Shown one piece after another: positions 1 to 32,175 of a stretch of DNA of 32,175 bases. The translations under genes were made by a program, and so were the position numbers. The notes below the pieces were generated by a model. That model saw only the letters and a list, made by a program, of their open reading frames with translations, made no database searches and was not told the origin of the DNA. Position 1 is the stretch's first letter. Every line of letters starts with the position of its first letter. This DNA is from a virus. The stretch covers positions 1 through 32,175 of the IMG/VR virus record IMGVR_UViG_3300045999_004770; one strand, written 5' to 3'.

Positions 1-2013
1 GAGAAAGGTTTATCTAATCAGTTAACCTATGCAATTGATGACTTGAACAATTTAGATAGCAAGGCAACAACATTTAGTAAGACAATAGTATTGCCGGGAA
101 CTGCAAACAATAACTATCTATTAGGCAACATCTTTGAGTTCAACAATGCAAACTTCACAAGTGATCAAGCGCCGAATGTAATGTATAACTACAATGCAAG
201 TAAATCAGCGGTGTGCAGAATCGAAGTTGATGGATTGCAGATTGTGAAAGGAGTGTTTAGGTTGTTAGAGATAATAAGAGATGGCGAGAACATAGAGTAC
301 GAATGTGCGGTGTTTGGTGAACTTGGCGGATTGGTTACTGCATTAGGAAATAAGAGATTAGAAGATTTAGATTTCTCTGCATATAACCATGATTATACTT
401 ATGCGAATATTACTTCATCATGGAATAATACATCAACAACAGGATATGTTTATCCATTAGTTGATTATGGTAACTACTCAACTAACAAAAAAGATTTTCA
501 ATATAAAACATTCAGACCTGCATTATTTTTAAAGGAATACTTTGATAAGATAATGGCAAGCGCAGGTTATACTTACACAAGCACATTCCTTAATACTGCT
601 TTTTTTAAAAGGTTAATTATTCCATGTAATCAAAAGAGGTTAACAAGAGCAAGCACAACTTCATTTGATGTATCATTTTCAGGCACTCAAAGTTATGGTA
701 GCACAGGAGGTTCAGGTCCATTCTACGAAAGATTAGCACAACCAACTCAACCAACTTTAGGCTCATTTACTACAAGCGATAATAAGACTTTTACATACAC
801 AGGTGCAGCAACATTAACAGGAACTTTAAAAGTAAGAGTAATTGGAGATTATTCGAGTGCTGCTAACAATTTAACTATTGGTGCTGTATGTGGAAGTGCT
901 TTTACTTTTTATGATTTTCCAGAGGATAGTGGTGTTGGCGGTGATCCTTTCGATATAACATTGAACTTAAATGTTAATATAAATACAGGCGATACTTTCT
1001 TTGTAGAAACAAGTACATTTGATGATACCATTCCTTTTCAATTAACTATTACAAGTTTATCTTCTAAAATTACAGGTATAGGAACGCAGCCTGTGGAAGT
1101 AAACTTAGGCGAAGCAGTTGTAATAAATGATACAATTCCTAAAGGTATATTCCAAAAAGATTTATTTACTTCAGTTTTAAAAATGTTTAATTTGATGGTT
1201 ACTGAAGATAAATTTACAGATAACCATTTAAACATTGAGCCTTACATTGATTTCTATACAGGTAATATAATTGATTGGAGTGATAAATTGGACAGAGGTA
1301 AGCCTATCAGATTAAAGCCAATGAGTGAAGCGAATGCAAGGTATTACGAACTGAAATGGAAGCAAGATAATGACTTCTACAATGAAGATTATCGCAAGAA
1401 GTATAACGAAGGATATGGAGATAGAATATTCGATAATGGATTAGAATTTGCTAAAGACAAAGAAACAGTTGACGTAATCTTTGCGGCATCTGCATTATAT
1501 GGAACTTCAGGTGAGGACAAAGTATTCCCTGCAATCTATAAGAAGTCAGACAACAATACAAAAGAAGATCAGATTGAACACATTGTTAGATTGATGCAAA
1601 TAAAGAAACTCACAGGCGTTGCAAGTTGGAATATCTTAAATGGTGCAACTAATTTAGGAAGCAACACTACATACTTATATGCAGGACATTTAGACAATCC
1701 GGATTTACCGAATGCTGATTTAAACTTTGGAGCAACAAAGGAATTGTATTTTGATTTGGTAGCAGGTAACTTAAGCAATAATCTTTTCAATGTTTACTAT
1801 TCACCTTATTTGGCAGAGATAACAGATAAGGATAGCAGATTGCTAACTGCAAACTTTAAATTAACGCAACAAGATATTTTTAATCTTGACTTCTCAAAAT
1901 TTATATATATAGATGGTGGATTGTATCGTTTGAGTAAAGTGATTGATTATACACCTGAGAATAACGAAGTAACTAAATGTGAATTATTAAGAGTAATAAA
2001 TAAAGTATATTAA
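1..2013 (+). CDS. Tail protein, 3' portion of junction-spanning gene
   Basis: The frame is open from base 1 and lacks a convincing start here. The true ATG is at 32008, and joining across the 123-bp terminal repeat gives a 683-residue protein. It has no signal peptide or obvious enzymatic motif. It is rich in Asn, Thr, Tyr and Phe with predicted beta structure, as in tail-tip or distal-tail proteins of Bacteroidetes siphophages. It lies directly after a 377-aa tail protein and directly before the tape measure, whose ATG overlaps its stop as TAATG. Position and composition support a tail hub or tip role; the exact role is inferred. Confidence 0.7.
   Translation, partial: EKGLSNQLTYAIDDLNNLDSKATTFSKTIVLPGTANNNYLLGNIFEFNNANFTSDQAPNVMYNYNASKSAVCRIEVDGLQIVKGVFRLLEIIRDGENIEYECAVFGELGGLVTALGNKRLEDLDFSAYNHDYTYANITSSWNNTSTTGYVYPLVDYGNYSTNKKDFQYKTFRPALFLKEYFDKIMASAGYTYTSTFLNTAFFKRLIIPCNQKRLTRASTTSFDVSFSGTQSYGSTGGSGPFYERLAQPTQPTLGSFTTSDNKTFTYTGAATLTGTLKVRVIGDYSSAANNLTIGAVCGSAFTFYDFPEDSGVGGDPFDITLNLNVNINTGDTFFVETSTFDDTIPFQLTITSLSSKITGIGTQPVEVNLGEAVVINDTIPKGIFQKDLFTSVLKMFNLMVTEDKFTDNHLNIEPYIDFYTGNIIDWSDKLDRGKPIRLKPMSEANARYYELKWKQDNDFYNEDYRKKYNEGYGDRIFDNGLEFAKDKETVDVIFAASALYGTSGEDKVFPAIYKKSDNNTKEDQIEHIVRLMQIKKLTGVASWNILNGATNLGSNTTYLYAGHLDNPDLPNADLNFGATKELYFDLVAGNLSNNLFNVYYSPYLAEITDKDSRLLTANFKLTQQDIFNLDFSKFIYIDGGLYRLSKVIDYTPENNEVTKCELLRVINKVY
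4..126. repeat. Terminal direct repeat, left copy (circular overlap)
   Basis: These 123 bases are identical to 32050-32172. The three bases outside the match differ at both ends (gag versus agt before, aac versus tct after). Both copies lie in the same reading frame of one gene, so this is best read as the overlap of a circular map. Confidence 0.9.
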
Positions 2014-3833
2014 TGGCAACCAATAACACAACAGTAGCGATAACCATTTCAGCAGATACACAACCTGCTGAAACATCGGTTAAGAGTTTTAAGACACAAT
2101 TAAGAGAAGCCAATGGTGAGTTAGTTGCAATGTCAGAAAAGTTTGGTGCTGCATCAACAGAAGCAGTTGCAGCAGCAAAAAAAGTAGCAGGGTTAAAGGA
2201 TGCCATTGGAGATGCAAAGGCATTGGCAGAAACATTCAATCCTGATAAGAAGTTCGTTGCATTAGGTGGAGCAATACAAGGTGCGGTTAGTGGGTTTAGT
2301 GCGTTGCAAGGCGCATCTGCATTATTTGGTGGTGAAAGCAAAGAACTTGAAAAGACATTGTTGAAAGTTCAATCTGCGATGGCATTGCAGCAAGGGATTA
2401 GTGGGGTTTTTAATGCATTGGATAGTTTCAAATTGTTAGGTGCTGAAATAAAAGGAAACGTTGTTAAAGCATTTACAGGATTAAAAGCAGCTATTGGTGC
2501 AACAGGAATAGGATTGTTAGCAGTTGCATTAGGTGTGCTTGTTGCAAACTTTGATAAAGTTAAAGTTGTTATTGAAAAGCTATTAGGACCACTTGCTTCT
2601 GTTGGTAAGTTTATTGGTGGTTTAGTTGATAGAATTACTGACTTTATTGGTGTTACTTCTGATGCTTCAAGAGAATTGGCAAAGATGCGAGAAGAAGCGG
2701 ATAAATCTTTGACATTAAATAATAAGTATTTAGCGCAGCATGGCGATCAGTTAGACAAATATACAAAGGCAAAGATTGAAGCGAAGAATAGATATTTGGA
2801 AGCGGTTAAGGATGAGAAAAACTCTGAAGCGGATAGGTTGGAATTTGCAAAAAGAATGAATCGTGAGATTGCAGCAGCAGATAAAGAAAGGTCAGATGAT
2901 GCAGCAAAAGCACAAGCAGAAGCAGCAAAGAAAGCAGCAGATAAGCAAAAAGAAATTGATGATAAAAGAAAAGCAGATTTAAAATCACAACAGGATGCTT
3001 TGAGAAATATTATTAATAAAACTCAACAAGATATTGAAAATGATGCTGATAAAACTGAAGCACAAAAATTAGATAGACAAAGACAAAGAGATATAAAAGA
3101 ACTTGATGCAATTAAATTAAGTACAAAAGAAAAAAGAGAAGCATTAGATTTAATTAATAAAAAATATGACATTTTAAATACTGAATTAGAAATTAAAACT
3201 AAAGAAGAAAAAGATAAAAAAGATAAAGAAGATGCAGAAAAAAAGGCTACTGCATTAAAAGAACAGGGTGATAGATTAATTGCAGCCGAATTGTTAAGAA
3301 TTAAAACAATTCAAGATGCTCAAAAAGCAGCAGCCGAAGAACAAAAAAGAATTGATGAAGAGGCAGCAAAAAATAAAGAAATAGTTTTAAGTACAGTTTC
3401 TAATTTAGGAAATAGGTTTGCAGATATTGTAGGTAGGCAAACTATTGCAGGTAAAGCATTAGCCATCGCATCAGCAACTATTGATACATATCAAGCAGCA
3501 AATAGTGCATTGAAAGCCAACTATGGTCCTTTCGGTCCTGCGGCTGCAATAGCAAGATTTGTTTCAGTAGCTGCAACAATAGCAGCAGGTATAAAGAATG
3601 TTAAAACAATTGCATCAACACAAGTTCCCGGCGGTGGCGGCGGCGGTGGTAGTGTTCCAACTCCATCAATTCCAACTGCACCTGTATTGCCACAAGCATC
3701 ATCCACAACAATCAATCAAGGGCAAATCAATCAGATAGGTAATGTTGCAGCAAGAGCCTTTGTAGTTGAATCAGATGTAAGCGGAAATCAAGAAAGAATA
3801 CAAAGATTAAATAGGGCAGCGAGGATTAATTAA
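2013..3833 (+). CDS. Tail tape measure protein
   Basis: This 606-residue protein sets tail length and is expected to line the tail tube and help DNA enter the cell. A hydrophobic Ala/Gly/Val-rich stretch lies at about residues 155-185. It is followed by a long charged coiled coil (about 225-450) dominated by Ala, Lys, Glu and Asp. The C-terminal region is Ala-rich and contains a run of seven glycines near residue 545. This layout is typical of tape measures. From the usual 0.15 nm per residue, a tail of roughly 90 nm is predicted. The start overlaps the previous stop (TAATG). The 3' end overlaps the convergent small gene at 3830-4003 by four bases. Confidence 0.88.
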   Translation: MATNNTTVAITISADTQPAETSVKSFKTQLREANGELVAMSEKFGAASTEAVAAAKKVAGLKDAIGDAKALAETFNPDKKFVALGGAIQGAVSGFSALQGASALFGGESKELEKTLLKVQSAMALQQGISGVFNALDSFKLLGAEIKGNVVKAFTGLKAAIGATGIGLLAVALGVLVANFDKVKVVIEKLLGPLASVGKFIGGLVDRITDFIGVTSDASRELAKMREEADKSLTLNNKYLAQHGDQLDKYTKAKIEAKNRYLEAVKDEKNSEADRLEFAKRMNREIAAADKERSDDAAKAQAEAAKKAADKQKEIDDKRKADLKSQQDALRNIINKTQQDIENDADKTEAQKLDRQRQRDIKELDAIKLSTKEKREALDLINKKYDILNTELEIKTKEEKDKKDKEDAEKKATALKEQGDRLIAAELLRIKTIQDAQKAAAEEQKRIDEEAAKNKEIVLSTVSNLGNRFADIVGRQTIAGKALAIASATIDTYQAANSALKANYGPFGPAAAIARFVSVAATIAAGIKNVKTIASTQVPGGGGGGGSVPTPSIPTAPVLPQASSTTINQGQINQIGNVAARAFVVESDVSGNQERIQRLNRAARIN

Positions 3834-4003
3834 AATAATTTAAACTCTGATTCTTTAATGAAGATTGTTGCAATTTTCACTATACCATAACCACAATATA
3901 TTGCAGTTCTTGCTTCTTCTTCAGTTTCATAAAAGTTTAAATTAGTTTCACAAATTTTACCTGTTCTTAAATCAGCATAAATATTACACCATCCTTCTTT
4001 CAT
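3830..4003 (-). CDS. Small leftward moron-like gene, 57 aa
   Basis: On the minus strand an ATG at 4003 opens a 57-residue frame ending in TAA at 3830. The protein begins MKEGWCNIYADLRTG and ends KESEFKLF, with an acidic TEEE stretch in the middle and three cysteines. No family is recognised. It is the only leftward gene inside the late module. It has its own Bacteroidetes-type promoter just upstream (4021-4050) and overlaps the tape measure stop by four bases. Opposite orientation and separate promoter suggest a moron, a gene expressed independently of the virion operon. Function is unknown. Confidence 0.6.
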   Translation of the reverse strand: MKEGWCNIYADLRTGKICETNLNFYETEEEARTAIYCGYGIVKIATIFIKESEFKLF

Positions 4004-4020
4004 ATAATTATAATTTAAAA

Positions 4021-4050
4021 CAAAAATACTTAAAAGTACAACAACTCAAA
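4021..4050 (-). promoter_or_regulatory. Bacteroidetes-type promoter for the 57-aa gene
   Basis: Read on the minus strand, TTTG (4050-4047) is followed after 18 bases by TATTTTTG (4028-4021). This matches the Bacteroidetes -33 TTTG and -7 TAnnTTTG boxes; the usual spacing is 19-21. Transcription would start about seven bases further, roughly ten bases before the ATG at 4003. Confidence 0.5.
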
Positions 4051-4067
4051 AAATAATATATAATAGT

Positions 4068-5123
4068 ATGGAATTACCTATATACGAACTCAAAATAGTT
4101 GAAGATTTACAGGATGATGCAGAGGTGTCATTCGTTGCATTGGTAGACAAGCCTGCAATTCAAAAGGACTTTCATGTGTTTGGTGAATCATTTATTGAAC
4201 CAAGCAAAGGCGAAGATAAACAACCATTCCTACAAAGATGCATTAGTTATGTAATTAACGAAGGCAAAGAAACTGAACAAGCGGTTGCGATATGCAATTC
4301 ACTTTGGGAGAATCATTTTGCATGGGATATAAAAACAGAATTTGCAGAAACTTATAACGATTACCCAAAGGCAGCAGCAGAGAATGCAAAGATAGCTTTG
4401 AGATGGGCAGAAGAAAATGGGTGGGGTGAGTGTGGAACTCCGGTAGGAAAAATTCGTGCTAATCAGCTTTCTAATAATGAACCCATTTCAGAGGAAACGA
4501 TTGCTAAAATGGCTTCATTTGCAAGACACAAGCAGAACTCACAAAAGGAATTAGGCGATGGTTGTGGCAGATTAATGTGGTTAGCATGGGGTGGTGATGA
4601 AGGAATTGAATGGGCAAGTAGAAAGTTAGAGCAAATAAGAAAGCAAAACTTTGTAAAGTTTGAAATAACAAACGAAGAACAACATATTATATCAGGACCA
4701 TTAATGCTTGCAGATACTCCGATATATAGAAGCAATTCCAAATTCGGTGAGCATTATGTAACATTTTCACCGGAAACAATCAAAGATATTGCAATCAAAT
4801 TTTCAAAGAAAGGATATCAAAAGAATGTTAATCTGATGCATGATTCAAATATGCAAGTTGAAGGATTGGTAATGTTTGAAAGTTTCATTGTTGATAAAGC
4901 AAGAGGAATATTACCAATGGCAGGATATGAAGATGCAAAAGACGGCAGTTGGTTTGGATCATTCTATGTAGAGAATCCACAAGTTTGGGAGTTAATAAAA
5001 CAAGGCAAAGTAAAAGGCTTTAGCGTTGAAGGATATTTTGATTATGCCGCACCAAACAAAGAAGAAAGCTATGCAGAAAAAAAGTTAAGAGAACTTTCTG
5101 CTTTATTAAAAGTACCTTTTTAA
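4068..5123 (+). CDS. XkdF-like prohead serine protease with inserted domain
   Basis: This is the predicted head maturation protease. The first 45 residues and residues about 205-335 resemble the phage XkdF putative serine protease family. They include GPLMLADTPIYR, an LMHD motif with His258 and a KGFSVEG motif with Ser319, the likely catalytic His and Ser. Between these halves, residues about 50-195 hold an insertion with an RCISYVINEG segment and a block containing YPKAAAENAK, GWGECGTPVG and GCGRLMWLAWGG. This block recurs in phage head proteins, but its role is unknown. The gene lies before the scaffold and major capsid genes, as expected for a maturation protease. The family call is from recognised motifs; catalysis is inferred. 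Confidence 0.75.
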   Translation: MELPIYELKIVEDLQDDAEVSFVALVDKPAIQKDFHVFGESFIEPSKGEDKQPFLQRCISYVINEGKETEQAVAICNSLWENHFAWDIKTEFAETYNDYPKAAAENAKIALRWAEENGWGECGTPVGKIRANQLSNNEPISEETIAKMASFARHKQNSQKELGDGCGRLMWLAWGGDEGIEWASRKLEQIRKQNFVKFEITNEEQHIISGPLMLADTPIYRSNSKFGEHYVTFSPETIKDIAIKFSKKGYQKNVNLMHDSNMQVEGLVMFESFIVDKARGILPMAGYEDAKDGSWFGSFYVENPQVWELIKQGKVKGFSVEGYFDYAAPNKEESYAEKKLRELSALLKVPF

Positions 5124-5143
5124 AAAAAAAAATATATACTATT

Positions 5144-5707
5144 ATGGAAAATGCAAAAACAATATTAGACAAGGTTTCTATTTTCTTTGCTGAATTAGTA
5201 AATTCTCCAATGGCAGATGCAAGTGGTGATGTTAGTGGCGCTCCGAAAGCGGAAGTTAAAATGATTGCTGCTAAATTAAAAGACGGCACTGAAGTTGAAG
5301 TTACTGAATTAGCACTTGGTGGTGTTGTAACAATCCAAGGGCAGCCTGCTCCTGTTGGTGAACACATGCTTGAAGATGGAACAAAAATAGTTCTTGGTGA
5401 TAATGGTGTGATTATGGAAATCGAAGCACCTGAGGCTCCAATGGTTGAAGATATGAGTGCAAAATTTGCTGCATTTGAATCTGCAACAAATGAAAAATTT
5501 GCTGCTTATGAAAATAAGTTTGCAGAGTACGAAGTTAAATTAACACAAGCGAATAAAGTAATTCAAGGCTTGATGGATATATCAAAGTTGTTAGTTGAAG
5601 CACCAACTGCAAAAGCAGACGAAAGTGTTAAAACTCAAAACAATTTTAGTAAAGAAGTTGATGCAAGAAAAGCATTTGAGAATTTTAGTAAATCAATTTG
5701 TTCATAA
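5144..5707 (+). CDS. Putative capsid scaffolding protein
   Basis: This 187-residue acidic protein lies between the protease and the major capsid gene, the usual place for scaffold. Residues about 30-100 look like small beta repeats rich in Gly and Val (LGGVVTIQGQPAPVGEHM). Residues about 102-150 form a predicted coiled coil with repeated KFAAFE/KFAAYE/KFAEYE units. It has no catalytic motif and no membrane segment. Scaffold function is inferred from position, acidity and coiled coil. An A-rich leader without a Shine-Dalgarno site precedes the ATG. Confidence 0.6.
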   Translation: MENAKTILDKVSIFFAELVNSPMADASGDVSGAPKAEVKMIAAKLKDGTEVEVTELALGGVVTIQGQPAPVGEHMLEDGTKIVLGDNGVIMEIEAPEAPMVEDMSAKFAAFESATNEKFAAYENKFAEYEVKLTQANKVIQGLMDISKLLVEAPTAKADESVKTQNNFSKEVDARKAFENFSKSICS

Positions 5708-5723
5708 TTAAAAATAAAATAAA

Positions 5724-6689
5724 ATGGGATTAGTATTTTCAGGCATAAGTTCATATACAAAGCAGCAGATTGCTCCTTTATTAACCGAAGCCGTATTTTC
5801 TGCTAAAACACAATCTTTGTTGAAAGCAGGTGGTATCTTATTACCAAAAACAAAATCATCTGTTGCAGTTCCAAAATTAGCAACAAATGCAACTTTCCAA
5901 ACTGATGGATGTGGTTGGAATGCAAGTGGTACAACTACTCTTTCTCAAGCTACTGTAACAGTTGGTAAAATCAAAATTGAAGAAGCAATTTGTCCGAAAG
6001 ATTTCGAATCGATTTTCGCTCAAGAGGCTTTAAGGTCAGGATCAACTTATGAAGATTTTGGTTGGGCTGAATTTGCTGATAAATTTGCAGCACAAAAAAA
6101 TAAGATGATTGCTAAGCAATTAGAAGTTGCTTTGTGGCAAGGTGATACTACAGGAACTAACACAAACACAAACACTAATAAGTTTGATGGTTTGATTAAG
6201 TTAATTGACGGTGGTTCTCCGGTTGATGCAAACGTAAGTGGTTATGTAAGTGGCGGTCCTATCGCAACTATTACTGCTGCAAACGTAGTATCTTGTATCC
6301 AAGCGGTTTACAAAGCTATCCCTGTTGAAGTTGTTGATGCTGAAGATTTACACATCTTCGTAGGTAACGATGTTTACAGATTGGCAGTATTAGCTTACCA
6401 AGCATTGGATTTGTTTAACTACAAAATTGATGCAAGTGCAGATCAAATGTTCGTTATCCCGGGAACTAACGTGAAGTTAGCAGCAGTAAACGGATTGAAC
6501 GGCACAGGTGATATCTACGCAACTACTTTGAGCAACATCGCTTTAGCTTTCGATTTAGAATCAGAAGAAGAAAATTATTCTATATTTTGGAGCCGCGACA
6601 ACAATGAGGTTAGATATCGTGTGGCTTTTAAGCTAGGAGTGAACGTAGCTTACACAACATTGTGTGTGAAGTTCAAATCAGCAATCTAA
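5724..6689 (+). CDS. Major capsid protein (HK97-like fold expected)
   Basis: The 321-residue protein follows protease and scaffold and is followed at once by a strong terminator, the arrangement expected for the most abundant virion protein. It has an N-terminal helical region and a Thr/Asn-rich loop near residue 150. Its C-terminal half holds HIFVGNDVYRLAV, VIPGTNVKLAAVNGLNG and ALAFDLESEEENYSIFWSRD, the pattern seen in Bacteroidetes phage major capsid proteins. Codons in this gene include more C-ending choices (GTAGTATC, AACATC, TACAAC) than its neighbours, which fits high expression. The fold is inferred from position and pattern. Confidence 0.82.
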   Translation: MGLVFSGISSYTKQQIAPLLTEAVFSAKTQSLLKAGGILLPKTKSSVAVPKLATNATFQTDGCGWNASGTTTLSQATVTVGKIKIEEAICPKDFESIFAQEALRSGSTYEDFGWAEFADKFAAQKNKMIAKQLEVALWQGDTTGTNTNTNTNKFDGLIKLIDGGSPVDANVSGYVSGGPIATITAANVVSCIQAVYKAIPVEVVDAEDLHIFVGNDVYRLAVLAYQALDLFNYKIDASADQMFVIPGTNVKLAAVNGLNGTGDIYATTLSNIALAFDLESEEENYSIFWSRDNNEVRYRVAFKLGVNVAYTTLCVKFKSAI

Positions 6690-6703
6690 ATTTCTTAATA
6701 TAG

Positions 6704-6726
6704 GGGAGTAGAAATACTCCCTTTTT
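6704..6726 (+). terminator. Intrinsic terminator after the major capsid gene
   Basis: GGGAGTA and TACTCCC form a perfect seven-pair stem closed by a GAAA tetraloop and followed by TTTTT. It lies 15 bases after the capsid stop. Genes downstream depend on the same transcript, so it probably acts as a partial terminator. Confidence 0.8.
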
Positions 6727-6739
6727 AAAATATAATATT

Positions 6740-7264
6740 ATGCCAGCAGCATGTGCTATACAAGCAGGATATACAATAGATTGTAGAGAATCAATCGGTG
6801 GTTTACAAGCGGTATTTATCGCTGAATTTGGCAATGTTACAAGTGTTGCTGAATCAAGTGGTTTAGTTACAGGTATAACCAAAGCAACAGGAAAAAGATT
6901 CTACAAGTTCGAAGTTCCAAGAGCAGTTGCAAACGCAACATCTAACGGAACAGGTAGTGAAGAAAATGGATCATTCTTTTATACTCATCAGGTAGTATTG
7001 CCAATCAACAAAAGAGATTCCACAACTGCAAATGTTATTCGTACTTTAGCGAAGAACAAATTAATCGTTGTTACTCTTGACATGGATGGTAACTATCGTA
7101 TGTATGGAAAAGGTAATGGTTTATTTGTAGCAACAGTTGATAGCGGAAGCGGAACTGCAGCAGGTGATAGACAAGGCTACAACATTACTTTGACAGGTAT
7201 TGAAAAAGATGAAATGTTGCAAGTTACAAGTTCAGTTGGTTCAGCATTAGAAACTGCAGGATAA
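6740..7264 (+). CDS. Putative major tail tube protein
   Basis: This 174-residue protein is predicted to be all beta and rich in Gly, Thr and Ser. It begins MPAACAIQAGYTIDCRESIGG and contains KRFYKFEVPRA and TLDMDGNYRMYG. Proteins of this type and size in Bacteroidetes siphophages are usually taken as tail tube subunits. The gene sits between two intrinsic terminators, directly after the capsid gene, so capsid and this protein should be the most abundant products. That supports an abundant virion component such as the tube. The exact role is inferred. Confidence 0.6.
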   Translation: MPAACAIQAGYTIDCRESIGGLQAVFIAEFGNVTSVAESSGLVTGITKATGKRFYKFEVPRAVANATSNGTGSEENGSFFYTHQVVLPINKRDSTTANVIRTLAKNKLIVVTLDMDGNYRMYGKGNGLFVATVDSGSGTAAGDRQGYNITLTGIEKDEMLQVTSSVGSALETAG

Positions 7265-7335
7265 TTGTTTTAATTATACTTTAAGTTTCATAACATAAGA
7301 TAGTTTGTTTTAGTCATAGTTTAAGTTTTGGTTTA

Positions 7336-7365
7336 CCCTACCTACTTTGTGTAGGTGGGGTTTTT
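7336..7365 (+). terminator. Intrinsic terminator after the tail tube gene
   Basis: CCCTACCTAC pairs with GTAGGTGGGG (ten pairs including one G-U) around a TTTGT loop, followed by TTTTT. The next ATG is only 12 bases beyond, so read-through must feed the downstream genes. Confidence 0.85.
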
Positions 7366-7377
7366 AATATAAAGGAT

Positions 7378-7752
7378 ATGTTACACATTACAAAAGGGGT
7401 TGAAGCACAAATTATATTTACAGGATATGAATTAGCAACATTAACAGATCCAAACTATTTATTTGTTTTTACATCTGCAACAGAAGAGGAAATCAAATTT
7501 GTACCAATTCTTTTTTTTATAGAAACGAATAGATATCAAAAAGCACTTATACTTGATACACAATTTGCAGATGCTGAAGCAGGTACATGGAGATATAGAA
7601 TAAGAGAACAAGTTAGCAGCACAAATACCGACGAAGCATTAAGTGGAAACATTGTTGAAGAAGGTTTTATGTATTTAGATGAAAGCACTACCTTTGCACC
7701 AATAGAATATAACGAACAAGATAACGAATTTAAAACATACGATGGTGAATAA
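7378..7752 (+). CDS. Structural-module protein of unknown role, 124 aa
   Basis: This 124-residue acidic protein appears to be all beta. The N-terminal half contains PNYLFVFTSATEEEIKF and the middle contains GTWRYRIREQ. Proteins with this PYLFEFT...W.Y.V.EQ pattern recur among virion genes of Bacteroidetes phages, but I know of no assigned function. It starts 12 bases after the terminator and its 3' end overlaps the portal gene by 11 bases, suggesting translational coupling. A head or tail accessory role is only a guess from position. Confidence 0.6.
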   Translation: MLHITKGVEAQIIFTGYELATLTDPNYLFVFTSATEEEIKFVPILFFIETNRYQKALILDTQFADAEAGTWRYRIREQVSSTNTDEALSGNIVEEGFMYLDESTTFAPIEYNEQDNEFKTYDGE

Positions 7753-9679
7753 ATTAAGAAACATAATCACGCTACAATTTGACCAAGCGCAGCAACCTAA
7801 ATTTGAAGAAAAGAAAGGTAAAGGCTATGTTGAGTTCGGCAGTAAAAATGATTACTCGAATTATTTAATTGACCTTTATAGTGAATCTCCAAAGCATGGT
7901 GCAATCGTTAAAGGAAAAGTAAATTATATATACGGAAAAGGGTTTGAAGAAGTTCCAAAAAATGCAAACAGTAAGGGCGAAAGTTGGAATGATATTTTAA
8001 AGAAATCGGTATTAGATGATGAATTGCATGGCGGTTATTATTTGCAAATAATCTACAACACATTAGGGCAGATAGCAGATGTTTATCATTTGCCATTTCA
8101 GATGGTTAGGGTTTCAAAAGATGGTTTAACATATTATGTAAAGAACGATTGGAGTGCAAGCGAGTTCAAAGAAAAGGTAAGAGAATATCCTGCATTCAAT
8201 TTGAACGATAGAGTAGGCAGTCAAATCTTATTTGTAAAGCAATACAATCCAAAGAGTGAGGTTTACCCATTGCCTTCATATTTTCAAGGCTTAAATTACA
8301 TTGAAAGCGACATACAAGTAAGCAGACATTTGTTGGGTAACGCAAAGCATAACTTTGTTGCAACTAAGTTGATTAATTTCAATAATGGTTTGCCACAGGA
8401 AGAAGAACAAGGCGAAGTTGAAGCGGATTTAAAAAGAAAGTTTGGCAGTCATGATGGCGATAGGTTTGTAATTAGTTTCAATCCATCAAAAGAGAATGCA
8501 GTTGATATACAGAATCTTGGTGAAACATCTTTAACAAAAGAAGATTTTACGAATGTAAATAGTTTAATTCAACAAGAGATATTTGCTGCGCATCAGATTA
8601 CTTCAAGTCAGTTGTTTGGTATTCAGGGAACATCCGCATTCAGTAGAAATGAATTAAGGGATGCCTATCAAATATTCAACAATACTTATGTAAATGCAAG
8701 GCAGCAAGATTTAGAGGTTGTATTCTCTAAATTGATGAATGAAGCAGGAATTGCAGGAGATTGGAAGATAGTTCCTGTTGAGCCTTTGAGTTTTGAGTTT
8801 AGCGAAGGTATTCTTGCTGCTAATATGACAAGAGAGGAAATCAGAGAAAAATTAGGATTGAAGCCAGAGAATGATACTAACCCAACAACTCCATCAACAC
8901 CAACTCCAATGGGTGCAAATGATAGCATCAAGAATCTATCAGGAAGGCAATATCAGGGGGTTATGAGAATTGTTAGGCAGTTCACAAGTGGCAAATTGAA
9001 TAAGAATCAAGCTGCATTGATGTTAAAAAGCGGATTTGGTTTCAATGATGAAGATGTGAATACATTTTTAGGAATAGATGAAGATCCAAAGAATGAATTT
9101 GCTGCATTGCAAGATGATGTATTGCTTCAAGAATTTGCCAATTGTGGCGAAGATAAAATGCAATACAATGAGATAGACAATCATTCAGCATCATCATTTT
9201 TTAAGTTCGCCGTTGATTCATTAAGCACAACGGAAGCGAATGTATTAGACTTGATGAGCAAAGACAAAAGAATTACAAATGAAGTTATTGCTAAAGTTCT
9301 TAAAGAGAAAGTTGAAACAATTAATGAGATAGTAAATAAATTAGTTGCTGATAATTTAATTAAGGTAACTGAATCGGATAGAACATTGGCAAAGCCATTG
9401 GATGAGATTAAAGGCGGCAACAAAAGTAAGAGTGGCGATATAGTTATAAGATATACTTATGCAGGACCACAAGATGCAAAGAACAGACCTTTTTGTGCAA
9501 GAATGTTAGACATTGCAAAACGTAAAGTTTGGAGCAGAAGCGACATTGAAAATATAAGTATGCGATTGGGTTATAGTGTATGGGATAGACGTGGCGGTTG
9601 GTATACATTGCCAGGAACGAATGAACATAGACCATATTGCAGACATGAATGGAAAGTATTAATATTAAAAAGAAAATAA
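7742..9679 (+). CDS. Portal protein fused to a head-morphogenesis-like C-terminus
   Basis: This 645-residue protein is the predicted portal, the dodecameric ring for DNA passage. The first ~380 residues carry portal features, including SESPKHGAIVKGKVNYIYGKG near the start and HQITSSQLFGIQGTSAFSRNE in the middle. A Pro/Thr linker (about 380-395) follows. Residues about 494-545 resemble a winged-helix module (LDLMSKDKRITNEVIAKVLK). Residues about 565-645 have RPFCARMLDIAKRKVWSRSDI and end with a PYCRHEW motif, like the C-terminus of Mu F/SPP1 gp7-type minor head proteins. A start at GTG 7745 is also possible. Its position after capsid and tail tube genes is unusual. Confidence 0.75.
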   Translation: MVNKLRNIITLQFDQAQQPKFEEKKGKGYVEFGSKNDYSNYLIDLYSESPKHGAIVKGKVNYIYGKGFEEVPKNANSKGESWNDILKKSVLDDELHGGYYLQIIYNTLGQIADVYHLPFQMVRVSKDGLTYYVKNDWSASEFKEKVREYPAFNLNDRVGSQILFVKQYNPKSEVYPLPSYFQGLNYIESDIQVSRHLLGNAKHNFVATKLINFNNGLPQEEEQGEVEADLKRKFGSHDGDRFVISFNPSKENAVDIQNLGETSLTKEDFTNVNSLIQQEIFAAHQITSSQLFGIQGTSAFSRNELRDAYQIFNNTYVNARQQDLEVVFSKLMNEAGIAGDWKIVPVEPLSFEFSEGILAANMTREEIREKLGLKPENDTNPTTPSTPTPMGANDSIKNLSGRQYQGVMRIVRQFTSGKLNKNQAALMLKSGFGFNDEDVNTFLGIDEDPKNEFAALQDDVLLQEFANCGEDKMQYNEIDNHSASSFFKFAVDSLSTTEANVLDLMSKDKRITNEVIAKVLKEKVETINEIVNKLVADNLIKVTESDRTLAKPLDEIKGGNKSKSGDIVIRYTYAGPQDAKNRPFCARMLDIAKRKVWSRSDIENISMRLGYSVWDRRGGWYTLPGTNEHRPYCRHEWKVLILKRK

Positions 9680-10477
9680 ATGAGTTTAAACATTCTTTTC
9701 ATTAACGAAACTTTAATCAAAAGCAGAGTTGCAATAAGCGAAGCAATTGATGGCAAACAGATAAAGCCTGCTATTAAATTAGCACAAGATAAATACATAC
9801 TTCCTGCATTGGGAAGTGGTTTGTATAATAGATTGCAAGAAGGAATCGAAGCCAATGATTTAACAAATGATGAAAGGGTATTATTAAATAATTACATTAC
9901 TGATTCTCTTGTTTGGTTTACTGTTGGTGAACTTGTAACAATGACTTCATATCAATTCTTTAGTAAAGGAGTGTTGCAGAAAACTGCTGAAGAAAGTAAT
10001 GCACCAAGCAAAGGTCAGTTAGAATTGATTGAAAGAAAATACATCAGCAATGGTGAGTTCTACAAGCAAAGATTGATTGATTATTTGAAAGAGAATTACG
10101 AATTATTTTTCACTTATTTGAATCCAGGAACAGGATTGGATGTTATATTCCCTGTAAACAAAGGTTATACATCCCCGATTTATTTAGGCAGAAATAGAGA
10201 AGAAAGAGATAATAGAATAATAAGCGGTGGAATGAATGGTGTTACCCCTGCTGAAGTTAGCTATGTTGTAACAGGTGTGGGTGATACCTTGAGTTTCACA
10301 GTATTGACTTTAGTTGGTAGAACATTGATAAGCGTAACAAGAAACGGATTGACAAAGATCAGAAGCAATACACCGGTAAATGATTTGAATTATTTACAAG
10401 TGAGCAATGGGGTTGTTTATGCTCCAACAGGTGATATATTTCAAGTAGGTGAAACATTCACATTCATATATAGATAG
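9680..10477 (+). CDS. Head-tail adaptor-like protein (DUF6712-like)
   Basis: The 265-residue protein starts at the base after the portal stop. Residues about 1-165 are helical and resemble the DUF6712-type adaptors of Bacteroidetes phages, with KPAIKLAQDKYILPALGSGL near the start and NNYITDSLVWFTVGELV after it. Residues about 190-265 form a second, beta-rich part (VVTGVGDTLSFTVLTLVGRT). The order portal, adaptor, tail completion fits a neck component. The extra C-terminal domain could be a decoration or contact domain; its role is unknown. Confidence 0.6.
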   Translation: MSLNILFINETLIKSRVAISEAIDGKQIKPAIKLAQDKYILPALGSGLYNRLQEGIEANDLTNDERVLLNNYITDSLVWFTVGELVTMTSYQFFSKGVLQKTAEESNAPSKGQLELIERKYISNGEFYKQRLIDYLKENYELFFTYLNPGTGLDVIFPVNKGYTSPIYLGRNREERDNRIISGGMNGVTPAEVSYVVTGVGDTLSFTVLTLVGRTLISVTRNGLTKIRSNTPVNDLNYLQVSNGVVYAPTGDIFQVGETFTFIYR

Positions 10478-10478
10478 T

Positions 10479-10640
10479 ATGCAAAAAAGAAGCTATAAGC
10501 GGGAGTTTGTAGACAAAGTAAAACAAAAGTTCAATGACTTACAATCAAGTAGTAAAAACAATAACAACTCTATTGCAAAGCAATGCAATGATAAAAGAGG
10601 TGAAGTTCGCAACTCCGCAAGAGTGGTTGTTCGCAACTAA
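10479..10640 (+). CDS. Possible small basic ORF overlapping the next gene
   Basis: An ATG one base after the adaptor stop opens a 53-residue frame rich in Lys, Arg and Asn (MQKRSYKREFVDKVKQKFND at the start). Its last 107 bases overlap the next gene in another frame. The first 18 codons fill an otherwise empty gap, and the spacing suits coupled translation, but the overlapped part may be non-functional. No family is recognised. Confidence 0.25.
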   Translation: MQKRSYKREFVDKVKQKFNDLQSSSKNNNNSIAKQCNDKRGEVRNSARVVVRN

Positions 10641-10971
10641 TCAGCCTACTTTTCCTGTTGCTTGTTTCATGATCAATTCAGGCAGTTTAAATATTGGCAG
10701 AGAGCAAGTATATAACTTGTCTTTTTGGTTTATTGACAAAGCAGGAATGGAGAATGAATTTGAGAAAGATGTAACCAGCGACATGATACAAGTTGCTGCT
10801 GATATTGTAAGCACTTTAAGAAAAGGAAGCAATCCTTATACTGTTGATAACACAATCGGTTATAGTGTAATATCAGACAAATTTGAAGATTATTTGGCAG
10901 GGGTAAATTTAACTTTTAACATAAATACAATTTCAGATTATGATGCGTGTAATATGCCTTTTATTGGTTAG
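10534..10971 (+). CDS. Putative tail completion/terminator protein
   Basis: This 145-residue protein has the layout of small neck proteins of Bacteroidetes siphophages. An N-terminal helix (TYNQVVKTITTLLQSN) is followed by beta strands (FPVACFMINSG, VYNLSFWFIDKAG), a helix (TSDMIQVAADIVSTLRKG) and a final strand ending in NTISDYDACNMPFIG. It lies after portal and adaptor, which suits a tail terminator or head-tail joining role. The call rests on position and secondary-structure pattern. The following fibre gene overlaps its 3' end by 32 bases. Confidence 0.5.
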   Translation: MTYNQVVKTITTLLQSNAMIKEVKFATPQEWLFATNQPTFPVACFMINSGSLNIGREQVYNLSFWFIDKAGMENEFEKDVTSDMIQVAADIVSTLRKGSNPYTVDNTIGYSVISDKFEDYLAGVNLTFNINTISDYDACNMPFIG

Positions 10972-13144
10972 TGTTATTGCAATAAAATTAAATGCACAAC
11001 AATACACAAAGTTCAATGGTTATGGCTTTCAAGCAGATAGATTGAAAGCAGATAGTATTTCAATACATCCAAGCGATACAGTAAGAAACAAAGCAGCGAG
11101 AAGCATTGCAGTATTGAATGGAGTGTTTTATATTGCTGATGGAACAAAATGGAAAGTAGTTGGAACAGATACAACTTCACTTTCAAATAGAATAAATTTA
11201 AAATTGAATATTGCAGATACAATCAATAAATGGGTTACCAATGTTTACAAAGTAAATGATTCAACTATTGCAGTTTTAAAGAATGGAGTTGTTTCAAACA
11301 TTGTTATTAATCCTGATGCAAAAAGATTGGTAACTAATGTTTATAATAATACAGGGGTAACAATTCCAAAAGGTAGTGTTGTTTATATCAACGGTAGACA
11401 TTCAAGCAACTTACCTACTGTTGCATTGGCACAAGCAAATAATGAAGATAATAGTTATAAGACATTCGCATTAGTTCAGGATGACATACTAACTTCAAGT
11501 AGTGGTGTTGCTATTCAAGCAGGTAAAATTGAAAATTTGAATTTGCCTACTTCAACATATACCGATGGCGATATACTTTATTTAAGTCCAACTGTTCCGG
11601 GCGGTTACACAATAGTAAAACCATTAGCACCTTTTCACATTTGTAAATTAGGAAGCGTAACAAGGGCGCATCCAACATTTGGTAGCATTGAAATTAAAAT
11701 AGAAAATGGTTGGCAGTTGGATGAACTTTCAGATGTATCAATTGCAGCAGTTCCTTTAGATTCAACAATCTTGCAATTCAGCAGAGTAGATTCATTATGG
11801 CATGATGTGAATCCAACAACTGCAATGGGGAATAGATTTGTAAAGCCAACAGATACTGCAACAATGTTAAGTCCTTATATCAGAAGTGCAGGTTTTGGTT
11901 TAACTAAATCAAGTCAATCATTGTTAGCAGATAGTTTGGTTTTAAGCACAAGATCATGGAGGCAAAAAGGATTGGATAGTTTGGCTGCTGTTAAGCAAAA
12001 TAATTTAATTTTAACTACAAGTGGAACATCAGGACCTTCTACTTTAGTTGGCTCAACTCTTAATATTCCTCAATATCAAGGTGTTTTAACTAATCCAATA
12101 ACAGGAACAGGTGTTGGAACTTCATCAGGTGGTCGTGTTCCATATTTTACAGGTACAACAACACAAGTAGGAAGTGATAACTTATGGTGGGATAATACCA
12201 ATGCAAGATTGGGGATTGGTACGACTACACCACAAAATACATTTGATGTTGTAAGAGGAACTGCTGGTGCTATGTTAAGAAGTCAATATGAATCAGCATC
12301 TTTTTCTTTTAATGCTGATTCGAAAGTTGGAATATATACGGCTTCATCAAATACTGCACATGGTGCGAGTTTAATTTTTGGGCAAACAAATCTTCAAGCA
12401 AGTTCTGCTTATCCATCTTTTGAAATGCAATATGTTTATAGTTCAACAGTAGCAGATAATAATTGGAGAGTAAATTATACAGGTAGAAATTCAAGCGGAT
12501 TGGTAACAACTTATGCAGCTAATTTATTTAATGTATATGCCGATGGAAGAGTAATATTAAATCCTGCTGCATCTGGTGTTACAGCAAGTGCAAAATTATT
12601 AATAGGAACATCAACCGACGCAGGCTTCCGTTTAGATGTTAATGGAACAGCAAGGGTGCAATCAAGTTTAGTTTTGAATGGCAGTTCATCTTTACTTAGT
12701 TCAACTTTATCAGCATATCAAAACAGTACAAATCGTGTATTTTCACTTGCATCTTCAGCAGCTAAAACAAATTCGGCAACAAGGATTTTATTTTCTTTAA
12801 ACACTAATGAAGCATCAACACCACAATCTTTAGATTTTGCATATAATGGAGCAACATTTATTGGAGATAGATATTATTCAATACAAACAAGTGAAACAGG
12901 AGTTGCATATGGTGGAGGTTTTGTATTGCAAAAAGATGGTGGTTGGGTAGGTATTGGTTCCTCACAGCAATTTAGTTCGGCAGCTCTTGCAGTTACTTCA
13001 ACTACACAAGGCTTCCTTCCTCCAAGAATGACAACTGCACAAAGAGATTTAATATCAAGTCCTGCAGCAGGGCTTGTAATATATAATACATCAACAAACA
13101 AACATCAAGGGTACAATGGTACAACTTGGAATGATTTCTATTAA
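10940..13144 (+). CDS. Tail fibre / receptor-binding-like protein with N-terminal signal sequence
   Basis: This 734-residue protein begins with an apparent Sec signal peptide: MMRVI, a hydrophobic core (CLLLVSVIAI) and a likely cleavage site after LNA. The N-terminal third has short repeats seen in fibres (SIAVLNGVFYIADGTKWKVV). The middle holds GIGTTTPQNTFDV and DAGFRLDVNGTARVQ, motifs common in Bacteroidetes surface proteins and fibres. The end has GFLPPRMTTAQRDLISSPAA and finishes YNGTTWNDFY, a typical Bacteroidetes adhesin/fibre C-terminus. A virion protein should not need export, so the leader is odd. A later start would remove it, but the leader is intact. It probably contacts the host surface. 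Confidence 0.65.
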   Translation: MMRVICLLLVSVIAIKLNAQQYTKFNGYGFQADRLKADSISIHPSDTVRNKAARSIAVLNGVFYIADGTKWKVVGTDTTSLSNRINLKLNIADTINKWVTNVYKVNDSTIAVLKNGVVSNIVINPDAKRLVTNVYNNTGVTIPKGSVVYINGRHSSNLPTVALAQANNEDNSYKTFALVQDDILTSSSGVAIQAGKIENLNLPTSTYTDGDILYLSPTVPGGYTIVKPLAPFHICKLGSVTRAHPTFGSIEIKIENGWQLDELSDVSIAAVPLDSTILQFSRVDSLWHDVNPTTAMGNRFVKPTDTATMLSPYIRSAGFGLTKSSQSLLADSLVLSTRSWRQKGLDSLAAVKQNNLILTTSGTSGPSTLVGSTLNIPQYQGVLTNPITGTGVGTSSGGRVPYFTGTTTQVGSDNLWWDNTNARLGIGTTTPQNTFDVVRGTAGAMLRSQYESASFSFNADSKVGIYTASSNTAHGASLIFGQTNLQASSAYPSFEMQYVYSSTVADNNWRVNYTGRNSSGLVTTYAANLFNVYADGRVILNPAASGVTASAKLLIGTSTDAGFRLDVNGTARVQSSLVLNGSSSLLSSTLSAYQNSTNRVFSLASSAAKTNSATRILFSLNTNEASTPQSLDFAYNGATFIGDRYYSIQTSETGVAYGGGFVLQKDGGWVGIGSSQQFSSAALAVTSTTQGFLPPRMTTAQRDLISSPAAGLVIYNTSTNKHQGYNGTTWNDFY

Positions 13145-13156
13145 AAATAAATAACA

Positions 13157-13405
13157 ATGAAACAAATTCAACCGGTTAGTATTTGGCAAAATGGTCAAAC
13201 AAAAGAAGCAACAGTTTTAAATGCTTATGTAGTTAGTGATAACCTAATTGATAGTGCTACATTTTATTATGCATTATCAACAACTGAAAATGAGCAATTA
13301 TCTGAAGGAAATCTTACCATGAGTGGTGAAGATTACAAAGGTTTTGTAAGCAATGATTATGCTTATAATTGGATTGCAAAAGAATTGAAATTACAAATTT
13401 TATAA
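13157..13405 (+). CDS. Small conserved-type protein after the fibre gene, 82 aa
   Basis: The 82-residue protein starts MKQIQPVSIWQNGQTKEATV and continues with VLNAYVVSDNLIDSATFYYA. The NGNLTMSGEDY-like part (EGNLTMSGEDYKGF) and a C-terminal amphipathic helix complete it. Short proteins of this pattern commonly sit beside fibre genes in Bacteroidetes phages, but no function is known to me. A fibre-associated or chaperone role is possible from position only. Confidence 0.55.
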   Translation: MKQIQPVSIWQNGQTKEATVLNAYVVSDNLIDSATFYYALSTTENEQLSEGNLTMSGEDYKGFVSNDYAYNWIAKELKLQIL

Positions 13406-13414
13406 AATAATAAG

Positions 13415-13591
13415 ATGCAACAAATAGATACAACAAGCATAAGGGGAACAATGATCACTTTTATTGCTTCATATTTTAGCTTCCAAGCGATAACTCCTGT
13501 ATTGCAGTTTGTATCTTTGATAGTTGCATTGGCAGCAGGTGGAACAACTTTATATCTTAACATCAAAAAAATAAATAAAGATGGATTATAA
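13415..13591 (+). CDS. Small holin-like membrane protein, 58 aa
   Basis: An ATG at 13415 opens a 58-residue frame ending TTA TAA. Residues about 13-49 are strongly hydrophobic (MITFIASYFSF then VLQFVSLIVALAAGG) and could form one long or two short membrane segments. The end is basic (KKINKDG). The stop overlaps the start of the next membrane protein by 11 bases. Two consecutive small membrane proteins ahead of a spanin and an endolysin suggest a holin pair or holin/antiholin. The role is inferred from context. Confidence 0.6.
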   Translation: MQQIDTTSIRGTMITFIASYFSFQAITPVLQFVSLIVALAAGGTTLYLNIKKINKDGL

Positions 13592-13847
13592 TTATTTGAT
13601 TTTAGCTTATATAGGCTTACTTTTGCATTATCTTTTCAGATGGAAAGAAGTTGTTGATGAAAATAAACAAGTGAATTATAAGGCTGAATTGCCATCATTC
13701 ATTATATCAATAATTGCAACAGGAATAATGGTTTATCTTGGTGATGATATGAAAGATATTTATCCATTAACTCCTGCAACTGCATTATTACTTGGTTATG
13801 GCAATCAATCAATTTTCAATAAGTTAGTAAAAAGTAAAAATTTATGA
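13581..13847 (+). CDS. Putative holin with about three membrane segments, 88 aa
   Basis: This 88-residue protein has hydrophobic stretches at about residues 4-20 (NYLILAYIGLLLHYLF), 39-56 (PSFIISIIATGIMVYLG) and 62-78 (LTPATALLLGYGNQSIF), with a charged loop between the first two and a basic C-terminus. Size and topology fit a holin. It lies directly before the spanin and overlaps it (13844-13847, ATGA). Whether it or the preceding 58-aa protein is the pore former cannot be told from sequence. Confidence 0.6.
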   Translation: MDYNYLILAYIGLLLHYLFRWKEVVDENKQVNYKAELPSFIISIIATGIMVYLGDDMKDIYPLTPATALLLGYGNQSIFNKLVKSKNL

Positions 13848-14332
13848 AGTATATTTTAATTTTGTGTTTATTGATTGCAGGTTGTTCGGCAGTAAAAAGA
13901 GTATTGAAAGATAAAGACAAAACTGAAATCGTTGGCAGAGAATGGGAGAAAAAGAATCCTTGTGTTAATGATTCATTTGTTACTTTTTTAAGTGATACAT
14001 TGATAAAATTTGATACTACTTATAAATTCAAATTTGATACAATCAACAAAGTTGACATTGTTAAATTAGTTGATACTGTTCTAATCAAAAAAACAATCAG
14101 AATTAAAGATACATTTAAAGTATTCATAAATGATAATAGAAGGCTCAACATTGCTTTGGATTCAGTTAATCATTACAAAGGTCTATCTGCATATTTTAAA
14201 GTGCAATTTGAGCAACAAACTGAACAAACAAAAGCGCAAAAATACAGGGCTAATTGGTGGATGATAAGATTTTGGTTATTATTTTTGTTAATGTTGATTA
14301 TATTTGTATTGTATCAAAAATTCAATAAATAG
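13844..14332 (+). CDS. u-spanin (lipoprotein with C-terminal membrane anchor)
   Basis: The 162-residue protein starts with a lipoprotein signal (MKYILILCLLIAGC), with lipobox I11-A12-G13-C14. It ends with one transmembrane segment at about residues 138-157 followed by QKFNK. An outer-membrane lipid anchor plus an inner-membrane anchor in one polypeptide is the defining layout of unimolecular spanins such as T1 gp11, which disrupt the outer membrane in the last lysis step. The region between is periplasmic, with charged and beta-prone segments. It sits between holin-like and endolysin genes. Topology is read directly; function follows from topology and context. Confidence 0.75.
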   Translation: MKYILILCLLIAGCSAVKRVLKDKDKTEIVGREWEKKNPCVNDSFVTFLSDTLIKFDTTYKFKFDTINKVDIVKLVDTVLIKKTIRIKDTFKVFINDNRRLNIALDSVNHYKGLSAYFKVQFEQQTEQTKAQKYRANWWMIRFWLLFLLMLIIFVLYQKFNK

Positions 14333-14334
14333 CT

Positions 14335-14517
14335 ATGAAGCAGTATACAGTTTATTTTGAAATATTTGGAAAGAAATTAAAGATTAATTTGTATGCAAAA
14401 TCAATGGCAGATGCCAAAGAAAAAGTATTGAAGAAAAAAGATGAAGCCTTTAATATTTTAAAGGTAGAATGTCCTGATGATGTAACATTTCTTAAAGATA
14501 TATTTGGATTCAAATGA
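14335..14517 (+). CDS. Small basic protein in lysis cassette, 60 aa
   Basis: The 60-residue protein has a beta hairpin (KQYTVYFEIFGKKLKINLYA), an amphipathic Lys-rich helix (SMADAKEKVLKKK) and a short tail (DVTFLKDIFGFK). There is no signal peptide or membrane segment. It starts two bases after the spanin stop and overlaps the endolysin start as ATGA, so it is cotranslated with lysis genes. No family is recognised. A role in lysis regulation is possible but unsupported beyond position. Confidence 0.6.
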   Translation: MKQYTVYFEIFGKKLKINLYAKSMADAKEKVLKKKDEAFNILKVECPDDVTFLKDIFGFK

Positions 14518-14963
14518 TAATAGTAAACAAAGCTTGTATTGATTTAATCAAACATTTTGAAGGCTTATTCTTGAAGCCATACCTTTGTCCTGCAAATGTT
14601 GCTACAATTGGTTATGGAACAATCCGTTATCCAAACGGAACGAAAGTAAGATTAACCGATGCACCAATAACTGAAGCAAAAGCAATGGAATATCTTATGT
14701 TTGAAATTAATCAAAAAGCAAGAGCAATTGATCCGATGCTTCGTGAAGATTTAACAGGTAATCAGTTTGCTGCATTGATTTCATTTGCTTATAATTTAGG
14801 CGAAGGAGCATTGCGTAAATCAACCTTACTAAAAAAGGTTAATGAGAATCCATTAGATGCGCAAATTCGCAATGAATTTCAGAAGTGGATATATGCAGAC
14901 GGAAGAAAATTAAACGGCTTATTAAGGCGCAGAAATGCAGAAGCGGATTTATATTTCAGCTAA
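14514..14963 (+). CDS. Endolysin, GH24 lysozyme (muramidase)
   Basis: This 149-residue T4-lysozyme-like protein cleaves the beta-1,4 bond between N-acetylmuramic acid and N-acetylglucosamine. The catalytic triad follows the E-8aa-(D/C)-5aa-T spacing exactly, with Glu16 (KHFEG), Cys25 (PYLCPA) and Thr31 (ATIGYGT). The Cys variant replaces the usual Asp. The C-terminal lobe has GNQFAALISFAYNLGEGAL and ends GLLRRRNAEADLYF, both typical of the family. It has no signal peptide or SAR segment, so it depends on the holin to leave the cytoplasm. It lies directly after the spanin and small basic gene. Confidence 0.9.
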   Translation: MIIVNKACIDLIKHFEGLFLKPYLCPANVATIGYGTIRYPNGTKVRLTDAPITEAKAMEYLMFEINQKARAIDPMLREDLTGNQFAALISFAYNLGEGALRKSTLLKKVNENPLDAQIRNEFQKWIYADGRKLNGLLRRRNAEADLYFS

Positions 14964-14972
14964 AAAAAACTT

Positions 14973-15689
14973 ATGATAATTAGACCTCGATTAACACAGG
15001 AGGAGTATTTATTTTTAAAAAAGAATTACAGAGCAAAGAAAGGAAACAGAGTATTAGCAATCGGTGATTTGCATGAACCTTTCTGCCTTGATGGTTATCT
15101 TGATTTCTGCAAAGAAGTATATGCAAAATATCAATGTAACAAAGTTGTATTTATTGGAGATGTAATTGATAACCATTATTCATCCTATCATGAAACTGAT
15201 GTTGATGGCTTAAGCGGTGGTCAGGAGTTAGAGTTAGCGATTTTAAAACTTGCTGCATGGTATCAAGCCTTTCCTATTGCTGATGTAACTATTGGCAATC
15301 ATGATAGATTGATAATGAGAAAGGCACAAACAGGAGCAGTTCCAAAGGCATGGATAAAGGAATATAAAGAAGTGTTGAACGTGCCGGGTTGGAATTTTAC
15401 TGAAAGGGTTGTGATTGATGGAGTACAATACATTCATGGGGAAGCAGGAACTGCGCAAGCTAAATGCAGAGCAGATATGATGTCAACAGTACAAGGTCAT
15501 TTGCATACACAAGCCTATACACAATGGTTTGTTGGTGCAAACTTTCGTATCTTTGGAATGCAGTTAGGTTGTGGCATAGATCATAACTCTTATGCTATGG
15601 CTTATGCAAAATCCGGTAAGAAGCCTGCAATCGGTTGTGGAGTGATAATTGATGGCGATGTTGCAATAAATGAATTGATGAAACTATAA
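14973..15689 (+). CDS. Calcineurin-like metallophosphoesterase
   Basis: This 238-residue protein has the ordered metal-binding motifs of the family: GDLH (Asp32, His34), GDVIDNH (Asp63), GNHD (Asn109, His110), IHGE (His155) and GHLH (His176, His178). A phosphoesterase acting on nucleotides, nucleic acid or protein is predicted; the substrate is unknown. Genes of this kind occur in many Bacteroidetes phages and are sometimes annotated as DNA repair or RNA 2'-3' phosphatases. It starts nine bases after the endolysin and looks like the last large gene of the late operon. Confidence 0.8.
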   Translation: MIIRPRLTQEEYLFLKKNYRAKKGNRVLAIGDLHEPFCLDGYLDFCKEVYAKYQCNKVVFIGDVIDNHYSSYHETDVDGLSGGQELELAILKLAAWYQAFPIADVTIGNHDRLIMRKAQTGAVPKAWIKEYKEVLNVPGWNFTERVVIDGVQYIHGEAGTAQAKCRADMMSTVQGHLHTQAYTQWFVGANFRIFGMQLGCGIDHNSYAMAYAKSGKKPAIGCGVIIDGDVAINELMKL

Positions 15690-15699
15690 TAAAACTAAA

Positions 15700-15879
15700 A
15701 TGAAAAAACCAAAGGGATTTAACAAAATGACTTTAAGAGAGCAAGAGATATGGCTAATTGCAGAAAGGGAAGCAATCAACAAAGCATTAGCTGCAAACAG
15801 CAAACAACTTGCAATAGTTCGTGGTGGGCAGAAGGTTGAGTTAAGCGATTATGAAAGGCATGATTTGGAGAAAGTATAA
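15700..15879 (+). CDS. Small charged protein, 59 aa
   Basis: An ATG ten bases after the phosphoesterase stop opens a 59-residue frame that starts MKKPKGFNKMTLREQEIWLI and ends DYERHDLEKV. It is helical and charged, with no cysteines or membrane segment. It is the last recognisable gene before the late terminator, and its stop is followed immediately by three 12-bp tandem repeats. No family is recognised. Confidence 0.55.
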   Translation: MKKPKGFNKMTLREQEIWLIAEREAINKALAANSKQLAIVRGGQKVELSDYERHDLEKV

Positions 15880-15913
15880 AGTCACCGATAAAGTCACCGA
15901 TAAAGTCACCGAT
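15878..15913 (+). repeat. Three perfect 12-bp tandem repeats
   Basis: AAAGTCACCGAT occurs three times without a gap, at 15878-15889, 15890-15901 and 15902-15913. The unit is a multiple of three and one frame reads Lys-Val-Thr-Asp repeatedly. That frame is open from an ATG at 15851 to a stop at 15922 (23 residues), overlapping the end of the 59-aa gene. It could be an iteron or operator array, a slippage product, or the end of a tiny peptide gene. Confidence 0.85.
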
Positions 15914-15915
15914 AG

Positions 15916-15953
15916 GGTATAAGTCGCAATTAAATAATTATACCATTTTTTTT
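15916..15953 (+). terminator. Terminator at the end of the late operon
   Basis: GGTATAA (15916-15922) pairs with TTATACC (15938-15944) around a 15-base loop, followed by A and eight T residues. It lies after the last late gene, and its T run overlaps the -33 box of the next promoter. Confidence 0.6.
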
Positions 15954-15982
15954 GCAAATGCAAATTAATATATTTATATTTG
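15951..15982 (+). promoter_or_regulatory. Strong Bacteroidetes-type promoter for the GIY-YIG/HTH gene
   Basis: TTTG at 15951-15954 and TATATTTG at 15975-15982, with a 20-base spacer, match the Bacteroidetes -33 and -7 consensus fully. The start site would fall near 15990, about 20 bases before the ATG at 16011. Confidence 0.75.
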
Positions 15983-16010
15983 CTATTAAATTACATTAAA
16001 GGGTATAAAT

Positions 16011-16562
16011 ATGGAAAACAATTTAATTTACGCTTTGTATTGTCCAATACACAATAAACCTGTATATATCGGACAAACAAGTATTGGAATGCATAGACCA
16101 TTTGAGCATATAAAGGAAAAATCTCATAGCATTAAAGTTAATGAATGGATTAAGATTTTAAGATGTCAAGGATTAGAACCTATTGTTGTTGTACTTGAAC
16201 ATAATTTTGATAATAAATATCTTGATGATAAAGAGCAATTTTGGATTAATAAACATTTAAATAAAGGTTGTTTATTATTTAATCAAAATGCAGTATCGGT
16301 AGCATTTTACCAAGCAACAGAGTTTGATATTATTAATGCAGACTTTTTATATGAAATAAGAATGTTTGTAAAAGGTAGAAGAAAAATATTAAAAATGACT
16401 CAAAAAGAACTCGCTAAAAAATCAGGTGTTGGAATTCGTTTTTTGAGAGAATTAGAACAAGGGGCTAAATCAAATTTTCAAACAGAATCAATAGAAAAAA
16501 TTTTAATGCTCATAGGAAATGTTAGACTTTCAGTTACGCAAACTATATCTGAAAGAGTATAA
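16011..16562 (+). CDS. GIY-YIG nuclease domain fused to an XRE/HipB-type HTH domain
   Basis: Residues 1-95 form a GIY-YIG-like nuclease domain: LIYALY (GIY position, 5-10), PVYIGQT (YIG, 19-21), Arg29 in HRPFEH, Glu75 in DDKEQFW and Asn91 in LFNQN. All expected catalytic positions are present. Residues about 118-172 form a helix-turn-helix of the Y4mF/HipB antitoxin type (MTQKELAKKSGVGIRFLREL). The protein could be a DNA-binding nuclease, an autoregulated repressor or a host-targeting factor. It has its own strong promoter and stands apart from the early operons. Separately the two domains are common; their fusion in a phage is unusual to me. Confidence 0.75.
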   Translation: MENNLIYALYCPIHNKPVYIGQTSIGMHRPFEHIKEKSHSIKVNEWIKILRCQGLEPIVVVLEHNFDNKYLDDKEQFWINKHLNKGCLLFNQNAVSVAFYQATEFDIINADFLYEIRMFVKGRRKILKMTQKELAKKSGVGIRFLRELEQGAKSNFQTESIEKILMLIGNVRLSVTQTISERV

Positions 16563-16667
16563 AAATGTCAAGTAAAGTGAGCAAAAAACAGGACAAATGT
16601 ATGTTCAAAAAAATGTAATAAAACACATTTATTAAAACGAAAAAATGATACGCAAATATTCAATTAT

Positions 16668-16728
16668 CAACCATCTCAACTAATGAAGTTACCAATCGGT
16701 CATGCAGGTTTCAATCCTGCGGTGGTTG
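16668..16728 (+). ncRNA. tRNA-like four-way-junction structure
   Basis: An 8-bp closing stem (16668-16675 with 16721-16728, one G-U) encloses three hairpins. The first is AACT/AGTT with a 5-base loop (16678-16690). The second is ACC/GGT with a 4-base loop (16691-16700). The third is GCAGG/CCTGC with a 7-base loop (16704-16720), directly abutting the closing stem as a T-arm does. The anticodon-like arm is too short for a working tRNA. It could be a decayed tRNA, an attachment-site remnant or a structured leader of the 16745 gene. Confidence 0.4.
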
Positions 16729-16744
16729 TTTAAAATTATAAATT

Positions 16745-16975
16745 ATGAAAGATAAAATAGTTGAATCAGTAGTTGCAAAATATCAGCAAAGAAGTGAAGT
16801 AGGCATTGGTAAATACAACACAACTTTAGAGAATAATAATGCTGATAATTTTTTCAAACATGCTCAAGAAGAAGCAATGGATTTCTCTTTGTATTTAGAA
16901 AAGATAATGCAGATTGTGAAAGAAACTCCAAACGATTCAGAACTTGGAGCTAAAATAAGAATGATGTCAAGATGA
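16745..16975 (+). CDS. Small conserved-type phage protein, 76 aa
   Basis: The 76-residue helical protein contains KYQQRSEVGIGKYNTTLEN followed by FFKHAQEEAMDFSLYLEKI. This R-S-x-x-G-I-x-K-Y-x-x-T-L plus EEAMD pattern is common in short phage proteins. The E..D helix is reminiscent of MazG-like all-alpha pyrophosphatases, but the protein is too short for a firm link. The function is unknown. The structured element at 16668-16728 lies in its leader, and its stop overlaps the next gene (ATGA). Confidence 0.6.
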   Translation: MKDKIVESVVAKYQQRSEVGIGKYNTTLENNNADNFFKHAQEEAMDFSLYLEKIMQIVKETPNDSELGAKIRMMSR

Positions 16976-17241
16976 TAACAAAAATAATATATAAGAAATT
17001 AGGCAGAGAAAAGCTTTGGGGTGAAGCAGATTTAGAAGATAATTCTATTGTATTAGATATTCGATTGAAAGGGAAAAAGCATCTTGAAATATTGACACAT
17101 GAATCTTTACATATATTATTGCCAGGAGCAAACGAAGAAGAAATAGTTAGAATATCAACTGCACTCACAAAAGTATTGTGGTCAGAAAACTACAGAAGAA
17201 TTGATAATGAAGATAATATTCCACTTCAAGATGGGAGTTAG
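16972..17241 (+). CDS. Small HExxH protein, possible zinc peptidase, 89 aa
   Basis: The 89-residue protein carries HESLH at residues 43-47 within LEILTHESLHILLPG, matching the HExxH zinc-peptidase signature, and an acidic helix (ANEEEIVRIS) that could give the third ligand. Its N-terminus is beta-rich (IIYKKLGREKLWGEADL). Such short proteins occur in Bacteroidetes phages next to the kind of gene that precedes it. Minigluzincin-like proteolysis is possible, but no activity can be claimed. It overlaps the upstream gene by four bases. The long inverted repeat at 17245 begins four bases after its stop. Confidence 0.65.
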   Translation: MITKIIYKKLGREKLWGEADLEDNSIVLDIRLKGKKHLEILTHESLHILLPGANEEEIVRISTALTKVLWSENYRRIDNEDNIPLQDGS

Positions 17242-17244
17242 ATT

Positions 17245-17310
17245 ATAACAGAGTATTGTCGCAATTACTAAATTAAATAAATATAGTAACTGCGAGAATA
17301 CAAGTGTTAT
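17245..17310. repeat. Long imperfect inverted repeat, attC-like
   Basis: ATAACA (17245-17250) pairs with TGTTAT (17305-17310). After an unpaired GA/AAG bulge, 18-base arms (17253-17270 and 17284-17301) pair at 16 of 18 positions around a 13-base AT loop. Short terminal R-type boxes ending AAC and beginning GTT, an unpaired spacer and an interrupted long stem are the layout of integron attC sites. No T run follows, so a simple intrinsic terminator is less likely. Confidence 0.6.
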
Positions 17311-17316
17311 ATGCAA

Positions 17317-17505
17317 TTAATTTATAAGCGTATCTGACTTTTTTTTACACCTTTTACACTCTAAATTATTCCACCCCCAAATATTACCATTTGACCTACC
17401 AAGTATTTTATTTTTATGTCCTATAAAAAAACATATAAAAACATTAACTACACCTAACAGCACATTGGCGTTATTGCTTTGTTCTTCGTTTGATACTTTT
17501 GTCAT
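17317..17505 (-). CDS. Possible small protein with CxxC end, 62 aa
   Basis: A minus-strand frame from ATG 17505 encodes 62 residues. It begins with a polar segment (MTKVSNEEQSNNANV), then a hydrophobic stretch (VLLGVVNVFICFFIG) that could cross a membrane, then a basic part ending ECKRCKKKSDTLIN with a CxxC pair. No family is recognised. A promoter-like TTTG-N20-TAAATTTA lies upstream. Its N-terminal codons overlap one arm of an inverted repeat, so it may be part of a captured cassette, or not a gene. Confidence 0.4.
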   Translation of the reverse strand: MTKVSNEEQSNNANVLLGVVNVFICFFIGHKNKILGRSNGNIWGWNNLECKRCKKKSDTLIN

Positions 17506-17571
17506 AATATTAAAGTTTATTGTTTCTAATTAAATTTAGTGGCAACAACGCCAATCTGCAAACCGTTATGT
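17452..17571. repeat. Second inverted repeat with attC-like ends
   Basis: ATTGGCGTTATTGC (17464-17477) pairs with 17542-17555 at 13 of 14 positions. The outer ends are ACCTAAC (17452-17458), a perfect RYYYAAC, and GTTATGT (17565-17571), which is complementary to it at six of seven positions. The interior is 64 bases. This could be a large attC-like site or an operator/cruciform, and is weaker than the 17245 element. Confidence 0.4.
17531..17562 (-). promoter_or_regulatory. Candidate promoter for the 62-aa gene
   Basis: On the minus strand TTTG (17562-17559), a 20-base spacer and TAAATTTA (17538-17531) match the Bacteroidetes promoter except for the last base of the -7 box. Confidence 0.35.
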
Positions 17572-17577
17572 CACAAT

Positions 17578-17626
17578 AACATGAAACATGTTAAAAATTG
17601 AATAAATCAGTTCCCATTTAGGGAAC
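17578..17626. repeat. Two short dyads between convergent units
   Basis: AACATG-AAA-CATGTT (17578-17592) and GTTCCC-ATTTA-GGGAAC (17610-17626) are perfect dyads. The second is the only plausible stop signal for the leftward early operon, which ends at 17672; an AT-rich, partly T-rich stretch follows it on the minus strand. They could instead be protein-binding operators. Nothing coding is seen between 17572 and 17671. Confidence 0.4.
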
Positions 17627-17671
17627 ATTTGTTATCATTGCATCGTGAAAGTTATTGCAAAAAGTACACAA

Positions 17672-18133
17672 TTACAATCTCAAAACATAATCATATAATA
17701 CAAAGAACTCATCAGGAGTTGATATAAACTCATATATACCACCACTCTTCCTTTCTAATGCTTGTTCAGTTAATTGATATTCTGAAGCCTTATCCTTACC
17801 AACTTTGATTTCAATCATTACTGATCTTCCTTTAATGGTTGCACTTATATCAGCAGTTCCTTTTCTTGTTGTACCGGGAATCCATTTCTTTACTGACAAA
17901 TGCAATCCGCTTGCAGTTTTTTCAATGCCATCAATTAGCCTGCCTGTTGAATTTACCCTTGTTGCTCTCCATCCTTTCCATAAAATATAATTGGTGATAA
18001 ATTTAGTCAATCCATTTGCCGTCTTATATTTTGGAAGCGTTGGCGCACAATAGAAGCCATCTGCAACTACTTGTGGATATTTCACTTTATAATATTCTAA
18101 ATGTGCTTCGTTGTATCTTTCTTTGAAAGTCAT
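17672..18133 (-). CDS. VRR-NUC-like endonuclease, 153 aa
   Basis: The 153-residue protein has the PD-(D/E)xK nuclease core of VRR-NUC/Holliday-junction-resolvase-like phage proteins: KGTADI (Asp95), MIEIK (Glu108, Lys110) and a following helix with EYQLTEQ (Gln120, Gln124). The N-terminal part (GLTKFITNYILWKGWRATRV) fits a DNA-binding helix and strand. It probably cuts branched or damaged DNA during replication and recombination. It is the last gene of the leftward early operon, downstream of SSB and ERF, and its ATG overlaps the preceding stop (ATGA). Confidence 0.75.
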   Translation of the reverse strand: MTFKERYNEAHLEYYKVKYPQVVADGFYCAPTLPKYKTANGLTKFITNYILWKGWRATRVNSTGRLIDGIEKTASGLHLSVKKWIPGTTRKGTADISATIKGRSVMIEIKVGKDKASEYQLTEQALERKSGGIYEFISTPDEFFVLYDYVLRL

Positions 18134-18309
18134 ATTAAAGGATTTAACGCTTTAAATAAATCTGCTTTGTTGCCTATCATGTAAACTTTGCCATTGTACT
18201 TCAAAGCATTCTTTATTCTTCCGGTTACTGAAGATTTTAATTTAACTTCAGTACAAACTTTTTTGAACTGCTCAAAGTTATTTTTTTCTGATTTATTGAT
18301 TTGTGGCAT
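18130..18309 (-). CDS. Small basic protein, 59 aa
   Basis: On the minus strand ATG 18309 opens a 59-residue frame whose stop overlaps the nuclease start (ATGA). It is rich in Lys and Asn, with helical KSEKNNFEQFKKVCTEVKL and a short NGKVYMIGNKADLFKAL end that looks like a strand-helix unit. No family is recognised. The tight coupling to the nuclease gene suggests a related role in DNA metabolism, by position only. Confidence 0.6.
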   Translation of the reverse strand: MPQINKSEKNNFEQFKKVCTEVKLKSSVTGRIKNALKYNGKVYMIGNKADLFKALNPLI

Positions 18310-18321
18310 GGGCGAAATTTA

Positions 18322-18341
18322 AGGGAGTGTTTCCACTCCCT
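18322..18341 (-). terminator. GAAA-loop hairpin between SSB and downstream genes
   Basis: On the minus strand AGGGAGTG and CACTCCCT form eight perfect pairs around GAAA, followed by TAAATTT rather than a clean T run. It resembles the capsid terminator hairpin with one compensatory pair change. It may be a weak terminator or RNA-stability element reducing expression of the last two genes. Confidence 0.5.
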
Positions 18342-18358
18342 ATTAATCAAAACTAAAA

Positions 18359-18634
18359 CTAAAAGGGCAAATCTTCAATTACTGCATTATTTACAGGCGA
18401 TGTTGCTGCTGCTAATGGCTGCTTAATATTGCCGATGTATACTTTCTTTTCTCCTGCTTCTCTTTCTGCCTTGGATTGGCTTAATTGAATGCTTCCAATA
18501 TTGCCATATTGGTCAAGTTCATCGTTTACCCAAACATTGATGTTTAGGTACTTTTTACCATTCTTTTCTGAAGTGGTGATTTTCTCTTTTGGGATATCTG
18601 TTAAACAGATTGATCCATTATACAACTTACTCAT
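18359..18634 (-). CDS. ssb: SSB-like single-stranded DNA-binding protein
   Basis: The 91-residue protein looks like a small OB-fold protein: strands in KLYNGSICLTDIPKEKI and KKYLNINVWVNDE, then GSIQLSQSKAERE and KVYIGNIKQP. A flexible Ala/Pro/Asn tail ends in the acidic tip EDLPF, the hallmark of bacterial-type SSB interaction tips. It should coat single-stranded DNA and recruit replication or recombination partners. It is shorter than cellular SSB. The leader carries the covarying hairpin shared with the ERF gene. It lies within the leftward early operon. Confidence 0.65.
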   Translation of the reverse strand: MSKLYNGSICLTDIPKEKITTSEKNGKKYLNINVWVNDELDQYGNIGSIQLSQSKAEREAGEKKVYIGNIKQPLAAATSPVNNAVIEDLPF

Positions 18635-18667
18635 GTTATTGCAGGATATAGGGAGCCTGTGCCTTTA
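18635..18667 (-). promoter_or_regulatory. Conserved leader hairpin, copy before the SSB-like gene
   Basis: The minus-strand RNA has stem CAGG/CCTG (18659-18656 with 18645-18642) around the 10-base loop CTCCCTATAT, seven bases before the ATG. The element runs exactly from the upstream stop codon to the start codon. It matches the ERF leader at 26 of 33 positions, with six of seven differences in compensatory pairs. Confidence 0.65.
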
Positions 18668-18949
18668 AAAGTTTTCCTTTATAAACTCCGCTAATAAATC
18701 TGCTTTGTTTACTTTAGGTATTGTATGAAATATTTCTGCTTGTTTATCTCTATCTAATTTGCCTTCATATTTTCGATATGGTGGCAATTCAATTGTTCGC
18801 AGCGAAGATAGTAATATTGGCTTTACAAATTCGCAAATACTACCAAAAAATGATTTTGTTTTTTGATATTCTTTATGAAGCATCTGCCTGTATAATTGTG
18901 CAACTCTGTAATGCTCGGCAATCATCCATTCTTTGAATTCTGTTCTCAT
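18665..18949 (-). CDS. Early protein of unknown function, 94 aa
   Basis: The 94-residue basic protein begins MRTEFKEWMIAEHYRVAQLY and is mostly helical. The middle has SFFGSICEFVKPILLSSLR, and the end has KADLLAEFIKENF. No catalytic motif or membrane segment is evident. It overlaps the upstream 74-aa gene by four bases. Its stop codon forms the first bases of the conserved leader hairpin of the SSB-like gene. No family is recognised. Confidence 0.55.
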   Translation of the reverse strand: MRTEFKEWMIAEHYRVAQLYRQMLHKEYQKTKSFFGSICEFVKPILLSSLRTIELPPYRKYEGKLDRDKQAEIFHTIPKVNKADLLAEFIKENF

Positions 18950-19170
18950 AGTTTTTCTATTTCTTGTTTAACTTGGCGATACCATTGATGTTCATTATAA
19001 TCAATCCTTACTTCATTGATTATTTCATCAACTAATTTTAAAGCGCAGATTTTATAATATTTGTTATTCGGTCCTGTTATTTCCATTCTATCCAATGTCC
19101 AATTGTAAACAGTATGGTTACCGAATTTATAAAACTCAACTAACTCTTTTGCTTTTTCTTTTGCTGTCAT
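18946..19170 (-). CDS. Early protein, member of a paralogous pair, 74 aa
   Basis: The 74-residue protein has the layout KEKAKELVEFY, a variable middle, ICALKLVDEIINEV and an end WYRQVKQEIEKL. It is clearly related to its upstream neighbour (KDKAKYLI, IKVIDEIIEEL, YWQNVKNEINFL). Proteins of this all-alpha type are frequent in early regions of Bacteroidetes phages, without known function. It overlaps the 94-aa gene by four bases, and its start overlaps the previous gene's stop by four bases. Confidence 0.6.
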   Translation of the reverse strand: MTAKEKAKELVEFYKFGNHTVYNWTLDRMEITGPNNKYYKICALKLVDEIINEVRIDYNEHQWYRQVKQEIEKL

Positions 19171-19352
19171 AAAAAATTTATTTCGTTTTTAACATTCTGC
19201 CAATATTTAAAAGGCAGGTTTACTTCATCAGAAACCAATTCTTCAATCTCAATTAGTTCTTCAATAATTTCATCTATTACTTTGATTGCATATTCTTTAC
19301 CGAATTTTCTAATTAAATACTTTGCTTTGTCTTTTACTGTTTGATTATCCAT
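19167..19352 (-). CDS. Early protein, second member of the paralogous pair, 61 aa
   Basis: The 61-residue acidic helical protein aligns with the next gene along its length. Both share an N-terminal K-x-KAK helix, a VIDEII helix and a C-terminal YW-x-x-VK-x-EI end. It looks like a tandem duplication followed by divergence, this copy having lost a middle segment. Its leader, 19353-19444, contains a large terminator-like stem. Function is unknown. Confidence 0.6.
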   Translation of the reverse strand: MDNQTVKDKAKYLIRKFGKEYAIKVIDEIIEELIEIEELVSDEVNLPFKYWQNVKNEINFL

Positions 19353-19370
19353 GTTTAAGATTTTAAAAAA

Positions 19371-19438
19371 TCCTGCCCTGTTGCCAATTAACTACTAACT
19401 AACCATCACGTTATTAATGTTTAAGGTTAAGGGCAGGA
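19371..19438 (-). promoter_or_regulatory. Attenuator-like stem in the leftward early operon
   Basis: On the minus strand TCCTGCCCT (19438-19430) pairs perfectly with AGGGCAGGA (19379-19371) across a 50-base loop. TTTTTT follows at once, then the ATG at 19352 about 18 bases later. A strong stem plus T run inside an operon suggests a conditional or partial terminator. The loop could fold alternatively (CCTTAACC with GGTTAG). Confidence 0.5.
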
Positions 19439-19444
19439 ATAAGG

Positions 19445-19666
19445 TTATGAATTATATTCTTCGTCTAATTTTGCCTTTCTTTTCTGATAGGCAATTTCCC
19501 TTTCTCTATCTGCATCTGTTATTTCCATTGATAGTATCTCTTGCAATGTAGTCTTTCGATTGAAATCCCAAATTGCTTTACCACTACTTCCGGAAGTTAT
19601 TGGTGGCACTATTTCACCATTTCTATCTATTGGGTAACTATCATTTAAGGTATCAAGCGTTCTCAT
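19445..19666 (-). CDS. Early protein of unknown function, 73 aa
   Basis: The 73-residue protein has an unstructured N-terminal half (MRTLDTLNDSYPIDRNGEIV, then PPITSGSSGKAIWDFN) and a charged helix at the end (DADREREIAYQKRKAKLDEE). Its start overlaps the 3' end of the ERF gene by 14 bases, so it is probably cotranslated with ERF. It might be an ERF partner, but no family is recognised. Confidence 0.55.
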   Translation of the reverse strand: MRTLDTLNDSYPIDRNGEIVPPITSGSSGKAIWDFNRKTTLQEILSMEITDADREREIAYQKRKAKLDEEYNS

Positions 19667-20180
19667 ATTCTAATGCTTTTAGTTTGAATGATGCAATTAC
19701 TTGTTCTGTTTTATCTGCTGCTGATAATTGTTGCCAAATGTTTGTCAATTCTGCTTTGCTTGTTGCTGATGCTATCTTTTGCATTACTGATGTATCAGAC
19801 TTTACAGGTGCTTGTGAATCTGCATCTTTGGTATCATCAATAAGGAACAATCCATTAAGGCAATACTTTCGAGCATAGGAAGATGCAGCACCAGATACCT
19901 GACTACCATCCATTCCTTTCTTGCTTTCCTCTTCTCTTGCTAATGCTGAAACTTCAATAACTCCATCTTCACTTTTGAACTTTGCAGTTGCTTTGATGTA
20001 GAATCTTGTTCCAATGTTTACTACTTCATCTGATATAATTAGTTTGCAATCATACTTGGCAAGTAATGGTTTGACTGCTTCAAGAATATCTTCACAATTT
20101 CGGTATTTGTACTTCCCGAATGAATTGTACTGATTCTTTGGTGCTTTTAATTCTGATTGGATTTGTGTGAGTTTGTTCAT
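19653..20180 (-). CDS. erf: ERF-family single-strand annealing recombinase
   Basis: The 175-residue protein matches the ERF superfamily, which anneals complementary DNA strands during phage recombination and genome circularisation. Its N-terminal core has KYRNCEDILEAVKPLLAKYD and the beta hairpin LIISDEVVNIGTRFYIKATA. The family signature SQVSGAASSYARKYCLNGLF follows, ending in LIDDTKDADS. The C-terminal 45 residues are a variable helical tail. SSB and a branched-DNA nuclease lie downstream in the same operon, forming a recombination set. The leader holds the conserved covarying hairpin. Confidence 0.85.
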   Translation of the reverse strand: MNKLTQIQSELKAPKNQYNSFGKYKYRNCEDILEAVKPLLAKYDCKLIISDEVVNIGTRFYIKATAKFKSEDGVIEVSALAREEESKKGMDGSQVSGAASSYARKYCLNGLFLIDDTKDADSQAPVKSDTSVMQKIASATSKAELTNIWQQLSAADKTEQVIASFKLKALEYENA

Positions 20181-20213
20181 GTTAATGGCTGATATAGGGA
20201 GCAGCTGCCTTTA
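20181..20213 (-). promoter_or_regulatory. Conserved leader hairpin, copy before ERF
   Basis: The minus-strand RNA has stem GCTG/CAGC (20205-20202 with 20191-20188) around the loop CTCCCTATAT, seven bases before the ERF ATG. The element begins at the stop codon of the 21-aa ORF and ends at the start codon, as in the SSB-like leader. Confidence 0.65.
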
Positions 20214-20276
20214 TTTTTTTAGTAATAGTTTTAGTAAAAGTAATTCAATAATGAATGTCAATGCCATGCCTATCAT
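20211..20276 (-). CDS. Tiny hydrophobic peptide, 21 aa
   Basis: On the minus strand ATG 20276 overlaps the stop of the DnaA-like gene (ATGA). It encodes 21 residues: a hydrophobic core (MIGMALTFIIELLLLKLLL) and a KK end. It may be a single membrane-spanning peptide or simply a coupling frame that delivers ribosomes to the ERF leader. Confidence 0.4.
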   Translation of the reverse strand: MIGMALTFIIELLLLKLLLKK

Positions 20277-20638
20277 ATCTGTTTATTTAATGTGTTAAAG
20301 TCATACATGAATCCTGCATCTTTAGTAGCGATATAATCACTTGTTTGTCTAATATGATGCACTACTGTTGTATGATCTGAAATTGATGGCTTCAATAATT
20401 CAGCTATCTTAATAGTCGTTAATGAGGTATTCATACGAAGAAAATAAATAATGAATCTTCTGCAAGATACATAATCTTTATATCTGTTTTTCTTCTTTAC
20501 TTCTTCAAAAGGTATTCCAAAATGATTGCAACAAATATCTATTATTCTATCGCTTTGCATCTTTTGAGATAGTTTAAATTCGCCATCTAAATCTTTTGAT
20601 TTGCGAAGTCCCGGTATTGCGTATGCGCTGTATATCAT
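20273..20638 (-). CDS. Orphan DnaA domain IV-like DNA-binding protein
   Basis: The 121-residue protein resembles the C-terminal DNA-binding domain of DnaA. A helix begins at about residue 28 (SDRIIDICCNHFGIPFEEVK), followed by YVSCRRFIIYFLRM, LTTIKIAELL and the signature SDHTTVVHHI (DHTTV at 88-92), which in DnaA reads DnaA boxes. No AAA+ domain is present. It could bind the phage origin or host DnaA boxes, recruiting or blocking host initiation. Tiny hydrophobic ORFs overlap both its start (TAATG) and its end (ATGA). Confidence 0.8.
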   Translation of the reverse strand: MIYSAYAIPGLRKSKDLDGEFKLSQKMQSDRIIDICCNHFGIPFEEVKKKNRYKDYVSCRRFIIYFLRMNTSLTTIKIAELLKPSISDHTTVVHHIRQTSDYIATKDAGFMYDFNTLNKQI

Positions 20639-20700
20639 TAGTTAAATATTATGTATAATGTTAAAATTAAAATGATAATCTCAATAATTGTTTGTTTCAT
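20638..20700 (-). CDS. Tiny hydrophobic peptide, 20 aa
   Basis: The minus-strand frame from ATG 20700 encodes MKQTIIEIIILILTLYIIFN. It is almost all Ile/Leu and fits one membrane helix. Its start lies in the 3' end of the 64-aa gene, and its stop overlaps the ATG of the DnaA-like gene (TAATG). Confidence 0.4.
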   Translation of the reverse strand: MKQTIIEIIILILTLYIIFN

Positions 20701-20875
20701 GAGTTGGTGGGTTTATTTTTACTTCTTTAAAAATTCCTGCTAATTCTGCTGAATGCAATATTTGTTCAATAGCAGTAAATCCAACATTGGAGTTTTGAAT
20801 GAGATGAGTTACTTTACCCACCATTTCGATTTTTTCTTGTAGGCTTAGTTCAAGCCATGAGTTACAGTTTGCCAT
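20681..20875 (-). CDS. Early protein of unknown function, 64 aa
   Basis: The 64-residue protein is helical (WLELSLQEKIEMVGKVTHLI, then GFTAIEQILHSAELAGIFKE) with a short polar tail. It contains no motif that I recognise. It is in the promoter-proximal part of the leftward early operon, where small host-takeover proteins are often found, but its role is unknown. Confidence 0.6.
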   Translation of the reverse strand: MANCNSWLELSLQEKIEMVGKVTHLIQNSNVGFTAIEQILHSAELAGIFKEVKINPPTHETNNY

Positions 20876-20893
20876 TTGTTTTAGTTTTAAGAT

Positions 20894-20980
20894 TTATAAA
20901 AAATAGTTGTCTTGTAATAATGCAGTAATAACTGCTGCAATGATGATGAAGATTAGTGCTTGTTTGTTTTCTTTTTTCAT
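20894..20980 (-). CDS. Tiny membrane peptide, 28 aa
   Basis: The minus-strand frame from ATG 20980 encodes a basic start (MKKENKQ), a hydrophobic core (ALIFIIIAAVITALL) and QDNYFL. This is the layout of a single-pass inner-membrane peptide with a cytoplasmic N-terminus. It fills the gap between two small early genes. Confidence 0.5.
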   Translation of the reverse strand: MKKENKQALIFIIIAAVITALLQDNYFL

Positions 20981-20982
20981 AA

Positions 20983-21168
20983 TTAATTATTTTTATTTTT
21001 ACGAATGATTTCTTTTTTCAATTCTTTAATTGCAGATATCTTACCATCCCGAGCATCATCAATTGCTGTTGTATTATTAGAAATACAAGATATTTCTTTA
21101 TTGTAATAATTAGTAGTTATTTTAAAATGACCATAACCATTTGATGTAATTGTTAATTGATTTTTCAT
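20983..21168 (-). CDS. Early protein of unknown function, 61 aa
   Basis: The 61-residue basic protein starts with beta strands (MKNQLTITSNGYGHFKITTN) and ends in a Lys-rich helix (AIKELKKEIIRKNKNN). It is the second gene after the leftward early promoter. Its beta-beta-alpha pattern is common in small phage proteins, but no family is recognised. Confidence 0.6.
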   Translation of the reverse strand: MKNQLTITSNGYGHFKITTNYYNKEISCISNNTTAIDDARDGKISAIKELKKEIIRKNKNN

Positions 21169-21180
21169 AGTTTTTTTCTT

Positions 21181-21306
21181 TTAGTTTGTTGCATATTTTT
21201 TTAAATACTCCTTAAATACAATATCTCTTTGTTCTTTCATTAATTCTACATAATTTTTGTTAAATAAACATTTTGAAATTTGATTTAATTTTTCTTGAGT
21301 TGTCAT
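21181..21306 (-). CDS. First gene of the leftward early operon, 41 aa
   Basis: On the minus strand ATG 21306, about 32 bases after the -7 box, opens a 41-residue frame starting MTTQEKLNQISKCLFNKNYV and ending LKKYATN. It is helical and charged with one cysteine. Size and first position suit an early host-takeover peptide, but there is no recognised family. Confidence 0.5.
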   Translation of the reverse strand: MTTQEKLNQISKCLFNKNYVELMKEQRDIVFKEYLKKYATN

Positions 21307-21337
21307 GTTTTTTTGTTTTAGTTTTAATTTGATAAAG

Positions 21338-21345
21338 CAAATATA
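21338..21345 (-). promoter_or_regulatory. Leftward early promoter -7 box
   Basis: The minus strand reads TATATTTG, a full match to TAnnTTTG. The -33 position about 20 bases upstream reads TTTT rather than TTTG. Confidence 0.6.
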
Positions 21346-21415
21346 AAAGCATTATTCCGAATAAAAAAATATTTTTTTAAAAAAATAAATTTTTTTTTTT
21401 AAATTCTTTTTTCTA

Positions 21416-21423
21416 TACATTTG
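21416..21423 (+). promoter_or_regulatory. Rightward early promoter -7 box
   Basis: TACATTTG matches TAnnTTTG. The -33 position about 20 bases upstream (21392-21395) is TTTT. The box lies 21 bases before the ATG at 21445, so the leader is very short. Confidence 0.6.
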
Positions 21424-21444
21424 CAGCAAATAAATAATCTTATT

Positions 21445-21642
21445 ATGAAAAACGGAAAAACAGTTGAACTTTCAACAAAGCAAGTAACTAAACTTCAAAA
21501 AGAATTAGATCAGTATCGAGTCAAAAAAGATTTTGAACGTAAACACAACATCTCTGTAATGACTGTTTACAATGTTGTAAGTAACAAAAGATGCAGCGAA
21601 AGAATTTATCAATCACTATTTAAAACCACAAAATCATGTTAG
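21445..21642 (+). CDS. Small HTH-like regulator, 65 aa
   Basis: The protein begins MKNGKTVELSTKQVTKLQKE, and residues about 28-58 (VKKDFERKHNISVMTVYNVV, then SNKRCSERIYQSLF) resemble a helix-turn-helix of the Cro/LacI type. ATG 21445 is preferred over an upstream TTG, which would lie inside the -7 promoter box. As first gene of the rightward early operon it could control the divergent promoters. It overlaps the next gene by seven bases. Regulatory function is inferred. Confidence 0.55.
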   Translation: MKNGKTVELSTKQVTKLQKELDQYRVKKDFERKHNISVMTVYNVVSNKRCSERIYQSLFKTTKSC

Positions 21643-21896
21643 AACATACAAACGAACTAGAACCAATAGAATCAAAAGAATATAAGAAGCCAACTTCAAG
21701 AGAAGATGCAGAAAGATTGCTTAATGAATTTAAAGCATTAGGTTTAAGCCATATTGTATCAACTGCATGTGCAGTTAAAGTATGCGAGAATGTATTGAAT
21801 AGCACAGTACATAATTATTTTACTCAAGAACATTGGAAGCAAGTAAAAAAAGATTTACTTTACAACCCTATTGGTAACACTGAATTAATATTTTAA
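21636..21896 (+). CDS. Early protein of unknown function, 86 aa
   Basis: The 86-residue protein has a polar N-terminus (ELEPIESKEYKKPTSRED) and then helices (AERLLNEFKALGLSHIVSTA and EHWKQVKKDLLYNP). It lies between the HTH protein and the primase-helicase, two bases before the latter. The C-terminal W-x-x-VKKDL helix is reminiscent of the paralogous pair in the leftward operon (W-x-x-VK-x-EI), but this is weak. No function is known. Confidence 0.55.
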   Translation: MLEHTNELEPIESKEYKKPTSREDAERLLNEFKALGLSHIVSTACAVKVCENVLNSTVHNYFTQEHWKQVKKDLLYNPIGNTELIF

Positions 21897-21898
21897 CT

Positions 21899-24115
21899 AT
21901 GCTAAAACAAATCTTCACCGAATATAAAGCAATCGGATTGAAAGTAATTCCGATTGAATGGGATGTTGCTAATATGCAGCCTGTAAGTCATCACAATTGG
22001 AGTGAAGATAAAGAATGGAAGTTGCAAGAAAAGCATAATGCAATAATGATTCAAACAAAGGATTGTTATGCTGCTATTGATGTGGACATTAAGAATAGTA
22101 ATGACAAAGAACTTTTCACAAAGTGGTTACAGATTGTTACCAACTCTGAACCTGATATACTTGATAAAGTTTACATTGAGAAAACGAAATCAGATGGCTA
22201 TCATGTTTGGATTAAATACTGCAAACTGACAAAAAAAACTCAACTTGCAGGGAATGAGAAAGGAGCAGAAGTAATTGCTTTATATGCTAATGGTCCGCTT
22301 GTTTATACTTACCCAACTCCCGGTTATATTGAATTTCATCAATCAATGGCAGATGTTGAAGAACTTACTGATGATGAATACAACTATCTTATTCAAGTAT
22401 CACAATACTTCAATGAGTACAAACCAACTTATGATCCTACAAAGAAAGCTATCAGCTACCCAAAAGGATTTGAAGCAGAGTTGTCAAATTATGACAAGTC
22501 ACTTTCTGACGAATCATGGGAACTGCTATTGAATGACATTGGTTTAGAACCATTGCAAAACTTTAGGTATAATAAGAAGGATTCATTTGCTGCATATAAG
22601 CGAAAGGAATCAACATCCAATGCTATTTCTGCAAAGGTTTACTTCAAAAGCAAAAGAGTATTATTATTCACAGCATCAATGCATGACTTCCCTAATTGGC
22701 ATAACAAAGAACAATATCCGATATGGGCTTTACCGCCATCATTTGTACTTTACTATAAGTTTGGCAGAGATTGGGATGCAGTATTGAAATACATCGGTTG
22801 TAGTAAGCCATTGGCTATTGATTTCCCTTTTGAGATATTTCCCGAAAAGATAAAGCAATCAATATTTGATGTAGCAAAGGAAAGATCATTGAATCCTTTG
22901 TTTCTTGCAACTGCAGGACTTTGGACTATATCTTCTTTAGCAGGAACTTGTTATACTTCTGCATTCGGAAACGATGGTAAGAACATTCTATTTTGCATGT
23001 TGATAGCACCTGTATCAGTTGGTAAAACTCCTGCATACAAAGCAATGTGCGAAAGTCCATTAAAGCAACTGCAAGAAATTGAAGATGACAAATTCAAAGT
23101 TGATGTTGCTAATTGGAATGCTGAAAAAATGCAAGCATTGAATGACAAGAAACAATTCACAAAACCAAAGCCAAAGCGATTCATCCCATTTGCAGTTGAT
23201 GGAACTACTGAAGGTTATATCGGACTTTGCCAAGATCAATCAGCAGGAATAGGAGTGTATCATGATGAAGCAGAAACCATCCTAAATGCAGGTAGTTTTA
23301 AATCAAACAATGATTCAATTAGTTTCTTTACACAAGCCTTTGGCGGTGGTAGATATACTCAAATCAGAGCAGATAGAGACAAAGAAAGAGTTGTTCAAGA
23401 TTTGAACATCAATCTACTTATGGGAACGCAACCAAGCCGAATGAAGAACATCTTTACTGAAGATAGGATAGCTAATGGATTTGCATCCAGATTTCTTATG
23501 GTTGAATCTGAATATCTACAACTAAATGAAGATGCAGATCCATTTACTTCATCAAGACAAATATGTAATGAATGGGTAAATCTAATACATGACTTGTATA
23601 ATGTTAATAAAACATATTGCGAGAATGAAGCAACACCATTGCATATTGAAATAACAGAAGGAGCAAAACAATTGTATCGCAAGTATTATAAAGAGAATCT
23701 ACAATCCGCAAATCAAAGAATTGCAGATAATATCGAAGGTCATATCATTGGAACACAAGCAAAGATGTCAACCTACATTCCTCGATTAACTCAATTAATT
23801 GCAATAATTAATCAACCTTTACAACCTATTGTAACTGAAGAAGTTGTAGAGTTAGGACAGCGTTTATTTCGTTTCTATTCCAATAGTACGATTTCAATTA
23901 TTTCAAAGATATTTATGGAAGCAGATACAGGACTTCCTAATGAATTGGAATTGCTTTACAATGCTTTGCCAGATACATTCACAAATAAACAAGCGGAAGA
24001 AACATGCATCAAGTTGAATTTACCCATAAGAAAATTTAATATAGCACTTCGGCGAAAGGACTTCGGCAAACTATTTCGGAAAGTTAAACATGGAGAATAC
24101 ACTAAAACAACATAA
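21899..24115 (+). CDS. Primase-helicase (bifunctional prim-pol plus DUF3987 helicase)
   Basis: This 738-residue protein probably primes and unwinds phage DNA. Residues 1-170 look like a prim-pol domain, with AIDVDIKNS giving Asp61 and Asp63, and SDGYHVWIKY giving His102. Residues about 310-700 match the DUF3987 helicase family. They start with FPFEIFPEKIKQSI, carry Walker A APVSVGKT (Lys376, Thr377) and Walker B GVYHDEAE (Asp456, Glu457), then QAFGGGRYTQIRADRDKE and LLMGTQPSRM (sensor-like). It is the largest early protein. No phage DNA polymerase was seen, so host polymerase is probably used. Confidence 0.82.
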   Translation: MLKQIFTEYKAIGLKVIPIEWDVANMQPVSHHNWSEDKEWKLQEKHNAIMIQTKDCYAAIDVDIKNSNDKELFTKWLQIVTNSEPDILDKVYIEKTKSDGYHVWIKYCKLTKKTQLAGNEKGAEVIALYANGPLVYTYPTPGYIEFHQSMADVEELTDDEYNYLIQVSQYFNEYKPTYDPTKKAISYPKGFEAELSNYDKSLSDESWELLLNDIGLEPLQNFRYNKKDSFAAYKRKESTSNAISAKVYFKSKRVLLFTASMHDFPNWHNKEQYPIWALPPSFVLYYKFGRDWDAVLKYIGCSKPLAIDFPFEIFPEKIKQSIFDVAKERSLNPLFLATAGLWTISSLAGTCYTSAFGNDGKNILFCMLIAPVSVGKTPAYKAMCESPLKQLQEIEDDKFKVDVANWNAEKMQALNDKKQFTKPKPKRFIPFAVDGTTEGYIGLCQDQSAGIGVYHDEAETILNAGSFKSNNDSISFFTQAFGGGRYTQIRADRDKERVVQDLNINLLMGTQPSRMKNIFTEDRIANGFASRFLMVESEYLQLNEDADPFTSSRQICNEWVNLIHDLYNVNKTYCENEATPLHIEITEGAKQLYRKYYKENLQSANQRIADNIEGHIIGTQAKMSTYIPRLTQLIAIINQPLQPIVTEEVVELGQRLFRFYSNSTISIISKIFMEADTGLPNELELLYNALPDTFTNKQAEETCIKLNLPIRKFNIALRRKDFGKLFRKVKHGEYTKTT

Positions 24116-24118
24116 ACT

Positions 24119-25075
24119 ATGACACACGCATCACTATTTTCAGGAATCGGTGGATTTGATTTAGCAGCGGAATGGGCAGGTTGGCAAAACTTATTTCATT
24201 GCGAATGGAATCCATTCGGACAAAAAGTATTAAAACATCATTTCCCAAATTCAATCAGTTACAATGACATCACTAAAACAGATTTCACTATTCACAGAGG
24301 ACAAGTTGATATCCTTACAGGAGGATTCCCTTGCCAACCATATTCAAGTGCAGGAAAGCGACTTGGCAAAGAAGATGAACGCCATCTCTGGCCGCACATG
24401 CTTAGAGCAATTCAAGAAGTTCAACCGCGTTGGGTTGTGGGCGAAAACGTTCGCGGACTTACTAATTGGAATGGAGGGATGGTATTCGACGAAGTGCAGG
24501 CTGACTTGGAAGCTGAAGGCTACGAAGTCACACCGTTTCTACTTCCAGCTTGCGCCGTCAACGCACCCCACAGAAGAGACAGAATTTGGTTTGTTGCCTA
24601 CTCCATTAGCATCAGAGGGAACAAAAATGAGTGGAGGACTAACAGAGAATCAAATGAGTTTGACAAAGATGGCAAGAAATCAAATGCTTCCAACACCAAC
24701 TGCAATGGACTCAACCAATGCAACAGCGACAATGAAGTCAACACAAGTGAAAGAGGGCAGTATGCATTCAGTAACATTGAGCAGATGGGCAAATCGAATT
24801 CTACCAACACCAACAAAGTCGGATTTTCAGCCGAGATGGAAAACGGAAAATTGGGAAGGAACTTCGGATTTGCCATCAGTAATAAACGAGATACTTGGGA
24901 CTCGTTCCCAACTCAATCCCCTATTTGTGGAGGAGATGATGGGCTTCCCAGAGAATTGGACGGTATTACCTTTTCAAAATGGCGGCAAGAATCAATCAAA
25001 GCATACGGAAACGCAATAGTTCCACAGGTAGCTTTTCAGATATTTAAAGCCATAAACCAATACGAAGCACTATAA
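24119..25075 (+). CDS. DNA cytosine-5 methyltransferase
   Basis: The 318-residue enzyme transfers a methyl group from SAM to cytosine C5. The ordered motifs are present: I (LFSGIGGFD), IV (GGFPCQPYS with catalytic Cys72), VI (GENVRG, Glu109), VIII (APHRRDRIWFVA) and X (SIKAYGNAIVPQV). The region where a target-recognition domain should lie (about 165-250) is low-complexity Asn/Ser/Thr/Glu, and is the part overlapped by a long +1 frame. It follows the primase-helicase by three bases and ends in a terminator. It may protect phage DNA from host restriction. The specificity cannot be read. Confidence 0.85.
   Translation: MTHASLFSGIGGFDLAAEWAGWQNLFHCEWNPFGQKVLKHHFPNSISYNDITKTDFTIHRGQVDILTGGFPCQPYSSAGKRLGKEDERHLWPHMLRAIQEVQPRWVVGENVRGLTNWNGGMVFDEVQADLEAEGYEVTPFLLPACAVNAPHRRDRIWFVAYSISIRGNKNEWRTNRESNEFDKDGKKSNASNTNCNGLNQCNSDNEVNTSERGQYAFSNIEQMGKSNSTNTNKVGFSAEMENGKLGRNFGFAISNKRDTWDSFPTQSPICGGDDGLPRELDGITFSKWRQESIKAYGNAIVPQVAFQIFKAINQYEAL
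24264..25019 (+). CDS. Overlapping +1-frame protein within the methyltransferase gene
   Basis: A 251-residue frame lies wholly inside the methyltransferase gene in the +1 frame. It starts MTSLKQISLFTEDKLISLQE and has a globular-looking part (FADLLIGMEGWYSTKCRLTW then FYFQLAPSTHP). Three repeats follow: LLPTPLASEG, MLPTPTAMDS and ILPTPTKSDF. It ends QLNPLFVEEMMGFPENWTVL. From memory, very similar LPTPT and MMGFP(x)nWT sequences are widespread beside phage cytosine methyltransferases, which argues for real coding. A possible role is a partner or recognition subunit of the enzyme. Expression is unproven. Confidence 0.5.
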   Translation: MTSLKQISLFTEDKLISLQEDSLANHIQVQESDLAKKMNAISGRTCLEQFKKFNRVGLWAKTFADLLIGMEGWYSTKCRLTWKLKATKSHRFYFQLAPSTHPTEETEFGLLPTPLASEGTKMSGGLTENQMSLTKMARNQMLPTPTAMDSTNATATMKSTQVKEGSMHSVTLSRWANRILPTPTKSDFQPRWKTENWEGTSDLPSVINEILGTRSQLNPLFVEEMMGFPENWTVLPFQNGGKNQSKHTETQ

Positions 25076-25089
25076 AAAGTGCTTTTTTT
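25065..25089 (+). terminator. Intrinsic terminator of the rightward early operon
   Basis: AAGCACT (25065-25071) pairs with AGTGCTT (25078-25084) around ATAAAA, followed by more T residues. The stem includes the last codons of the methyltransferase gene and the loop contains its stop. Confidence 0.8.
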
Positions 25090-25323
25090 ATGTCAATATG
25101 CACCAATATGCACCTCATTTGCACCTCTGAAACCCTTACCTGTAAAGGATATGCACCATAAACAGTGCTTTTGTAGAATTATTAGAAGTAAATATTATTA
25201 TTATTAAAAAAAAAGTATTTCAAAAAAAATGGTGCATATGGTGCAAATCCTTACCACCATTGACTTTGAGAGGTGCAAATCAAGTGTTTTTGAGGTGTAT
25301 ATGGTGTTTTTTAAAAAAATATT
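25090..25323. other. Candidate replication origin / control region with inverted iterons
   Basis: TGCACC occurs at 25099, 25109, 25120 and 25152, and its complement GGTGCA at 25231, 25240 and 25272, with a variant GGTGTA at 25294. Several copies are preceded by ATA or ATT. The two sets face each other across an AT-rich core at about 25171-25228. The flanks are an imperfect inverted duplication. No gene is seen here. This suits an origin or a multi-site operator for late genes. Confidence 0.55.
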
Positions 25324-25878
25324 TTGTCAAATCAAATACTTGTTTTAATTTTAAGTATCTTGGAATGTAACAAATACATAGAACAAATATATAAAAGCAA
25401 AGAGATTAACTCTTTTATTGCTTCAATTCATCCTGTTTCATTACAAGACGATTTAAGGCAAGAACTTGCTTTGGCTTTACTTTCTATCGACTGCGATAAA
25501 ATAATCGAAATTTCGGCTTCTAATGGCTTAATGGGATACTCTATAAAGATTCTCAGCAACATGGCTTTCAGTAATACATCACCTTTCTATAAAAAGTTTA
25601 AAAAAGATGAGTACGAAAAAGCTATCGCCTACATGCGAAGTCAAATGAATTTACCGGTATTGAATCCTAAACTTTCTAAATTGGTAAATGAAAGGCTTCT
25701 GCTTAAATACTCAATCGATGAAATGGAAGCACATGAAGCAATTCTATTCAATAAATACGTAGAAGTAAGAAGTTGTCAGCAAGTTGCTGATTACTATTCA
25801 ATTCCTTTAAAGCATGTAAAGGATGTTATTCGTAAAACTAAAAAAGAATTAAAAGACTTATGTACATCACAATTCTAG
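25324..25878 (+). CDS. Sigma-factor-like regulator, 184 aa
   Basis: The protein resembles short sigma-70-like proteins of Bacteroidetes phages. Residues about 38-80 (VSLQDDLRQELALALLSIDC, then ISASNGLMGYSIKILSNMAF) fit region 2, with an NTSPFYKKF segment after it. The C-terminal 50 residues (EVRSCQQVADYYSIPLKHVK, then DVIRKTKKEL) fit a region 4-like helix-turn-helix. The start is uncertain: no in-frame ATG exists early, so TTG 25324 or TTG 25360 must be used. It is the first gene after the origin-like region and may direct late transcription. Its end overlaps the next gene by 19 bases. Confidence 0.6.
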   Translation: MSNQILVLILSILECNKYIEQIYKSKEINSFIASIHPVSLQDDLRQELALALLSIDCDKIIEISASNGLMGYSIKILSNMAFSNTSPFYKKFKKDEYEKAIAYMRSQMNLPVLNPKLSKLVNERLLLKYSIDEMEAHEAILFNKYVEVRSCQQVADYYSIPLKHVKDVIRKTKKELKDLCTSQF

Positions 25879-26099
25879 CAGCATGGTTATTTGCTTACTA
25901 CTTTGTTAAAGTGGCATTACTACCTAACAAGATGAAGAATCTTTACAACATTCCATACACAAAACGCATTAAGCCTTTTGATTGTGTTACCTGTCTTTCA
26001 GTATGGAGTGCTGCAATACTTTACTTCCTACCGATTGAAGTATCACAATTTCTTGTCATCACTTTTGGTGCAGGATTCATAGGACAAATAATTAAATAA
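25860..26099 (+). CDS. Small membrane protein with CxxC, 79 aa
   Basis: The 79-residue protein has a membrane helix near the N-terminus (ITILAAWLFAYYFVKVALL), a basic loop ending in KPFDCVTCLSVWSAAILYF (CxxC at the membrane edge) and a final hydrophobic helix (FLVITFGAGFIGQII). Short proteins with this FDCxxCxxxW motif recur in Bacteroidetes phages near the terminase genes, with unknown function. Its start lies inside the sigma-like gene and its stop overlaps the next ATG (TAATG). Confidence 0.6.
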   Translation: MYITILAAWLFAYYFVKVALLPNKMKNLYNIPYTKRIKPFDCVTCLSVWSAAILYFLPIEVSQFLVITFGAGFIGQIIK

Positions 26100-26215
26100 T
26101 GAAGAACACTACTAACAACAAAACTTGCTTCGGTAAACGTAAGCATGGTAAAGCGAAGAAATCCTACAACAAAAATGATAGGAAAGAACGCAATTATAGG
26201 GGGCAAGGAAGATGA
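26099..26215 (+). CDS. Tiny, very basic protein, 38 aa
   Basis: An ATG overlapping the previous stop (TAATG) opens a 38-residue frame ending in ATGA overlap with the glycosyltransferase. The protein, MKNTTNNKTCFGKRKHGKAK followed by KSYNKNDRKERNYRGQGR, is about one third Lys/Arg. It probably binds nucleic acid. The precise coupling at both ends supports a real gene. No family is recognised. Confidence 0.6.
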   Translation: MKNTTNNKTCFGKRKHGKAKKSYNKNDRKERNYRGQGR

Positions 26216-27216
26216 GAGTATTAGGGCTAATGAGCAAGTGGTCAGGTTGTGGTTGGCATCGTGTGATGTTACCATTGGCATTCCTACCAGATAGCTATAA
26301 CCATGTTACGAATATTCCTAGTGAAGAACTCTTCAAAGAAAGGCAGTTTGATATTTTGCTTTACAATCGCTTCTGCTTTTTTGATAAAGATTGGGAACTT
26401 ACAAAGTCAATATTTAAAGTTGTAATGGATCTTGATGATGATTGGGAACTTCCTGTAAAACATCCTATGTATCACTTGTATAAAATGCAAGAAGAAAAGA
26501 TATTAAACAATATTTCAAATGCTGACTTGGTTACTGTTACAAATCAAAGGCTTTATGACAAGGTTTCTAAACTACACAACAATGTTGTTATACTCCCGAA
26601 TGCTATCCCTTTGGGTGAACATCAATATACTGATGAGAAACTTGAATCTGATTTAGTTCGTATCTTTTGGGCAGGTGGTTCATCTCATCTTGCTGATATG
26701 TCTATACTTCGCAATCCTATAAAGAGATTGAATGAACTTAACAATATCGAAATGGTCTTAGGGGGTTACACCGATACTGATCCTGTATCAAAAGAATATT
26801 GGGTTAAGATGCATAATATCTTTACAAACGGCAATAGGCTTAAGAATAGGAAATTAGAAGGCACAATGCCAAACGGTTACATGGAGCATTATAAACATGC
26901 AGACATTATGCTAATACCTTTAGAAGATAGCAAATGGCATGGCTGCAAATCAAATCTAAAAATACTCGAAGCAGCAAGTAAACGAATACCATGTATCGTG
27001 TCTAATGTTGAACCATACAATGTGGACAAAGATTGTCCTGTTTTATTTGTCAATAGTCAATCCGATTGGAATAAACATATCAAATATTTAGTTAACAATC
27101 CTGAAGAAAGGATAAAATTAGGAAATCAATTATATGAGTGGGCAAAAGAAAAATATAACTATCAAGAAATCAGTCAAAGAAGATTCGAAGCATATTCAAG
27201 TCTTATTAAAGCATAA
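26212..27216 (+). CDS. Glycosyltransferase (GT4-like, GT-B fold expected)
   Basis: The 334-residue protein has an N-terminal Rossmann-like half beginning MRVLGLMSKWSGCGWHRVML. A central junction contains NVVILPNAIP and LVRIFWAGGSSHLADM. The donor-binding C-terminal half holds IMLIPLED and CKSNLKILEAASKRIPCIVS, matching the E-x7-E region of GT4 enzymes, followed by a domain end with NPEERIKLGNQLYEWAKEKY. It should transfer a sugar from a nucleotide-sugar donor; the acceptor (modified DNA base, virion protein or host envelope) is unknown. It clusters with a methyltransferase just upstream of the terminase genes. Confidence 0.75.
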   Translation: MRVLGLMSKWSGCGWHRVMLPLAFLPDSYNHVTNIPSEELFKERQFDILLYNRFCFFDKDWELTKSIFKVVMDLDDDWELPVKHPMYHLYKMQEEKILNNISNADLVTVTNQRLYDKVSKLHNNVVILPNAIPLGEHQYTDEKLESDLVRIFWAGGSSHLADMSILRNPIKRLNELNNIEMVLGGYTDTDPVSKEYWVKMHNIFTNGNRLKNRKLEGTMPNGYMEHYKHADIMLIPLEDSKWHGCKSNLKILEAASKRIPCIVSNVEPYNVDKDCPVLFVNSQSDWNKHIKYLVNNPEERIKLGNQLYEWAKEKYNYQEISQRRFEAYSSLIKA

Positions 27217-27397
27217 GCATCACTTCGATTTATTTATCAAAACAGGTGAATTGGTAAACTTTAATGCTGATACCCAAGACGAACTTTTTAATATATATAA
27301 AGAGAAGTTTCCTAATTATGACTACAACCGTAGATGTCCTGCTTGTGTGGCAGAGTTCATGGTTGCAGTTTATTCTCATTTTAAAAATGAATTATGA
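27134..27397 (+). CDS. Small CPxC protein, 87 aa
   Basis: This 87-residue frame overlaps the glycosyltransferase by 83 bases if ATG 27134 is used; a later non-ATG start is possible. The conserved-looking part is HFDLFIKTGELVNFNADTQD then YNRRCPACVAEFMVAVYSHF, with a CPAC pair that could bind metal together with upstream histidines (KHKHH). Similar short proteins sit upstream of methyltransferase or terminase genes in Bacteroidetes phages, without known role. Its stop overlaps the next start (ATGA). Confidence 0.55.
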   Translation: MSGQKKNITIKKSVKEDSKHIQVLLKHKHHFDLFIKTGELVNFNADTQDELFNIYKEKFPNYDYNRRCPACVAEFMVAVYSHFKNEL

Positions 27398-27936
27398 TAA
27401 CACCGGAAGAGTTCTTGCAAACAGAAATAAATATGGGAATATCATTCCAAAGTGAGCAGTTCGTAAACTTAGCGAATTATACTGCTCAACAATTGAATGG
27501 TTATCCTATCAAGTCTGTAATGGATTACGGAGCAGGAACAGGTGTATATTCTGATGCATTTTATAAACTTGGATATGATGTTAAATGCTTTGAAATATGG
27601 GAAGCACATCAAAACTATATCAAAGCAAATGCGCCACATTTAGAAATCATCAGTAAGCCTGTTACAACCGATTTAATGCTATTTATTGAAGTTGCTGAAC
27701 ATATGACTGATAAAGAACTAAAGGCATTGTTTAAAAAGATAAAGCCTAAATACATTCTTTTCAGCTCAACAAGCGAAAGTAAGCCGGGATGGGATGAACA
27801 ATGGGGACATATAAATATTAAACAACAAAATGAATGGGTTGATATGTTCTTTGATTTTGGTTATAAATTAAGCAAAGAATTATCACAACCTACAACGTAT
27901 ACAAAATTATTTGAGATAAATGAACAAGAAAAGTGA
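27394..27936 (+). CDS. Class I SAM-dependent methyltransferase
   Basis: The 180-residue protein has SAM-binding motif I at residues 44-50 (VMDYGAGTGVYS), an acidic end to the second strand (CFEIWEAH), LMLFIEVAEHMTDKEL as the motif IV/post-IV region and KYILFSSTSES as a later strand. It lacks the NPPY or PCQ motifs of DNA methyltransferases, so a small molecule, sugar or protein acceptor is likelier. Next to a glycosyltransferase it might methylate the added sugar; this is inference. It overlaps the small terminase gene by 17 bases. Confidence 0.7.
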   Translation: MITPEEFLQTEINMGISFQSEQFVNLANYTAQQLNGYPIKSVMDYGAGTGVYSDAFYKLGYDVKCFEIWEAHQNYIKANAPHLEIISKPVTTDLMLFIEVAEHMTDKELKALFKKIKPKYILFSSTSESKPGWDEQWGHINIKQQNEWVDMFFDFGYKLSKELSQPTTYTKLFEINEQEK

Positions 27937-28324
27937 TGAATTTATAGAAAATCTTCCTAAATATGCTGATGAGTATATTATGGAATGTTTAACTAAAACA
28001 AAAGAGATTGCAACAGGTAGCGGAAAGATAGTTGCAGTTAAAGAAAGGCAATTACCTACAATTGCTTATTTCCTCAATATATGGCTTCCTTTTTTCAAAG
28101 GTGAGGAGTTTAGTCGTGGAAGTTATTACGCATGGTTAAACTCAACGGATGATGCCAAAATGAACACTATAAAAAGAATTGATGATAAATTTACTGCACT
28201 TGCAACTGATATTGTGGCTAATGAAGGGAAAGGAATATTTTACGCAAAGAACAAATTAGGCATGACTGATAGATTAGCAAATGAATCTACAAGCATTGAA
28301 TCCATTACTATCAAATACGAATAG
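27920..28324 (+). CDS. terS: Terminase small subunit
   Basis: The 134-residue protein lies directly before the large terminase and its stop overlaps that start. A helical N-terminus (DEFIENLPKYADEYIMECL) precedes a segment with QLPTIAYFLNIWLPFFKG and YYAWLNS. The C-terminal NEGKGIFYAKNKLGMTDR is a signature of small terminases in Bacteroidetes phages, which recognise the genome and regulate packaging. The call rests on this pattern and on adjacency. Confidence 0.75.
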   Translation: MNKKSDEFIENLPKYADEYIMECLTKTKEIATGSGKIVAVKERQLPTIAYFLNIWLPFFKGEEFSRGSYYAWLNSTDDAKMNTIKRIDDKFTALATDIVANEGKGIFYAKNKLGMTDRLANESTSIESITIKYE

Positions 28325-29490
28325 TGAATATTACTTTAAAACTAAATACTCCGCATCCAGCACAAAAGAAAGTACTTGAATCTGATGCAAGATTTAGAGT
28401 AATGATGTGTGGCAGAAGGTTTGGTAAATCACTAATTAGTCAGAATATTGCAATTGAAAAAGGTATTGAACGTAAACAAGTTGCTTACATTACACCTACC
28501 TATGCTTTGGGTAAGATATTCTTTAAAGAAATTTGCAAACTACTACCTGAAAAGATATACAAGAAAAACGAAACTGATTTACTAATTGACTTTGTTACAG
28601 GTGGTTCAATTCGTTTCTTTACAGGGGAAAGGTTGGATGCATTGCGAGGAACTAAATGGCATCTTGCAATAATAGATGAAGCATCATACATACCTAATTT
28701 AGAAGATGGTTGGAATAATTCTATAAGACCTACATTAACTGATTACAAAGGAAAAGCTATATTCCTATCAACTCCAAGAGGTAAGAACTATTTTTACTCC
28801 TTATTCATGCGTAATGGCGAAGATGGTTGGGAATCATTCAAATTTAGCACATACGACAATCCACATATTGATTCAACTGAAATAGATGCAGCAAAAGCAC
28901 AACTTCCTTCGGTAGTATTTAAACAGGAATACATGGCAGATCCAATGGAGAATGCAGCAAATCCATTTGGTAGTGAACATATTATGCTATGTTGCAAAGA
29001 AACTAAAGGAACACCTGCATATTATGGAATTGATTTGGCAAAGTCAGTCGATTGGACTGTTATTGTTGGTATGGATTTGAATGGCAATGTAGTGCAATTT
29101 GAGAGATTTCAAAAAGATTGGCTACAAACTAAAGAAACAATTTTAAGGCTGCCAAAACATCTGCCTATTGTAATTGATAGCACAGGAGTTGGAGATGCTA
29201 TTGTTGAAGATTTGCAAAAGAAGTTTACACAAATGCATGGCTTTAAATTTACTGCAACAAGCAAACAACAACTTTTAGAAGGTTTAGCATCTGCAATACA
29301 AACAAAGTCCATTAGTTATCCTAATAATATAATCAAACAAGAACTTGAAATCTTTGAATACAAGTTCACACCAACAGGAGTTCGTTATTCCGCTCCGCAA
29401 GGATTTCATGATGATTGTGTTATTGCATTGGCATTGGCTAACAAATGCAGATTAGACCATAAATTCAAAGGTAAATACCATGTCATCTAA
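28324..29490 (+). CDS. terL: Terminase large subunit
   Basis: The 388-residue packaging motor has an N-terminal ATPase with Walker A GRRFGKS (30-36) and Walker B LAIIDEA (Asp118, catalytic Glu119), then FLSTPRGKNYF as motif III. The C-terminal RNase-H-like nuclease has Asp237 (YYGIDLAKS), Asp285 (IVIDSTGVGD) and Asp363/364 (FHDDCVIALA). The start is GTG, overlapping the small subunit's TAG by one base. It is on the short side for the family but complete. It pumps DNA into the prohead and cuts it. Confidence 0.93.
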   Translation: MNITLKLNTPHPAQKKVLESDARFRVMMCGRRFGKSLISQNIAIEKGIERKQVAYITPTYALGKIFFKEICKLLPEKIYKKNETDLLIDFVTGGSIRFFTGERLDALRGTKWHLAIIDEASYIPNLEDGWNNSIRPTLTDYKGKAIFLSTPRGKNYFYSLFMRNGEDGWESFKFSTYDNPHIDSTEIDAAKAQLPSVVFKQEYMADPMENAANPFGSEHIMLCCKETKGTPAYYGIDLAKSVDWTVIVGMDLNGNVVQFERFQKDWLQTKETILRLPKHLPIVIDSTGVGDAIVEDLQKKFTQMHGFKFTATSKQQLLEGLASAIQTKSISYPNNIIKQELEIFEYKFTPTGVRYSAPQGFHDDCVIALALANKCRLDHKFKGKYHVI

Positions 29491-29508
29491 AAACTATATA
29501 TATAACGT

Positions 29509-30171
29509 ATGAAATTAACAATTAAGAAATTTCAGGAGTTGCATTCCATTACTACAATGGAGATGGATGAGTTCGACAAGTCTGTGAAGTTGGTTGAATG
29601 TTTAACTGACAAAACACCTGCACAAGTTGAAGCAATGCCATTGAAAGAGTTTGAAAAGTTGTGTAATGATTTAAACAAGTTATTTGATATAAAGGTAGAG
29701 CAGTTGCAGAACTCAAAGCCAAAAGCAATGATAGTGGCAAATGGTAAGCCATATCATTTGAACTTCAATATCATGCAACCACCATTCAATGCAGGTAGAT
29801 ATGTTGAGGTAGCAACATTTGCTACTGATACTATTGGGAACTTGCACAATATACTTGCATCAATGGTAACACCTTTGAAATGGAATTGGTTGAAGATGCG
29901 ATATGTAAAGTTGCCCTATGATGCAACAAAGCATGAGCAGTATGCAAACGATATGTTACATGCTGACTTTGAACATGCTTATCATGCATCGGTTTTTTTT
30001 TATCTTGTTTTCACCAGTTCAATCAGAAATTCAAAGGATTATTTGGTAGCGGAGATGATAGCAGCGGGAGTGAAACAGGAGGAGGCAGCAGAATCCATAG
30101 AAACTTTGTTGAAAGTTTTGGATGGATGTATAACGCAAAAATGGTATCAGAGTTTGAAGCTATCAGTTTAG
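29509..30171 (+). CDS. Tail assembly chaperone, short (G-type) form
   Basis: The 220-residue protein starts MKLTIKKFQELHSITTMEMD, a common opening in Bacteroidetes phages, and has YVEVATFATDTIGNLHNILA and HADFEHAYHASVFFYLVF. A tail assembly chaperone helps load tube subunits on the tape measure. At 29991-30001 the sequence is GG followed by nine T residues. Just after it the -1 frame stays open for 94 codons. The last 56 residues of this form overlap that frame. A gpG/gpGT-like pair is predicted. Confidence 0.65.
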   Translation: MKLTIKKFQELHSITTMEMDEFDKSVKLVECLTDKTPAQVEAMPLKEFEKLCNDLNKLFDIKVEQLQNSKPKAMIVANGKPYHLNFNIMQPPFNAGRYVEVATFATDTIGNLHNILASMVTPLKWNWLKMRYVKLPYDATKHEQYANDMLHADFEHAYHASVFFYLVFTSSIRNSKDYLVAEMIAAGVKQEEAAESIETLLKVLDGCITQKWYQSLKLSV

Positions 30172-30284
30172 ATGCCGTTTGGGATTTACCTGTAGTTCAA
30201 TTCTTAAATGACTTGAACTACCTAAAGCAAAAAAGATTAGTTGATGATGAACAACAACAAAAGTTGATAAATGAATATAAGTAA
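30000..30284 (+). CDS. Frameshifted (T-type) extension of the tail chaperone
   Basis: After a -1 slip on the T9 run (GTT TTT TTT, then TTA at 30000) the frame runs 94 codons to TAA at 30284. Its end (ESFGWMYNAKMVSEFEAISL, AVWDLPVVQFLNDLNYLKQK) looks like the second domain of Bacteroidetes tail chaperones. The fused product would have 258 residues. Internal ATGs at 30126 and 30141 offer an alternative start. It overlaps the next gene by 14 bases, which closes the gap otherwise left between 30171 and 30271. Confidence 0.6.
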   Translation, partial: LSCFHQFNQKFKGLFGSGDDSSGSETGGGSRIHRNFVESFGWMYNAKMVSEFEAISLDAVWDLPVVQFLNDLNYLKQKRLVDDEQQQKLINEYK

Positions 30285-30876
30285 AAAAGATCTAAATGAT
30301 TTAGAAATATTTTCGCAAGAAGAGTTTGGTGAATTTGTCCAGGTTACTGAAGCAATGGATAGAGTTGCAAAGATGTTTCTTGAAAATTTAGAAGCAAATA
30401 TCAATGCAGCAAAATTTTCAGGTAGTGGATCATTGCTTTCAACTATGGATTATAGAGTTTCTGATGATGGTAAATCAGTTGATATAATACTAAATAACTA
30501 TTACGATTATGTCAATCAAGGGGTGAAAGGTTGGGGAAGTTCAACTAATGCGCCAAATTCACCTTATGCTTATAGCAAGAAAGCAAAGTCAAGTTCAAAT
30601 GGCGATTTTAGAAGATCAATAACAGAATACATTTCATCAGGAAAAGCAAAATTAAGAAATGTGCAAAATGATAGAGCATTCGGGATTGGTATTGAAGGAA
30701 AAAGAAAATCATTGATTGATGCAAGAGTTGATACAATGATGTATCTGATTAGAAGATTCGGGGTTAAAGCAACAAATTATTTCACAAAGACAGTCAATGA
30801 AAGTAGAGATGACATTCAATTAATTATAGCAGAAGCAGTCGGAAAAGATTTCGTTTTAAAATTTAAAGTTAAATGA
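30271..30876 (+). CDS. Putative tail completion / HK97 gp10-like protein
   Basis: The 201-residue basic protein has an N-terminal helix, a beta hairpin region (YRVSDDGKSVDIILNNYYDY) with VNQGVKGWGSS, and a C-terminal helix (MMYLIRRFGVKATNYFTKTV). The YYDYVNQGVKG and ATNYFTK elements recur in Bacteroidetes phage neck or tail-completion proteins resembling HK97 gp10. It lies between the tail chaperone and two tail proteins and overlaps the next start by four bases. The role is inferred. Confidence 0.5.
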   Translation: MNISKKDLNDLEIFSQEEFGEFVQVTEAMDRVAKMFLENLEANINAAKFSGSGSLLSTMDYRVSDDGKSVDIILNNYYDYVNQGVKGWGSSTNAPNSPYAYSKKAKSSSNGDFRRSITEYISSGKAKLRNVQNDRAFGIGIEGKRKSLIDARVDTMMYLIRRFGVKATNYFTKTVNESRDDIQLIIAEAVGKDFVLKFKVK

Positions 30877-32006
30877 TAACACAATTAGCATATCCATCAG
30901 GAGAGCCAACAGTACAAGATGCACTTTGGCATGTATTTTCAACCAATGTTTCAGGACAAACAGACTTCAAGTTTGTCTTTGATTTATACGTTGGCGGAGT
31001 TCAACAATCAAGAGTAAAACTATTCCCAGAGCCAAACAATGGCAAAGGTTACTTTGATGCAGCACCTGTAATAAGAAACACATTCACTTATGAGTGGCTT
31101 ACACCTGCAGAAACTTTTTTAATATGTGAGCCGAATGCAAGTGGGCAAGCAAGTCAAACATATCAATACAGAATAGGTGAAGAATATTCAGGGGTAACGT
31201 ATTTGAATTTAGCAAGTGGCAATATTACTGCATACAATTGGAATGCTCCTTTGTTTAAGCGTAGGCAATCTGATTTAACTGCAAAGCAAAACAAGTTCAT
31301 GACTAATCGACCTAATACAATCAATGCAAGTTTAGGCGATAATATCTTCATCGGAGTTTATGATAATAACTTTGCATGTGATATTAAAGCGTACAATGAA
31401 AGTAATGCTTTAGTAAGTACACAAAGTTTGACTTTGACAAATACAAAGTTTGCACAATTGAACATAGGAAGCAAAGCAATCAATACTTATTTCAGCAATA
31501 CGAATATCAATTCAACTATTAAGTATTACGAAGTTGTTTCTGCAACAGATAGCATCAGAGTTAATCTTGAATGCAATCCAAAATACGAATCATTTAATCT
31601 TCACTTCCTAAATGATTGGGGAATGTTCGATACTGCAAAGTTTGGTTTAGTTTCAAAGCTAACAATGGATATTGAACGCAAAGGATTTGAGAAACGTGAT
31701 TATTCTCTTGGCAGTAATGCAGTAACTTATTACACAAATAATAAGTACAATGAAAGCAAAATCAATTACCAAAATAAAAAAGATTATAGTTACAAGCTAA
31801 CAATGGATGCGCCAACTGATGCAGAGTATGAATGGTTGGCAGAATTGGTAGCATCTCCGCAAATATACTTTGAGAAAGATGGTTATTATTATCCTGTAAC
31901 AATCAAAGCTACTAACTATGAGTTCAGTAAATATGTAAACAATAGATTAAGAGTTTTTGAAGTAGAAATAGAAATGAATCAAACAAGATACAGTCAAATA
32001 AGATAA
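30873..32006 (+). CDS. Tail protein of unknown exact role, 377 aa
   Basis: The protein is predicted to be mostly beta, rich in Asn, Thr and Tyr, with no signal peptide. The N-terminal part has DFKFVFDLYVGGVQQSRVKL. The C-terminal part (DYSYKLTMDAPTDAEYEWLA and YYYPVTIKATNYEF) resembles a domain seen in Bacteroidetes phage tail proteins that precede the tail tip. It ends one base before the junction-spanning tail gene, so the two are probably cotranslated and may interact in the distal tail. Confidence 0.6.
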   Translation: MITQLAYPSGEPTVQDALWHVFSTNVSGQTDFKFVFDLYVGGVQQSRVKLFPEPNNGKGYFDAAPVIRNTFTYEWLTPAETFLICEPNASGQASQTYQYRIGEEYSGVTYLNLASGNITAYNWNAPLFKRRQSDLTAKQNKFMTNRPNTINASLGDNIFIGVYDNNFACDIKAYNESNALVSTQSLTLTNTKFAQLNIGSKAINTYFSNTNINSTIKYYEVVSATDSIRVNLECNPKYESFNLHFLNDWGMFDTAKFGLVSKLTMDIERKGFEKRDYSLGSNAVTYYTNNKYNESKINYQNKKDYSYKLTMDAPTDAEYEWLAELVASPQIYFEKDGYYYPVTIKATNYEFSKYVNNRLRVFEVEIEMNQTRYSQIR

Positions 32007-32007
32007 G

Positions 32008-32175
32008 ATGACAAAAATATTTATCGAAGGCTATGAATTGGACTTAAGTAAAGGTTTATCTAATCAGTTAACCTATGCAATTGATGACTTGAACAATTTA
32101 GATAGCAAGGCAACAACATTTAGTAAGACAATAGTATTGCCGGGAACTGCAAACAATAACTATCTATTAGGCTCT
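32008..32175 (+). CDS. Tail protein, 5' portion of junction-spanning gene
   Basis: ATG 32008, one base after the upstream stop, starts MTKIFIEGYELDLSKGLSNQ. From 32050 the sequence repeats that at base 4 in the same frame. The remaining 669 residues are encoded at 4-2013, giving 683 in all. The last codon of the window (TCT, Ser) differs from the corresponding AAC (Asn) at 127-129. Confidence 0.8.
   Translation, partial: MTKIFIEGYELDLSKGLSNQLTYAIDDLNNLDSKATTFSKTIVLPGTANNNYLLGS
32050..32172. repeat. Terminal direct repeat, right copy (circular overlap)
   Basis: It is identical to bases 4-126. Removing one copy gives a circle of 32,046 bp. Confidence 0.9.

Follow-up and report, generated by a model that had tools for sequence, protein, structure and literature searches.

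Two genes of an uncultured phage, encoding an ERF single-strand annealing protein and an SSB-like protein, are each preceded by a 33-nucleotide leader that almost certainly folds as a compact H-type RNA pseudoknot. This leader pseudoknot appears to be previously undescribed, and it is widely conserved in many uncultured Bacteroidota phages. Its fixed sense orientation and short, constant spacing before several unrelated genes indicate control of translation initiation, and on sequence grounds we consider translational control by the leader likely. The complete explanation, in which the pseudoknot would be a translational operator and the SSB-like protein its ligand, stands at about even chances.

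The paired leaders and their architecture

The window, by which we mean the whole 32,175-nucleotide stretch of DNA that was analysed (IMG/VR record IMGVR_UViG_3300045999_004770, positions 1 to 32,175), carries a perfect direct repeat of 123 nucleotides at its ends (4-126 and 32050-32172), which suggests a complete phage genome of ~32 kb that is terminally redundant or circular. A sequence-only reading of this DNA had placed covarying hairpins before the ERF and SSB-like genes, and both elements are indeed found there, on the minus strand.

18322..18341, minus strand: strong hairpin, AGGGAGUG-GAAA-CACUCCCU, just 3′ of the SSB-like gene
18359..18634, minus strand: SSB-like protein, 91 amino acids, main target and proposed repressor (phrog_24909, function unknown; DDLPF tip)
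18635..18667, minus strand: leader pseudoknot directly 5′ of the SSB-like ORF, reading TAAAGGCACAGGCTCCCTATATCCTGCAATAAC and then ATG from 18667 to 18635 (sequence; covariation in relatives; generic descriptor)
5′ part of the SSB-like leader, minus strand: UAA 18667-18665; S1 5′ AGG 18664-18662; L1 CA 18661-18660; S2 5′ CAGG 18659-18656
3′ part of the SSB-like leader, minus strand: L2 CUC 18655-18653; S1 3′ CCU 18652-18650; L3 AUAU 18649-18646; S2 3′ CCUG 18645-18642; spacer CAAUAAC 18641-18635
18665..18949, minus strand: 94-amino-acid ORF; the SSB-like leader element begins with its UAA stop codon
19653..20180, minus strand: ERF single-strand annealing protein, 175 amino acids, second target gene (Pfam PF04404, E=8.4e-38; PHROG 155)
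20181..20213, minus strand: leader pseudoknot directly 5′ of the ERF gene, reading TAAAGGCAGCTGCTCCCTATATCAGCCATTAAC and then ATG from 20213 to 20181 (sequence; covariation in relatives; generic descriptor)
5′ part of the ERF leader, minus strand: UAA 20213-20211; S1 5′ AGG 20210-20208; L1 CA 20207-20206; S2 5′ GCUG 20205-20202
3′ part of the ERF leader, minus strand: L2 CUC 20201-20199; S1 3′ CCU 20198-20196; L3 AUAU 20195-20192; S2 3′ CAGC 20191-20188; spacer CAUUAAC 20187-20181
20211..20276, minus strand: 21-codon ORF (MIGMALTFIIELLLLKLLLKK); the ERF leader element begins with its UAA stop codon

Both window leaders follow the order UAA-S1-CA-S2-CUC-S1′-AUAU-S2′-(6-10 nt)-AUG of an H-type pseudoknot. 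Across the family this becomes the 5′ strand of a 3-bp S1, L1 (1-2 nt), the 5′ strand of S2 (4-5 bp), L2 (3 nt, mostly CUC or CAA), the 3′ strand of S1, L3 (about 4-5 nt), the 3′ strand of S2, a spacer and the AUG. This order of S1 and S2 is sterically ordinary for an H-type pseudoknot. As had been proposed, six of the seven differences between the two leaders form three compensated pairs (GCTG/CAGC versus CAGG/CCTG). The accompanying claim of a hairpin with a conserved loop is half right: the covarying hairpin is real, but the CCU taken for loop is paired to the AGG that directly follows the UAA, a second stem that turns the hairpin into a pseudoknot.

The loop word alone could recur by chance within the window. 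A generic pseudoknot descriptor that places no requirement on loop sequence matches only the two leaders when run over the whole window on both strands, and an IMG/VR scan in which the stem letters were left free returned many contigs with the shared layout before start codons and with stems that differ but match. Since dozens of IMG/VR contigs repeat this layout with stems of other sequence, the leaders stand above chance. In the leaders of SSB-like homologs, the loop covaries with the bases 5′ of the hairpin as AGG/CCU, CGG/CCG, UCA/UGA, ACA/UGU and CCA/UGG, and this covariation of the 5′ AGG, CGG, TCA, ACA or CCA with the loop rules out a simple hairpin. A nested fold, pairing S1 5′ with S2 3′ and S2 5′ with S1 3′, was likewise rejected: its positions are paired in 78.6% of cases versus 75.6% after shuffling, and it is impossible in the ERF copy and in TCA-type members, although some family members could adopt it.

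Two further structures lie near these genes. On the minus strand at 19372-19437, between the ERF cluster and the next genes, a CCTGCCC ... GGGCAGG stem with a long interior is followed by a T run; L008 and L016 retain the stem but differ in its interior, and it possibly represents a terminator or a further structured RNA. A 3′ hairpin of differing stem (AGGGAGG..CCTCCCT or GGGGAAGG..CCTTCCCC) follows the SSB-like gene in most of the relatives shown, and that gene therefore has a pseudoknot on its 5′ side and a hairpin on its 3′ side. Pairing between the leader loop and the 3′ hairpin, for which the window offers a complement of 8 nt, was ruled out because it is not kept in other phages.

Comparative tests of the pairing

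Among 35 distinct elements, some of them found with a descriptor that itself demanded pairing, S1 and S2 are paired in 245/245 cells (seven pairs), compared with 79% in shuffles. Two-sided changes occur in six of the seven pairs, and the covariation score is 0.531, versus 0.135 for shuffled and at most 0.084 for slid alignments. Uncompensated stem changes in relatives, which had been named as the result that would speak against selection on structure, were looked for, and not one of the 245 cells holds a one-sided change.

Given how some rows were found, the unbiased tests are scans with a pair left free and leaders chosen by homology. In two collection scans, neither base of one S1 pair was prescribed. 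Every distinct match with an S2 of at least 4 bp (30/30) carries A-T (15) or C-G (15) at that pair and has an AUG nearby, the intended start lying 9-11 nt past the pattern; the remaining matches are scattered over the pair combinations. When the 3′ strand of S1 was left wholly free, the matches listed include at least 13 paired ones near an AUG, 12 of which are family-like, and at least 14 unpaired ones near an AUG, which are mostly rich in G+C and are not set in a UAA context. One IMG/VR scan for the loop word mixed true and chance matches, and only those with S2 and a nearby AUG pair in S1.

The homology test recruited leaders solely by similarity of the downstream protein, with dinucleotide shuffles as the expectation. 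The pseudoknot is present in 22 of 29 leaders of close homologs (shuffle mean 0.25), in 3/17 at middle distance (0.09 expected) and in 3/65 of distant homologs (1.0 expected); a few homologs inside the closest E-value bin also do without it. The S1 pair at columns 4/18 occurs as C-G, A-U and U-A. On a tree of 29 SSB-like proteins, in which many forks are weakly supported, the three S1 pairs change at least 10 (columns 4/18), 5 and 5 times. Together, this comparative evidence strongly supports the earlier proposal that an RNA structure is under selection.

S1 and the four core pairs of S2 contain no G-U pairs in the 35 distinct elements. This is unusual for RNA; stems of 3-4 bp may not tolerate G-U. 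The same absence would suit a structure formed in single-stranded DNA, such as a replication or packaging signal, and the downstream genes do handle ssDNA; a like doubt has been raised for the STAXI motif (PMC2864571). Such a DNA signal is nevertheless very improbable given that the element always lies in the sense orientation, with about 5-10 nt from S2′ to the AUG, before several unrelated genes and sometimes twice per genome.

The conserved unpaired letters are the AA of UAA, the first C of L2 and A21. It had been noted that the elements run exactly from the upstream stop codon to the start codon, which describes both window leaders and does not generalize. The UAA ends an upstream ORF in the window and in about 8/40 elements, and it is kept (as AAA in a few) in relatives even though mostly no gene ends there. 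Thus the UAA is best regarded as part of the structure, reused as a stop where a gene lies upstream, and the idea that the structure is a by-product of stop-codon spacing is ruled out. Between the UAA and L3, columns 1-21 can pair in 33/35 elements and columns 2-20 in 24/35, so that the UAA perhaps pairs loosely with the AUA or ACA of L3 across an A.A mismatch. The 21-codon ORF that ends at the ERF leader is hydrophobic and lies between a DnaA-C-like gene and ERF.

At six loci a tRNA gene (tRNA-Lys or tRNA-Ser; L003 4851-4941, L005 10415-10505, L009, L010, L011 3745-3836 and L457 2003-2094) ends 1-7 nt ahead of the element, and tRNA 3′ processing there could create an mRNA 5′ end at the pseudoknot. 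Both upstream contexts invite a reading without any ligand, in which the structure shields the 5′ end or adjusts initiation, and a ribosome terminating at the UAA unfolds it, as in translational coupling. We regard this as rather improbable: coupling cannot be general when the UAA ends no gene in most elements, and strict Watson-Crick pairing along with conserved unpaired letters suggests recognition over generic stability.

Target genes and the proposed ligand

A covariance model finds the element in 38/40 virus records, a figure that conveys no prevalence because the 40 were picked for carrying the element or a related SSB-like gene. Each bears one or two copies (two in 11 records), all directly before a start codon. 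By a tally over several scans, 37 of the 38 element-bearing records have one copy in front of the SSB-like gene, including G012 and G036, whose SSB-like members are distant (profile E=2e-17 and 4e-17). The second copy precedes ERF in G000, G001, G005 and G014, a ParB-like gene in G002, G004 and G010, ORFs of 114-122 amino acids in G009 and G033, and, in G039, an 89-amino-acid ORF upstream of a Sak4-like gene. The exception is G037 (L468, 7855-8225), where two elements precede ORFs of 109 and 77 amino acids and where we found neither an SSB-like homolog nor a DLPF-tailed protein. The leader of L155, just upstream of 5145, can be fitted by eye as UAACGU-GC-GCCCGU-G-ACGAUAUA-ACGGGC, with a 6-bp S2 and a 1-nt L2 such that the S2 5′ strand plus L2 still span seven nucleotides; neither the covariance model nor the descriptor matches it. 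In the L114 leader the complementary words are present and leave no space for a connecting loop.

Within the sets searched, the element is restricted to phage records. Strictly filtered searches of Bacteroidota chromosomes gave 0/395 genomes, a weak negative in a set that held no positive-control genome, and neither a 36-nt BLAST of sequenced isolates, likewise weak for so short a query, nor the leaders of the nearest annotated homologs yielded an element. Among 84,980 species genomes there are no close homologs of the SSB-like gene and 25 distant ones, mostly in Bacteroidota, and among annotated phages its relatives occur mainly in those of Flavobacterium, Polaribacter, Tenacibaculum and Riemerella. 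From these homologs and phage hosts, the element can be assigned, by inference of host, to Bacteroidota phages.

The identity of ERF is secure by Pfam and PHROG. The 91-amino-acid protein, to which no Pfam family was matched, consists of a short domain, a variable linker and a DLPF tip. Its DDLPF end is an acidic C-terminal tip finishing in PF, as in SSB, with L, P and F (nearly) invariant in 71 sequences, and in Flavobacterium phage elemoE a homolog lies directly before ERF and a 5′-3′ exonuclease. Two AlphaFold models have mean pLDDT of 76 and 78, the latter being beta-rich, and an OB-fold search with them gave no PDB match. From the conserved tip behind a variable linker and the neighbouring genes, we infer that the protein is an SSB.

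The sequence-only reading had suggested a probable translational operator bound by a phage protein, perhaps SSB or ERF itself. An operator remains the best reading of an element placed 6-10 nt before the AUG, and SSB is a plausible ligand given the copy at its gene in nearly every element-bearing record. ERF is unlikely in this role, since most of those records have no element at any ERF gene. We hypothesize that the two window leaders are copies of a compact H-type pseudoknot operator. When the SSB-like protein exceeds the available ssDNA, it would bind the pseudoknot on its own mRNA; the folded, protein-held structure would cover the message from about -8 to -33 relative to the start codon, block loading of the 30S subunit and turn synthesis off. 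In the window phage, synthesis of ERF would also be shut off by the SSB-like protein. The outcome would be that the proteins that coat and anneal ssDNA are both matched to its amount.

Autogenous control of this kind, in which the RNA would repress and the SSB-like protein would be its ligand, fits a near-constant copy at the gene of that protein with recombination genes as second targets in several phages. Against the SSB-like protein as ligand are the two elements in G037, which has no detectable homolog of it; the distant homologs, most of which, like a few close ones, have no such leader; and the protein itself, which has no fold or family match that would prove it an SSB. The same pseudoknot might instead serve as an operator, or as an activator site, for some other factor, either a different RNA-binding regulator of the phage or a translation or ribosomal factor of the host, with the SSB-like and recombination genes switched together in one infection stage. 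The variety of second targets (ERF, ParB-like, the Sak4 operon and ORFs of unknown function) and the elements of G037 both agree with this alternative, which we consider unlikely, though the least so of the rivals. An outside regulator would not require a copy at the SSB-like gene in 37/38 records, and no shared regulator gene was identified, albeit with no systematic search. The size of the element, its H-type topology and its few invariant unpaired bases also recall the preQ1-I class, yet a small-molecule riboswitch has very little to recommend it when the targets are DNA-binding and recombination genes rather than metabolic ones and no Rfam riboswitch matches.

Relation to known systems

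Rfam 15 gives 0 matches at or above the gathering score over the whole window, and no match at E<=10 to any family, including STAXI (RF01728), over 18500-20400. In open-licence papers we found work on T4 and RB69 and on the STAXI motif, and nothing on this pseudoknot element. STAXI too is a pseudoknot found close to genes whose products handle DNA, SSB among them, but it consists of 2-3 tandem pseudoknots with UUCG loops in Enterobacteriales, whereas the copies described here are single (1.5 kb apart in the window and one or two per record elsewhere) and tied to a start codon. T4 gene 43 and rpsO (S15) likewise exemplify autogenous control at the translation start by a nucleic-acid-binding protein; gene 43 differs in using a hairpin, and rpsO is a cellular pseudoknot bound by a ribosomal protein. 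The proposed control of ERF resembles that in M13, where the SSB gp5 represses translation of gene 2, another replication gene (PMC535899), although no such pseudoknot is described there (PMC535899) and both phage and protein are unrelated.

The closest parallel is the gene 32 leader of T4, T2 and RB69, which contains a pseudoknot that mediates translational autorepression by gp32 (PMC535899, PMC3014915); in T4, gp32 in excess over ssDNA binds this leader pseudoknot (PMC535899, PMC3014915). In both systems the leader of a phage SSB gene (here SSB-like, by inference) contains an H-type pseudoknot whose structure is kept while its sequence diverges, and feedback when ssDNA is short is proposed here by analogy. 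The T4-type pseudoknot, however, lies at least ~40 nt upstream, with A+U-rich unstructured UUAA(A) repeats in between, whereas ours lies about 5-10 nt from the AUG, has much shorter stems, can be copied before a second gene and belongs to Bacteroidota phages. None of the searches made (Pfam, PDB) relates the SSB-like protein to gp32. Thus, the leader may function as the T4 gene 32 operator does without being a member of its type.

We therefore put forward, a little short of even confidence, a Bacteroidota-phage pseudoknot class that would have evolved independently of the gene 32 operator, through which an SSB-like protein would control translation of both itself and a recombination partner, and whose 5′ edge would contain or abut an upstream stop codon or tRNA 3′ end. 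The element is an addition to the structured RNA classes of a group of phages in which cis-regulation has received little study, and it points to a function for a phage family labelled unknown, phrog_24909. In T4-type phages, an mRNA pseudoknot has been shown to mediate SSB autoregulation, and it is a long-standing question how a protein that binds ssDNA without specificity can single out the mRNA that encodes it. If our proposal is true, the leaders described here would offer a compact model for structural work: a system unrelated to that of T4-type phages and far smaller, represented by dozens of natural variants and in some genomes acting on two targets. It would also indicate that the solution known from T4-type phages has evolved more than once.

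Follow-up and report, generated by a model that had tools for sequence, protein, structure and literature searches.

A phage C5-cytosine methyltransferase probably encoded as two overprinted polypeptides, with the target-recognition segment in the embedded frame

The DNA analysed here (the window) is a stretch of 32,175 nt, positions 1-32,175 of the IMG/VR record IMGVR_UViG_3300045999_004770, a virus record with the tailed-phage genes for tape measure, portal and large terminase. It is proposed, with a probability of roughly 0.88, that one C5-cytosine methyltransferase is encoded in this window as two overprinted polypeptides, a catalytic chain (alpha) and a target-recognition chain (beta), which would be rebuilt into one enzyme by docking. 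The overlap of the two frames, selection on both of them, exchange of modules between loci, the presence of motif IX in beta and the homology of the module and motif IX part of beta with the in-frame TRD segment of single-chain methyltransferases are established by computation (TRD, target-recognition domain). The features of the locus, including the TRD segments, are as follows.

24119..25075, + strand: alpha, C5-cytosine DNA methyltransferase frame, 318 aa (PF00145 1.8e-46, TIGR00675 7e-42, phrog_363; alignment A2)
~24131-24160, + strand: alpha motif I (alignment A2)
24320-24346, + strand: alpha motif IV, GGFPCQPYS (alignment A2)
24563-24592, + strand: alpha motif VIII, APHRRDRIWF (alignment A2)
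24998-25036, + strand: alpha motif X, KAYGNAIVPQVA (alignment A2)
24264..25019, + strand: beta, embedded gene in the +1 frame of alpha, ATG start, 251 aa; proposed target-recognition subunit with TRD modules and motif IX (ORF list; phrog_1008 1.4e-28; conservation, constraint)
24264..24266, + strand: beta start codon ATG, out of frame within the alpha codons AAT GAC (Asn-Asp) (start conservation in relatives)
24381..24563, + strand: beta N-terminal extension, residues ~40-100, predicted helix-helix-beta hairpin, overprinting alpha between motifs IV and VIII (AlphaFold2, residue and identity conservation)
24591..24686, + strand: TRD-like module 1 (LLPTPLASEGTKMSGG..., family M1) (module clustering)
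24687..24800, + strand: TRD-like module 2 (LPTPTAMDSTNATATMKSTQVKEGSMHSVTLSR..., family M0, in 51/168 loci) (module clustering)
24801..24911, + strand: TRD-like module 3 (LPTPTKSDFQPRWKTENWEG..., family M2) (module clustering)
24912..24974, + strand: motif IX in the beta frame (LNPLFVEEMMGFPENWTVLPF) (hhalign to canonical motif IX)
24617..25015, + strand: alpha residues 167-299, predicted-disordered filler in place of a folded TRD (pLDDT ~30; M.HhaI/M.HaeIII match; omega)

The alpha gene is immediately preceded by a DUF3987 primase/helicase-like gene. The PHROG family matched by beta, phrog_1008, is annotated as DNA methyltransferase, and family searches of beta gave no Pfam or NCBIfam match. 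Elsewhere in the window, a predicted head-maturation-protease-like ORF (4068-5123) has a weak overlapping match to phrog_1530, which is also labelled DNA methyltransferase; this match is probably a label problem or a fusion.

Conservation, selection and translation signals of the embedded frame

The 251-codon second frame that had been noted inside the methyltransferase gene is real, and the further suggestion that the two frames form a conserved overlapping pair is borne out by the open frames and the constraint at codon level as well as by conserved starts and Shine-Dalgarno sequences. The open +1 run of the window comprises 261 codons, a length reached by 0 of 5000 synonymous shuffles (p < 1/5000; shuffle mean 93), while the longest +1 run averages 264 codons over 120 non-redundant relatives compared with 96 in shuffles; the shuffles keep the methyltransferase protein and the codon usage but not relatedness, for which the flanks serve as the control. 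More than 200 relatives were compared, and in essentially all of them the +1 frame is open. Stop codons in this frame occur at 0-0.3% per codon within the overlap, compared with 2-4% expected; at its far end (region D) the value is 3.0% against 2.9% expected, raised by the terminal stop of beta itself. Meanwhile, the +1 runs of 30 canonical methyltransferases of Bacteroidota, which are related bacteria, are 31-104 codons long, with 13-38 stops.

Scans of IMG/VR with the alpha frame alone and with the +1 frame found a second ORF in the same relative frame at every locus. Similarly, the same overlap is present, with few broken exceptions, in 80 genome loci obtained by a +1-profile search, and in 76 of the 77 Bacillota, Pseudomonadota and phage loci, the exception (L352) being without its N-terminal half; as the genome, Bacillota, Pseudomonadota and phage sets were collected via the +1 frame, these counts show conservation and not the frequency of the overlap among all methyltransferases. 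The methyltransferase frame is broken in L231. The locus L320 was considered as a different arrangement and rejected, since a frameshift at a homopolymer of the record is the best reading of it. In the viral loci L016 and L034, the +1 frame is open over the TRD part only, so the N-terminal extension may be dispensable in some members. Judged from the sequences, 24264-25019 is a conserved protein-coding gene.

Selection on the two frames was estimated from 49 disjoint close pairs, with omega taken from simple counts by effect on one member per pair and not from a full likelihood model. The omega values in the alpha/beta frames are 0.12/2.87 before the overlap, 0.20/1.36 in its catalytic part, 2.08/0.49 in the TRD part, 0.46/0.51 at the end of the overlap and 0.21/2.30 after it, where a value above 1 in one frame reflects constraint in the other frame. 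By this dN/dS check, the +1 frame shows no relaxation; the pattern indicates that beta is under purifying selection and is the sole constrained frame in the TRD region, and in its catalytic half beta is under weaker selection than alpha. For distant pairs, the +1 amino-acid identity outside the overlap is 0.41 compared with 0.34 in shuffles before it and 0.28 compared with 0.30 after it. In the successive parts of the overlap, the observed and shuffled values are 0.44/0.32, 0.53/0.31 (second half of the catalytic overlap), 0.28/0.14 (TRD part, where the +1 identity exceeds the 0.19 of the methyltransferase frame) and 0.64/0.31. Substitutions at methyltransferase codon positions 1/2/3 make up 17/10/73% of the total ahead of the overlap and 41/30/29% in the TRD part.

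In five loci of Bacteroides elements (L226, L238, L239, L240 and L321), alpha contains 2-3 TGA codons in frame; most of them stand where Trp is conserved, and at one place TGA alternates with TGG between loci. Beta is intact in these loci, and the catalytic region of alpha is under purifying selection (omega about 0.03-0.12). The TGA codons may be read as Trp in these elements, or the decay may be very recent.

The start of beta is conserved as well. An ATG occupies the beta-start column in 80 of 112 relatives, compared with 38.6 expected, and lies within 10 codons of the beta start in all 112, compared with 61.7 expected; the +2-frame control gave 0 for the same column and 1 within 10 codons. 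A Shine-Dalgarno match of five or more bases precedes the embedded ATG in 19 of the 47 loci outside the set of the window (6.8 expected; +2 control, 1 compared with 5.2 expected). For instance, aaaggaggtggccggATG is found in L351 and aaaggaggtttcctaATG in L353, and further examples occur in L314, L315 and L312. These matches indicate that relatives in lineages that use Shine-Dalgarno sequences give beta its own ribosome-binding site. There is no evident Shine-Dalgarno sequence at the beta start of the window, and the lack of this sequence is an established trait of Bacteroidota; the relatives of the window point to a Bacteroidota host, which the absent sequence would fit. In Paenibacillus phage Tadhana, both overlapping genes are already annotated, as cytosine methyltransferases.

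Parts of the two proteins and related architectures

Alpha carries motifs I, IV (PCQ), VI (ENV), VIII and X, which are invariant in the alignment. Its structural model matches M.HhaI/M.HaeIII over ~167 columns only, corresponding to the large domain, and residues 167-299 are predicted to be disordered (pLDDT ~30); alpha is thus predicted to lack a folded small domain. The low-complexity stretch rich in Asn, Ser and Thr that had been described in this frame at the place of the TRD is seen in the alignment.

Beta consists of three parts, namely an N-terminal extension, modules headed by LPTP and a C-terminal motif IX block, and the features originally described in it (FADLLIGMEGWYSTKCRLTW, the headers LLPTPLASE, MLPTPTAMD and ILPTPTKSD, and FVEEMMGFPENWTVL) are all present. 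The N-terminal extension overlies alpha motifs III/IV to VIII and contains the near-invariant residues C46, L67, G69, W73, S75, C78, L80 and W82. AlphaFold2, run with L001 left out of the alignment, models the extension as a block with pLDDT 53-84, highest (81-84) at residues 81-100. No counterpart of it was seen in single-chain relatives, and it is proposed to be a docking region. A total of 481 modules were clustered; there are 1-5 per protein, with three in the window, a median length of 39 residues and an L-P-T-P head. The same module families recur at differing positions and in differing combinations across loci, a distribution that marks the modules as exchangeable between loci.

The C-terminal block of beta reads LNPxFVxEMMGFPxxW, and hhalign places residues 217-232 on the canonical motif IX, LTPRECARLQGFPDTF, with an E-value of 0.0025; this match is short (16 columns), but it is the only local match of note and lies at the expected DNA position. 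Motif IX is thereby present in the beta frame and was not recognisable in the alpha frame, either in the alignment or in the architectures of relatives. Profile comparison of the modules with canonical TRDs detected no similarity, and we infer that the modules are TRDs from their position between motifs VIII and IX. AlphaFold2 gave a poor model of beta alone (pLDDT 59), a comparison of this model with the PDB returned no solved-structure match, and no fold-based claim on the modules is therefore made. A sequence-profile search of beta against solved structures produced a chance match only, which was discarded.

Homologues of the pair range from single-chain to fully overlapped forms. In mycobacteriophage DLane gp65 and Gordonia phage Leonard gp5, one chain contains, in this order, motifs I-VIII, 4-5 LPTP modules and motifs IX and X; the longest open +1 runs of these genes are 132 and 145 codons, respectively. 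Gordonia phage Upyo (gp54/gp53) and Arthrobacter phage KBurrousTX (gp79/gp80) have the chain divided behind motif VIII between two separate genes, which lie apart or overlap only slightly, with motif X in beta. The viral contigs L334, L353 and L368 have the +1 overlap; alpha ends right after motif VIII, and beta comprises the modules together with motifs IX and X. In the window and most relatives, alpha continues through the beta region and keeps motif X. The beta profile matches DLane gp65 (1.3e-14) and Leonard gp5 (9e-13) in a seven-sequence database, and these matches involve positions ~128-263 of the profile, covering modules and motif IX, and fall between the matches of the alpha profile. 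The series of architectures and the profile matches together make the second frame homologous to the target-recognition segment of C5-methyltransferases. The original suggestion of an enzyme and its specificity partner gains support from these homologues, in which the sequence of the second frame appears as an in-frame TRD and motif IX segment or as a separate beta gene.

In the viral contig L352 (1501-2193), four LWPTP modules and motifs IX and X share one frame just downstream of an integrase-like gene, and the methyltransferase lacks its N-terminal half, as if cut by integration or recombination. In L408 (Salmonella phage S9-5, 1023-1757), the +1 frame of the overlap holds one module, of the LWPT type, together with motif IX, and this locus is a candidate bridge to M.EcoHK31I.

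Among the sampled genomes, phrog_1008 was matched in 17 of 299 from Pseudomonadota, 3 of 297 from Bacteroidota and 4 of 300 from Bacillota. These frequencies are slightly inflated since each phylum sample includes its centre genome, already known to carry a match; the phylum names come from the titles of the records with the centre loci, L183, L170 and L190. None of the 14 control genomes had a match. When E. coli genomes were searched for an enterobacterial relative with L287, a locus from the Pseudomonadota search, only the flanking adenine methylase was found.

Proposed mechanism and alternative readings

In the proposed mechanism, alpha would fold the catalytic large domain (motifs I-VIII) and add motif X, with the disordered filler between them. 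Translation of beta would begin in the +1 frame at a separate start codon within the alpha gene, and beta would supply the small domain in trans, as three TRD modules and motif IX. It would dock on alpha, probably via the overprinted N-terminal extension and motif IX, and restore the enzyme. The modules would set the sequences that are methylated, probably one target each, and the methylation would protect the DNA of the phage against restriction by the host. The steps that we infer are that beta is expressed, that it docks, that each module has one target and that the enzyme acts against restriction. By analogy with the multispecific enzymes of Bacillus phages, each module is probably one target-recognition unit, and this phage may then methylate up to three sequences.

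It is improbable that beta, though a genuine protein, is no subunit of the methyltransferase and comes from an unrelated gene overprinted in the TRD region by chance, for instance one for a regulator of alpha or for an anti-restriction protein. The missing solved-structure match of beta and the missing counterpart of its extension in single-chain methyltransferases would suit such a protein; however, the same modules and motif IX stand in frame in single-chain methyltransferases and in split betas carrying motif X, and alpha is predicted to have no folded TRD. Slightly less probable still is programmed frameshifting, in which the ribosome would pass into the +1 frame after motif VIII and return before motif X to give a single-chain enzyme. 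The order of motifs I-VIII (main frame), modules and IX (alternative frame) and X (main frame) is colinear with the single-chain enzyme, and the two loci that are open in +1 over the TRD part only would fit as well, yet frameshifting leaves unexplained why the +1 frame is open for ~100 codons upstream and why an internal ATG is conserved and Shine-Dalgarno sequences occur, and nearly all loci keep the main frame open across the TRD part.

Only a very small chance is given to the two remaining readings. The +1 frame could be a by-product of codon bias and conserved methyltransferase motifs, with no gene in it, and indeed its first ~100 codons are partly dictated by main-frame motifs, with a shuffle-expected +1 identity of already ~0.31. 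Nevertheless, the observed run is never reached by synonymous shuffles, omega reverses in the TRD part, and identity and stop suppression end at the ORF borders, so that at the level of sequence this reading is refuted. Alternatively, beta could be a homing endonuclease hidden in the gene by insertion in another frame, as is the ShiLan element in mycobacteriophage methylases; a phage methylase with an out-of-frame HNH gene has been published (PMC11855218), but family searches gave no HNH or other nuclease family match in beta, and instead of a patchy insertion, nearly every relative has beta, which overlaps conserved motifs. The two-polypeptide methyltransferase remains the preferred reading.

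Comparison with known systems and implications

The closest known system is M.EcoHK31I, to which the family of the window is likened by layout alone, with no claim of membership. The small-subunit gene of M.EcoHK31I is nested inside the large one in another frame, as reportedly described by Lee, Kam and Shaw in 1995, and this nesting is shared by the window. It has been reported that M.EcoHK31I is a two-polypeptide C5-methyltransferase (YGGCCR) with motifs I-VIII and X in the large subunit and motif IX in the small subunit, and its predicted TRD was placed in the large subunit (PMC3404938). The distribution of motifs is the same in the window; unlike in M.EcoHK31I, the TRD segment lies in the small chain, the gene is a phage gene with several exchangeable TRD modules, and no restriction enzyme was recognised beside it. 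The published placement of the recognition domain of M.EcoHK31I differs from that in the window and should be re-examined. Compared with M.EcoHK31I, the additions are that the system is phage-borne and present in three bacterial phyla, that its exchangeable target-recognition cassettes are dual-coding and that the N-terminal extension overprinting catalytic motifs is conserved; compared with the original prediction, they are motif IX, the exchangeable cassettes and the M.EcoHK31I precedent.

The single-chain enzymes DLane gp65 and Leonard gp5 resemble the window in having homologous LPTP modules with motif IX in the segment from motif VIII to motif X, but use one reading frame throughout. The multispecific C5-methyltransferases of Bacillus phages are likewise single chains in a single frame. 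Those of SPR, SPbeta, phi3T and H2 contain tandem TRDs (PMC8936443); the window is likened to them by architecture, with tandem modules between motifs VIII and IX, and differs in having these modules in the other frame and not in a single polypeptide. In M.AquI, a split C5-methyltransferase, the first chain has motifs I-VIII and the second has part of the variable region and motif IX (PMC3404938). The window shares this division into two chains, but beta of M.AquI also has motif X, which the window has in alpha; the M.AquI layout is matched by L334, L353, L368, Upyo and KBurrousTX. A search of the open literature, with most subscription journals outside its coverage, found no account of this overlap in phages.

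The broadest reading of these data, for which the odds appear about even, is that phage C5-methyltransferases of a widespread class have relocated their entire target-recognition array to an overlapping frame, that the cassettes are exchanged as DNA blocks open in both frames, and that a folded docking domain arose de novo by overprinting catalytic motifs; the TRD assignment to the large subunit of M.EcoHK31I would then be wrong. Long embedded same-strand genes conserved across bacterial phyla are rare, and here roles can be assigned to both products. Since architectures from single-chain to fully overlapped coexist, the origin of an overlapping gene is directly open to study. Because annotation often calls one of the two frames, an annotated gene expressed alone would probably be inactive or non-specific, and searches for methyltransferase specificity would use the wrong frame. 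Since the modules are exchangeable, the methylation targets can be tested one cassette at a time.
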